Below, in pieces: positions 1 to 35,311 of a stretch of 35,311 nucleotides of DNA. Each line of letters starts with the position of its first letter. Positions within the stretch are counted from its first letter, which is position 1. The DNA is from a virus. The stretch lies in the IMG/VR virus record IMGVR_UViG_3300035698_006303, positions 1 through 35,311 of that record; one strand, 5' to 3'. Made by a program: the position numbers and the translations under genes. A model generated the notes under the pieces. It saw nothing but the letters and a program-made list of their open reading frames with translations, was not told the origin of the DNA and searched no databases.

Positions 1-158
1 ATTTCGAGTCCATCGTCACGACGACTGTCGATGCTAAAGGTAAAGAAATAAAATCTGTTGGTTCTGTTTTTATTGATTTTTTAAACACTGTTGATATTAA
101 AAACGTTAAAAATCCATTTACAACTTATCAAAAAGGAAAGTCGAGGAGACCAAAATGA
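1..158 (+). CDS. 3' end of an unknown gene (truncated by the window edge)
   Basis: The third forward frame is open from base 3 to a TGA at 156-158 and encodes the last 51 residues of a protein; the other two forward frames stop early. The tail is hydrophilic and ends in a basic KGKSRRPK stretch. The stop overlaps the next start as ATGA, the same coupling used across the window, which supports it being a real gene end. No domain can be recognised from this fragment, so no function is assigned. Confidence 0.6.
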   Translation, partial: FESIVTTTVDAKGKEIKSVGSVFIDFLNTVDIKNVKNPFTTYQKGKSRRPK

Positions 159-364
159 AAGAATTTGATAGCGACAAAATTGCTCAGAAGACAATTAGTA
201 AGAAAGTACATAGTGCAAGAAAACGAGAGATTAGGAAACTATCTGTAGTAATGCCTGGTTTTAATAAAAAGTATTGCGGAGAATGCGGCTTTCGTATTCG
301 CGGCGAAAATCATTTAAACGGCACGCAACATCGTGGGCTATCAATCAGCCATCGAAGGAAATAA
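155..364 (+). CDS. Small basic protein with a putative CxxC...HxxxxxH zinc finger
   Basis: This encodes 69 residues. The first half is Lys/Arg-rich and helical in character. The C-terminal part holds C-G-E-C, then a His after eight residues and another after five (residues about 41-59), a spacing that resembles a C2H2-type zinc finger. The start overlaps the previous stop by four bases, with an AGGAG-like site (gaggag, 143-148) upstream. A nucleic-acid-binding role is an inference from basic charge plus the putative finger; I do not recognise the family. Confidence 0.6.
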   Translation: MKEFDSDKIAQKTISKKVHSARKREIRKLSVVMPGFNKKYCGECGFRIRGENHLNGTQHRGLSISHRRK

Positions 365-366
365 AA

Positions 367-702
367 ATGACAACTAAAACAAAACTAACATTAGACGAGA
401 TTTGGATCTTGTGCCTCCAGATGTGGAAATGGATTTCAGAAGTTTATGACGGAACAGCCAGTGTTTGTACACTAAAACACTGTTGGCTTAAAGCTAATGG
501 ATTTGAAGGCCTTACAGTATATGGTAACTGTTTCTTTTGTAATTACGATCCAGGTCTTTGCAAAAATTGTCCTGGGCGTTTAGTTGACGCGGATTTCTCT
601 TGTATAAATCCAGCTTATCCTTATGAGACTAATCCAGTAGCGTTTTATAAAAAACTTCTACGATTAAATAAGATACGAACGACTAAGGATGCTGAGAAAT
701 GA
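367..702 (+). CDS. Cys-rich phage protein of unknown function
   Basis: This encodes 111 residues from the ATG at 367, which has a GAAGGAAA site just upstream. An in-frame ATG at 274 lies inside the preceding gene and is less likely. The middle contains at least seven cysteines, including NCFFC, LCKNC and FSC, suggesting one or two bound metal ions. A Trp-rich N-terminus (IWILCLQMWKWI) precedes it. The gene ends in an ATGA overlap with the DUF4326 gene. No enzymatic motif is visible, so the function is unknown. Confidence 0.65.
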   Translation: MTTKTKLTLDEIWILCLQMWKWISEVYDGTASVCTLKHCWLKANGFEGLTVYGNCFFCNYDPGLCKNCPGRLVDADFSCINPAYPYETNPVAFYKKLLRLNKIRTTKDAEK

Positions 703-986
703 AAACTAAAGTAGTAAATGTGCACAAAGAATTATATGACGTTTGTATTATGCGTCCAGGTATTTATCAAAATCCATTTGTAACAGGTGTGCACGGGACA
801 CAGGAAGAAGTCGTCAAAAAGTTTCGCCACTATTTTAAAAACAGAATCCATGAAGACATGATATACTTAACAGCAGTCGGAGAATTAAAAGGCAAAAAGA
901 TTGGATGCTGTCATGATTCAAAACCATGTCACGGAGACATATACGTTGAATTTTTAGAAAAAGAAGGCGAATGGGCAGTTAATTGA
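699..986 (+). CDS. DUF4326 family protein
   Basis: This encodes 95 residues. The series MRPGIYQNPFVTG (residues about 18-30), TQEEVVKKFRHYF, ELKGKKIGCC and CHGDIYVEFL matches the recurring layout of DUF4326 proteins, which are common in phages and bacteria: an RPG..GNPF-like N-terminal motif, a short helix, then GK.L.C.C....CHGD. Its length is typical. The biochemical function of the family is not established. It is translationally coupled to the preceding Cys-rich gene by a 4-base overlap. Confidence 0.85.
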   Translation: MKTKVVNVHKELYDVCIMRPGIYQNPFVTGVHGTQEEVVKKFRHYFKNRIHEDMIYLTAVGELKGKKIGCCHDSKPCHGDIYVEFLEKEGEWAVN

Positions 987-1078
987 ATCAAGCACTTGAA
1001 AATTTCTTAGTTATTGGATGCTGTTTTTGGATCTTTGGGAGATTTTTCAAGATGATTAGAATTGCAAATAATAGATAG
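983..1078 (+). CDS. Possible 31-residue membrane peptide (TTG start)
   Basis: A TTG at 983-985 overlaps the previous TGA and opens a 31-codon frame ending in TAG at 1076-1078. The product has a hydrophobic stretch (FLVIGCCFWIFGRFF) flanked by polar ends, like other mini membrane proteins in this window. Support is limited: the start is TTG, no strong ribosome-binding site is seen, and the frame is short. It may equally be a spacer before the next gene. Confidence 0.3.
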   Translation: MNQALENFLVIGCCFWIFGRFFKMIRIANNR

Positions 1079-1096
1079 TAAATAGAAAGGTCAGTC

Positions 1097-1432
1097 ATGA
1101 AGCCAAAAGTTTTTATCCTACAAAAACAAAACAGATATGATATAAGTGCTGTAAAATTTTATAGTGACAACATCGTTTATATAATTAACGACGAACGTAT
1201 AAACCCATTTGACATTCAGGAGCTTACTGAATTAGTTAAGCACAGATTGATTATGAATAATTTCAATCCAGAAGTCGATCTGATATGTTTAACAGGGAGT
1301 TCCGTTCTACTCTCGTTGTTCTTAGCTACTGTTGTTGCACATACTGGCGGTGGCTATTCAAGTCTCAAACTCTTAATATACGATGCACGAAATAGTAAAT
1401 ACAAACTTCGCATTTTGAACTTTGGAGACTAA
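1097..1432 (+). CDS. Hypothetical protein
   Basis: This encodes 111 residues from an ATG preceded by AGAAAGGT (1083-1090). The sequence alternates beta-like hydrophobic strands and polar helices. Around residues 57-88 a segment VDLICLTGSSVLLSLFLATVV contains TGSS followed by a long hydrophobic helix. The TGSS-helix arrangement could belong to a small alpha/beta fold that binds a phosphate group, but this is speculative. It is the last gene before promoter copy 1, so it probably ends a transcription unit. Confidence 0.6.
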   Translation: MKPKVFILQKQNRYDISAVKFYSDNIVYIINDERINPFDIQELTELVKHRLIMNNFNPEVDLICLTGSSVLLSLFLATVVAHTGGGYSSLKLLIYDARNSKYKLRILNFGD

Positions 1433-1507
1433 ATCGGACGTAAAAAATATTTGCAAAATTCGAATATTTCTCTTTGCTTTTCGCCAAAATACGTTATACT
1501 TTGTGTA
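1433..1507 (+). promoter_or_regulatory. Phage promoter, copy 1 of 4
   Basis: A sigma70-like promoter with TTTGCT at 1473-1478, a 16-base spacer and TATACT at 1495-1500. It is preceded by a conserved 40-base upstream part beginning ATCGGACGTAAA. Over 68 bases it differs at only four positions from the copy at 11753-11820, far more similarity than core hexamers require. It faces the secreted-protein gene at 1631, leaving a leader of roughly 120 bases. Confidence 0.8.
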
Positions 1508-1630
1508 GAAGGTTGTTAATATTACTTGTACTATTCTTACAATGTTTGTTCTGGGAGGGAATTGAAAAACTTATGGGGCGATGTTACTATAATTCAAACA
1601 ACAATAAAACTTTTAACGAGGAGACTTAAA

Positions 1631-2587
1631 ATGAAGAAGTTAATTTTAACAATTTTGGTAATGGTGGCGATACTGGTATCAGCAGACGTGAGTTATGGAC
1701 AACGGTATTGCGGAGGTTCTGGTGATGAGATTACTAATATCGACAACAGCGTCACGGACAACAGCGTCACAAATGAAGGCGGAACTGGTATCGGAGTTGG
1801 CATCGGTATCGGCATCGGTGGAAAAGGTGGCGAAGGTGGAAAAGGCGGTAAAGGTGGAAATGCTGAAATAGGCGATATTACTATTAATGATGGTGATGTT
1901 ACTGTTCGCGTTCCTGTCACTGTTAATGATGGCGATGTTAGCCAAAATCAGGGCCAAGATCAAAATCAAGACCAAGATCAGGGCCAACTTCAGGGACAGA
2001 ACCAAAGCAATAAGAATACCATTATTATCCAAGATGCTACGATTCCGGCTCCACTGATGCAAGCTCCAGGCTTCTTAAATGCCAGTGAAAGCAACTATGG
2101 TATTTGGACGAACAGTAAATTAGTTGGGACATTTTCTATTCGTGAATTGTGCCGAATTGCTAATCCATCCAGAGCTTTAGGTTTGCTTTGGTACGAATGG
2201 ACGAAAAGTTTCCAGATTGAAATGTCCTGCCAAACTAAAGCAAAGAGAACATCATCTCTTCAGGTTTTTAAGACAGGGACAATTCTTCCTGTTGGTTTAA
2301 CTCCATTAGGTGGTGCACATGCAAGAGCACTGGAACTCCATAAAAGCGAGAGACAAGTTGCAGCAGCGTTAGGAGTTTATGCAACGATGCAAGGTGCAGA
2401 CGTGATGGTTGTAAAATCATTTTCAAATCCAGTTACCAAAAGCGAATCAGCTGTAATCGGCGGTGCTGGTGCGAGCGTCACTGGTGACGGTTCTATGATT
2501 AACAGTGCAGGTGGATTTGGCTGGGCAACAGCCGAACAGATGCATCGTTCTTTTGTAGTCGTGGAATTGTATCGATACGTTAAGTAA
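1631..2587 (+). CDS. Exported Gly-rich / Gln-Asn-Asp-rich protein of unknown function
   Basis: This encodes 318 residues from the ATG at 1631, which follows a strong ACGAGGAG site. The longer frame from 1526 would hide the signal peptide. Residues 1-23 form a Sec signal peptide: KK, then a hydrophobic core, then a likely cut after SYG. Residues 50-77 are glycine repeats (GIG, then GKGG/GEGG). Residues 105-128 are a low-complexity run of N, Q, D and G. From about 140 on, a soluble domain contains Ala/Gly-rich segments (AVIGGAGASVTG). It sits behind the strongest promoter type in the window and before a stable hairpin, so it is probably expressed at a high level on its own. A surface or envelope role, such as altering the host surface, is inference only. 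Confidence 0.75.
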   Translation: MKKLILTILVMVAILVSADVSYGQRYCGGSGDEITNIDNSVTDNSVTNEGGTGIGVGIGIGIGGKGGEGGKGGKGGNAEIGDITINDGDVTVRVPVTVNDGDVSQNQGQDQNQDQDQGQLQGQNQSNKNTIIIQDATIPAPLMQAPGFLNASESNYGIWTNSKLVGTFSIRELCRIANPSRALGLLWYEWTKSFQIEMSCQTKAKRTSSLQVFKTGTILPVGLTPLGGAHARALELHKSERQVAAALGVYATMQGADVMVVKSFSNPVTKSESAVIGGAGASVTGDGSMINSAGGFGWATAEQMHRSFVVVELYRYVK

Positions 2588-2600
2588 ATCATTCAAACAA

Positions 2601-2643
2601 ATTCAATACTGAGTAATTAAACTATCGTTACTCAGTATTGAAT
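2601..2643 (+). terminator. Post-gene hairpin, copy 1 (terminator or mRNA 3'-end element)
   Basis: A perfect 16-bp inverted repeat (2601-2616 with 2628-2643) around an 11-base loop, directly after the exported-protein gene. The inner arm ACTGAGTAA pairs with TTACTCAGT. Only AATTTTA follows, so it is a weak intrinsic terminator at best. Related hairpins follow two other genes with paired substitutions (3041-3095 and 13068-13124). Confidence 0.7.
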
Positions 2644-2665
2644 AATTTTAACGAGGAGAACAAAA

Positions 2666-3043
2666 ATGAAATTTACAAAATTGGCGATGTTAGTTTTAAT
2701 TGTAGGGATGCTGATTGGTGCAGAAGGTTGTTCAACAGCTATATCAAGAGCGAATTTCCAAGGGCAAGTTATCTGCTCAGGACAATCTGCGGATTCAGTT
2801 GAAAAATGTTTAGGTCAACCAGATAGGGTCGCTTCGTGCAGATACGATTGGTTTTGGGGCTATATGTGGTCACCAAAATCAAAAGCGATGGACCACGACC
2901 ATTGGGTTACAATATCAACTGCTGAAGTTATAGGCGGAAATATTTCAGAGTGGGTGTTTTTTGATCGTTTCTCTCCTGAATCATTAGTTTTATGGTTAAA
3001 GTCAGGGACAGTTGATCGTATGTGGCTTACAGGTTCCAAGTAA
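2666..3043 (+). CDS. Probable lipoprotein
   Basis: This encodes 125 residues with an ACGAGGAG ribosome-binding site. The N-terminus has Lys residues, a hydrophobic segment (residues 7-17) and Cys22 in the context GAEGC, an imperfect lipobox, so a lipidated or exported product is likely. The mature part has a short motif (CLGQPDRV) reminiscent of small periplasmic lipoproteins, followed by aromatic segments (YDWFWGYMW). It lies between two of the conserved post-gene hairpins, and the downstream one begins at its own stop codon. Phage-encoded lipoproteins often act in superinfection exclusion; that role is only inferred here. Confidence 0.7.
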   Translation: MKFTKLAMLVLIVGMLIGAEGCSTAISRANFQGQVICSGQSADSVEKCLGQPDRVASCRYDWFWGYMWSPKSKAMDHDHWVTISTAEVIGGNISEWVFFDRFSPESLVLWLKSGTVDRMWLTGSK

Positions 3044-3095
3044 ATCATTCAACACTGAGCAGACAGACGTTCGCTGCTCAGACTTAAGTGATTTA
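3041..3095 (+). terminator. Post-gene hairpin, copy 2
   Basis: Outer arms TAAATCA (3041-3047) and TGATTTA (3089-3095) enclose an inner stem CTGAGCAG (3055-3062) / CTGCTCAG (3074-3081). The stop codon of the lipoprotein gene is part of the outer arm. Compared with copy 1, two base pairs of the inner stem changed on both sides (T-A to C-G and A-T to G-C), so pairing has been kept. TTTATTTTG follows. Confidence 0.7.
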
Positions 3096-3111
3096 TTTTG
3101 GAGAAAACAAA

Positions 3112-3192
3112 ATGAAAGTATTACAATTTATAATTAATGTACTTATCGTAATTGGACTGGCGATGCTTATATGTGTTCTGATTGTTGAGTAA
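3112..3192 (+). CDS. 26-residue single-span membrane peptide
   Basis: An ATG at 3112 follows a GGAG site (3100-3103) at good spacing. The 26-residue product is almost entirely one hydrophobic helix (VLQFIINVLIVIGLAML, then ICVLIVE). It is the third exported or membrane product in a row behind promoter copy 1. Such peptides in phages often modulate host membrane proteins, but nothing here identifies a target. Confidence 0.6.
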   Translation: MKVLQFIINVLIVIGLAMLICVLIVE

Positions 3193-3219
3193 ATATAAAC
3201 TAAAACATGAGGAGAACTA

Positions 3220-3606
3220 ATGTTCGAGCAATTTGAAAAAATGTGGGAAGAAGCTTGCAAAAATCATATCGGCAATAGTAACGCAATGGAAATCGCACAG
3301 AAGGTGTGGAGAAAATGTTGCTTATGGGCATTACAGAAAGCAAACGAGAATATAACGCCCATCGAGTTTATGCAAGAACTTGCTAACGAAGCTGGCGTTA
3401 ATGTTGTTGTAGTTGGCAATAAATTAAAATGCGAAAGCCGTATTATTAAAGATCCGCGGAACATATTGCAACGGAGAATGTTACAGATTAGTTATAATAC
3501 AGCTCCATTTCCATCAGAAATCTTCAGTAAAAATTCAGATCCTATTGATGATGATTACTATCAAAGCGGAATAGATATAAGTGATTCTGATGATGAAATA
3601 AAATGA
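3220..3606 (+). CDS. Hypothetical soluble phage protein
   Basis: This encodes 128 residues with an ATGAGGAG site before the ATG. The N-terminal two thirds look alpha-helical (MFEQFEKMWEEACKN...KVWRKCCLWALQKA), and the last 25 residues are strongly acidic (DDDYYQSGIDISDSDDEI). An acidic tail on a small helical protein is seen in some phage host-interaction and ssDNA-binding proteins, but no family is recognised. It ends in an ATGA overlap with the next membrane-protein gene. Confidence 0.65.
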   Translation: MFEQFEKMWEEACKNHIGNSNAMEIAQKVWRKCCLWALQKANENITPIEFMQELANEAGVNVVVVGNKLKCESRIIKDPRNILQRRMLQISYNTAPFPSEIFSKNSDPIDDDYYQSGIDISDSDDEIK

Positions 3607-3779
3607 TAAATGAAACAATTAGCATTTTAAGATTCGTGTTGCTACTTTCTATTTGGATATTCATCTGGAAAGCAGTTCCACCATCGAGTTGTGTTTATAA
3701 AAATAATATGTGGTGGAGACTTACTCGTGTTGGTTTAATACTTGCGTCGATGTTAGTTATTCTTTGGCTGGGGATTTGA
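3603..3779 (+). CDS. Small two-span membrane protein
   Basis: This encodes 58 residues from the ATG overlapping the previous stop (ATGA), ending TGA at 3777-3779. Two hydrophobic segments (residues about 7-23 and 43-58) flank a short loop with KNNMWWRLTR. The size and topology would suit a small holin-like or membrane-anchoring protein, but no lysis enzyme lies nearby, so holin is only one possibility. Confidence 0.6.
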   Translation: MINETISILRFVLLLSIWIFIWKAVPPSSCVYKNNMWWRLTRVGLILASMLVILWLGI

Positions 3780-3786
3780 TAAGAAA

Positions 3787-3969
3787 ATGAAAAATTGCAT
3801 AGATTGTAATACAGAATTAACTGATGAAACACGAAGTCTTCATCAACCAGAAATTAGATGTTTGAAATGTTTTGAATCATTTTCTGATGGTGTCGAAGAA
3901 GTTCTTAAAAGTATGATAAAAGATATGGAGAATGAAGATGAAAGTAGCACAGAACTGTCAGAGCTGTAA
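3787..3969 (+). CDS. Small zinc-ribbon protein
   Basis: This encodes 60 residues. CIDC at residues 4-7 and CLKC at 25-28 form a four-cysteine zinc ribbon, and the C-terminal half is acidic (KDMENEDESSTELSEL). Its end overlaps the next gene by about 32 bases in another frame. The N-terminal motif resembles general zinc-ribbon regulators, but no specific role can be read. Confidence 0.6.
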   Translation: MKNCIDCNTELTDETRSLHQPEIRCLKCFESFSDGVEEVLKSMIKDMENEDESSTELSEL

Positions 3970-4648
3970 AGAGTTTTTTATTACAAAAGAAATATTAAAG
4001 ACTTGTCCTTTTTGTGATAAAACTTTGCCTGAAAAAGTAAAAACTGAGACTAAAGTTGTTGTAAAAACACAGCAGCCAGAAGCACTTCCAGCATTTACTG
4101 GCGAACCATCGACAGATATTATAAAAGAGTTTGTCGGCGTTCGTGAACAAGTTCAGCTTCTTTATAATTTGGTATATGGATTTCTTGGAAAAAATAATGA
4201 GCTTATTAAATCTAAGCAATTAAAGAGCGAAGAACTTTGCGATTTTGGTTTTATCTGCCGTGAGCTTGAAAATATATTAGACGAACTACGCAAAGAAGTA
4301 AAAGCAAGAAAAGAACTTTGTGGAAGCATCATAGCGTATCGACTTGTCCAAGCAGCCATAACGGATCCATCTATTAGTATGAAAGTAAAAGGGCAATTTG
4401 CTACTGGGATTCCAGATGTAAAGATGCAAGCGGGGTTGCCAAAGAAATTTACTGATGAATACTATCAAATTACAGACCATTTTAAAGTGCCTCGTGCTGT
4501 TGCAGAGTCAGGCGTATTAAGATTAGACTGGAAACAAGTTACAGAATTTTTAACTAAACAAATGAATGACGGAAAACCAATTCCTAAAGGTTTTGGTCGT
4601 CAGTATCCATTATATGTAACTGTTTATCGTAAACGGAAGGTGAAATGA
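3938..4648 (+). CDS. Zinc-ribbon protein with a helical central region, unknown function
   Basis: This encodes 236 residues from the ATG at 3938, chosen because GGAG at 3927-3930 stands seven bases before it; an ATG two codons earlier (3932) is too close to that site. The N-terminus has CQSC and CPFC pairs, a zinc ribbon. Residues about 60-130 look like long helices (REQVQLLYNLVYGFL...RELENILDELRKEVKARKE). The C-terminal part is mixed. The zinc ribbon suggests nucleic-acid or protein contacts. I do not recognise the family. Confidence 0.65.
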   Translation: MKVAQNCQSCKEFFITKEILKTCPFCDKTLPEKVKTETKVVVKTQQPEALPAFTGEPSTDIIKEFVGVREQVQLLYNLVYGFLGKNNELIKSKQLKSEELCDFGFICRELENILDELRKEVKARKELCGSIIAYRLVQAAITDPSISMKVKGQFATGIPDVKMQAGLPKKFTDEYYQITDHFKVPRAVAESGVLRLDWKQVTEFLTKQMNDGKPIPKGFGRQYPLYVTVYRKRKVK

Positions 4649-4649
4649 T

Positions 4650-4862
4650 ATGTCAGGATTCGATACTATAAAAAAATTCAGTGTTAGTAATCAAATGATA
4701 ATGGCAATTCATAAAATAAAACGATGTGCTTGGATTGCAGCGTTAAAATGGTATAAATCAGTCGCTGAAGAATGTGAAAAAGATTGCGTAACTGATAAAG
4801 ATTTTAGAACTTTATATTTTCATTTGAGACAAGTATTAGAAAACGAGATAAATGAGATGTGA
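4650..4862 (+). CDS. Hypothetical small protein
   Basis: This encodes 70 residues, with GGAAGGTGAAATGAT before the ATG. It is predicted to be mostly helical, with a Trp/Ala central helix (CAWIAALKWYKSVAEEC) and a second helix ending in the stop. It closes the gene run before the repeat-bearing spacer at 4863-5052. No family is recognised. Confidence 0.55.
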   Translation: MSGFDTIKKFSVSNQMIMAIHKIKRCAWIAALKWYKSVAEECEKDCVTDKDFRTLYFHLRQVLENEINEM

Positions 4863-4881
4863 AATAATATATTGGGATTTA

Positions 4882-4907
4882 AACATTTAATAATAATATT
4901 AAATGTT
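4882..4907 (+). terminator. AT-rich inverted repeat after a gene run
   Basis: AACATTTAA (4882-4890) pairs with TTAAATGTT (4899-4907) around an 8-base loop. It lies 20 bases after the stop of the previous gene and before a strong GGAGG site. It could be a weak terminator or a protein-binding dyad; its AT-only stem and lack of a T-run make intrinsic termination uncertain. Confidence 0.4.
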
Positions 4908-4932
4908 ATTAAGAAAAGAAGGAGGTAATAAA

Positions 4933-4968
4933 ATGCGTCTGAGTTTAAAAAACTCAATCAAGAATTAA
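4933..4968 (+). CDS. Possible 11-codon leader peptide
   Basis: AAGGAGG ends seven bases before an ATG at 4933 that opens a frame of 11 codons (MRLSLKNSIKN) ending TAA at 4966-4968. The ribosome site is one of the best in the window, yet the frame is tiny. GAGTTT and AAACTC inside it can pair as a small hairpin. It may be a translated leader controlling the gene at 5053, or the relic of a lost gene. Confidence 0.35.
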   Translation: MRLSLKNSIKN

Positions 4969-4970
4969 CG

Positions 4971-5019
4971 AACTAAGAACTAAGAACTAAGAACTAAGAA
5001 CTACGAATTACGAACTAAC
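4971..5019 (+). repeat. 7-bp tandem repeat, seven units
   Basis: Four perfect copies of AACTAAG at 4971-4998 are followed by AACTACG, AATTACG and AACTAAC to 5019. The repeat lies in an AT-rich spacer directly upstream of the replication block. It may be an iteron-like protein-binding array or a slippage-prone spacer; the perfect copies suggest recent expansion. Confidence 0.75.
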
Positions 5020-5052
5020 AATTTATGAACTTTTGAATTTGGAGAATTAAAA

Positions 5053-5922
5053 ATGAGTGACGAAAAAACGAACGGCGGTGGTTTAGCATCGCGAAATGAA
5101 ACAGCGATTAACAAAGTAAATGTTAATCCAGATTATCTTGCCAAATATATTGAGCAAGATGATAGTTTAGATGCTCTTAAAGAGCATCGAACGGTTCCGC
5201 GTTTCAAAATTCTGCAAGCTACAACTGAGCAAGAGCTTCTGGATAATTTTGGTGTCGGGACAGTCATTGTTCGTCCTGGCGACGCAATGATTTGTAAATA
5301 TAATCAAGATCCAAAATCATTTAATTTTGTACCTTTATTCTTCTTTGTTGAATGGGCAAAGTGGCGTGACATACGAGGCACAGGCCCGATGATTTTGGAA
5401 AGAACTCATGATCCTTCAAGTATAGTTGCGACAAATTCAAAAAATGCTAATGCTCGCAAAGAACTTTATGAAGGCCATGAGAATTTGCAAGATGCAGATA
5501 AGTTTTACTATGCTTATGTTGAGCATTTAAGATTTATCGGTGTTATTTATGGTGACCATCCGCTCGTCGGAACGCCTGTAACACTTTCTTTTGAAAGAGG
5601 CGAATGGGGCCAAGGTAAGAATTTCATCTCAGCAGTATCGCTTCGAAGACAAAATGTAAATAACGAGTCGAAACAAGTGCCTCTTTGGGCACAGGTTTGG
5701 AAATTAGGTACTGTTCATCATGCTCCAGATGCAACAAGAAAATGGTACGGATTCCAATTCGAGGCTGCTGAGCAATCCATTATTTTACCAGAAGAAGCTG
5801 AGCCGATGCAAAAACTTCATCTGGAATTTAAAGATTTGTTCGAGAAATCACGTCTGATGGTTATCGACGAGGAAGTTGTATCAGCCGACGATGCTTCAGT
5901 AAAAGCTAACAAAGAGTTTTAA
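5053..5922 (+). CDS. Conserved-looking phage protein, possibly ssDNA-binding (function uncertain)
   Basis: This encodes 289 residues with a TTGGAGAA ribosome site. After a flexible N-terminus come RPGDAMICKYN (about residues 74-84), a very aromatic segment (NFVPLFFFVEWAKW) and many mixed beta/alpha stretches. The C-terminus carries several acidic residues (VIDEEVVSADDA). Its position just ahead of kinase, deaminase and polymerase genes, its size and its acidic end would suit a single-stranded DNA-binding or recombination-annealing protein. I see no diagnostic OB-fold or RecT motif, so this is only a suggestion. It is followed by a strong terminator and so is probably well expressed. Confidence 0.6.
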   Translation: MSDEKTNGGGLASRNETAINKVNVNPDYLAKYIEQDDSLDALKEHRTVPRFKILQATTEQELLDNFGVGTVIVRPGDAMICKYNQDPKSFNFVPLFFFVEWAKWRDIRGTGPMILERTHDPSSIVATNSKNANARKELYEGHENLQDADKFYYAYVEHLRFIGVIYGDHPLVGTPVTLSFERGEWGQGKNFISAVSLRRQNVNNESKQVPLWAQVWKLGTVHHAPDATRKWYGFQFEAAEQSIILPEEAEPMQKLHLEFKDLFEKSRLMVIDEEVVSADDASVKANKEF

Positions 5923-5937
5923 TACATATAATTGAAA

Positions 5938-6019
5938 GCGGGCGATGATTGACAATAATAATTATGATGGTGAGCTATCCGACCGAAGAAAGTAGATAGT
6001 TTCATCGCCCGCGTTTTTT
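5938..6019 (+). terminator. Strong intrinsic terminator with a long internal loop
   Basis: An 11-bp GC-rich stem, GCGGGCGATGA (5938-5948) with TCATCGCCCGC (6002-6012), is followed after one G by TTTTTT (6014-6019). The 53-base interior holds a possible short helix (CTATC/GATAG). The stem and T-run are those of a rho-independent terminator, but the interior is much longer than usual, so it might double as a small structured RNA. Confidence 0.75.
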
Positions 6020-6030
6020 CTTGATGAATT

Positions 6031-6504
6031 ATGGCACAAAAAATAAAAAATAGAATAGGAATTCGATATAGTTATTTAATCGTTAAAGAATTTATTGGCA
6101 TGGATTGGAATGGACAAGGTTGGGTGTCACTTTGGAAATGTCTTTGCGATTGTGGAGATGAAGCCATAATAAAAGGCGGAGACTTACAAACTAAACATGT
6201 AAGAAGTTGCGGATGTCTTAAACGAGAAGTTGCGAATAAACAAAGAGGCGAAAATCATTCTTGTTATATTGACGGAAGATATTATAAAATTAAGAAGTTG
6301 AAAAGAAAGATTCGAAAACGTGATAATTATATTTGCCAAGATTGTAGTAAAACACAAGAACAAAGTTTAAAAGAATCTAATCGTATTCTTGATGTACATC
6401 ACATAGACGGCGATGATACAAATAATGTAGAAGAAAACATGGTAACACTTTGTCTGGGTTGTCATAACAAACGGCAACCCAGACATTTAATCAAGGGGAA
6501 TTAA
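6031..6504 (+). CDS. HNH homing-type endonuclease with N-terminal zinc domain
   Basis: This encodes 157 residues. The N-terminal half (residues about 8-63) is the small GIRY..L.V.EF...WKC.C.CG...SCGC zinc-binding domain often joined to HNH or AP2 modules in phage endonucleases, with Cys37, 39, 41, 60 and 62. The C-terminal half is an HNH nuclease: CQDC (102-105), DVHHIDGDDTNN with His123/His124, and CLGCH (141-145). It is the paralogue of the gene at 16396. It sits alone between a terminator and the kinase gene, as free-standing homing endonucleases do. It would nick or cut DNA at a target in related phages lacking the gene. Confidence 0.85.
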   Translation: MAQKIKNRIGIRYSYLIVKEFIGMDWNGQGWVSLWKCLCDCGDEAIIKGGDLQTKHVRSCGCLKREVANKQRGENHSCYIDGRYYKIKKLKRKIRKRDNYICQDCSKTQEQSLKESNRILDVHHIDGDDTNNVEENMVTLCLGCHNKRQPRHLIKGN

Positions 6505-6505
6505 T

Positions 6506-7045
6506 ATGTTAATTATCGAAGGCAGTGACAATCTCGGAAAAACTATTCTCGCAAAGAAAATTGTACGAAAAATCGCAGAGATGGGACTACCTGTTAAATA
6601 TGGTTGGATGACTCGTCCTAACGAGGATGTGTTTGATTTCTTCCTCGACTATCGCAAGCTATTAAATCCATTTTGCGTTCAAGATCGATTCCACATTAGC
6701 GGGCTTGCATATCATAATGATAAAATTTCTATTGAACGCCAACAAATAATAAACGGATGGATTCATGGGCTTGGTGGATTAATTGTCGTTCTTTATGCCA
6801 GCGATTATGACTGGTATAAGAAAAGATTAGAAAAAGACGAACGAGGGAATATTCTCACAGTTGATAAATTATGTACTGCAAACAAATTTTATACCAGATA
6901 TGCAGATAGAACTGAACGAAATAATTTTGATTATAGTTTTAATATTTTGCCACATGGATTTTCTAATGTAAATTATGTAGGTGATTGTGATGTAACAGAA
7001 TTGACAACAGACTGGTTATCCAGACGACATTCTTTGGGAGTTTAA
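6506..7045 (+). CDS. Thymidylate-kinase-like P-loop nucleotide kinase
   Basis: This encodes 179 residues. GSDNLGKT at residues 6-13 is a Walker A loop right after the first strand, as in dTMP kinases. VQDRFHIS (58-65) matches the D-R-[YF]-H signature that follows the substrate-binding region in that family. A charged lid-like region with KKRLEKDERG follows at about 108-117. The likely reaction is dNMP to dNDP phosphorylation, feeding dTTP synthesis next to the deaminase-like gene. The substrate cannot be fixed from the sequence, since phages also use this fold for modified nucleotides. Confidence 0.75.
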   Translation: MLIIEGSDNLGKTILAKKIVRKIAEMGLPVKYGWMTRPNEDVFDFFLDYRKLLNPFCVQDRFHISGLAYHNDKISIERQQIINGWIHGLGGLIVVLYASDYDWYKKRLEKDERGNILTVDKLCTANKFYTRYADRTERNNFDYSFNILPHGFSNVNYVGDCDVTELTTDWLSRRHSLGV

Positions 7046-7047
7046 AA

Positions 7048-7614
7048 ATGGCACAGCGAAGCACATTACAAGAATTAAAAAAGAGATTCAAAATAAGAAA
7101 CAATTCAACCATGGATCAATTTGTGAAACAAGTTATTTTGCATACATTTGAACAAATGCAAATTAAAGCTGCTGCTGAAAGCATGTGCAAACAACGAACA
7201 GTAGGAAGCTCTATTCTTGAAATAGATACATTTAATGACTTAATTGAACATTATGCTGCAGTAAGCGGGCCAACTAAAAATAGCGGGTGTCCTGTTGTGC
7301 CAGGACCGGGACATTGTAATTGCAGCCATGCAGAGTCAAGAGTTGTAATGAAATATTTAAAAAGAAAGTATCGACAACATCGAAAAAATATTAGAACGAT
7401 TTTAATATCAACTCATCGACCATATGTAGCTGGTGCTAACATAATTATTGATTCTGGGGTAATCGATGTTGTAGCTTATGACGAACTTCATAATACATAT
7501 GGCAGCAAGAGTGGATTTGAGAAATTAGACACATCGCCCGATGTTCGTCTTTGGACAAAAGACACGATAGAAAAAGATATTGAAAATGAACATATTAAAA
7601 GCTGGTTGAAATGA
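7048..7614 (+). CDS. dCMP-deaminase-like protein lacking the PCxxC zinc motif
   Basis: This encodes 188 residues. The core reads as a cytidine/deoxycytidylate deaminase fold: CNCSHAESRVV with His94-Ala-Glu96, then a strand (TILIST), then a helix ANIIIDSGVIDVVAYDE, the region where the family places P-C-x-x-C. Here that place reads P125-Y-V-A-G129, so both zinc-ligand cysteines are missing. Two cysteines (90 and 92) lie just before HAE and could be alternative ligands. In canonical enzymes the fold converts dCMP to dUMP for dTTP synthesis. Adjacency to a dTMP-kinase-like gene fits this, but activity is doubtful without the motif. It overlaps the polymerase gene by ATGA. Confidence 0.7.
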   Translation: MAQRSTLQELKKRFKIRNNSTMDQFVKQVILHTFEQMQIKAAAESMCKQRTVGSSILEIDTFNDLIEHYAAVSGPTKNSGCPVVPGPGHCNCSHAESRVVMKYLKRKYRQHRKNIRTILISTHRPYVAGANIIIDSGVIDVVAYDELHNTYGSKSGFEKLDTSPDVRLWTKDTIEKDIENEHIKSWLK

Positions 7615-9689
7615 TAAACTTACAAAATAATTTTAAGATTATTGAAGATGTTTCTGAGCTTCCTAACTTGCGAAATAGAAAAGAGTTATTTTGCGATATC
7701 GAATCACAAAGAAATTTCGACAATGATAAAGTGGGTGGAGTTTATCCATACAAAGGCGACAAAATCTGCGGGTTTAGTGTCTCTGTAGATGATATGCCAG
7801 AAGTTTTTTATGTTCCCATTAGACATACTACAGAATGCTCAAATAATCTTCCAGTTAAAAATGTAATGAATTGGGCAAGAGACATGATACAATCTTGTCG
7901 TGACTGGATAAATCATCTTGTTAAATTTGATGCAATGATGTTCGATGTCGGAGACGATGTCAGTTTCGGCGATACTCGTCTCATATGTACTCTTAACATG
8001 TCTAAGCTGGTGTATAGTGATCGTTTTACTTATGGATTAAAACCTCTTTGCGTCGATTGGCTTGATTATGATACAGGCAGCTTGGATAGAGTTAAAGCAT
8101 ATTTAGCAAAAATTAAATCAAAATCATATGCAGATGTTCCAATTGATATTCTTGGAGAATACTGTAATGACGATGTACGGATGAATCGTTTATTGTACAG
8201 ATTCTTACAAAAAGAAATGCAAGCCCGTATAGAAAAATCAGAAGGATTACAAGGTGAAGCAGTAAAACAATTAATAGAAACAGAGATAAAATTAACATCT
8301 GTTCTATTTGATATAGAAAAAGAAGGGCTATGCATTGACGTTGAGGAATGCAAAAAAGAATCTATAAAATCATTGAGAATAATGATTGATGGTGCTGAGA
8401 AGATTCAAGAGGCTACAGGGTTAGATGAGTTTACTAATTCTAATGCTTGTATGCAAGAAATTGTATTAAAACAATTAAAACTTCCTATCTTATCTACGAT
8501 CAAAGAGAAAAATGATACAGGGCAATATGTTGATACAGGGAGGCCGAGTTTCGACAAAGATACGATGAAATTATATAAGAACCATCCATCTGTGACCAGT
8601 GATAAAAAAATACACGATCTTATAGATACAATTACAGCATATCGCACTGAACAGCAATTTAAAAGTTTATTTCTCGATACATTTTTAGAGCTTAATGTTG
8701 ATGGCGTAATTCATCCAAATTATAATCAAACAGTTAGAACCAGTAGATTATCGTGTAGTAAGCCTAATTCGCAGCAACAAAATAGTAGGTCGAAAAAACT
8801 TATTCATCCACATGAAGGCGAAGGATTTATTTCAGACGATTACTCTCAAATTGAATATAGATTAGTTGCTCATTATGCCAATATAGTACGAGCAATAAAA
8901 GCATACAATGAAAATCCAGCAACAGATTATCACAAATGGGTTGCTGCACTTTTAATGATTGAACGAAAACCAGCAAAACAACTAAATTTCGGAATGGTTT
9001 ACGGAGAAGGAAAAGCAGCAGTTACCAGAACATTAGCTACAAATGAGCATATTATTAAAATAATGGGTGATAAAGTAAATGAATTAATTAGCAATGGTTT
9101 ATTAACTTCTGACTTGAGAGTTATGAAATTTAATGAACTTTGCAGAACTCACTCAGAAAGTTCATATGATAAGTATCATAAAACATTACCTGAAATAAAA
9201 GCATTATCGAGAAGAGCGATTCGAGTCGCAACTAAAAGAGGTTTTATTTTTACAGCTTATGGCTATCGAAGATATCTGCCAGGCAGAGCAACTTACAAAG
9301 CATTAAATTCAATAATTCAAGGTTGTGCTGCAGGCATCATAAAAGAAAGAATGGTTGCGATTTCTCCTCGTTATAGCTCAGAGTCCAAACAGTGGGGGTT
9401 AAAAATAAGAGCGAATGTTCACGATGAATTATTAAATGGCGTTCCGCTTGAGAATTTACGAGATCCAAAAATGCATCGATATATTTATAATGTGTTAGAA
9501 TCTCCTGCAGTAAGCTTTAAAGTTCCAATTTTAGTTGGGCTTGGAATCAGTGAAAAGAACTGGAGCGAAGCGGCTGGAGACGAAACGACTATAGAAAATA
9601 ATGGTGAATTAATTACTGGAGAACTAAAAGACTTGAAAATTAAATTTCCAGATGGAAAAGTGGTGTCTGGCAAAATTCGTGAAATATAG
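7611..9689 (+). CDS. polA-like: Family A DNA polymerase with 3'-5' exonuclease domain
   Basis: This encodes 692 residues. The N-terminal proofreading domain has ExoI D29-I-E31, ExoII N101...F106-D107 and ExoIII Y184...D188. The polymerase domain has RLSCSKPNSQQQN, motif A S-D-D-Y-S-Q-I-E around Asp409/410, motif B K456-Q-L-N-F460-G...Y464-G and motif C V-H604-D605-E606. All catalytic residues are present. The 5'-3' exonuclease domain of bacterial PolA is absent and is encoded separately at 16873. The position equivalent to E. coli residue 762 is Phe460. The last 40 residues are a hydrophilic extension. It replicates the phage genome with the primase-helicase at 32711. Confidence 0.95.
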   Translation: MINLQNNFKIIEDVSELPNLRNRKELFCDIESQRNFDNDKVGGVYPYKGDKICGFSVSVDDMPEVFYVPIRHTTECSNNLPVKNVMNWARDMIQSCRDWINHLVKFDAMMFDVGDDVSFGDTRLICTLNMSKLVYSDRFTYGLKPLCVDWLDYDTGSLDRVKAYLAKIKSKSYADVPIDILGEYCNDDVRMNRLLYRFLQKEMQARIEKSEGLQGEAVKQLIETEIKLTSVLFDIEKEGLCIDVEECKKESIKSLRIMIDGAEKIQEATGLDEFTNSNACMQEIVLKQLKLPILSTIKEKNDTGQYVDTGRPSFDKDTMKLYKNHPSVTSDKKIHDLIDTITAYRTEQQFKSLFLDTFLELNVDGVIHPNYNQTVRTSRLSCSKPNSQQQNSRSKKLIHPHEGEGFISDDYSQIEYRLVAHYANIVRAIKAYNENPATDYHKWVAALLMIERKPAKQLNFGMVYGEGKAAVTRTLATNEHIIKIMGDKVNELISNGLLTSDLRVMKFNELCRTHSESSYDKYHKTLPEIKALSRRAIRVATKRGFIFTAYGYRRYLPGRATYKALNSIIQGCAAGIIKERMVAISPRYSSESKQWGLKIRANVHDELLNGVPLENLRDPKMHRYIYNVLESPAVSFKVPILVGLGISEKNWSEAAGDETTIENNGELITGELKDLKIKFPDGKVVSGKIREI

Positions 9690-9694
9690 CGATT

Positions 9695-9763
9695 ATCGCA
9701 TAAATACGAGGCTGCTGGAGGCCCATAGACGGGCGATCTCTGATCTTACGACTAATTATACGC
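9695..9763 (+). repeat. 69-bp duplicated intergenic element, copy A
   Basis: The first 45 bases (9695-9739) are identical to 24561-24605. The following 13 are diverged and the last 11 (TAATTATACGC) are again identical, with equal total length in both copies. ATCGC near the start can pair with GCGAT near base 9736, or GCCC with GGGC nearer the centre. It begins six bases after the polymerase stop codon. The role may be a structured RNA, a protein-binding site or a mobile or recombination site. Confidence 0.8.
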
Positions 9764-9847
9764 TGCATCTCATATAGGCTAAATATGGCGTTTTAAGCCG
9801 ATAGACCTGCGTTTTTAGACTGAAAACAGCGATTCCAAAAATTAATT

Positions 9848-9932
9848 ATCGGACGTAAAGTATTTACAGATATTTTTGCAGAATCAGAATATTTCTCTTT
9901 GCTTTTCGCCAAAATACGTTATACTTTGGGTA
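9848..9932 (+). promoter_or_regulatory. Phage promoter, copy 2 of 4
   Basis: ATCGGACGTAAA starts the upstream part. The core is TTTGCT (9898-9903), a 16-base spacer and TATACT (9920-9925), all within the conserved context TTTCTCTTTGCTTTTCGCC. It lies 35 bases before the Shine-Dalgarno of the 37-codon gene at 9967. The upstream part is slightly longer than in copies 1 and 4. Confidence 0.8.
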
Positions 9933-9966
9933 GATTAAGAAAAGTAATTAAACAAGGAGAATGAAA

Positions 9967-10080
9967 GTGATAGCTAAAAAGAATCAAAACACAAAAGTTA
10001 AAAAAGAAAAGACATGTAATAATTGTATATATGGTTGCAAGTTTTTTAAGCCTTGTAAGTTCTATACAACAAGTGAATAA
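9967..10080 (+). CDS. 37-residue Lys/Cys-rich peptide
   Basis: GGAG (9956-9959) stands seven bases before GTG 9967. The in-frame ATG at 9961 is only one base from the site, so GTG is the likelier start by analogy with the other GGAGAATGAAAATG cassettes. The product has a basic first half, then CNNC, GC and PC cysteines (TCNNCIYGCKFFKPCKF), suggesting a bound metal. Being the first gene behind a strong promoter, it is a candidate early host-interaction peptide. Confidence 0.6.
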   Translation: MIAKKNQNTKVKKEKTCNNCIYGCKFFKPCKFYTTSE

Positions 10081-10085
10081 TTTTA

Positions 10086-10128
10086 CTTTTCATTTTGCTT
10101 TTCGCCAAAATGTGTTATACTTTACACA
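10086..10128 (+). promoter_or_regulatory. Phage promoter, copy 3 of 4 (core only)
   Basis: TTTGCT (10094-10099), a 16-base spacer and TATACT (10116-10121), with the conserved TTTTCGCCAAAAT spacer sequence. The ATCGGACG upstream part found in the other three copies is absent; the promoter starts six bases after the preceding stop codon. It drives the gene at 10166. Confidence 0.75.
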
Positions 10129-10165
10129 GTCAAGGCAATAAAGTAAATAAATAAGGAGAATGAAA

Positions 10166-10324
10166 ATGTCAAGAATAAGATACATTCAGAGCATGAATCG
10201 TTATTACATTTTATTCGAAGATGGTTCAAGAGGCTGGTATTCACAAAGAGCAGTCGAAAATTTATTCTCTAATAGAAATTGGAACGTAGTAAAAGAAAAC
10301 CAGAACCAGTGGTTTTACATATGA
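10166..10324 (+). CDS. 52-residue basic/aromatic protein
   Basis: The start is the second ATG of a GGAGAATGAAAATG cassette (GGAG at 10155-10158). The sequence MSRIRYIQSMNRYYILFEDG, then SRGWYSQRAVENLF suggests a small beta-hairpin followed by a helix, as in short SH3-like or KTSC-type domains. The KTSC comparison is a guess based on the FEDG and helix layout. No enzymatic residues are seen. Confidence 0.6.
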   Translation: MSRIRYIQSMNRYYILFEDGSRGWYSQRAVENLFSNRNWNVVKENQNQWFYI

Positions 10325-10378
10325 TAAATTAGCGTATATCAATGAACGTTTATTGTTTAATTTAGAGGAGGCCATAAA

Positions 10379-10777
10379 ATGGCGAACAAAAATCACAACA
10401 GTAAGAACACAGTGCATACAAATGCACCGGCTGAAAAGCCGAAAACGCCGGTCGTTCCGGCATCAATTGCCGAGCTGAAAGCACTTTCAGCCAACCTCAG
10501 CAAAATTTCAGATGTTCCTGAGACCATGTTAGGCCAGCGAGCAAAATTAGCCCTTGGAATAACAAAGCTTGCTGATCGAATTCACAAAGGCCTTGGTGCT
10601 GCTGCGAAGAAAGCCGAACGCGATGCAGCTAAGAAAGTCCGCGAAGATGCTAAAGTCAAGCGTGACGCAACCAAGAAAGACAAGAAATTGGCAGCCATCG
10701 AAACTCTTAAAGAGAAGCTGGCACAGATGGAAGCTGATGTTGCTCCTGCAGACGACAAGAAGACAGACAAGAAGTAA
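10379..10777 (+). CDS. Ala/Lys-rich coiled-coil protein
   Basis: This encodes 132 residues behind a perfect GAGGAGG site. After a Pro/Asn-rich N-terminus, residues about 29-60 form a helix, and residues 70-118 are a highly charged Ala-Lys-Asp helix (KKAERDAAKKVREDAK) ending in a leucine heptad (LAAIETLKEKLAQMEADV). Composition resembles nucleoid-associated or histone-H1-like proteins, but the acidic residues nearly balance the basic ones. The same ribosome-site context (GGAGGCCATAAAATGGCG) precedes the gene at 12544. Confidence 0.65.
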   Translation: MANKNHNSKNTVHTNAPAEKPKTPVVPASIAELKALSANLSKISDVPETMLGQRAKLALGITKLADRIHKGLGAAAKKAERDAAKKVREDAKVKRDATKKDKKLAAIETLKEKLAQMEADVAPADDKKTDKK

Positions 10778-10827
10778 TTTATTCAGTACAAGTATGACCA
10801 ACTATCATTGTAAATAATGATTATAGC

Positions 10828-10881
10828 AACTTTGCTTAAAACAAGTAACAGACGGTTGAAAACCCGAAGCAAAGTTTTTCG
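10828..10881 (+). terminator. Inverted repeat with T-run (probable terminator)
   Basis: AACTTTGCTT (10828-10837) pairs perfectly with AAGCAAAGTT (10867-10876) across a 29-base loop, and TTT plus C follows. A smaller dyad ATCATT/AATGAT lies at 10804-10821. Both are in the 135-base gap after the coiled-coil gene. The loop is longer than usual, so strength is uncertain. Confidence 0.5.
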
Positions 10882-10912
10882 AAATCATAAATTTATAATC
10901 TGGAGAATAAAA

Positions 10913-11461
10913 ATGAACGACGAAAAGAACATATTAATATCAAGCGAACTGGCTCAAGAATATATTGATTGGGCCAACGGGACAAGTAATTCTGGTATGC
11001 ATATTTGTGATAGACTTGCCAGCGAAATTGAAGAGCAAATTAAAGGCAGAGCAAAATTCGCTATAACTTATGAAAAGAAAATCGCCCATGCGATTCTTGA
11101 CGCACAAAAGATGCACGAAGAAAGTTATGCTATCACTGAATGGGATAATGGTGATGAAATAGCAGGACATTATGAATTAGAAATCGAAGAATGTCTTACA
11201 GCAACTTGTAAGCAACAAGGTCTTTCTGAAAATCTTTGGGCATTGCTTGATTTAGCAATGCACTGGTGGAACGATATTCAACTTTGGGCTGAAGACGTTT
11301 TAGTTGGAAAGAATATATTGGATGAATGTATGTTCGAAAATGCTAAGATGAGAGAGGAAGACAGGATAAAAGGATCTATTCCTTGTTGCGATTCTTCATC
11401 GAAAGAAAAATGTGAACAATGCAGAGATACTGACGATCAAGGCGATTTAAAGAACAGTTAA
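10913..11461 (+). CDS. Hypothetical acidic protein
   Basis: This encodes 182 residues from the ATG at 10913, chosen for the CTGGAGAA site just upstream; the longer frame from 10817 runs through the inverted repeat. It is mainly helical and acidic, with a Trp-rich patch (ENLWALLDLAMHWWNDIQLW) in the middle and a Cys pair near the C-terminus (CCDSSSKEKCEQC) that may bind metal. No family is recognised. Confidence 0.65.
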   Translation: MNDEKNILISSELAQEYIDWANGTSNSGMHICDRLASEIEEQIKGRAKFAITYEKKIAHAILDAQKMHEESYAITEWDNGDEIAGHYELEIEECLTATCKQQGLSENLWALLDLAMHWWNDIQLWAEDVLVGKNILDECMFENAKMREEDRIKGSIPCCDSSSKEKCEQCRDTDDQGDLKNS

Positions 11462-11473
11462 AGGAGAATGAAG

Positions 11474-11746
11474 ATGACTGAAAATCAAAGAGAACAAATT
11501 GTAAACAGAATAAATTACGGAATGACTATAGCCCATAGCCAACAAAGTGAAGATAGAGTCCACCGTCGTCGCGAGCCTTCTGTACAGAACGACAATCTGC
11601 TTTGCGCATGTACTGGTTTAGCGTGCGAAGGCGTTTGTCGAGAGACGCATTTACACAGGCCTCGATACGCGAATCCAATGGCGAAAAAAGATACAGATGT
11701 CAAAAAAAGTTGGGCTGAAAAATGCCCTGAAGCATATAAGAATTAA
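11474..11746 (+). CDS. Small Cys-rich protein
   Basis: This encodes 90 residues from the second ATG of a GGAGAATGAAGATG cassette. The first 45 residues are polar. A segment CACTGLACEGVC (residues about 45-56) carries four cysteines, followed by HLHRPRY, which together could bind zinc. It ends a short unit before promoter copy 4. No function is recognised. Confidence 0.6.
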   Translation: MTENQREQIVNRINYGMTIAHSQQSEDRVHRRREPSVQNDNLLCACTGLACEGVCRETHLHRPRYANPMAKKDTDVKKSWAEKCPEAYKN

Positions 11747-11752
11747 ACGATT

Positions 11753-11827
11753 ATCGGACGTAAAAAATATTTGCAAAATTCGAATTTTTCTCTTTGCTTT
11801 TCGTCAAAATGTGTTATACTTTACATA
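11753..11827 (+). promoter_or_regulatory. Phage promoter, copy 4 of 4
   Basis: ATCGGACGTAAA at 11753, TTTGCT at 11793-11798, a 16-base spacer and TATACT at 11815-11820. It differs from copy 1 at four of 68 positions, although 10 kb away. It drives the 57-codon gene at 11862 and probably the units beyond. Confidence 0.8.
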
Positions 11828-11861
11828 AGAAGAGACAAGTAATTAAACAAGGAGAATGAAA

Positions 11862-12035
11862 ATGGCGACAAAACAAAAGAAAAATCAATTAGTAAAGTGG
11901 ACGAAATTAAGAAGAGGCTCGAAAATTCTCCATAATGGAAGTATAAGAACAGTGGAGATTATCGATAAGCCTAACTGTCACAATTCATTTCCAAAAATTA
12001 CGTTAGATGTTGGAAGTGTTACGGTTTCCCACTAA
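11862..12035 (+). CDS. 57-residue basic protein
   Basis: The start is the second ATG of a GGAGAATGAAAATG cassette (GGAG 11851-11854). The N-terminus is basic (ATKQKKNQLVKWTKLRRGSK), followed by beta-like ILHNGSIRTVEIID and ITLDVGSVTV, which would suit a small barrel such as an SH3 or KOW-like fold. It is directly behind promoter copy 4. The function is unknown. Confidence 0.6.
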   Translation: MATKQKKNQLVKWTKLRRGSKILHNGSIRTVEIIDKPNCHNSFPKITLDVGSVTVSH

Positions 12036-12077
12036 GTTATTTTTCACGAGTATCTTACTAATTCGAGGAGAATGAAA

Positions 12078-12491
12078 ATGTTCGAGAAAATTACTAAGAA
12101 AACACATCCAAGAGAATGGGCGATAATTCTTAAAGCTCTTCCAAGCTATCGTAAACGAAGTGCGTATTTATCGTTTCAAGATAAAGTTTCATTATCTGGA
12201 CGATATTGGGATGGTGGCTCAAGAACAGTTTGGCATATAATAACAGGCAGTTTAGTAAACCAAGTTCCAAGCCGAAGCGATTTTCCATTTACGGCCCCCC
12301 CTGATACTGAAATAGATTTAGCAAATCCAAACGATGGAGCTAAAGTGATGGTTATATCTTCAGGAACATTTTGCGGCAAACCATCAACAGCTCATCTTTA
12401 TCTAAGTGAAAGTAAGGCATTAGAGCAAATCAAGAAAAGCTCTTTAGAAATAATGAATCTCAAAGAATCTGATATAGAAATGATTTTATAA
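12078..12491 (+). CDS. Hypothetical protein
   Basis: This encodes 137 residues from the second ATG of a CGAGGAGAATGAAAATG cassette. It has a mixed alpha/beta composition with a Ser/Gly-rich beta region (SLSGRYWDGGSRTVWHIITG) and a helical C-terminus. No catalytic pattern or known domain is visible. It is followed by the palindrome at 12502. Confidence 0.6.
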   Translation: MFEKITKKTHPREWAIILKALPSYRKRSAYLSFQDKVSLSGRYWDGGSRTVWHIITGSLVNQVPSRSDFPFTAPPDTEIDLANPNDGAKVMVISSGTFCGKPSTAHLYLSESKALEQIKKSSLEIMNLKESDIEMIL

Positions 12492-12501
12492 AAGCGTGAT
12501 T

Positions 12502-12519
12502 CAATAAATCGATTTATTG
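12502..12519 (+). terminator. Perfect 18-bp palindrome (operator or AT-rich terminator)
   Basis: CAATAAATC and GATTTATTG abut to form an 18-bp perfect palindrome 10 bases after a stop codon, followed by TTAATTTTTG. As RNA it folds to a 7-bp AT stem with a TCGA loop before a T-run. As DNA it would be a symmetric protein-binding site upstream of the gene at 12544. Confidence 0.55.
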
Positions 12520-12543
12520 TTAATTTTTGAAGGAGGCCATAAA

Positions 12544-13065
12544 ATGGCGGAAACAGTAAACAAAGTAACTCCAGAGACCGCAGAGAATGCGGAAAACGCG
12601 GAGACCGCAAATGATGCGGAAAACGTAGTAGATGCACCAGATGATGTAGCGAAGAAAAACAGTCGCATAGATTTTCCGATTGCGGAAGCTATGTACAGAG
12701 ACGACGAAGGAAATGTCGTGACAGCAGTTAATGCTGATGGCAAGCTCGTTGCGGTGCCGAAGCCAATCAAAGAAGGTGATGAAATTGTTTATACTGGTTT
12801 TGATTCCAGAAAACATAACGGATTGAAGAAAGATTCATTTGCCAGCATCGCAACATTTTTGCGATATCAAGCTTTGATTGCTCGGATTCGTGCCATTGCT
12901 CTCATTAAAGGAGCAGAGGAGAAGGAGCGTAAAGCCACTAACATCGAAAAGTTTGGCGACGAAGAGACACGCAAGAAGGTCCAGAAAGTTGCCAGAATGA
13001 AAGAGCAGCTTGCTCTTTTAACCAAGCAGCTTGAAGATGACAACGTCGATCTCAGTGAAATATAA
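12544..13065 (+). CDS. Acidic phage protein with repeat-rich N-terminus
   Basis: This encodes 173 residues from the ATG at 12544, set by the GGAGG site at 12530-12534. Residues 9-30 are an imperfect repeat (ETAENAENAETANDAEN), acidic and probably disordered. Residues 40-100 look like a small beta-rich domain (NVVTAVNADGKLVAVPKPIKEGD is one part). The C-terminal 70 residues are a charged coiled coil (KVARMKEQLALLTKQLEDD). Its stop is followed at once by a long two-part hairpin. The function is unknown. Confidence 0.65.
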   Translation: MAETVNKVTPETAENAENAETANDAENVVDAPDDVAKKNSRIDFPIAEAMYRDDEGNVVTAVNADGKLVAVPKPIKEGDEIVYTGFDSRKHNGLKKDSFASIATFLRYQALIARIRAIALIKGAEEKERKATNIEKFGDEETRKKVQKVARMKEQLALLTKQLEDDNVDLSEI

Positions 13066-13067
13066 AC

Positions 13068-13124
13068 TGAAAATCTACCCTACTGAGCAGCCATTCTACC
13101 GCTGCTCAGAGTTGTAGATTTTCA
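13068..13124 (+). terminator. Post-gene hairpin, copy 3 (two-part stem)
   Basis: Outer arms TGAAAATCTAC (13068-13078) and GTAGATTTTCA (13114-13124) pair perfectly over 11 bp. Inside them CTGAGCAG (13083-13090) pairs with CTGCTCAG (13102-13109). The inner stem is identical to that of copy 2 at 3055-3081, while the outer arms differ in sequence. It starts three bases after the stop of the previous gene. Confidence 0.75.
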
Positions 13125-13155
13125 AAAAGAAATGTAATTAATCAGGAGAATGAGA

Positions 13156-13647
13156 ATGAAAGGGCTTGCTAATTACAAAATCACCACAAAAAGACGATTG
13201 AAAAGCATCGCTGAAAGTAAGAAAGTTGATGAAGTTCTTTTAAAACACTATACTTTTATCTTAGAACATTTTGATGAAATGGTTGCCAAACACGACCAAG
13301 AAATTTTTAAGATCGAAGAAGAAAAAGCTGAATTGTTCAAGCAATTTGTCGAAGCACCGCAACTCTTAAAAGAATTAGCACAACATCTTGATGAATTAAC
13401 AAAGACAAAGAAAAATGTCACAGGCCAAGATAGTAAAGTAAAGAAATTTAAAGATTTACGAGAGCGACTTGAAAAATTAACAGCTGAAATGAAAGATGAA
13501 GGAATCGACATCAATGAAGTTGAATCCAAGATAGAAGAAGCGACAAAAGAAGACGAGCGAATAGCAGCAGAAGCAAAAATAGCTGAAGATGAAAGAGTTG
13601 CTAAAATCGAAGCTGAAAAAATAGCTGATGGCACAATGGCACAATGA
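13156..13647 (+). CDS. Coiled-coil protein
   Basis: This encodes 163 residues from the second ATG of an AGGAGAATGAGAATG cassette. Nearly the whole protein is predicted to be long charged helices (EEEKAELFKQF, LRERLEKLTAEMKDEG, then KAEDERVAKIEAEK-like repeats). It probably oligomerises and is otherwise unrecognised. It is the last gene before the hairpin array. Confidence 0.65.
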   Translation: MKGLANYKITTKRRLKSIAESKKVDEVLLKHYTFILEHFDEMVAKHDQEIFKIEEEKAELFKQFVEAPQLLKELAQHLDELTKTKKNVTGQDSKVKKFKDLRERLEKLTAEMKDEGIDINEVESKIEEATKEDERIAAEAKIAEDERVAKIEAEKIADGTMAQ

Positions 13648-13661
13648 GATAATTCTCACGA

Positions 13662-13813
13662 GCTGGTCTGTACCTGCGATACTGAATGCAGTACCATGTA
13701 CCAGCGTTACTGAAGGCAGGTCAAGTACCTGCGATACTGAAGGCAGGTCAAGTACCTGCGATACTGAAGGCAGGTCAAGTACCTGCGATACTGAAGGCCG
13801 GTCAAATACCGGC
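13662..13813 (+). repeat. Tandem hairpin array, 27-bp period, with paired substitutions
   Basis: Units of 27-28 bp run from 13678 (13678-13705, 13706-13732, 13733-13759, 13760-13786, 13787-13813). The typical unit contains GCAGGT-CAAGT-ACCTGC, a 6-bp stem with a 5-base loop. In the last unit both arms changed (GCCGGT / ACCGGC), and an enclosing pair at the left end reads GCTGGT (13662-13667) / ACCAGC (13700-13705). The third stem position is thus A-T, C-G or T-A, always paired. An arm can also pair with that of the next unit across GATACTGAAG. A frame is open through it but has no ribosome site. Confidence 0.85.
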
Positions 13814-14037
13814 TATAGATCTTAGAGATGCTGATGGACTTAAATAGGATCCAGTAGAAGCAACCGCGTCCAGTACATTACGGCGGTTATTAGTTCCCGA
13901 AGGCTGGAATAGGGACGATTTCATTTTCTTCATCCAGAGCGAGGTTCGCCGCCTCATTAGAGGTTACAAAATGACGATTTAAGGGAATCATCCTACTCGC
14001 TAATTTTAACTACAATATAATTTAGGAGATTAAAAAA
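13814..14037 (+). other. Gene-free region with several inverted repeats
   Basis: No convincing frame is seen. Dyads include AACCGC (13862-13867) / GCGGTT (13882-13887), TCCC/GGGA around GAAGGCTGGAATA (about 13895-13915) and GAGG/CCTC (13941-13955). Base composition looks richer in G+C than the flanking genes. Together with the array this makes a 390-base non-coding segment before the ligase unit, a candidate structured RNA or regulatory/replication region. A TATAAT at 14016-14021 lies too close to the next ribosome site to be its promoter. Confidence 0.5.
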
Positions 14038-14172
14038 ATGCGGTATCATATAAAAAATATGGCTGGCGATACAATCGCATCGTTTAAGCACGAATGTGAT
14101 AGAGATATATGTTTTGATGCTTTCAGGGATTACTATGGCGAAGACTTTCAATTAGATGCGGTAAACTCATGA
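14038..14172 (+). CDS. 44-residue hypothetical protein
   Basis: The ATG at 14038 follows TAGGAGA (14023-14029). The product (MRYHIKNMAGDTIASFKHEC to AVNS) is short and mixed in charge with two cysteines. The TGA at 14170-14172 overlaps the ligase start (ATGA), so it is the first gene of the ligase unit. It resembles the small beta-hairpin peptides common in phages, but no family is assigned. Confidence 0.6.
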   Translation: MRYHIKNMAGDTIASFKHECDRDICFDAFRDYYGEDFQLDAVNS

Positions 14173-15038
14173 ACAATATAGAGCTTCCAAAATTTAAAGA
14201 TTATACAAATCAAAAAGTAAACTTTATTCAGCCGAAATTGGATGGACATTTTGCGAAAATTGTGAGACATAACTCAGGTCTATTTACCGCAACTTCCAAA
14301 AATGGTAAAGATATCACATATAAGCTAATGGAAATAGGGCATATAAAAGATGAATTAAATCTTATGCCTTTTGGAAGTTGTATTCTGGCAGAGCTACATT
14401 GTCCAGGCGTTTTTGCAACAGACGTTCCAACAATGCTTAATAATGCGGATGAAAAATTATTATTAACCGCATTTGCAGCTCCTTGGTGGGCTGGTAAAGA
14501 TGCTTCTGGTATGCATCTTGAATTAGTTATAATGCAATTAAAAGAACTTGGATTTTCAGTTGCTCATGTTATATGTGTCTATAGCCCCTTTGTAGATGAA
14601 AAAGGTAAAGAAGCATTGCTTGAACTTGCTGTTAGTAATAAATTTGAAGGCTATGTTTTAAAAGAGAGTCATATGACTGGCTGGTATAAATTAAAGCCAG
14701 TAAAATTAATTGATATTTTTGTAACAGGAACTCATCAATCTTTTAGTAGCTTACACTATGGCGGTTTAAAAAGTATTCGAGCAGCTGCTTATGATAAGAA
14801 TGGAAAAATACACGATCTCGGAAATGTGGGAGGAGGCTTTGATAAAGAACATCGCCAATTATATAATACACAAGAAAAACGAGATGCTTTAATTGGTGAA
14901 GTTTGCGAAGTCAAATGCGACTGTTTAGCAGCTAACGGGAAATTACGTTTTCCGCGAATAGCAAAAAATGAAGATGGTTCTCTTAAGTGGAGAACAGATA
15001 AAGATCCAAAACAATGTACAATGGAGCAATTTGAATGA
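14169..15038 (+). CDS. ATP-dependent DNA ligase
   Basis: This encodes 289 residues. The nucleotidyltransferase motifs are in order: motif I QPKLDG with Lys23 as the adenylated lysine, motif III AELHCPG with Glu75, motif IV FEGYVLK (159-165) and motif V WYKLKP (172-177). A compact C-terminal part (residues about 183-289) fits an OB-fold domain. The length is close to that of small viral ATP ligases. It seals nicks left after PolA and the 5' nuclease act, completing lagging-strand synthesis. It is coupled to the small gene upstream by ATGA. Confidence 0.9.
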   Translation: MNNIELPKFKDYTNQKVNFIQPKLDGHFAKIVRHNSGLFTATSKNGKDITYKLMEIGHIKDELNLMPFGSCILAELHCPGVFATDVPTMLNNADEKLLLTAFAAPWWAGKDASGMHLELVIMQLKELGFSVAHVICVYSPFVDEKGKEALLELAVSNKFEGYVLKESHMTGWYKLKPVKLIDIFVTGTHQSFSSLHYGGLKSIRAAAYDKNGKIHDLGNVGGGFDKEHRQLYNTQEKRDALIGEVCEVKCDCLAANGKLRFPRIAKNEDGSLKWRTDKDPKQCTMEQFE

Positions 15039-15126
15039 GTGAAGAGTATTAAGAACTGCTCTTAAACGAAATAATAATAATTATCAAATTAAATTCTTAA
15101 ACGTAAACTTTAATTAGAGGAACAAA

Positions 15127-15540
15127 ATGAAAGAATCAATTTCAGCAATAATAACATTGATACTTCTTGGATGGTTTCTTATCTTTTTCATGCCTTCGTG
15201 TAATGAAAGTTTGTCAGAACTTACCAGTGATCCTACTGAATCAGTTGCACTTGAGAAAGTAAGACATCAACTCGTAATTCAACACGAATGGACTTGGGAT
15301 AAAGAAGACAATTATTCATACATTCGAGGCCGAGTTAAAAATATTGGAAGCACTACTATACATTATTTTGAAGTAGTAGCTTTGTATAAGGATGCTTATG
15401 GAGAGGTTCTCGATACAGACAACACTAACTCAGGGAAAGATTTACGACAGGGTTGGTCAAAAGAATTTGAAATTATGCACAGAAATAATACTGAATACAA
15501 AAGCGTGTCTGTTCATGTTCAAAATGTTCGTACATATTAA
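15127..15540 (+). CDS. Membrane-anchored or lipoprotein-like protein with FxLYD-type domain
   Basis: This encodes 137 residues. Residues 6-22 are a hydrophobic segment ending before Cys25 (FFMPSC), an imperfect lipobox, so the product is probably anchored outside the cytoplasmic membrane. Residues about 65-100 read YSYIRGRVKNIG, then YFEVVALYKDAYGEVLDT, the pattern of the FxLYD domain found in bacterial surface proteins. The role in the phage is unknown; modification of the host surface is one possibility. It is flanked by non-coding DNA on both sides. Confidence 0.7.
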   Translation: MKESISAIITLILLGWFLIFFMPSCNESLSELTSDPTESVALEKVRHQLVIQHEWTWDKEDNYSYIRGRVKNIGSTTIHYFEVVALYKDAYGEVLDTDNTNSGKDLRQGWSKEFEIMHRNNTEYKSVSVHVQNVRTY

Positions 15541-15660
15541 AGGATTTTGATAAAAATGCATCCTTTATTAGAAGGCATATTAAAAATAGATACGATGTTA
15601 TGAAGATTTAATTACATTTACAAAAGTTGTAGCTAATACTTTGCAAACAGAAGCCAGCAA

Positions 15661-15696
15661 ATGACGGAGATAAAAAGCGTGGTTATACTTTAGATT
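15661..15696 (+). promoter_or_regulatory. Probable sigma70-type promoter
   Basis: ATGACG (15661-15666) lies 17 bases before TATACT (15684-15689). The -10 context GGTTATACTTT matches that of the four repeated promoters (GTTATACTTT), but the -35 and upstream parts differ. It would begin a transcript near 15696, giving a leader of about 90 bases before the gene at 15786. Confidence 0.5.
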
Positions 15697-15718
15697 GATT
15701 TTCATTCTCTTCCCGAAG

Positions 15719-15766
15719 GCGACCGGTGGGCGACGACCACTGATTGGAGATCGTCCACTGACTCGC
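15719..15766 (+). promoter_or_regulatory. Structured 5' leader hairpin
   Basis: GTGGGCGA (15726-15733) pairs with TCGTCCAC (15751-15758) as 8 bp including one G-U. Outside it GCGA (15719-15722) pairs with TCGC (15763-15766). The 17-base loop holds CCACTG. The hairpin falls between a probable promoter and the ribosome site of the gene at 15786, so it could be a regulatory leader; no known riboswitch class is recognised. Confidence 0.45.
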
Positions 15767-15785
15767 TGATTTGAAAGATTAAAAA

Positions 15786-15959
15786 ATGGCAAAATGTATT
15801 GATAAAGAAAACGGAAATTGTAAATTTTATATAACTGCTGAAGAAACTGGCGATGAGCCAGGTTGTGCAAATGATGGCGATGTTACGAATCCAGAACTTA
15901 ATACTTATTGTGGCGAAATCGATGGCGATAATGAAAAAGAATGGAGATTGAAGAAATGA
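15786..15959 (+). CDS. 57-residue acidic Cys-containing protein
   Basis: The ATG at 15786 has a weak GAAAGA site. The product starts MAKCIDKENGNCKFYITAEE and carries four cysteines (residues 4, 12, 27, 42) within an acidic chain, a layout that suggests a small metal-binding fold. Its TGA overlaps the next start as ATGA. The function is unknown. Confidence 0.6.
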   Translation: MAKCIDKENGNCKFYITAEETGDEPGCANDGDVTNPELNTYCGEIDGDNEKEWRLKK

Positions 15960-16399
15960 ATAAAAGACAAAGAAAAATTCAAGCTCTTAAAGTTTATTAC
16001 AAAAGAGCACTCACCGAAAATAAAAAAGATGGTCTTTATTCAGACTTTGACAGTCGTGTTATTTTCGCTTTGAATAGTTTGGAAATAGAATTCGCTGATA
16101 AACCTGAAACAGGGTATCATAGAACTGATGAAGAAAAAGAGCTTGGTTTTCTTCCGGTGGGGACTATAGGAACCGTTGGCTGCTGCACGATTCCATGTTG
16201 TGGCGGAAAACTGCCTTATGAAAAAGAACCTTGTGTTCCTTGTGTAATCCATGGAACTATGTGTGGCCAAAGTCCAATTGAATCAATGCGGGAAGGCAAA
16301 AAGTTCAGCGAAATTGAAGCTGGACTTAAAGAACAGAAACGGCTGGCAAAGAACAAAAGAGCAAGAGAATTATATGCGCAGAAAAAGAATTTAGGATGA
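15956..16399 (+). CDS. Cys-rich hypothetical protein
   Basis: This encodes 147 residues from the ATG at 15956, which overlaps the previous stop and has GGAG eight to twelve bases upstream; an ATG at 15941 would extend it by five residues into the previous gene. A basic helical N-terminus is followed by VGCCTIPCCGG and CVPCVIHGTMCG (residues about 74-105), with eight cysteines that probably bind zinc, then a basic helix rich in Lys/Arg. Nucleic-acid binding is plausible but not shown. Confidence 0.65.
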   Translation: MNKRQRKIQALKVYYKRALTENKKDGLYSDFDSRVIFALNSLEIEFADKPETGYHRTDEEKELGFLPVGTIGTVGCCTIPCCGGKLPYEKEPCVPCVIHGTMCGQSPIESMREGKKFSEIEAGLKEQKRLAKNKRARELYAQKKNLG

Positions 16400-16869
16400 T
16401 ACTTAAAAATAGAATCGGAATTCGTTATGGTCGATTAGTTGTTATGGAGTTTGCAGGCAGAGACTGGGTATCATACATTCTTCGTCCTTTTTGGAAATGT
16501 AAATGTGATTGTGGAAATGAAGTTATTATCTCAGGCGATGCTCTACAAAGCCAAAATACAAAAAGTTGTGGGTGTCTTTTTCAAGAAATGTTAAGTAAAA
16601 ACATATGTAAAAATAATCCTAATTATATCAATGGCGAATATTGTGGTCTAAATAAGAAATTAAAAGAAGAAATTCGCCGACGAGATAAGTATATTTGTCA
16701 AGAATGTGGTAAAACCCAAGAACAAAGCTTGATAGAGACTAATAGAAAATTAGACGTACATCATAGAGATGGCGATGACACAAATAATGCTGAAGAAAAT
16801 ATGACAACTCTTTGTTGTAGTTGTCATAGGAAACTGCATTGGGAATTAAAGAGACTTAAAAAGAATTGA
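16396..16869 (+). CDS. HNH homing-type endonuclease, second copy
   Basis: This encodes 157 residues, the same length as the paralogue at 6031. The N-terminal zinc domain reads NRIGIRYGRLVVMEFAG, then WKCKCDCG (residues 33-40) and SCGC (57-60). The HNH part has CQEC (101-104), VHHRDGDDTNN (His122/His123) and CCSCH (140-144). Both catalytic halves are intact. It is inserted between a Cys-rich gene, with an ATGA overlap, and the 5' nuclease gene, near replication genes as phage homing endonucleases often are. Confidence 0.85.
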   Translation: MILKNRIGIRYGRLVVMEFAGRDWVSYILRPFWKCKCDCGNEVIISGDALQSQNTKSCGCLFQEMLSKNICKNNPNYINGEYCGLNKKLKEEIRRRDKYICQECGKTQEQSLIETNRKLDVHHRDGDDTNNAEENMTTLCCSCHRKLHWELKRLKKN

Positions 16870-16872
16870 AAG

Positions 16873-17772
16873 GTGGTGGCTGACATAATACTCTTAGATG
16901 GATTCATGCAGCTGTATCGTGCAAATTTTAAACTGTCAGATCTTGTAACAAGAAATGGGCAGCCAACCGGCATGGAGTACGGATTTTTAAAAAGTCTTGA
17001 GGCTCTTTGTCGAGAGTTTAAAGATGATATTATAATTTGTTGGGAAGGCAGAAATAATTTTCGTTATAAAATCGATTCAGAATATAAAGCTAATCGCAGA
17101 GAAAAACGTGCGAAAGATGCCCATAAGTTCTTAACTCCAGAACGTATAAATGGCTTTAAAAAATTACTTTCTATGGTTGCTAAAACTGCTGTCGATGATG
17201 AACTTGAGGCTGATGATATTATTGCAAGTTTAGCTGAAAGATACTGCAAGACAGAACCTGTAACTATTTATTCTGGTGATAAAGATTTACATCAACTTGT
17301 AAGAGGTAAGCCGTTTAGAGTCATACAAGTTAGGGGTTTTCAATGGAGAAAACAACCATGGACAGTTTCACGTATAAAAGAAAAGTATCATGGCTTAAGA
17401 CCAGACCAACTTGCGGTTTATTTTGCTTTTGTTGGAGATACAATAGATAATATACCAGGAGCAAAGAGAGTTCGCAGCACTTTGATTGGTGCAGCAATTT
17501 ACAATGGTTACAAACCAAAGAATCTTTCTAATTATGAATTGTTTTCTGGTAAAGAAGTTTTTGCATTAGAAGAACATTATGATTCTGGCAGGTTCCAACA
17601 AAATCTTGAATTAGTTACACTACGAGTTAAAAAAGATATTGTTGTTAGAGAGCGAAATTGGCAACCAGATAAAGTAAAAGAATGGTTAGAAAATATGGAG
17701 ATACAGACATTAAAACTTTGTAAAGAGTGTGGCGGCACTGAATCCATAATAAGGGAAGACGAAGACTTTTAA
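16873..17772 (+). CDS. 5'-3' exonuclease / flap endonuclease (PolA N-domain type)
   Basis: This encodes 299 residues from GTG GTG at 16873, preceded by GAAAGGTG. Acidic metal ligands follow the family order: Asp9 in LLDG, DDELEADD (108-115), YSGDKDLHQL (Asp136, Asp138) and VGDTIDNIPG (Asp189, Asp192). KANRREKRA is the helical-arch region. After the H3TH-like segment the C-terminus adds a CKECGG mini zinc motif. It supplies the primer-removal activity missing from the phage PolA; together with ligase it completes Okazaki fragment processing. Confidence 0.9.
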   Translation: MVADIILLDGFMQLYRANFKLSDLVTRNGQPTGMEYGFLKSLEALCREFKDDIIICWEGRNNFRYKIDSEYKANRREKRAKDAHKFLTPERINGFKKLLSMVAKTAVDDELEADDIIASLAERYCKTEPVTIYSGDKDLHQLVRGKPFRVIQVRGFQWRKQPWTVSRIKEKYHGLRPDQLAVYFAFVGDTIDNIPGAKRVRSTLIGAAIYNGYKPKNLSNYELFSGKEVFALEEHYDSGRFQQNLELVTLRVKKDIVVRERNWQPDKVKEWLENMEIQTLKLCKECGGTESIIREDEDF

Positions 17773-17788
17773 TGGAAGCGATAAAACA

Positions 17789-18079
17789 ATGGCTGAAAAT
17801 AAAAAAAGAATAACCAGAAAAGAAGTGAAGGAGCAACTTGAAGAATTAACTAAGTTGTTTCAAAAATTACCTAAATCAAAACTTAAAAAATTAATCGACG
17901 ATATAAAAGTAAAGGGAAAACCTACAACTGAAAAACCTACAATAGAGAAGCAAGGTGTAATACAAGATACGATAGACTATTTACGAGTTTGTATAAAATA
18001 TACATTGCTTGATGCGGAATCATACGACAGAGAAAATAAATATCTTAGAAAATTATTAAAAGAAAACGGCAGTGAATGA
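17789..18079 (+). CDS. Hypothetical helical protein
   Basis: This encodes 96 residues. The N-terminal 40 residues form a Lys/Leu/Glu-rich helix (KEVKEQLEELTKLFQKLP), followed by a Thr/Pro linker (KGKPTTEKPTIEK) and a second helix. The weak site GGAAGC (17773-17778) precedes it. It may be a small accessory of the nuclease upstream, but no family is recognised. ATGA overlaps the next gene. Confidence 0.6.
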   Translation: MAENKKRITRKEVKEQLEELTKLFQKLPKSKLKKLIDDIKVKGKPTTEKPTIEKQGVIQDTIDYLRVCIKYTLLDAESYDRENKYLRKLLKENGSE

Positions 18080-18438
18080 CCATGAACTATCTTTATATTG
18101 GATTATTACAAAATTCTGGATTTGGATTAGTTGAAGTTTTGCGAGAAGGTGCCAACTATCGCAGAGTGGAAATGGGACCAGGCGACTGGAAAGTTAATAA
18201 TTTAGCTATGTTTCCAGAAGACAGTTATATAAATAATGTCGATGTTGTCAAATTTCCGATAGCATTAAAAGGCTGGGGCACAATAACTCATTTCGGAATT
18301 TTTGATTCATTACACGGAGGAAATATTTTAGCAAGAGGAACTTTAAGCATGCCTATAATAGTTGATAGACCTATTCAAATACAATTTGAAAAACATAAAC
18401 TGGTTGTGGATTTAATTCATTTAGGGTTTGAAATATAA
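18076..18438 (+). CDS. WGxITH-domain protein (phage-structural-like)
   Basis: This encodes 120 residues, or 118 if the ATG at 18082 is used; the first ATG overlaps the previous stop. The C-terminal part reads GWGTITHFGIFD, then GGNILARGTLSMPIIVDRP and a beta-rich tail. This WGxITHxxxxD...GG pattern is also found in the gene at 26525. I associate it from memory with small beta-rich phage proteins encoded near tail or virion genes. Its presence among replication genes is unusual and the role is not clear. Confidence 0.6.
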   Translation: MTMNYLYIGLLQNSGFGLVEVLREGANYRRVEMGPGDWKVNNLAMFPEDSYINNVDVVKFPIALKGWGTITHFGIFDSLHGGNILARGTLSMPIIVDRPIQIQFEKHKLVVDLIHLGFEI

Positions 18439-18461
18439 ATTATTTAAATTGAGGGTTGATA

Positions 18462-18671
18462 ATGGCGAATACAAAAACAGAACATAGAGCATTGTTAAGT
18501 GCACTTGGAATTGAGGAACAACATGTTATGGTAGATACTCTGAATAAAATTGCAAAAAGAATGCGAAGTAAATTTAAGAAAAAACATAGTACCAATCATT
18601 GGGATATGTTACGAATGTTTCATCCTGCACGTTTTATGAAGTTAATGAATGCGATAAAAGGCAATGGCTAA
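18462..18671 (+). CDS. Hypothetical basic protein
   Basis: This encodes 69 residues from the ATG at 18462 with GAGGG upstream (18451-18455); a TTG two codons earlier is less likely. It is basic and helical (KIAKRMRSKFKKKHSTNHW). The end LMNAIKGNG overlaps nothing of note. A nucleic-acid-binding role is possible from charge alone. Confidence 0.55.
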   Translation: MANTKTEHRALLSALGIEEQHVMVDTLNKIAKRMRSKFKKKHSTNHWDMLRMFHPARFMKLMNAIKGNG

Positions 18672-18709
18672 ATTACAGCGTATTTGAGATCAAGAAGGGA
18701 GATGTTATA

Positions 18710-18967
18710 ATGCCGACATACGAATATAGGTGCGAGGCTTGCGGAGTAAAAGTAGAATTTGTACAGAGTATAAAATCTAAACCTAAAAAGAAATGTCCAA
18801 AATGTAATCGAAGAAAATTGCAACGTCTTATTAGCAAATGTGTAAATATAATTTTTAAAGGCAGTGGCTTTTATCGCAGTATCGATTACATAAATCAAAA
18901 GGCTAAGGAAGACGGAGTGGTTGGTGATGGCGAAGCACATACAGACAGAGAAACTTTTATGGTGTAG
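18710..18967 (+). CDS. FmdB-like zinc-ribbon protein
   Basis: This encodes 85 residues from the ATG at 18710, preceded by AAGGGAGA. MPTYEYRCEACG (residues 1-12) and CPKCNRRKLQRLIS are the classic start and second CxxC of the FmdB family zinc ribbon, followed by FKGSGFYRSIDY, also typical. The long frame starting at 18599 lies in the previous gene and is rejected. The family is annotated as regulatory, but its biochemical role is unclear. In phages it is common as a small accessory gene. Confidence 0.85.
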   Translation: MPTYEYRCEACGVKVEFVQSIKSKPKKKCPKCNRRKLQRLISKCVNIIFKGSGFYRSIDYINQKAKEDGVVGDGEAHTDRETFMV

Positions 18968-18986
18968 TGACGAGAGCTAAAGACAA

Positions 18987-19397
18987 ATGGCAAACAAATT
19001 GAAAACATTATACATCAGTGTTTACGATTTTGAATTATTCTATTTAAACTCAACTTGGAAACAATGTGCAAAGATACTAACTGAGAAGTTTAATTCTGAA
19101 GTCACAGGTGGATATCAAGGAACTGGCTTTGCAATGAATTTGAAGAATGATTCAGGAAGATGTTCGTATTTTATATGGTGGGACAGTTCAATAATAGATC
19201 ATACAACAAGTGATTCTGTCTGCATTCATGAATGCTTCCATGCAGTTAAATATATTATGGACGACTATGCAGGCACAAAACTCACTGATGATTCTGAAGA
19301 AGCATGGGCATATCTATTAGGATACATAACTAAAGAAATATTATTTAATGGTAAATCACGTAAACGAATTAGGTATAAGAAAAGGAGTATTGAATAA
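18987..19397 (+). CDS. HExxH zinc-metalloprotease-like phage protein (paralogue 1)
   Basis: This encodes 136 residues. IHECFHAVKYI gives an HExxH motif (His81, Glu82, His85), followed by YAGTKLTDDSEEAWAYLLGYI with Glu104/105 as the possible third zinc ligand. This is the minimal layout of small gluzincin-type metallopeptidases. The N-terminal domain (VYDFELFYL, then TGFAMNL and YFIWWD) is shared with the paralogue at 30686. Targets are unknown. The stop TAA overlaps the next ATG by one base. Confidence 0.75.
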   Translation: MANKLKTLYISVYDFELFYLNSTWKQCAKILTEKFNSEVTGGYQGTGFAMNLKNDSGRCSYFIWWDSSIIDHTTSDSVCIHECFHAVKYIMDDYAGTKLTDDSEEAWAYLLGYITKEILFNGKSRKRIRYKKRSIE

Positions 19398-20794
19398 TGG
19401 CAAAAACTTTGACCAACTCAGAAAAGAAAGCATTAAGAAAAAAAATTGGCAATGAAATAAGAAAAGGAACTTTTGTTAAGCGAGCATTTGCTGCTAAAGA
19501 AGGAATGTCAGAAAGAACTATAGATAGACTTATAGCACGAAGTGAAAGTTTAACTAATTCTTGGAAAGAATACCAAAAAAAGAAAAAAACTAAGTCGAAA
19601 AATAAAAAGAGTTCGGATAAAGCTGGAGCTGAAGAGTATGAAGGCCAAAAAGTTGAAACAGATTACAAAAAAAATACAGGAACTGTAACTACAAGGTCTT
19701 TGGATATAAAAACTCTCGATGAATTGTTGAAAGTGGCTGAAGTAGATACTGATGTTTGGGAAGTAGAACGTTGTCAAATAAATACTTGGGAAGTTACAGT
19801 TGGTGGTATTAAGACTGGAACTGGTCGATGCGAAACATATACAAACTACCAAGTAAAAGTTTGGCTGAAACGAGTATCGCCCACCGTCGATGCTCTTAAA
19901 AATCTATATGATAAGATTGCCAGCGTATCTTATAAAGTTCCAAACATTAAGCGAAAAGAACTGGCAAAGAGCAAACGTAAAAGAGAACTTGAAATATCAC
20001 TTGTAGACATTCATCTTGGCCTACGTTGTTTTAAAGGTGCAGCAGATATCGACTGGAATCCAGATGATGCTGAAGCTATGACAATGGCAATTCTTGAAGA
20101 GCTATTAATTTTGTCGAGATATTTCGGTCCTTTCGAGCGTATCATATTCCCGCTTGGAAATGATTTCCTTCATACAGATAATCTATTCGGCACCACAACA
20201 GCAGGAACTCCTCAGCCTGAAGGCGATGCGTGGAAAAATACTTATCTTCGCGGTGAAAATTTAGCCCTTGCAATCGTCGAACGAATGCTACAAGAAGCTC
20301 CTGTAAAGGTTATTTCATGTCCTGGAAATCATGATCATGCTTCAGCAATAACACTTGGACGGCTGCTGAATGCTTATTACCATAATAATAAGAACGTAGA
20401 AGTGGACGCAGGTATGAGTCCATTTAAATTTCATAACTACGGAGTAAATCTTATTGGTTTTGAACATGGTCATAGTATTAGGCAGCAAGTACGACTTGCA
20501 GCATTAATGGCTAACGAATGTCGCTTAAACGGAGTATGGGAGAATGCAAGATACTGCGAATGGCATCTTGGTGACCAGCATAGAAAAGCCAGTGGGAAGC
20601 CATCTCATTTTGAAGAGCAAGGTGTCAGTGTTGAATTTTTGCCAGGACTTGTTCCGCCAAACGAATGGCATAGAATCCATTCTTTCAATTGGCAAAAGCG
20701 AGCAGGGATGTTATTTATATGGGATAAAACTGCTGGCCCGATTGGCAGATTCCAAGTAAATGTCGACAACTATTCTGGAAATATAATGAGGTAA
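19397..20794 (+). CDS. Calcineurin-like metallophosphoesterase with N-terminal HTH
   Basis: This encodes 465 residues. Residues about 24-48 (FVKRAFAAKEGMSERTIDRL) look like a helix-turn-helix, followed by a Lys/Ser linker to about 80 and a middle domain. From residue 199 the metallophosphoesterase motifs run in order: D204-I-H206, G254-N-D-F-L-H259, G310-N-H-D313, H357-G-H359 and G392-D-Q-H395. All metal-binding positions are present. Relatives include SbcD/Mre11-type nucleases and phosphodiesterases. In this context a DNA-processing role is plausible. The HTH would tether it to DNA, which is inference. Confidence 0.85.
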   Translation: MAKTLTNSEKKALRKKIGNEIRKGTFVKRAFAAKEGMSERTIDRLIARSESLTNSWKEYQKKKKTKSKNKKSSDKAGAEEYEGQKVETDYKKNTGTVTTRSLDIKTLDELLKVAEVDTDVWEVERCQINTWEVTVGGIKTGTGRCETYTNYQVKVWLKRVSPTVDALKNLYDKIASVSYKVPNIKRKELAKSKRKRELEISLVDIHLGLRCFKGAADIDWNPDDAEAMTMAILEELLILSRYFGPFERIIFPLGNDFLHTDNLFGTTTAGTPQPEGDAWKNTYLRGENLALAIVERMLQEAPVKVISCPGNHDHASAITLGRLLNAYYHNNKNVEVDAGMSPFKFHNYGVNLIGFEHGHSIRQQVRLAALMANECRLNGVWENARYCEWHLGDQHRKASGKPSHFEEQGVSVEFLPGLVPPNEWHRIHSFNWQKRAGMLFIWDKTAGPIGRFQVNVDNYSGNIMR

Positions 20795-20796
20795 TC

Positions 20797-20991
20797 ATGG
20801 CGAATTTTAGAACAACAAAAGCTGGAGTCACGATTTGTCCGTTCTTTACATGGCAGAGCGAAAACATTGAAGGGCTTGGTCATGGCGAAGATGATGTTAA
20901 TTTGACGTATTGTACTCACCCGGATAACCCAGATGACTTTGAAGGTAATTGTTCTGAAAAGTTGTGTCCCTTATTAAAGGAGGTGGGATGA
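20797..20991 (+). CDS. Small Cys-containing protein
   Basis: This encodes 64 residues. Cysteines at TICPFF, LTYCTHPDN, GNCSEKLCPLL suggest a metal site formed by four cysteines plus a His. Such small CPxF...C.HP...C...CP proteins recur in phage replication regions, but I cannot name a family with certainty. The TGA overlaps the next gene start by one base (TGATG). Confidence 0.6.
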   Translation: MANFRTTKAGVTICPFFTWQSENIEGLGHGEDDVNLTYCTHPDNPDDFEGNCSEKLCPLLKEVG

Positions 20992-21677
20992 TGGCAACTG
21001 ATAAGATGCGAGAATTTACTTCTGGTGCAATAAGGGACAAGGATGAAAACAAGTTACAGTTTTCAAGGTGTCTTAGTCCCATCGTACTAATAAGGTTCGT
21101 CGAGTTTTTACGCGGACACAACAAAACCGCTGGAGGCAAGCGTCGAGAAGATAACTGGAAGAAGGGATTTGACCGCGAATCTTATATCGAAAGTAAGTTC
21201 AGGCACTTTGTAGAATCATGGTTAATCCAAGATGGCCTTAAAGATTATTCGGATATTGATGAGTTCCCAGAAAATATAAATAACATCGACGATTTTGCAC
21301 TGGAAGAACTTATAGTTTCTTTATGTGCAGAGTTGTTCAACACTCAGGGATTCTTACACATGCTGCTTCTGGAACAGCGTGAACGTAAAGCCAAGAAGAT
21401 CGTAGATACAAGATCTGATACACAGAAGAAAAAAGACCAAGAATATTTTGAAAAATCATTGAAAAGAATAAAAGAACGCAAGAAAAAACCAGCAAAGAAG
21501 AAAAAAGTTAAAATGATTCGCAATGAAGTTTATACTGCTGGGAAAGCTGTACATTATTTACCAAATACTCGTAAAAAAGCTATGTGCGGAAAGACAGCAG
21601 GTATAATGACCGCAAATAAAAAACTTGTAACATGTAAAACTTGTAAGAAAATATTAAAGTTATGGGAGTTAAAATGA
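20991..21677 (+). CDS. dATP/dGTP diphosphohydrolase-like protein (DUF5664) with C-terminal zinc motif
   Basis: This encodes 228 residues from the ATG at 20991, seven bases after AGGAGG. Residues 8-75 follow the DUF5664 pattern: SGAIRDKDENKLQFSRCLSP, then FVEFLRGHNKTAGGKRREDN W KKG and YIESKFRHF. The family is annotated as dATP/dGTP diphosphohydrolase N-terminal domain, with a MazG-like all-alpha character. The usual G-A-x-K-Y-x-x-x-N-W motif is altered, reading GGKRREDNW. After a Lys-rich linker a CxxC pair near the C-terminus (VTCKTCKK) suggests a zinc site. It would adjust the nucleotide pool. It overlaps the next gene by ATGA. Confidence 0.75.
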   Translation: MATDKMREFTSGAIRDKDENKLQFSRCLSPIVLIRFVEFLRGHNKTAGGKRREDNWKKGFDRESYIESKFRHFVESWLIQDGLKDYSDIDEFPENINNIDDFALEELIVSLCAELFNTQGFLHMLLLEQRERKAKKIVDTRSDTQKKKDQEYFEKSLKRIKERKKKPAKKKKVKMIRNEVYTAGKAVHYLPNTRKKAMCGKTAGIMTANKKLVTCKTCKKILKLWELK

Positions 21678-22045
21678 GACCTGAACCTGAAAGAAAAATA
21701 GCTTATATTGCAGGTGCGTTGAATGATATGGCTAATGCATATGTAAAAAACATTCATAAGATGAATGTCTGGGCTGAGAGAATTAGAAAATTAGGTTATG
21801 CTGTTTTCATTCCTGGGAATGATCTTATGCTTGGTGCTATTATTGGTGATTTAACATACGGAGATGTTTTTGATAATAGCCAACCATTTTTAGAAGTTGC
21901 TCATATAATGTTTATAGTTCCTGGATGGGAAAAGAGCAAAGGGACAGCCAGAGAAATAGTTACTGCGGAAGAATTTGGTGTGCCTATTTACTATGGTGAA
22001 GAAGGCTATTATACTTTGGGGCTACATAAAGATGCTATTGAATGA
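21674..22045 (+). CDS. DUF4406 / nucleoside-deoxyribosyltransferase-like protein
   Basis: This encodes 123 residues from the ATG overlapping the previous stop. It starts with a strand and glycine turn (KIAYIAGALND), has LGYAVFIPGND at about 45-55, an acidic patch with YGDVFD, IMFIVPGWEKSKGTAREIVTAEEFGVPIYY at about 82-111. These match the DUF4406 family, a Rossmann-like fold related to nucleoside 2-deoxyribosyltransferases. A nucleotide-salvage or modification role would fit the neighbouring DUF5664 gene, but the substrate is unknown. Confidence 0.8.
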   Translation: MRPEPERKIAYIAGALNDMANAYVKNIHKMNVWAERIRKLGYAVFIPGNDLMLGAIIGDLTYGDVFDNSQPFLEVAHIMFIVPGWEKSKGTAREIVTAEEFGVPIYYGEEGYYTLGLHKDAIE

Positions 22046-22338
22046 AAATATTAATATAATTTTGTTTGAAGATTTAAAATGAGATTGCAGAAGAAAATGA
22101 AGATTTAATAGGTAAAATTTGTGTCTGTTCAGTTGGACGACCTGGAATAGTTGTAGGTAAAAAGATTGCTGGATTTGATTCAGAGCCAGGAAAGAAATTC
22201 GCAGTATGGTTTGGGTTGGGTTTAGACGGAAAAGGAAATTGGTGTTCAACCAATCCAGCGATAATTGCCGAATCAGGCATTGAATTTAGTGAACGTTTGA
22301 CAAGGCGTTTCGGCGGTAAGATGTCTTTTAATAGTTAA
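22032..22338 (+). pseudogene. Frameshifted small gene (single-base discrepancy near 22077)
   Basis: An ATG at 22032 opens MLLNENINIILFEDLK and then meets TGA at 22080-22082. Adding one A to the AAAA run at 22076-22079 joins it to a frame ending TAA at 22338: NEIAEENEDLIGKICVCSVG, then a beta-rich body (GKKFAVWFGLGLDGKGNWCS) and FSERLTRRFGGK. The downstream frame has no ATG start before its last few codons and no ribosome site, so the two halves probably belong together, about 103 residues. The body looks like a small SH3-like barrel. It is either a real mutation, a homopolymer sequencing error or a recoding site. Confidence 0.6.
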
Positions 22339-22352
22339 TTTAGATAACCAAA

Positions 22353-22496
22353 ATGAAAAATATCAAGATAGATTTTAAGAGTTGGTTTTATAAAAATTGT
22401 AAACGGCAAAGAAAGAATAAAGCCAAGATTTGCCAAGTGTGTCCGTTTAGGAAATATATCGAAGAACAAGAGGAGAATGATGGTTGCAAAACATAG
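22353..22496 (+). CDS. 47-residue basic Cys protein
   Basis: The ATG at 22353 has only a weak site upstream. The product is Lys-rich (MKNIKIDFKSWFYKNCKRQR) with Cys16, then CQVCPF (residues 27-32) and a late Cys45, a possible zinc ribbon. The TAG at 22494-22496 overlaps the next gene, whose own GAGGAG site lies inside this frame. It was kept for the coherent zinc motif and the tight packing. Confidence 0.5.
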   Translation: MKNIKIDFKSWFYKNCKRQRKNKAKICQVCPFRKYIEEQEENDGCKT

Positions 22497-22737
22497 AAAA
22501 AGTAAGAAAGTAGTTCATATAGAATTTGAATCAGACATAGAAATTCCAGGCCCTTCAAATTCTCTTATGAGAAGGAATATTATACGCAAATATAATGTAG
22601 GGATGGCTGAGAAAATTCTAAAAGAAAAAGATGCTGAAAAAGGTGTATGGGATCTTACTGCGGATGTTGTGCAGACTGAGGGTAGTACAGGCAGACATAT
22701 TGAATCATATAGAGATTCATTCTCAATAGCAATTTAA
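22477..22737 (+). CDS. Hypothetical protein
   Basis: This encodes 86 residues; ATG ATG at 22477-22482 follows GAGGAGA, and the second ATG is equally possible. The N-terminus is basic (VAKHRKSKKVVHIEF), the rest polar and helical. The last residues are DSFSIAI. No family is recognised. It overlaps the small basic gene by 20 bases in another frame. Confidence 0.55.
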   Translation: MMVAKHRKSKKVVHIEFESDIEIPGPSNSLMRRNIIRKYNVGMAEKILKEKDAEKGVWDLTADVVQTEGSTGRHIESYRDSFSIAI

Positions 22738-22766
22738 ATTCTCAATATCAATTTAGAGAGGACGAA

Positions 22767-22844
22767 ATGAACACAATAACACTAATAGCAATATTGACAA
22801 TTCTTGGCTGGCGTTTATTCAGAACATCAGCTTTAGTATCGTGA
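22767..22844 (+). CDS. 25-residue membrane peptide
   Basis: An ATG at 22767 follows GAGAGGA (22756-22762). The product MNTITLIAILTILGWRLFRT has one hydrophobic helix of about 14 residues and a basic end. The stop TGA (22842-22844) overlaps the GTG start of the next gene (GTGA), so the two are probably coupled. It may help insert the membrane protein that follows. Confidence 0.5.
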   Translation: MNTITLIAILTILGWRLFRTSALVS

Positions 22845-23239
22845 GCAGGAGCAGAAATCGTAATAATTTGAAGTATCATATGATTGCTGCTTTCTTTAGT
22901 AACACGATTTGGTTTTTGACATTTCGAGCGTTGATAAAAGGCGATATGAACTTTGTATTGTTCATACCTTATTGCATAGGGACGATGTGCGGTTCACTTT
23001 GTGGTGTTAAGATTTCGATGTTCATCGAAAAGTTGCTCGGTGCTGAAGCTGATGGACATTTGAAAAGTAAAGTAACTACTGAAGATTTAGCTGCTTATTG
23101 GAGTTACAGGGAAAGCGATGTATATCGTCCCGGGATTGCTCCGTTAAAATTTCAAAAATGGTTCAAAAATGGAAAACCAAAAGAACAAGAATGGATAAGA
23201 GACAGCGAAATAAAAAGAAAAGGAGCAAGAGATGAATAA
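22841..23239 (+). CDS. Small membrane protein with cytoplasmic tail
   Basis: This encodes 132 residues from GTG 22841 (GTGA overlap); the first internal ATGs, at about 22877, would remove the basic N-terminus. Two hydrophobic helices (residues about 14-29 and 36-58) are followed by a hydrophilic, charged tail of roughly 70 residues containing AYWSYRESDVYRPG and FQKWFKNGKP. It is a bitopic or two-span membrane protein of unknown role. The preceding 25-residue membrane peptide suggests a membrane module. Confidence 0.55.
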   Translation: MSRSRNRNNLKYHMIAAFFSNTIWFLTFRALIKGDMNFVLFIPYCIGTMCGSLCGVKISMFIEKLLGAEADGHLKSKVTTEDLAAYWSYRESDVYRPGIAPLKFQKWFKNGKPKEQEWIRDSEIKRKGARDE

Positions 23240-23275
23240 TAAATACAAATTAATCAAAAGAAAAGGAGAAAAATA

Positions 23276-23599
23276 ATGCCATATATTACAGACGAAGAAC
23301 GAAAAGTATTAAAGCATCTTGTCCAAGAACTCCATGCAAAATGTCAAGGTCTTCGAGGTAGAGTAAATTATTGTTGCACATTGCTCGTCCATCTTTGGTG
23401 TATCCAGCGTATGAAAGCAATAAAATCATTAACAAAGAAATATAAAATTGTTAATGATGCGTATGGAATTCTGTGCAGCGTTGCCAGCGAATTCTACGAT
23501 GCAGTTATAGCTCCATACGAAAGACTTAAAAGCAAACAGAACGGTCCTGTGTCGCAGTTGGACGAGTTTGCTGATGGCGAAAAGAGGGACTGCAGATGA
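23276..23599 (+). CDS. DUF6899-like phage protein
   Basis: This encodes 107 residues behind AAAAGGAG. MPYITDEERKVLKHLVQEL at the start, GRVNYCCTLLV in the middle, then YGILCSVASEFYDAVIAPYE and a polar end match the common phage family that starts MPYI...(E/D)R..L, has G.LNY.IT.L, and ends ...LEFYRR.V.PYE..K. Its function is unknown. It overlaps the next gene by ATGA, consistent with co-expression. Confidence 0.75.
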   Translation: MPYITDEERKVLKHLVQELHAKCQGLRGRVNYCCTLLVHLWCIQRMKAIKSLTKKYKIVNDAYGILCSVASEFYDAVIAPYERLKSKQNGPVSQLDEFADGEKRDCR

Positions 23600-23832
23600 A
23601 AATCTATAATGTGTTAATAAAAGACAGGCATTGCGATCTTATAATTCATAACTTTACTGAATTGATTCCAGCAATAGACTTCGCCAGACAAAATGCTCGT
23701 GAATTTTGCAGATTTCCAGAAGACTTAAAAGAAGTGCATTATAATCTGGATGATGATAATGGTTGGATTTTGCTTATAGAAACTTCGTGCGAAGGTGATT
23801 ATGTAAGAGTATCAGAAGGAGAATTGAAATGA
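23596..23832 (+). CDS. Hypothetical protein
   Basis: This encodes 78 residues. It starts with a beta-like MKIYNVLIKDRHCDLIIHNF, a helix (AIDFARQNAREFC) and ends with YVRVSEGELK. This beta-alpha-beta layout is typical of small phage proteins of unknown function. Overlaps at both ends (ATGA) place it in a four-gene translational chain. Confidence 0.6.
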   Translation: MKIYNVLIKDRHCDLIIHNFTELIPAIDFARQNAREFCRFPEDLKEVHYNLDDDNGWILLIETSCEGDYVRVSEGELK

Positions 23833-24284
23833 AAATTTTATCAGAATTTTTAGCAAGACAATTAATAGACAGAAATGATTATTTCGGTTCTGATGCAAAA
23901 ACTGAATATGAAAAAGAAATAGCTTTAATGACAAAAGATTTTCAATCGTATATTGAAAGCTATAAAAAGCATTTGAAAGAAGATTCTCCTAAAACTGTTC
24001 AATGGAAGATGATAGAACAAGGCTTAATCACTGCATTGGAAAGGATGGAGAGTAGAACTAATGTTTGTAGTCATAAATGGGTCGAACGACTTGATGGCTA
24101 TGAAGAACAATGCGGGCCTGCAATTTGTTGTCTTTGTGGAGAATATGGTTGTTGGTGTGAAGCTAAATGGAGAGATATGAGTGATGAAGAGAAACTATTA
24201 TTCCGTAAAAATGGTATAAATGGAAACATGCATGAACTGGAAATTGCATTAAAAACCGCGAAAGATACAAATAAAAAGGATTAA
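23829..24284 (+). CDS. Hypothetical protein with Cys cluster
   Basis: This encodes 151 residues. The N-terminus MKILSEFLARQLIDR resembles that of the next gene (METLSKFLTRYVKEN), perhaps a duplicated leading helix. The centre is helical; residues about 76-115 contain VCSHKW, then CGPAICCLCGEYGCWCEAKW, with seven cysteines and a His, a probable zinc-binding site. No function is recognised. Confidence 0.6.
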   Translation: MKILSEFLARQLIDRNDYFGSDAKTEYEKEIALMTKDFQSYIESYKKHLKEDSPKTVQWKMIEQGLITALERMESRTNVCSHKWVERLDGYEEQCGPAICCLCGEYGCWCEAKWRDMSDEEKLLFRKNGINGNMHELEIALKTAKDTNKKD

Positions 24285-24287
24285 ATC

Positions 24288-24542
24288 ATGGAAACATTAT
24301 CAAAATTTTTAACGAGATATGTTAAAGAAAATATTTTTAATGGTGGGATGAGCTTAGATAAACCAGAGACGTTCGACGAAATGCTGGAACGAGTGATGCA
24401 TGAAGGAATTTTTATGTATCGCAAAAAAATGGGCTGTATGAAAATTGATGGATTCGGCCGCGATATTTGCAGAGATATAAAGATCGCTTTGGTAGATGCA
24501 GAAGAGCCAAAATATATGGATTTAGTTAAACGCTTCGTATAG
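24288..24542 (+). CDS. Hypothetical protein
   Basis: This encodes 84 residues. Its first 15 residues resemble the start of the previous protein, so a partial duplication is possible. The remainder is helical with no metal cluster. It is the last gene before the second copy of the 69-bp element. Confidence 0.55.
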   Translation: METLSKFLTRYVKENIFNGGMSLDKPETFDEMLERVMHEGIFMYRKKMGCMKIDGFGRDICRDIKIALVDAEEPKYMDLVKRFV

Positions 24543-24560
24543 CTTGCTGAAACAGCTTAA

Positions 24561-24629
24561 ATCGCATAAATACGAGGCTGCTGGAGGCCCATAGACGGGC
24601 GATCTATGTTTCTACGCTTAATTATACGC
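24561..24629 (+). repeat. 69-bp duplicated intergenic element, copy B
   Basis: Identical to 9695-9739 over its first 45 bases and to 9753-9763 over its last 11, with a diverged middle of 13 bases of equal length. It lies 18 bases after a stop codon, as copy A lies just after the polymerase gene, and is followed by the CAGGAG site of the gene at 24653. High identity over 15 kb of separation suggests constraint or recent copying. Confidence 0.8.
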
Positions 24630-24652
24630 ACAATAAAACAGGAGCTTATAAG

Positions 24653-25015
24653 ATGAATGAAGAAATTTCAGTGTATGACGACAAATATAAATTCTACATG
24701 AAAGATCATTCTCTGCATTGTTTGAGACACGGCGAATCGTGGAGAGATTTCATTGGTGATGGTGCTGTATTACAATTATTTCTTCATGCAGTTGAATTAG
24801 ATGAGCTAAGTAAAGCTGCTAATGAATGGCTCGGAATTTATTTCGAATTATATAGCACTGGCGATGCTGGCAGAATGCTACATCCTAAAATGAAACAATT
24901 CAGGGAAGAGTCGAAAGCCGATGCTAAACTTGACAGCCCAAAATTGCAATACTTAGATATTTGTTCTTGGTGTATCATGAAAGCGTTAAATTGTTTAAGA
25001 GGTGGCAACAAATGA
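24653..25015 (+). CDS. Hypothetical protein
   Basis: This encodes 120 residues behind ACAGGAG. The N-terminus is acidic and beta-like, then helical segments (LFLHAVELDELSKAANEWLGIYFELY) and a C-terminal CSWCIMKALNCLRGG with three cysteines. No known family is recognised. It overlaps the next gene by ATGA. Confidence 0.6.
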   Translation: MNEEISVYDDKYKFYMKDHSLHCLRHGESWRDFIGDGAVLQLFLHAVELDELSKAANEWLGIYFELYSTGDAGRMLHPKMKQFREESKADAKLDSPKLQYLDICSWCIMKALNCLRGGNK

Positions 25016-25272
25016 AAACTGAATATAAATGGATATCTTTTGAAGACATATCGCATCTGTATCCGAGAAAGAAAACTCAGACATGGCTTTGCTTAAGTAG
25101 GAATAGAGTAGAACTTGGCAGAGTTAAATGGTGGTCTCAATGGAGACAATATTGTTATTATCCAAATAATAGTGCTGTATATAACGTTGAATGTCTCAAT
25201 GATATTGCCAGCTTTATAAAACAATTAATGAATGAACGTAAAAAGAAATTAGAGGAATCAAAAAATGAGTAA
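25012..25272 (+). CDS. Hypothetical protein
   Basis: This encodes 86 residues from the ATG overlapping the previous stop; a longer frame from 24961 is unlikely. It is basic and aromatic (YKWISFEDISHLYPRKKTQTW, cut here by composition) and ends in a charged helix (QLMNERKKKLEESKNE). It overlaps the Cas4-like gene by eight bases and so is probably co-translated with it. The function is unknown. Confidence 0.6.
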   Translation: MKTEYKWISFEDISHLYPRKKTQTWLCLSRNRVELGRVKWWSQWRQYCYYPNNSAVYNVECLNDIASFIKQLMNERKKKLEESKNE

Positions 25273-25984
25273 AAAGAAAAGAGATAAAATTTTTATATGG
25301 CCGTCGTGGATCTCTAAGCTGGTTGCTGGCGAAGATCAATGCGAATGGAAAATATGGTTTAAAAGTCGTTTTATGTACGACAAATTACCATCAGATTTTA
25401 ACTTAGCAAGATGGACTATAAACCATACACAATTGTTGCGAAGCCGAAGGGATGCTTTAGAAAGACTTGGTTTTAAAGTTTATGTTGAAGACCAAAATTC
25501 TTTTAAGTTGGATGCTATATTAACTGAAGATGGCCATGTAATGCTTATAGATGATTGGAAAGAAGAAAGTGGAATAAAAACAGAGTTTACACTTTCTGGA
25601 AAAGCAGATATTGTTGCAATCGGTGAAGATGAAGATGAAATAATTCCACACAAAATGCACATCGTTGCAGTAGTAGAAGATATGAAAACTGGCAGCTGTA
25701 AAACCAGCGACCATGTTCAAGTTGTTATTTATATGATGTTTCTGCCAAAAGCAATTGAGATGTACAAGGATTTGAAATTTAGTGGCTGTATTGTTTATAA
25801 ACTTGGTGTGCCTAATGTCGATATTCCTATTGACGCAGCACAAGACGAGAGTTTTAAACAAGCTATTTGGGATGCCATTAAAAGAACTGTTGGTGATGAA
25901 GCAGGGTGTCGAAAAGTTCCAAGTCAAAAAGAATGTGCTTGGTGTGATATTCCTAAAGATGAATGCAGTGCGAGAATTGGTTAA
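25265..25984 (+). CDS. Cas4/RecB-like PD-(D/E)XK nuclease with Fe-S cysteines
   Basis: This encodes 239 residues. Catalytic residues of the RecB/Cas4 nuclease family are in order: His54 (NHTQ), Asp115 in SGKADIVAI, Glu138 and Lys141 in VVEDMKTG, and Q152-x3-Y156 in HVQVVIYM. Cys26 near the N-terminus plus Cys224, Cys227 and Cys234 (with Cys215 nearby) match the four-cysteine 4Fe-4S cluster of Cas4 and AddB nucleases. No cas1 or cas2 and no CRISPR repeat is present, so it is probably a phage recombination or end-processing exonuclease. It sits with a second nuclease gene at 29112. Confidence 0.85.
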   Translation: MSKKKRDKIFIWPSWISKLVAGEDQCEWKIWFKSRFMYDKLPSDFNLARWTINHTQLLRSRRDALERLGFKVYVEDQNSFKLDAILTEDGHVMLIDDWKEESGIKTEFTLSGKADIVAIGEDEDEIIPHKMHIVAVVEDMKTGSCKTSDHVQVVIYMMFLPKAIEMYKDLKFSGCIVYKLGVPNVDIPIDAAQDESFKQAIWDAIKRTVGDEAGCRKVPSQKECAWCDIPKDECSARIG

Positions 25985-26235
25985 TGTTGCAAGACAATAT
26001 AAATGGTCTGTTTGAGTTATTGGGCGGTGTGTTTATTTGTATGCACTGTCTAAGGCTTTACAAAGACAAGAAGGTGAGAGGCGTTAGTTTTATAGCGACA
26101 GGATACTGGGCTTTCTGGGGCTTCTGGAATATGTATTATTATCCATTTCTTAAACAGTGGATGAGTCTAATTGGCGGATTACTTATTGTTGTAATGAATA
26201 CTGTATGGATTGTAATGATGATCTATTATATATGA
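25984..26235 (+). CDS. Small polytopic membrane protein
   Basis: This encodes 83 residues from the ATG overlapping the previous TAA by one base. It has about three hydrophobic segments, with the motif KDKKVRGVSFIATGYWAFWG followed by FWNMYYYPFLKQWMS between two of them. I recall this V-R-G-V-S...W-N-x-Y-Y-Y-P pattern from phage proteins; a PQ-loop-like transporter resemblance is possible. The role is unknown; membrane location is well supported. Confidence 0.7.
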   Translation: MLQDNINGLFELLGGVFICMHCLRLYKDKKVRGVSFIATGYWAFWGFWNMYYYPFLKQWMSLIGGLLIVVMNTVWIVMMIYYI

Positions 26236-26256
26236 AAAGAAAAGAAAGAGAAAACA

Positions 26257-26493
26257 ATGACGAATAATTTTGAAATGAACGACTCATTTAAAATGAATGA
26301 TTTAGTAGAAGTCTCTGAGTGGGGTGACAATATAAGAAGAGACTGGATAATTGTAGGTTTTGCCAGCAATGGACATGAAGCTATCATCAGGCATGCAACT
26401 CGTAACGAACGAAGTATTATTCCAGTTTCAAGATTGAAACATCAAAAGAAACATGTCATCTCTGACAAATATTATAAAGATAATGCGATTTAG
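26257..26493 (+). CDS. Hypothetical protein, SH3-like
   Basis: This encodes 78 residues. After a repetitive start (NNFEMNDSFKMNDLVEVSEWG) the body DWIIVGFASNGHEAIIRHAT, RSIIPVSRLKHQ looks like a five-strand beta barrel, as in small SH3-fold phage proteins. The end is basic. No further function can be read. Confidence 0.55.
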   Translation: MTNNFEMNDSFKMNDLVEVSEWGDNIRRDWIIVGFASNGHEAIIRHATRNERSIIPVSRLKHQKKHVISDKYYKDNAI

Positions 26494-26524
26494 TTTGGAT
26501 TAATAAATTACGAGGAGAATGAAA

Positions 26525-26830
26525 ATGGCTGATTGTTATATAGCATTGCTTACTAAAAGGGGTGAAGTAAATAAATCTGATTATTGTAGAATGGCTATAC
26601 GTCAATGGACTTTCGACAAACGTTATGGTATATTTAATACAAATGATATTGTGTTCTCTAAAATGCAAACAGACTGGGGAAAAATTACACATTCTGCTTT
26701 ATGTAGCGAACGTGAAGGTGGAAAGCAATATGTTAAGCGTAGCGTAACACATTTATCTGGAACGCCAAAAAAAGGTTCACATTATAAATTCGCTGTTGGT
26801 GCTTTAACAATAATGTTTGAAGGTGATTAG
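26525..26830 (+). CDS. WGxITH-domain protein, second copy
   Basis: This encodes 101 residues from the second ATG of a CGAGGAGAATGAAAATG cassette. NTNDIVFSKMQTDWGKITHS, then EREGGKQYVKRSVTHL and FAVGALTIMFEGD follow the same order as the gene at 18076 (WGTITHFGIFD, GGNILARGTL). The last strand GALTI is typical of the family. I link it from memory with beta-rich proteins near phage virion genes; it is not in such a context here. Its own ribosome cassette suggests separate expression. Confidence 0.6.
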   Translation: MADCYIALLTKRGEVNKSDYCRMAIRQWTFDKRYGIFNTNDIVFSKMQTDWGKITHSALCSEREGGKQYVKRSVTHLSGTPKKGSHYKFAVGALTIMFEGD

Positions 26831-26831
26831 G

Positions 26832-27077
26832 ATGGAAAATAAAATACAGATTCCGAAAAGTGTAAAGAGTGAATCGTTTCTTAAAAGACAAGCTCATTGT
26901 GGAGAGTGTAAGAATTGTATTTACGATAACTTTTCCAGAAGCTATAGATGTATGAAGCATAAAAAATCAGTTATAGATTCAAGAACTTTTGCTTGTAGTC
27001 GTTTCCATTATAAACAAGCAGACATAAATCCAAATTGGGAAAATGAATTTATTTTTACAGACAGGAGGACATGGTAA
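26832..27077 (+). CDS. Cys-rich zinc-binding-like protein
   Basis: This encodes 81 residues from the ATG at 26832, one base after the previous stop. CGECKNC (residues about 23-29), then YRCMKH, FACSRFHY give five cysteines and nearby His residues, as in small phage zinc proteins with a CxxCxxC...C.kH....C..F pattern. It overlaps the next gene start by one base (TAATG). Confidence 0.65.
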   Translation: MENKIQIPKSVKSESFLKRQAHCGECKNCIYDNFSRSYRCMKHKKSVIDSRTFACSRFHYKQADINPNWENEFIFTDRRTW

Positions 27078-27439
27078 TGGGTACTATAGGATTTTCAGGT
27101 AAAGCAGGAGCAACATCTGGGTTTGAGCCAGAACAAAAACCAAAACCAAAAATAGATTATGATAAATTAGTTGGCGATCAAAGCTGGTATCAATCGTATT
27201 GTAGTAAATGTCCATATCTCATTACTGCAGACGTTTTGAATATGTTTGTTTGCGGATGTCCGGCTGGCGAAAAGTGTCTTGCTAAAAGCATTCTTGTTGT
27301 AGGTGCAATAGTTGCTGATATGCACAATGAATTTCAAAGAAAGCAGTACGAAGATAATAATGGCTCAACTGCTGTAAAGCCAGTTGTAAATAAGCTTACT
27401 GAGAAACGAAGAAGCAAAATGATCAAGAGGAGACGATAA
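27077..27439 (+). CDS. Hypothetical Cys-containing protein
   Basis: This encodes 120 residues from the ATG at 27077, where TAATG joins it to the previous stop; an ATG at 27071 is only three bases from GGAGG and less likely. A Pro/Lys linker (EPEQKPKPKIDYDKL) precedes YCSKCPYLI, then FVCGCPAGEKC with five cysteines in all. The C-terminus is very basic (EKRRSKMIKRRR), pointing to nucleic-acid binding. Confidence 0.6.
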   Translation: MGTIGFSGKAGATSGFEPEQKPKPKIDYDKLVGDQSWYQSYCSKCPYLITADVLNMFVCGCPAGEKCLAKSILVVGAIVADMHNEFQRKQYEDNNGSTAVKPVVNKLTEKRRSKMIKRRR

Positions 27440-27723
27440 TGATTATTTCAGAAAACATAATTAAATTTGAAGTCTGGACATGGTGTAACTACTATGTGAT
27501 TAGCGGTCCAAGAGGCATAGGTCTATACCTCCAGAAAGATGGGACGGTTAGTTATGAAAAGTCCATGGAAAGTGTCGATAGAAGAACAATGGTAAGAGAA
27601 CCTGGATGGTGTTATGAAAATACTCTTGGTCATTGGGGCGATAAAGCGGAAGCTGAGTTATTCCTAAAGGCATGGAATAAACATCATCGTGTAAAAAGAA
27701 CAGATTCAATCGAATCAATATAA
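27439..27723 (+). CDS. Hypothetical protein
   Basis: This encodes 94 residues, TAATG-coupled to the gene before, with a good AGAGGAGA site. It alternates beta strands (IIKFEVWTWCNYYVISGP) with a helix near the C-terminus (DKAEAELFLKAWNKHHR), which resembles small phage proteins with a beta-sheet and one helix. The family is unrecognised. Confidence 0.6.
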   Translation: MIISENIIKFEVWTWCNYYVISGPRGIGLYLQKDGTVSYEKSMESVDRRTMVREPGWCYENTLGHWGDKAEAELFLKAWNKHHRVKRTDSIESI

Positions 27724-27759
27724 ACGAAATAAAAGTAAAACAATTAAGAGGAGACGATA

Positions 27760-28422
27760 ATGATTCATACAAATTACTGCGATTGTGTTAATTGTGCAGC
27801 AAAAGGCAGCCCTATAAGACAAATTTATCTTAGTACTGTAACACCAGAAGAATTATCTGCTATAGAAGTTCATGATTGGTTGGAAGGTTATGGCATGGTG
27901 ATATCTTTAGCAGAGCAAAAATATATTCGCAGATACGGATTTTTATTGCTTAAGCAAAGAGTTATTATAAATACAAACGTACCAGAGTATTTGAAAGAAA
28001 TCGAACGACTTAAAAAGGATGATCCACAATGGGATGCGACTGACGCCGCCCATCCTGCGTTCTGGCGTGGAGAAAAATATGGAACTTGGGAAGCCACGAG
28101 ATTAATCGCAGATGTTTTATCAGGTAAAAATGATCGCACTGGTAGAATGAATGAGCCTGTCGAAACGATGCGAGACTCTGTGTTTAAATTGAAACAAGAA
28201 CGTGATGAATTGCGAAAAATTGCTGGTGGAGCTATCTGTGAAGCTATCGAGTTAGAAAACGAACGACGAAAGTTGGAAGAGAAATGTAAAGAAGTACAAG
28301 AAAGAAATGATACTCAGGCTAAAGTAATTCTTGAATATCAAATGACAAATAATAGATTTAATGATGATATACTTATGTTAAGAAGCAAATTAAGAAAAGC
28401 TACTGGTGGGAGTGATGTGTGA
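27760..28422 (+). CDS. Coiled-coil protein with a DAAHPAFWRG motif
   Basis: This encodes 220 residues behind AGAGGAGA. CDCVNC at residues 8-13 is a Cys motif. The middle has the motif QWDATDAAHPAFWRGEKYGT (about residues 90-109), which I recall as a recurrent phage motif of unknown function. Residues 130-190 form a long coiled coil (KLKQERDELRKIAGG, ELENERRKLEEKCKEV). It is probably an oligomeric accessory protein. It overlaps the next start by one base. Confidence 0.65.
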   Translation: MIHTNYCDCVNCAAKGSPIRQIYLSTVTPEELSAIEVHDWLEGYGMVISLAEQKYIRRYGFLLLKQRVIINTNVPEYLKEIERLKKDDPQWDATDAAHPAFWRGEKYGTWEATRLIADVLSGKNDRTGRMNEPVETMRDSVFKLKQERDELRKIAGGAICEAIELENERRKLEEKCKEVQERNDTQAKVILEYQMTNNRFNDDILMLRSKLRKATGGSDV

Positions 28423-28628
28423 TGGTTAATACAATGAGCACTCATACTCAAGTTGCTGAAATAAAAAAGATGCACTGGTACCAGCGGGCTGAAATGAATC
28501 GATTGATGCGTTTGCATTCTCCTTTTCATTGGCCTGTCATAGTTTGGCAAGGTGAAAACAAATGGGTTGAATGTGTAAAGTGTCATAAGAAACTTACAGA
28601 CGAAAATGATAAGGAATGTGAAAGGTAG
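28422..28628 (+). CDS. Small zinc-motif protein
   Basis: This encodes 68 residues from the ATG overlapping the previous TGA. The first 40 residues are helical and basic (AEIKKMHWYQRAEMNRLMRL). The C-terminus has CVKCHKKLTDENDKEC, a CxxCH plus late Cys that may bind zinc. The function is unknown. Confidence 0.55.
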   Translation: MVNTMSTHTQVAEIKKMHWYQRAEMNRLMRLHSPFHWPVIVWQGENKWVECVKCHKKLTDENDKECER

Positions 28629-28630
28629 TC

Positions 28631-28786
28631 ATGACTGATACAGAAGTAGAATGCTTTTATGAAAAAGATAAAGTTTGTAATGACGAATGTCCGTTTATGT
28701 CCGCGTTAGCGATGGGTGGATTTTATGAATGGTGCAAAAGAGGTGCTTTTCTTATCAGGATTGATCAATCTTATGGCAGTCATTGA
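28631..28786 (+). CDS. 51-residue Cys-rich protein
   Basis: An ATG at 28631 with GAAAGGTAG upstream, ending TGA at 28784-28786. The sequence TEVECFYEKDKVCNDECPFM, then FYEWCKRGAFLIRI has four cysteines spaced like other small zinc proteins here. It is short, but it has a ribosome site and is packed tightly between neighbours. Confidence 0.55.
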   Translation: MTDTEVECFYEKDKVCNDECPFMSALAMGGFYEWCKRGAFLIRIDQSYGSH

Positions 28787-28796
28787 GAATTAAAAA

Positions 28797-28967
28797 ATGA
28801 AACGCGGACAAGTAATAATGATAACAGATGAAGCGTTGTCTAAGGTGGATGCTGAGCGTTGTGAAGGTTGTACAAGAGTCGATAGACGAAATTGCAAAGA
28901 AGGGCAAAGACAATTATATTGTTTAAATAGGACGGACGACGATGTGCTTTGGAACAAAACCACATAG
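28797..28967 (+). CDS. 56-residue Cys-containing protein
   Basis: An ATG at 28797 opens MKRGQVIMITDEALSKVDAE, then ERCEGCTRV, RNCKEG and YCLN, four cysteines in a CxxC...C...C pattern. The stop TAG (28965-28967) lies inside the next gene, which begins at 28942 in another frame. The ribosome site (GAGAA) is weak. Judged real from the cysteine pattern and gene packing. Confidence 0.5.
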   Translation: MKRGQVIMITDEALSKVDAERCEGCTRVDRRNCKEGQRQLYCLNRTDDDVLWNKTT

Positions 28968-29115
28968 ATTAGGACGAAAAGTTGCTGAGAATATTCTTGA
29001 AACAGGAAGGCTTTTTTATGATAAGAATATGAAGGCGAATTTCTTTCGTGGACTGATGCGTGGATTAATGAAACATAAATGGATAAAACAAATTATTGAG
29101 GAAGAGATGAAATGA
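28942..29115 (+). CDS. 57-residue basic protein
   Basis: An ATG at 28942 follows GGACGGACG, a weak site within the previous gene. The product MCFGTKPHRLGRKVAENILE, then MKANFFRGLMRGLMKHKWIK is basic and helical, and ends in EEEMK. Its TGA overlaps the nuclease start as ATGA, which supports translation into the nuclease gene. Confidence 0.55.
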   Translation: MCFGTKPHRLGRKVAENILETGRLFYDKNMKANFFRGLMRGLMKHKWIKQIIEEEMK

Positions 29116-29513
29116 GAGAAGGCAAATTTTCAAAGAAAGTTGTTATGCAATTAGAAAGTCAAACTGCGTTTATTATAAATTTGCATGGACACATGATGCA
29201 AAAGTCTGGACTTCCTGACTTGGAAATAATCCATAGACGATGGACTGGCTTTTTAGAATTGAAATGTGAGAAAAGAAAAGCGACTGTATTGCAGCGTAAT
29301 GTTGCCAAGAAGATAAAGCTGCGAGGAACGCCTGCTTTCGTTTTGCGGTGTGTTGAAAGAAGTGTAGAAACTCCTCAAGGTAACAGATGGTTAATTGGCG
29401 AAAATCTTTATACATACACAATCGAGAATTTTGAAAAAGACATTTATGTTATTAAGACATTTAATAATCTTTGTTTGTTGCTCGACATTCTTGTCGAATT
29501 AAATAATCAATAA
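29112..29513 (+). CDS. VRR-NUC-like PD-(D/E)XK nuclease
   Basis: This encodes 133 residues. The catalytic core GLPDLEIIHRRWTGFLELKC places Asp36, Glu49 and Lys51 as D...ExK, followed by Q61 in VLQRNVA, the order used by VRR-NUC domains. Length and layout agree with the small stand-alone VRR-NUC proteins of phages, which are structure-specific (Holliday-junction or flap) nucleases. It may resolve branched intermediates with the Cas4-like nuclease. The last 40 residues are an unassigned extension. Confidence 0.85.
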   Translation: MREGKFSKKVVMQLESQTAFIINLHGHMMQKSGLPDLEIIHRRWTGFLELKCEKRKATVLQRNVAKKIKLRGTPAFVLRCVERSVETPQGNRWLIGENLYTYTIENFEKDIYVIKTFNNLCLLLDILVELNNQ

Positions 29514-29533
29514 TAATGATAAAGGTGAATGAG

Positions 29534-30415
29534 ATGAAAACATTTATAGAGTGGTGGCATGATATAAATTCAAGCGATATATATTGTAAAGATGAAATTA
29601 CTTTTCAAGATGTTGAAGATTATACTGAAATAGGCTATAAAGGTGGGCAAGAAGCATCTAAACTTGAGATTACACAACTGCGGAATGCATTTACTAATTT
29701 TAGGCTTAAAGACGCTGGTGAGTGGTGTCGCTTAAAAGAAAACTTAAAGAGATTTGAAGCATATTCATATTATGTTGGTGCTGAAGTTACTTGTAAACGA
29801 ATGCCGATGAAGTATTCAGCTTGGTTAGCAAAGTTTATTGGGGATACACATGGAACATACATAGGTCTTTGTGATAAAAATTCTAAAGATATACATTCTG
29901 GCGATACAATTAAATGTAAAGTTGAAAAGCTTTATACTGATGCTCCTGAAGAATTAGTAGGCGTTATACGATGGGCGAAATATAAAGCTGGCTATACATT
30001 ACAAAATGGAGAACAAACAATAGCTGCTTTTCGATGTATAACTGGTTTTGGTGTTGCAAAAATTAAAGAGTTGCCAGATGGTAGGATAGATGGTGAAGTT
30101 ATTAGTGAACGCAATTGTACAAATAAATTGTTAGAAGAACGACAAAAGATGGTCGATGAAGATTTTAAGATGACTGTCGATGGTACGAATTGGACAGATA
30201 CAAGCAAGTTAAAACTTTCAAAAGAACAATTGGAAATTCTAAACCATACTATCTATCGTTCAGGAAACGGATTTTACTGTAGTGATTCAGAAGACATGCA
30301 AGCACTTGTAATATTGAAGTTAATGAAGAGTGCCGGCAGAGGATATTCATCTTGTCCTGATGAATATTTTGAGATTACCGCCGCTGGTCGAAAAGCTTTA
30401 AATGAAAGAATATGA
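29534..30415 (+). CDS. YopX-like domain protein with C-terminal winged-helix-like region
   Basis: This encodes 293 residues from the ATG at 29534, chosen because AAGGTG (29522-29527) is well spaced; an ATG at 29516 would add six residues. Residues about 105-165 (GTYIGLCDKNSKDIHSGDTI, LVGVIRWAKYKAGYTL) follow the YopX family pattern of phage proteins: G..D.nG..I..GD, then GvI. The C-terminus (about 235-293) has SKEQLEILNHTIY, then ALVILKLMKSAG and EYFEITAAGRKAL, like a winged-helix DNA-binding domain. A regulatory or DNA-binding role is possible. The stop overlaps an in-frame ATG of the next gene. Confidence 0.7.
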   Translation: MKTFIEWWHDINSSDIYCKDEITFQDVEDYTEIGYKGGQEASKLEITQLRNAFTNFRLKDAGEWCRLKENLKRFEAYSYYVGAEVTCKRMPMKYSAWLAKFIGDTHGTYIGLCDKNSKDIHSGDTIKCKVEKLYTDAPEELVGVIRWAKYKAGYTLQNGEQTIAAFRCITGFGVAKIKELPDGRIDGEVISERNCTNKLLEERQKMVDEDFKMTVDGTNWTDTSKLKLSKEQLEILNHTIYRSGNGFYCSDSEDMQALVILKLMKSAGRGYSSCPDEYFEITAAGRKALNERI

Positions 30416-30417
30416 TA

Positions 30418-30648
30418 ATGGCTAAAGTGAGAAAAATACAGAAAAGCGATATGGCTGATGCAACATATATAAAGCATATAAAATCTATTGCTGAAAAGCA
30501 TAATGAAGCCAGTAAAGATCCAGACTTCGATCAAAAGGAATTTAGAGCCAACCTACCAGATGATGAGAAGCTGGCTTTACAAATATTAATTACAAATTTA
30601 GCTTTAAGAGCAACATTAATAGCAACGCTTGAAAAGTTTCTACGTTAG
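30418..30648 (+). CDS. Hypothetical helical protein
   Basis: This encodes 76 residues from the ATG at 30418; an ATG at 30412 overlaps the previous stop and could be used instead. It is helical and polar, with a basic N-terminus (AKVRKIQKSD) and a C-terminal hydrophobic helix (LALQILITNLALRATLIATL). No motif is recognised. Confidence 0.5.
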   Translation: MAKVRKIQKSDMADATYIKHIKSIAEKHNEASKDPDFDQKEFRANLPDDEKLALQILITNLALRATLIATLEKFLR

Positions 30649-30685
30649 TAATACAATTTGAAAATATAGTTCATGAGTAAAAATA

Positions 30686-31117
30686 ATGGCTAAATCAAAA
30701 AGATACAGACTAAAGTTAAAAAAGAAAAAGAAACGCCCTAAAGTAAGAAAGATACATATTGGAACTTATTACTTTGAGGTGTTTTATCTGGTGTCGAGCA
30801 GGGAAGAATGTATAAAGGCATTCAAAGAATGTTTCCTGGAGGACATCTCTAACAAAGACCTGAGATCAGGATGGGCAACAAGTCTTGAAGGTGATAATGG
30901 TCAAGGTGCTTATTTTATCTGGATGGATAAGATAACTGGTTTTGACTGTATAGCCCATGAAGCTTTTCATGCTGTGAAATACATCTTGTGCAACTATGCA
31001 GGCCTAAAATTATCTGGAGACTCTGATGAGGCCTTTGCTTATTTATTGGCACATATTTGTCATCAAGTAATCCATGAGAAAGGTGAGATTTGCAATGGAG
31101 AACAAGCAGCTAAATAA
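30686..31117 (+). CDS. HExxH zinc-metalloprotease-like phage protein (paralogue 2)
   Basis: This encodes 143 residues. A very basic N-terminus (KSKRYRLKLKKKKKRPKVRK) precedes the same domain as in the gene at 18987: IGTYYFEVFYL, then GQGAYFIWMD, HEAFHAVKYI (His91, Glu92, His95) and YAGLKLSGDSDEAFAYLLAH with Glu115. The shared order and motif show it is a paralogue 11 kb away. The basic tail is absent from the other copy and may target it to nucleic acid. The target protein is unknown. Confidence 0.75.
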   Translation: MAKSKRYRLKLKKKKKRPKVRKIHIGTYYFEVFYLVSSREECIKAFKECFLEDISNKDLRSGWATSLEGDNGQGAYFIWMDKITGFDCIAHEAFHAVKYILCNYAGLKLSGDSDEAFAYLLAHICHQVIHEKGEICNGEQAAK

Positions 31118-31161
31118 CTATTCTGAGAATGCAGTTTGAAATATAAATTAATGGAGATAAA

Positions 31162-31404
31162 ATGCTTGAAGTAAAATGTCCTGAATGCAATAGTATTCAT
31201 GTTTCAATTAATATTAACCGTTTATGTGGCTCTGCTTCTGAAGGTGCTGTAATCTACTGGGCTATATGTAATGAAGTAGATTGTAAAGCACAATTCCATT
31301 TGAAGTTCGAATTAAAAGATCCCGAAATTATACCACTATCTAAAGAAAGATGTATTGATCTTGAGAATGGTTCTGAGAATAATTCTGAGAATGTGGTGGT
31401 GTAG
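31162..31404 (+). CDS. Ogr/Delta-like zinc-finger protein (possible transcription activator)
   Basis: This encodes 80 residues behind ATGGAGA. CPEC (residues 6-9), 26 residues, then CNEVDC (36-41) and F follow the C-x2-C-x(about 22-26)-C-x4-C pattern of the Ogr/Delta family, which activates late genes in P2-like phages. The pattern is short, so a generic zinc ribbon is an alternative. The C-terminus is Asn/Glu-rich. If the assignment is right, it could switch on genes beyond this window. Confidence 0.55.
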   Translation: MLEVKCPECNSIHVSININRLCGSASEGAVIYWAICNEVDCKAQFHLKFELKDPEIIPLSKERCIDLENGSENNSENVVV

Positions 31405-31412
31405 ACATAATT

Positions 31413-31853
31413 ATGAAACATTATGTATTAGGATTTGTCTTTAATAGAAATCGCGATAAAGTTCTGTTGATTGAAAAGAACAGACCTGATTGGGCTGCTG
31501 GACATTGGAATGGTATCGGCGGAAAAGTTGAACATGAAATAAATGGAAGACTTGAGACGCCAGATGAGGCTATGCTTCGAGAATGTGCTGAAGAGATGAA
31601 AATGGATGGTGCTGGTTTTGAGCATGTCATAACGATGCTTTGCGATGGTGGAACTTTCTTTGTATATAGAACATTTTGTAATAAAGATGAAATACCGTTT
31701 ACGCAAATTGAAGATGAAATTCTAAAAGTGTGGCCCGTTGCCCATCTTCCAGAGAATCTAATGGCAAGTTGCAAATGGATGATTGAAATTTGCTTATCGA
31801 ATAGCATTAAATATCCTATCATTGTTCAACAAATAGGTTACGGAGCTGATTAA
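31413..31853 (+). CDS. NUDIX hydrolase
   Basis: This encodes 146 residues. GHWNGIGGKVEHEINGRLET, then EAMLRECAEEM (residues about 52-62) is a NUDIX box: G37, E40/E42 and R56-E57...E60-E61, with extra residues between the first and second halves. The beta strands before and after agree with the fold. The reaction would be hydrolysis of a nucleoside diphosphate linked to another moiety, such as oxidised or unwanted nucleotides, or dinucleotides. It fits the dNTP-pool genes elsewhere in the window. Confidence 0.85.
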   Translation: MKHYVLGFVFNRNRDKVLLIEKNRPDWAAGHWNGIGGKVEHEINGRLETPDEAMLRECAEEMKMDGAGFEHVITMLCDGGTFFVYRTFCNKDEIPFTQIEDEILKVWPVAHLPENLMASCKWMIEICLSNSIKYPIIVQQIGYGAD

Positions 31854-31855
31854 TT

Positions 31856-32359
31856 ATGAGTTGTTCACTTAAAAGATGGTTTAATGATTTACCATGGATG
31901 CAACAAGGAGTTCTAATCAGTTGTATTAGAAATTGCGATGGAGTCATATCAGAAGGCCCATATAAGATGTTGACAAGAGGCATTAGATGAACTTGTATTA
32001 AATCTGCAATGACTAAAGGCTCCTTTAATGCGAGAAGGCCTAATCCTGATAAATTGCTTAAAGCTGCTGCTGATTTTGTTAATTACCATATCGACCACAT
32101 GCCGATTCATTTTGTCGCACATCTTATGCATGCATCTGAAGTCATAGGTTATTCGCATCCTGATAGTAATATTGCTGAGCTATGGGAAACGATTTATAAA
32201 ATTATAGTTCATGAACTTCATCTGAATGTTGAACCGAAAGAAGTGTTTCAAAAAAGACTAACAGATGATCCAGAACAAGTTGCAAGAGAAAACGAGTATG
32301 ATGATAAATGCTATCAATCAAAAAATTATGGCGACAACATAGGAATAGTCAATGAATAA
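31856..32359 (+). pseudogene. Gene split by an in-frame TGA at 31988-31990
   Basis: An ATG at 31856 opens MSCSLKRWFNDLPWMQQGVL and runs 44 codons to TGA at 31988-31990. The same frame then continues without interruption (TCIKSAMTKGSFNARRP) to TAA at 32359, 123 codons, with no ribosome site near the internal ATG at 32009. The two parts read as one protein: helical start, MTKGSFNARR hinge, then FVNYHIDHMPIHFVAHLMHA. One C-to-T change (CGA to TGA) would explain it. It could be a nonsense mutation, a sequencing error or TGA readthrough. The function is unknown. Confidence 0.65.
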
Positions 32360-32370
32360 AGGAATATTTA

Positions 32371-32718
32371 ATGAACGTCGAACTTGTAAAACTCACTGTA
32401 AAATCTGCTGAACATAATTTGATTTTTATAATCAATAAGTTTTTATGCTCTGAAAGATTTTCAGCACGTGATATGTACTGGTGGTGGAATCCAGCTAAGA
32501 GTTGGATGTCGAATCGTACATATGTTAAAAAAGCTATAGAAATTTTAAGGGAAGAGAAATGTCTAAAAATATTTGGTGCTGAAGCTAATATCAGTTATAG
32601 TATAACACCTGCGTTTAGAAAAGTATTATTAGAGATGTCTAACACTGAGAATCTACTTAGGAGTTGCACATCATTTGAATCAAAGATGCATGGATTGATA
32701 CGGAGTTGCCATGATTAA
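32371..32718 (+). CDS. Hypothetical protein, possibly winged-helix
   Basis: This encodes 115 residues behind AAAGGAAT. The middle reads ARDMYWWWNPAKSWMSNRTY followed by VKKAIEILREEKCLKIFG and ISYSITPAFRKVLLEM, which would fit a winged helix-turn-helix with a wing. It overlaps the primase-helicase start by eight bases. A replication-control role is possible from that coupling, but nothing diagnostic is seen. Confidence 0.55.
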   Translation: MNVELVKLTVKSAEHNLIFIINKFLCSERFSARDMYWWWNPAKSWMSNRTYVKKAIEILREEKCLKIFGAEANISYSITPAFRKVLLEMSNTENLLRSCTSFESKMHGLIRSCHD

Positions 32719-35008
32719 ACCTGAGATAAAAGCTGAAGATATAAACCGTTTTGATGCTATTGCTAAAAAGATACAAGGCAAGGTTAAGCAAGCTGAGCAT
32801 CAGTACATGGGTTTATGCCCAGGTCACGGCGATGCAAGATTGAGCTTATGGCTCAAGCTGCAAGATGATGGAAAAATTACTCTTGCATGCAAAGCTGGTT
32901 GTTCTGAGTCGCAAGTTTGCGACGCAATTGGAATAAAAATCGCGGATCTTTACCCTACTGCTCAAATCATATCGCTTTTTGATTTTATTAATTTAGAAGG
33001 TGAGCTTTTATATCAAGAAGTTAAATATGATAAAACGGCATTAGATCGATTTAAGGCACGACGGCCTGGAAAAAAGAAAGGTGATTGGATATGGGACATC
33101 AAAGGAATTGATTTAATTCTCTATAATTTATATGATATTGCACATACGAAAGAAAGCGATACAATATTCGTATGTGAAGGCTCTAAGGATGCTCGTAATC
33201 TTAAATACAAAGGACTTATCGCAACTGCAGCGTTATGGAATAATTGGGGTGACACGAATACCTCACCGCTCGACCATCGACAAGTGGTTATTCTTCAAGA
33301 TAACGATCCCGGCGGCGAAACAAAAGCACTTTCTGCTGCACACGACAGATATGGAAAAAGTTCGAGCGTAAAAGTATTATTATTACCAGATCTTAAAAAA
33401 GGCGGCGATGTAACAGACTGGTTAGAAGCTGGCGGAACTATTGAGAACCTCTTGGACTTTGTACAAAAAGCAAATGAATGGTTCCCGCTGGCGTCTATTC
33501 GACAACAAATAAAAGATGGGAAGTACACTGGTTTGTCTTTCGAGCATTACGATCCTCGTCCAGCGTTTATCGCATGGCACGAAACGTATCATCCAACAGA
33601 AGAAGGGCCTCTTCATTTTTACGACGGAGACTGGCTTAAAGGTAGCTTAGAAACATTATTATTCAAAATAACAGCTAAAAACAAATTATTAGATAGCATG
33701 ACAGAATTCTTTGGGCTTAGTTTTAACAAAAAATCTAAAGATGGTCAAGAATTATTTAAACCAACACCAAAAATCACTGAGATGATATTAAAATCTGGCG
33801 AATATAAGATTGATTTAAATGTATTAGAAAATCCATCGATGCCAATTTTTAATCCATTCCAAATGTCGACAAAATTACAACAATATGAGCCTAAAGATAT
33901 TGTTCTATTAAAGAGTACAAATTTCTATATACCAGAGCGTTGCGTTTTCCCAAGAAATATGGATGCTTGTATTGCGATGAATGCTTTGCCGTTCGACTAT
34001 AACGAAAAAGCATTATGTCCTGAAATAGATAAGACGTTTGTTAATCAATGGGATGATGATAATGAGTCCATCGACATGCTTCTCCAGTTTCTAAACTATT
34101 ATATGAAAAATACATTCATTTATAAGTCTGTTTTATGTATGATTGGTGAAAGTGATAGCGGTAAAACGCAAATTTTGGAATTGATGAGACATTTTATTGG
34201 TTACAATAATTGTGAAGCATTGAGTTTAAGCAAAATTGGTCGTCCGTTTGAATTATATCGTGCCAGAAACGCTAAACTATTAATAAGTGACGATTTAAAC
34301 CTCACTAAAAGAGATTTGCAAGATGGTGCTATTGTGGAGAACTTAAAAAGCATCCCATGTGGCATCCCAATTCGAATTGAAAAGAAAAATGGAGAGATTT
34401 GGAGTCGAAAACTTCCATGTCAAATAATTATCGCTGGAAATCAACCGCCGCGAATCCAAGAGTTTTCTAATGCTTTGTCTAATAGATTTAAGTTTCTCGA
34501 CTTTCCACATGTTTATAGACGTGGAGTTGATATGGTTCCAGATATTTTAAATACTTGGTTGCCAGAATTAGCTGGATTATTTAATAAAGCATTAGATGCT
34601 GGTGAAAAACTTGAGAAAAATGGTGGTTTTATTGAGCCAAAAGCAAGTGTAAAAGTGAGAGATGCATTTGAAGGTGGAAGTAATCCAGTTAAGAAGTTTG
34701 TTAATGAATGTTTTGATGTAAATTCCATGGATGATAAAGTTAAATGGAAGGTATGCATTGAAGATATTAAAACTTATTACAATCAATATTGTGAAGAAGA
34801 AGAAATAACACCACTTTCAAAATCTAATCTTTATAGTGCATTGGAATCTATCCCAGAAATCTCTCGTGGTAAGATAAATTTGAAAGTCACTAATGTAAAA
34901 GCTGGTAAAACAAATTGGACAACAGTGAAATGTTGGATCGGAATACGAAAAAAAGGAACATCTGGAATTATTACGCTTAAAAATTCTGCGAAAAGCAGTG
35001 AATTTTAA
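32711..35008 (+). CDS. Primase-helicase (zinc finger, TOPRIM, SF3 helicase)
   Basis: This encodes 765 residues. The N-terminal zinc-binding region has LCPGHG with Cys36/His39 and LACKAGC with Cys60/Cys64, as in phage primases. A TOPRIM-type domain follows: IFVCEGSKDA with Glu156 and LQDNDPGG with Asp197/Asp199. The C-terminal SF3 helicase has Walker A GESDSGKT (479-486), Walker B LLISDD (523-528), sensor Asn577 in IIIAGNQPP and an Arg finger candidate at 592. This matches the D5/P4-like primase-helicases of phages and plasmids. It would unwind and prime DNA for the PolA at 7611. The iteron-like repeats directly downstream are a likely partner site. Confidence 0.95.
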   Translation: MIKPEIKAEDINRFDAIAKKIQGKVKQAEHQYMGLCPGHGDARLSLWLKLQDDGKITLACKAGCSESQVCDAIGIKIADLYPTAQIISLFDFINLEGELLYQEVKYDKTALDRFKARRPGKKKGDWIWDIKGIDLILYNLYDIAHTKESDTIFVCEGSKDARNLKYKGLIATAALWNNWGDTNTSPLDHRQVVILQDNDPGGETKALSAAHDRYGKSSSVKVLLLPDLKKGGDVTDWLEAGGTIENLLDFVQKANEWFPLASIRQQIKDGKYTGLSFEHYDPRPAFIAWHETYHPTEEGPLHFYDGDWLKGSLETLLFKITAKNKLLDSMTEFFGLSFNKKSKDGQELFKPTPKITEMILKSGEYKIDLNVLENPSMPIFNPFQMSTKLQQYEPKDIVLLKSTNFYIPERCVFPRNMDACIAMNALPFDYNEKALCPEIDKTFVNQWDDDNESIDMLLQFLNYYMKNTFIYKSVLCMIGESDSGKTQILELMRHFIGYNNCEALSLSKIGRPFELYRARNAKLLISDDLNLTKRDLQDGAIVENLKSIPCGIPIRIEKKNGEIWSRKLPCQIIIAGNQPPRIQEFSNALSNRFKFLDFPHVYRRGVDMVPDILNTWLPELAGLFNKALDAGEKLEKNGGFIEPKASVKVRDAFEGGSNPVKKFVNECFDVNSMDDKVKWKVCIEDIKTYYNQYCEEEEITPLSKSNLYSALESIPEISRGKINLKVTNVKAGKTNWTTVKCWIGIRKKGTSGIITLKNSAKSSEF

Positions 35009-35060
35009 TTTAAACTTTTGAAAATAGTAGTGAAAATAGGGCTGATAGCCACGGGTTTTA

Positions 35061-35093
35061 TTTAGTACCATTTTAGTACCATTTTAGTACCAA
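35061..35093 (+). repeat. Iteron-like direct repeat TTTAGTACCAT, three units
   Basis: TTTAGTACCAT at 35061-35071 and 35072-35082 and TTTAGTACCAA at 35083-35093 are head to tail with an 11-bp period, about one helical turn. They start 53 bases after the primase-helicase stop. Such spacing is typical of initiator-binding iterons. The same motif recurs in the inverted repeat that follows. Confidence 0.8.
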
Positions 35094-35153
35094 ATTTCAG
35101 GGCCAAATGGGCTTAGGAAAACGCTCATTGTGCGTCGTGCGTTGCGATTTTCT

Positions 35154-35289
35154 CGATTTAGTACCATTAGTACCAAATTTTTCTCCCATTACAGCCTACA
35201 GTGAACTAAACACAACATTTCATTATTTTTACAGTTTTGCATATAAGCTGCTCAGTGTAGTTTCAAATGGTACTAATGGTACTAAATCG
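35154..35289. repeat. Perfect 22-bp inverted repeat built from GTACCA motifs
   Basis: The 22 bases at 35154-35175 (CGATTTAGTACCATTAGTAC plus CA) are the exact reverse complement of 35268-35289. Each arm contains two GTACCA motifs, and the 92-base interval is AT-rich (CATTATTTTTACAG). A further TGGTAC lies at the right edge of the window, cut off by it. Together with the direct repeats it forms a candidate origin or an operator cluster. Confidence 0.8.
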
Positions 35290-35311
35290 TGAAAATCAGC
35301 GTTGCTGGTAC

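Follow-up and report, generated by a model that had tools for sequence, protein, structure and literature searches.

When a tandem repeat of hairpins lies between two phage genes and some of its copies have changed in both arms of the stem at once, a question about its origin is unavoidable: was base pairing selected, as in a structured RNA, or is the pattern a product of the way in which repeats mutate? Such a repeat occupies positions 13662-13813 of the stretch of DNA analyzed here, a virus record of 35,311 bases (hereinafter, the window), in which DNA polymerase, primase, exonucleases, and an ATP-dependent ligase are recognized and which, judging from its sequence, is taken to be that of a tailed phage. 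The repeat lies in the left half of a 390-base gap between phage genes (13648-14037). The left border of the gap is the gene for a coiled-coil-like protein of 165 amino acids (13150-13647, plus strand); on the right, the gap ends at an open reading frame of 44 codons with a good ribosome site (TTTAGGAG; 14038-14172, plus strand), followed by the gene for the ATP-dependent DNA ligase (14169-15038, plus strand; PHROG 114, E 1.9e-18). Related records were gathered using the ligase and the DNA polymerase and, later, the neighboring 175-aa protein; the 165-aa protein as a lone query gave no match, and a DNA search of phage and plasmid record collections gave no informative one. The left border is conserved: polymerase, 175-aa protein, 165-aa protein, and gap follow one another in this order also in L009, L248, L253, L254, L256, and L264, with a 42% identical homologue of the 165-aa protein in the same place in L009 and further homologues in the other five.

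The repeat itself is real. It is the strongest TRF call in the window (period 27, 5.4 copies, score 217), its units follow each other at 27 nt with one step of 28 nt, and its G+C content is 53% against 36% for the genome. Read off the sequence, the left end runs GCTGGT-CTGT-ACCTGC-GATACTGAAT-GCAGTACCATGT-ACCAGC-GTTACTGAAG, and the remainder consists of three copies of GCAGGT-CAAGT-ACCTGC-GATACTGAAG followed by GCCGGT-CAAAT-ACCGGC. The original prediction described five adjacent units, each with a 6-bp stem. The tandem arrangement holds, but the first two units lack stems of their own: in GCTGGT/ACCTGC, two T's face each other, and the pairing of GCAGTA.../ACCAGC is interrupted. Instead, the array comprises four intact hairpins plus a composite one, all on the plus strand, namely, the composite hairpin at the left (13662-13705), in which the outer arms GCTGGT/ACCAGC enclose GTACCTGC-GATACTGAAT-GCAGTAC (computed fold, -16.0 kcal/mol), three identical hairpins given by both the repeat call and the sequence (13716-13732, 13743-13759, and 13770-13786), and the hairpin of the last unit (13797-13813), in which the third pair is compensated. 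The covariation claimed for the third stem position is likewise less regular than described, and comes down to two events: the last unit shows a true double change from A-T to C-G, and GCTGGT and ACCAGC pair with each other only as the outer arms of the composite hairpin.

The array was found in none of the 14 other records, related or element-bearing (see below), at up to three mismatches in a 24-mer, a search that returned four matches in the window itself as a positive control. A 16-base exact array pattern had seven matches among viral contigs, none of them tandem or with a hairpin, and these were taken as chance. The absence from the 14 other records therefore provides no functional tie between the array and the kissing-loop element described below. 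Since three of the units are identical, a recent duplication is suggested, and the array is a real, lineage-specific hairpin repeat. It is not an array of the CRISPR type, as its units follow directly on one another every 27 or 28 nt and no spacers separate them, and scans of the window found no tRNA, tmRNA, or CRISPR array.

The window holds some other repeats as well. After the primase gene, at 35062-35285, TTAGTACCA occurs seven times in exact form, five times on the plus and twice on the minus strand, where 0.16 copies would be expected, making up an operator-like or origin-like cluster of sites; AGTACCAT, the core of TTAGTACCA, is present once within the left unit of the array, at 13690. 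At 4960-5018, the heptamer AAGAACT is repeated about eight times, ending some 35 bases before an open reading frame that starts at 5053, with a ribosome site in between. Finally, a repeat at 12574-12625 has the same 27-nt period as the array and an unlike sequence; it lies in the coding sequence for the Glu-Asn-Ala-rich N-terminal part of the 175-aa protein.

As for the folds, the original prediction that an arm can pair either within its unit or with the neighboring unit is borne out by computation: the local hairpin is estimated at -9.0 kcal/mol, and the pairing across GATACTGAAG at -8.5 to -9.3 kcal/mol, so that two alternative folds would be available. In the ensemble fold, the three inner units divide their pairing among several partners, with a probability of 0.27-0.45 each, and the last unit pairs with itself with a probability of 1.00 and has no other partner. 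According to this model, the changed pairs at the two ends of the array would lock the end units in place, and the units between them could still exchange partners. Compared with shuffled sequences, the array folds at z = -3.0 in the sense and z = -2.6 in the antisense orientation.

How much, then, does the covariation of the array show? It had been proposed that the paired changes of the arms reflect selection for pairing rather than for primary sequence. The two events are there, but changes of this kind admit other origins. For the last unit, when three substitutions are placed at random in the 17-nt hairpin, a Watson-Crick double change that keeps all six pairs appears in about 2% of the draws. 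The number of repeats adds no independent evidence for structure because tandem copying multiplies a single hairpin. Furthermore, template switching between stem arms has been reported as a one-step source of compensatory stem changes (PMC8794818), and it is reported to act at quasipalindromes in E. coli as well (PMC7202029). Nor is the pattern of the last unit specific to RNA, because the changes GCA>GCC and CCT>CCG are synonymous in one reading frame. Thus, the array on its own does not establish an RNA.

The notion of a structured RNA nevertheless stands for the locus, although the array's two double changes do not carry it; the support comes from a neighboring element and from the folding of the gap in most relatives. 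About 50 nt downstream of the array, in the same gap, lies an element at 13862-13925 (plus strand) that consists of two hairpins, P1 (AACCGC/GCGGTT) and P2 (TCCC/GGGA), with TCCAG in loop 1 complementary to CTGGA in loop 2, hence the name kissing-loop element. It was first spotted as a short block common to this part of the window and the gap of L009, and search patterns were built from that block. The matches listed for a loose pattern were mostly chance in the case of viral contigs, with L107 (the L009 contig) and L120 being true, and among the matches listed for genomes there was no true one. A tight pattern yielded seven true stretches, that is, six further distinct elements, as those of L264 and L265 are identical; L261 was rejected as an element, given the misfit of its downstream arm and its apparent location in a coding stretch. 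Altogether, the sample comprises seven distinct sequences (the window, L009, L248, L263, L264, L266, and L120), six of them from related phages, and every one contains the two hairpins.

The stems of this element are maintained by different bases. P1 is AACCGC/GCGGTT in the window, TTCGC/GCGAA in L248, ATCGC/GCGAT in L264, GTTGT/ACAAC in L266, and CGCCGC/GCGGCG in L120; P2 is mostly built around CCC/GGG, with GTCTC/GAGAC in L266 and ACTCC/GGAGT in L009. In an alignment of the seven sequences (A2), 92.8% of the cells are paired and 10 of the 16 pairs have changed on both sides with pairing kept, against at most 46.8% and four pairs in controls with slid partners. RNAalifold, unaided, arrives at the same P1 and P2 stems, and when arms were swapped among the phages, the native score was reached by the native pairing only, one of 5,040 permutations. 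The P1 and P2 arms, except for one base of P2, were outside the search patterns. Loop 1 reads UCCAG or CCCAG, the complement of CUGGA or CUGGG in loop 2; four of the five kissing pairs are invariant, at least in part by data selection, since the patterns held most of the kissing stem. The outermost loop-loop pair, which was not fixed as a pair in the patterns, covaries, being U-A in five sequences and C-G in two. Counted modulo 3, the spacing between the conserved loops gives every possible remainder, so the block is not a conserved peptide. Pairing in the homologues survives changes in both arms, which is the mark of a structured RNA. A covariance model matches the window at 13862-13919 with 69.2 bits, the window being among the sequences from which the model was built. 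In Rfam 15, the window has no match at the gathering threshold (the best below it had E 1.1 and 15.7 bits versus 43), and L120, L248, and L009 have no credible match.

Seven of the 14 related records have the element, each in a single copy. Its place is the same gap, after the same upstream gene, in the window, L009, L248, L263, and L264; the element is missing where the neighboring genes abut (L253 and L254) and from the gap of L256. A search with the model of the element found no instance among 298 genomes from a single bacterial class, which was a guess at the host and may not include the true one. The source of L120 is a temperate phage with an integrase, a head-tail connector, and a terminase that has no protein in common with the window at a tblastn E of 1e-3; its possession of the element indicates that the element crosses phage lineages. 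There, the element (L120:2614-2678, minus strand) lies about 600 nt from the integrase gene, near what appears by eye to be the 3' half of a tRNA (attachment site).

Next to this constant element, the gap contains other hairpins that vary. Upstream of the element, folds are more stable than those of shuffled sequences in the window (z -2.9), L248 (-2.2), L266 (-5.1), and L264 (-3.0); downstream, the same applies to L009 (-4.0) and L263 (-7.2). The hairpins on either side differ among the relatives. What stays constant in the gap is thus the element, and what varies is the set of hairpins beside it, the array being the form that these take in this phage. Alignment of the 5' parts across phages is convincing for L248 and L266 alone: in L248:7671-7945 and L266:94-335 (minus strand), a common 5' hairpin block, GCGAGTTACTCTTAATC...AAAAAGAGC...GGAGCAGATAYGATAAYTCTGYTCC, precedes the kissing-loop element and may represent a second conserved RNA domain. 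A derivation of the array units from the element (GTTACTGAAGGCAGG versus GTTCCCGAAGGCTGG, 12 of 15 positions) was considered and dropped as not significant, with 7-18% of shuffles as good. On the 3' side of the window element, a possible closing hairpin, GCGAG...CTCGC followed by TAATTTTA (13942-13999, plus strand), is suggested by sequence and fold; it is terminator-like by eye and was not flagged by a terminator scan, and a Rho-independent terminator 3' of the element in all relatives was likewise unsupported by the scan. Four of the records encode a small conserved protein (EQWTRAEIMAR...), its gene either following the gap directly or adjoining the upstream gene (L253:8559-8846, L254:13628-13915, L263:562-855, and L248:8005-8298), and, by eye, the frame DDFIFFIQSEVRRLIRGYKMTI 3' of the element in the window may be a remnant of it.

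Taken together, these observations make it somewhat more probable than the contrary that the gap is a phage RNA region, non-coding and probably transcribed, in which a kissing-loop core is accompanied by a tandemly expanded 5' hairpin that multiplies a binding site. The two hairpins of the core would most likely kiss through their complementary loops, and the near-invariant loop sequences would probably hold a protein or a ligand, or else a target RNA. On the 5' side of the core, the sequence is free to vary, and the relatives have different hairpins there; in this phage, tandem duplication would have multiplied a single hairpin unit, of which three copies are still identical. The end units, with their changed pairs, would pair with themselves only, and the three inner units could exchange partners. 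The array, the conserved element with its covariation, and the varying hairpin content of the gap are established by the sequences; we infer that the region is transcribed, that the array and the core share one RNA, and that the array, as a repeated binding hairpin, raises valency. Against this reading are the confinement of the array to a single record (0 of 14 others), the near-equal stability of its sense and antisense folds, as would be the case for a DNA dyad, the short and weakly folded upstream stretches of L009 and L263 (z about -1.5), and a scan around the window gap that gave no promoter or terminator above chance. A bolder version, which we regard as improbable, would make the array and the element together a new class of RNA: the core, small and conserved, would serve unrelated phages as an aptamer, a ribozyme, or a module for protein docking, and the variable 5' hairpins, represented here by the register-exchanging array, would be an exchangeable effector that might, for instance, decoy an RNA-binding protein of the host or an RNase toxin.

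The near-equality of the two strands and the solitary occurrence of the array are equally what would be expected of a neutral minisatellite, in which a hairpin is duplicated by slipped-strand events and its arms are kept identical by template switching at imperfect palindromes, with no selection for pairing. The three identical copies, as after a recent expansion, and the reports of template switching cited above are in line with this explanation, which we consider possible, if doubtful, because the gap holds a conserved RNA as well as other hairpins in the relatives, and because the composite left hairpin pairs through a change in two different units, for which one local template switch is no simple explanation. 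Equivalence of the strands and preservation of the dyad by symmetric changes would also suit a binding site for protein on DNA. A 6-5-6 dyad geometry is typical of repressor operators, and the array units have it: dyads of 17 bp, GCNGGT-N5-ACCNGC, with arms about one helical turn apart, recur every 27 bp and might, from their sequence, serve as a tandem operator or iteron array for a dimeric phage protein. This appears unlikely, however, as exact copies of the dyad are confined to the array, the window having a single one-mismatch copy elsewhere (at 25692) and the relatives none; the covariation and phase-free spacing of the neighboring element indicate RNA in this gap; and the TTAGTACCA family at the end of the window looks more operator-like.

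Translation of the nine-codon periodic frame, which the original prediction had named as evidence against itself, is an objection that the data weaken only in part. The 53-aa open reading frame at 13686-13847 would yield a short repeat peptide, MQYHVPALLK-(AGQVPAILK)3-AGQIPAIDL..., with the stem changes read as synonymous codon changes; in the last unit, GCA>GCC, CCT>CCG, and GCG>GCT are indeed synonymous and GTA>ATA is conservative. However, the ATG lies within the array, immediately after an in-frame stop, and has no Shine-Dalgarno sequence by eye, although the neighboring genes do; the 28-nt step breaks the frame between the first two units, so that there is no continuous frame with a ribosome site; and the relatives have no such peptide. 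We therefore consider a translated repeat very unlikely. Hardly any more credence can be given to the analogy-based suggestion that the array might be the phage's imitation of a type III antitoxin RNA from its host, with the expansion serving to block an endoribonuclease toxin of that host. Tandem repeats of RNA type, their recent expansion, and the precedent of phage TE, whose escape mutants against ToxIN carry an expanded pseudo-ToxI (PMC5086642), all speak for such a decoy. Yet, type III antitoxin RNAs by definition consist of tandem repeats with a terminator and a gene for ToxN, CptN, or TenpN downstream (PMC5086642), whereas the array is followed by the 44-aa frame and the DNA ligase gene; a PADLOC scan of the proteins around the gap found no such toxin, only weak matches of the coiled-coil type, and there is no Rfam match.

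By itself, the array is a curiosity of a single phage. Its neighbor is of broader import: it is a structured RNA outside Rfam 15, and its presence in seven contigs from two unrelated types of phage suggests that it performs a task from which different phages benefit. At about 60 nt it is compact and testable, as well as being a natural case of a conserved RNA core adjoined by an expansion of tandem hairpins. The two side by side illustrate why covariation within tandem arrays needs other evidence, as template switching can mimic it.

Several known systems invite comparison. Quasipalindrome template-switch products (PMC8794818) share with the array the joint change of both stem arms; they denote, however, a mutational cause and not a functional class, and the covariation of the kissing-loop element between phages is not easily explained in this way. 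Iterons of phage origins and dyad-symmetric repressor operators resemble the array in their tandem units, each with a 17-bp dyad, and differ from it inasmuch as the array's dyad has no exact copy elsewhere and its gap bears a conserved RNA element. The antitoxin RNAs ToxI, CptI, and TenpI, along with the phage pseudo-ToxI, are also short structured RNA units in tandem, with recent expansion known in phage, but the array lacks the toxin gene, or terminator and then toxin, that would follow. The core may be set beside GOLLD and ROOL, structured RNAs from intergenic regions in phages and environmental bacteria that were discovered by comparative genomics and for which cryo-EM structures are available (PMC12286853). 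Although the element described here is only about 60 nt long, and the window, L120, L248, and L009 gave no credible match in Rfam 15, it has in common with RNAs of this type a conserved secondary structure, loop-loop contacts, and no known protein product.
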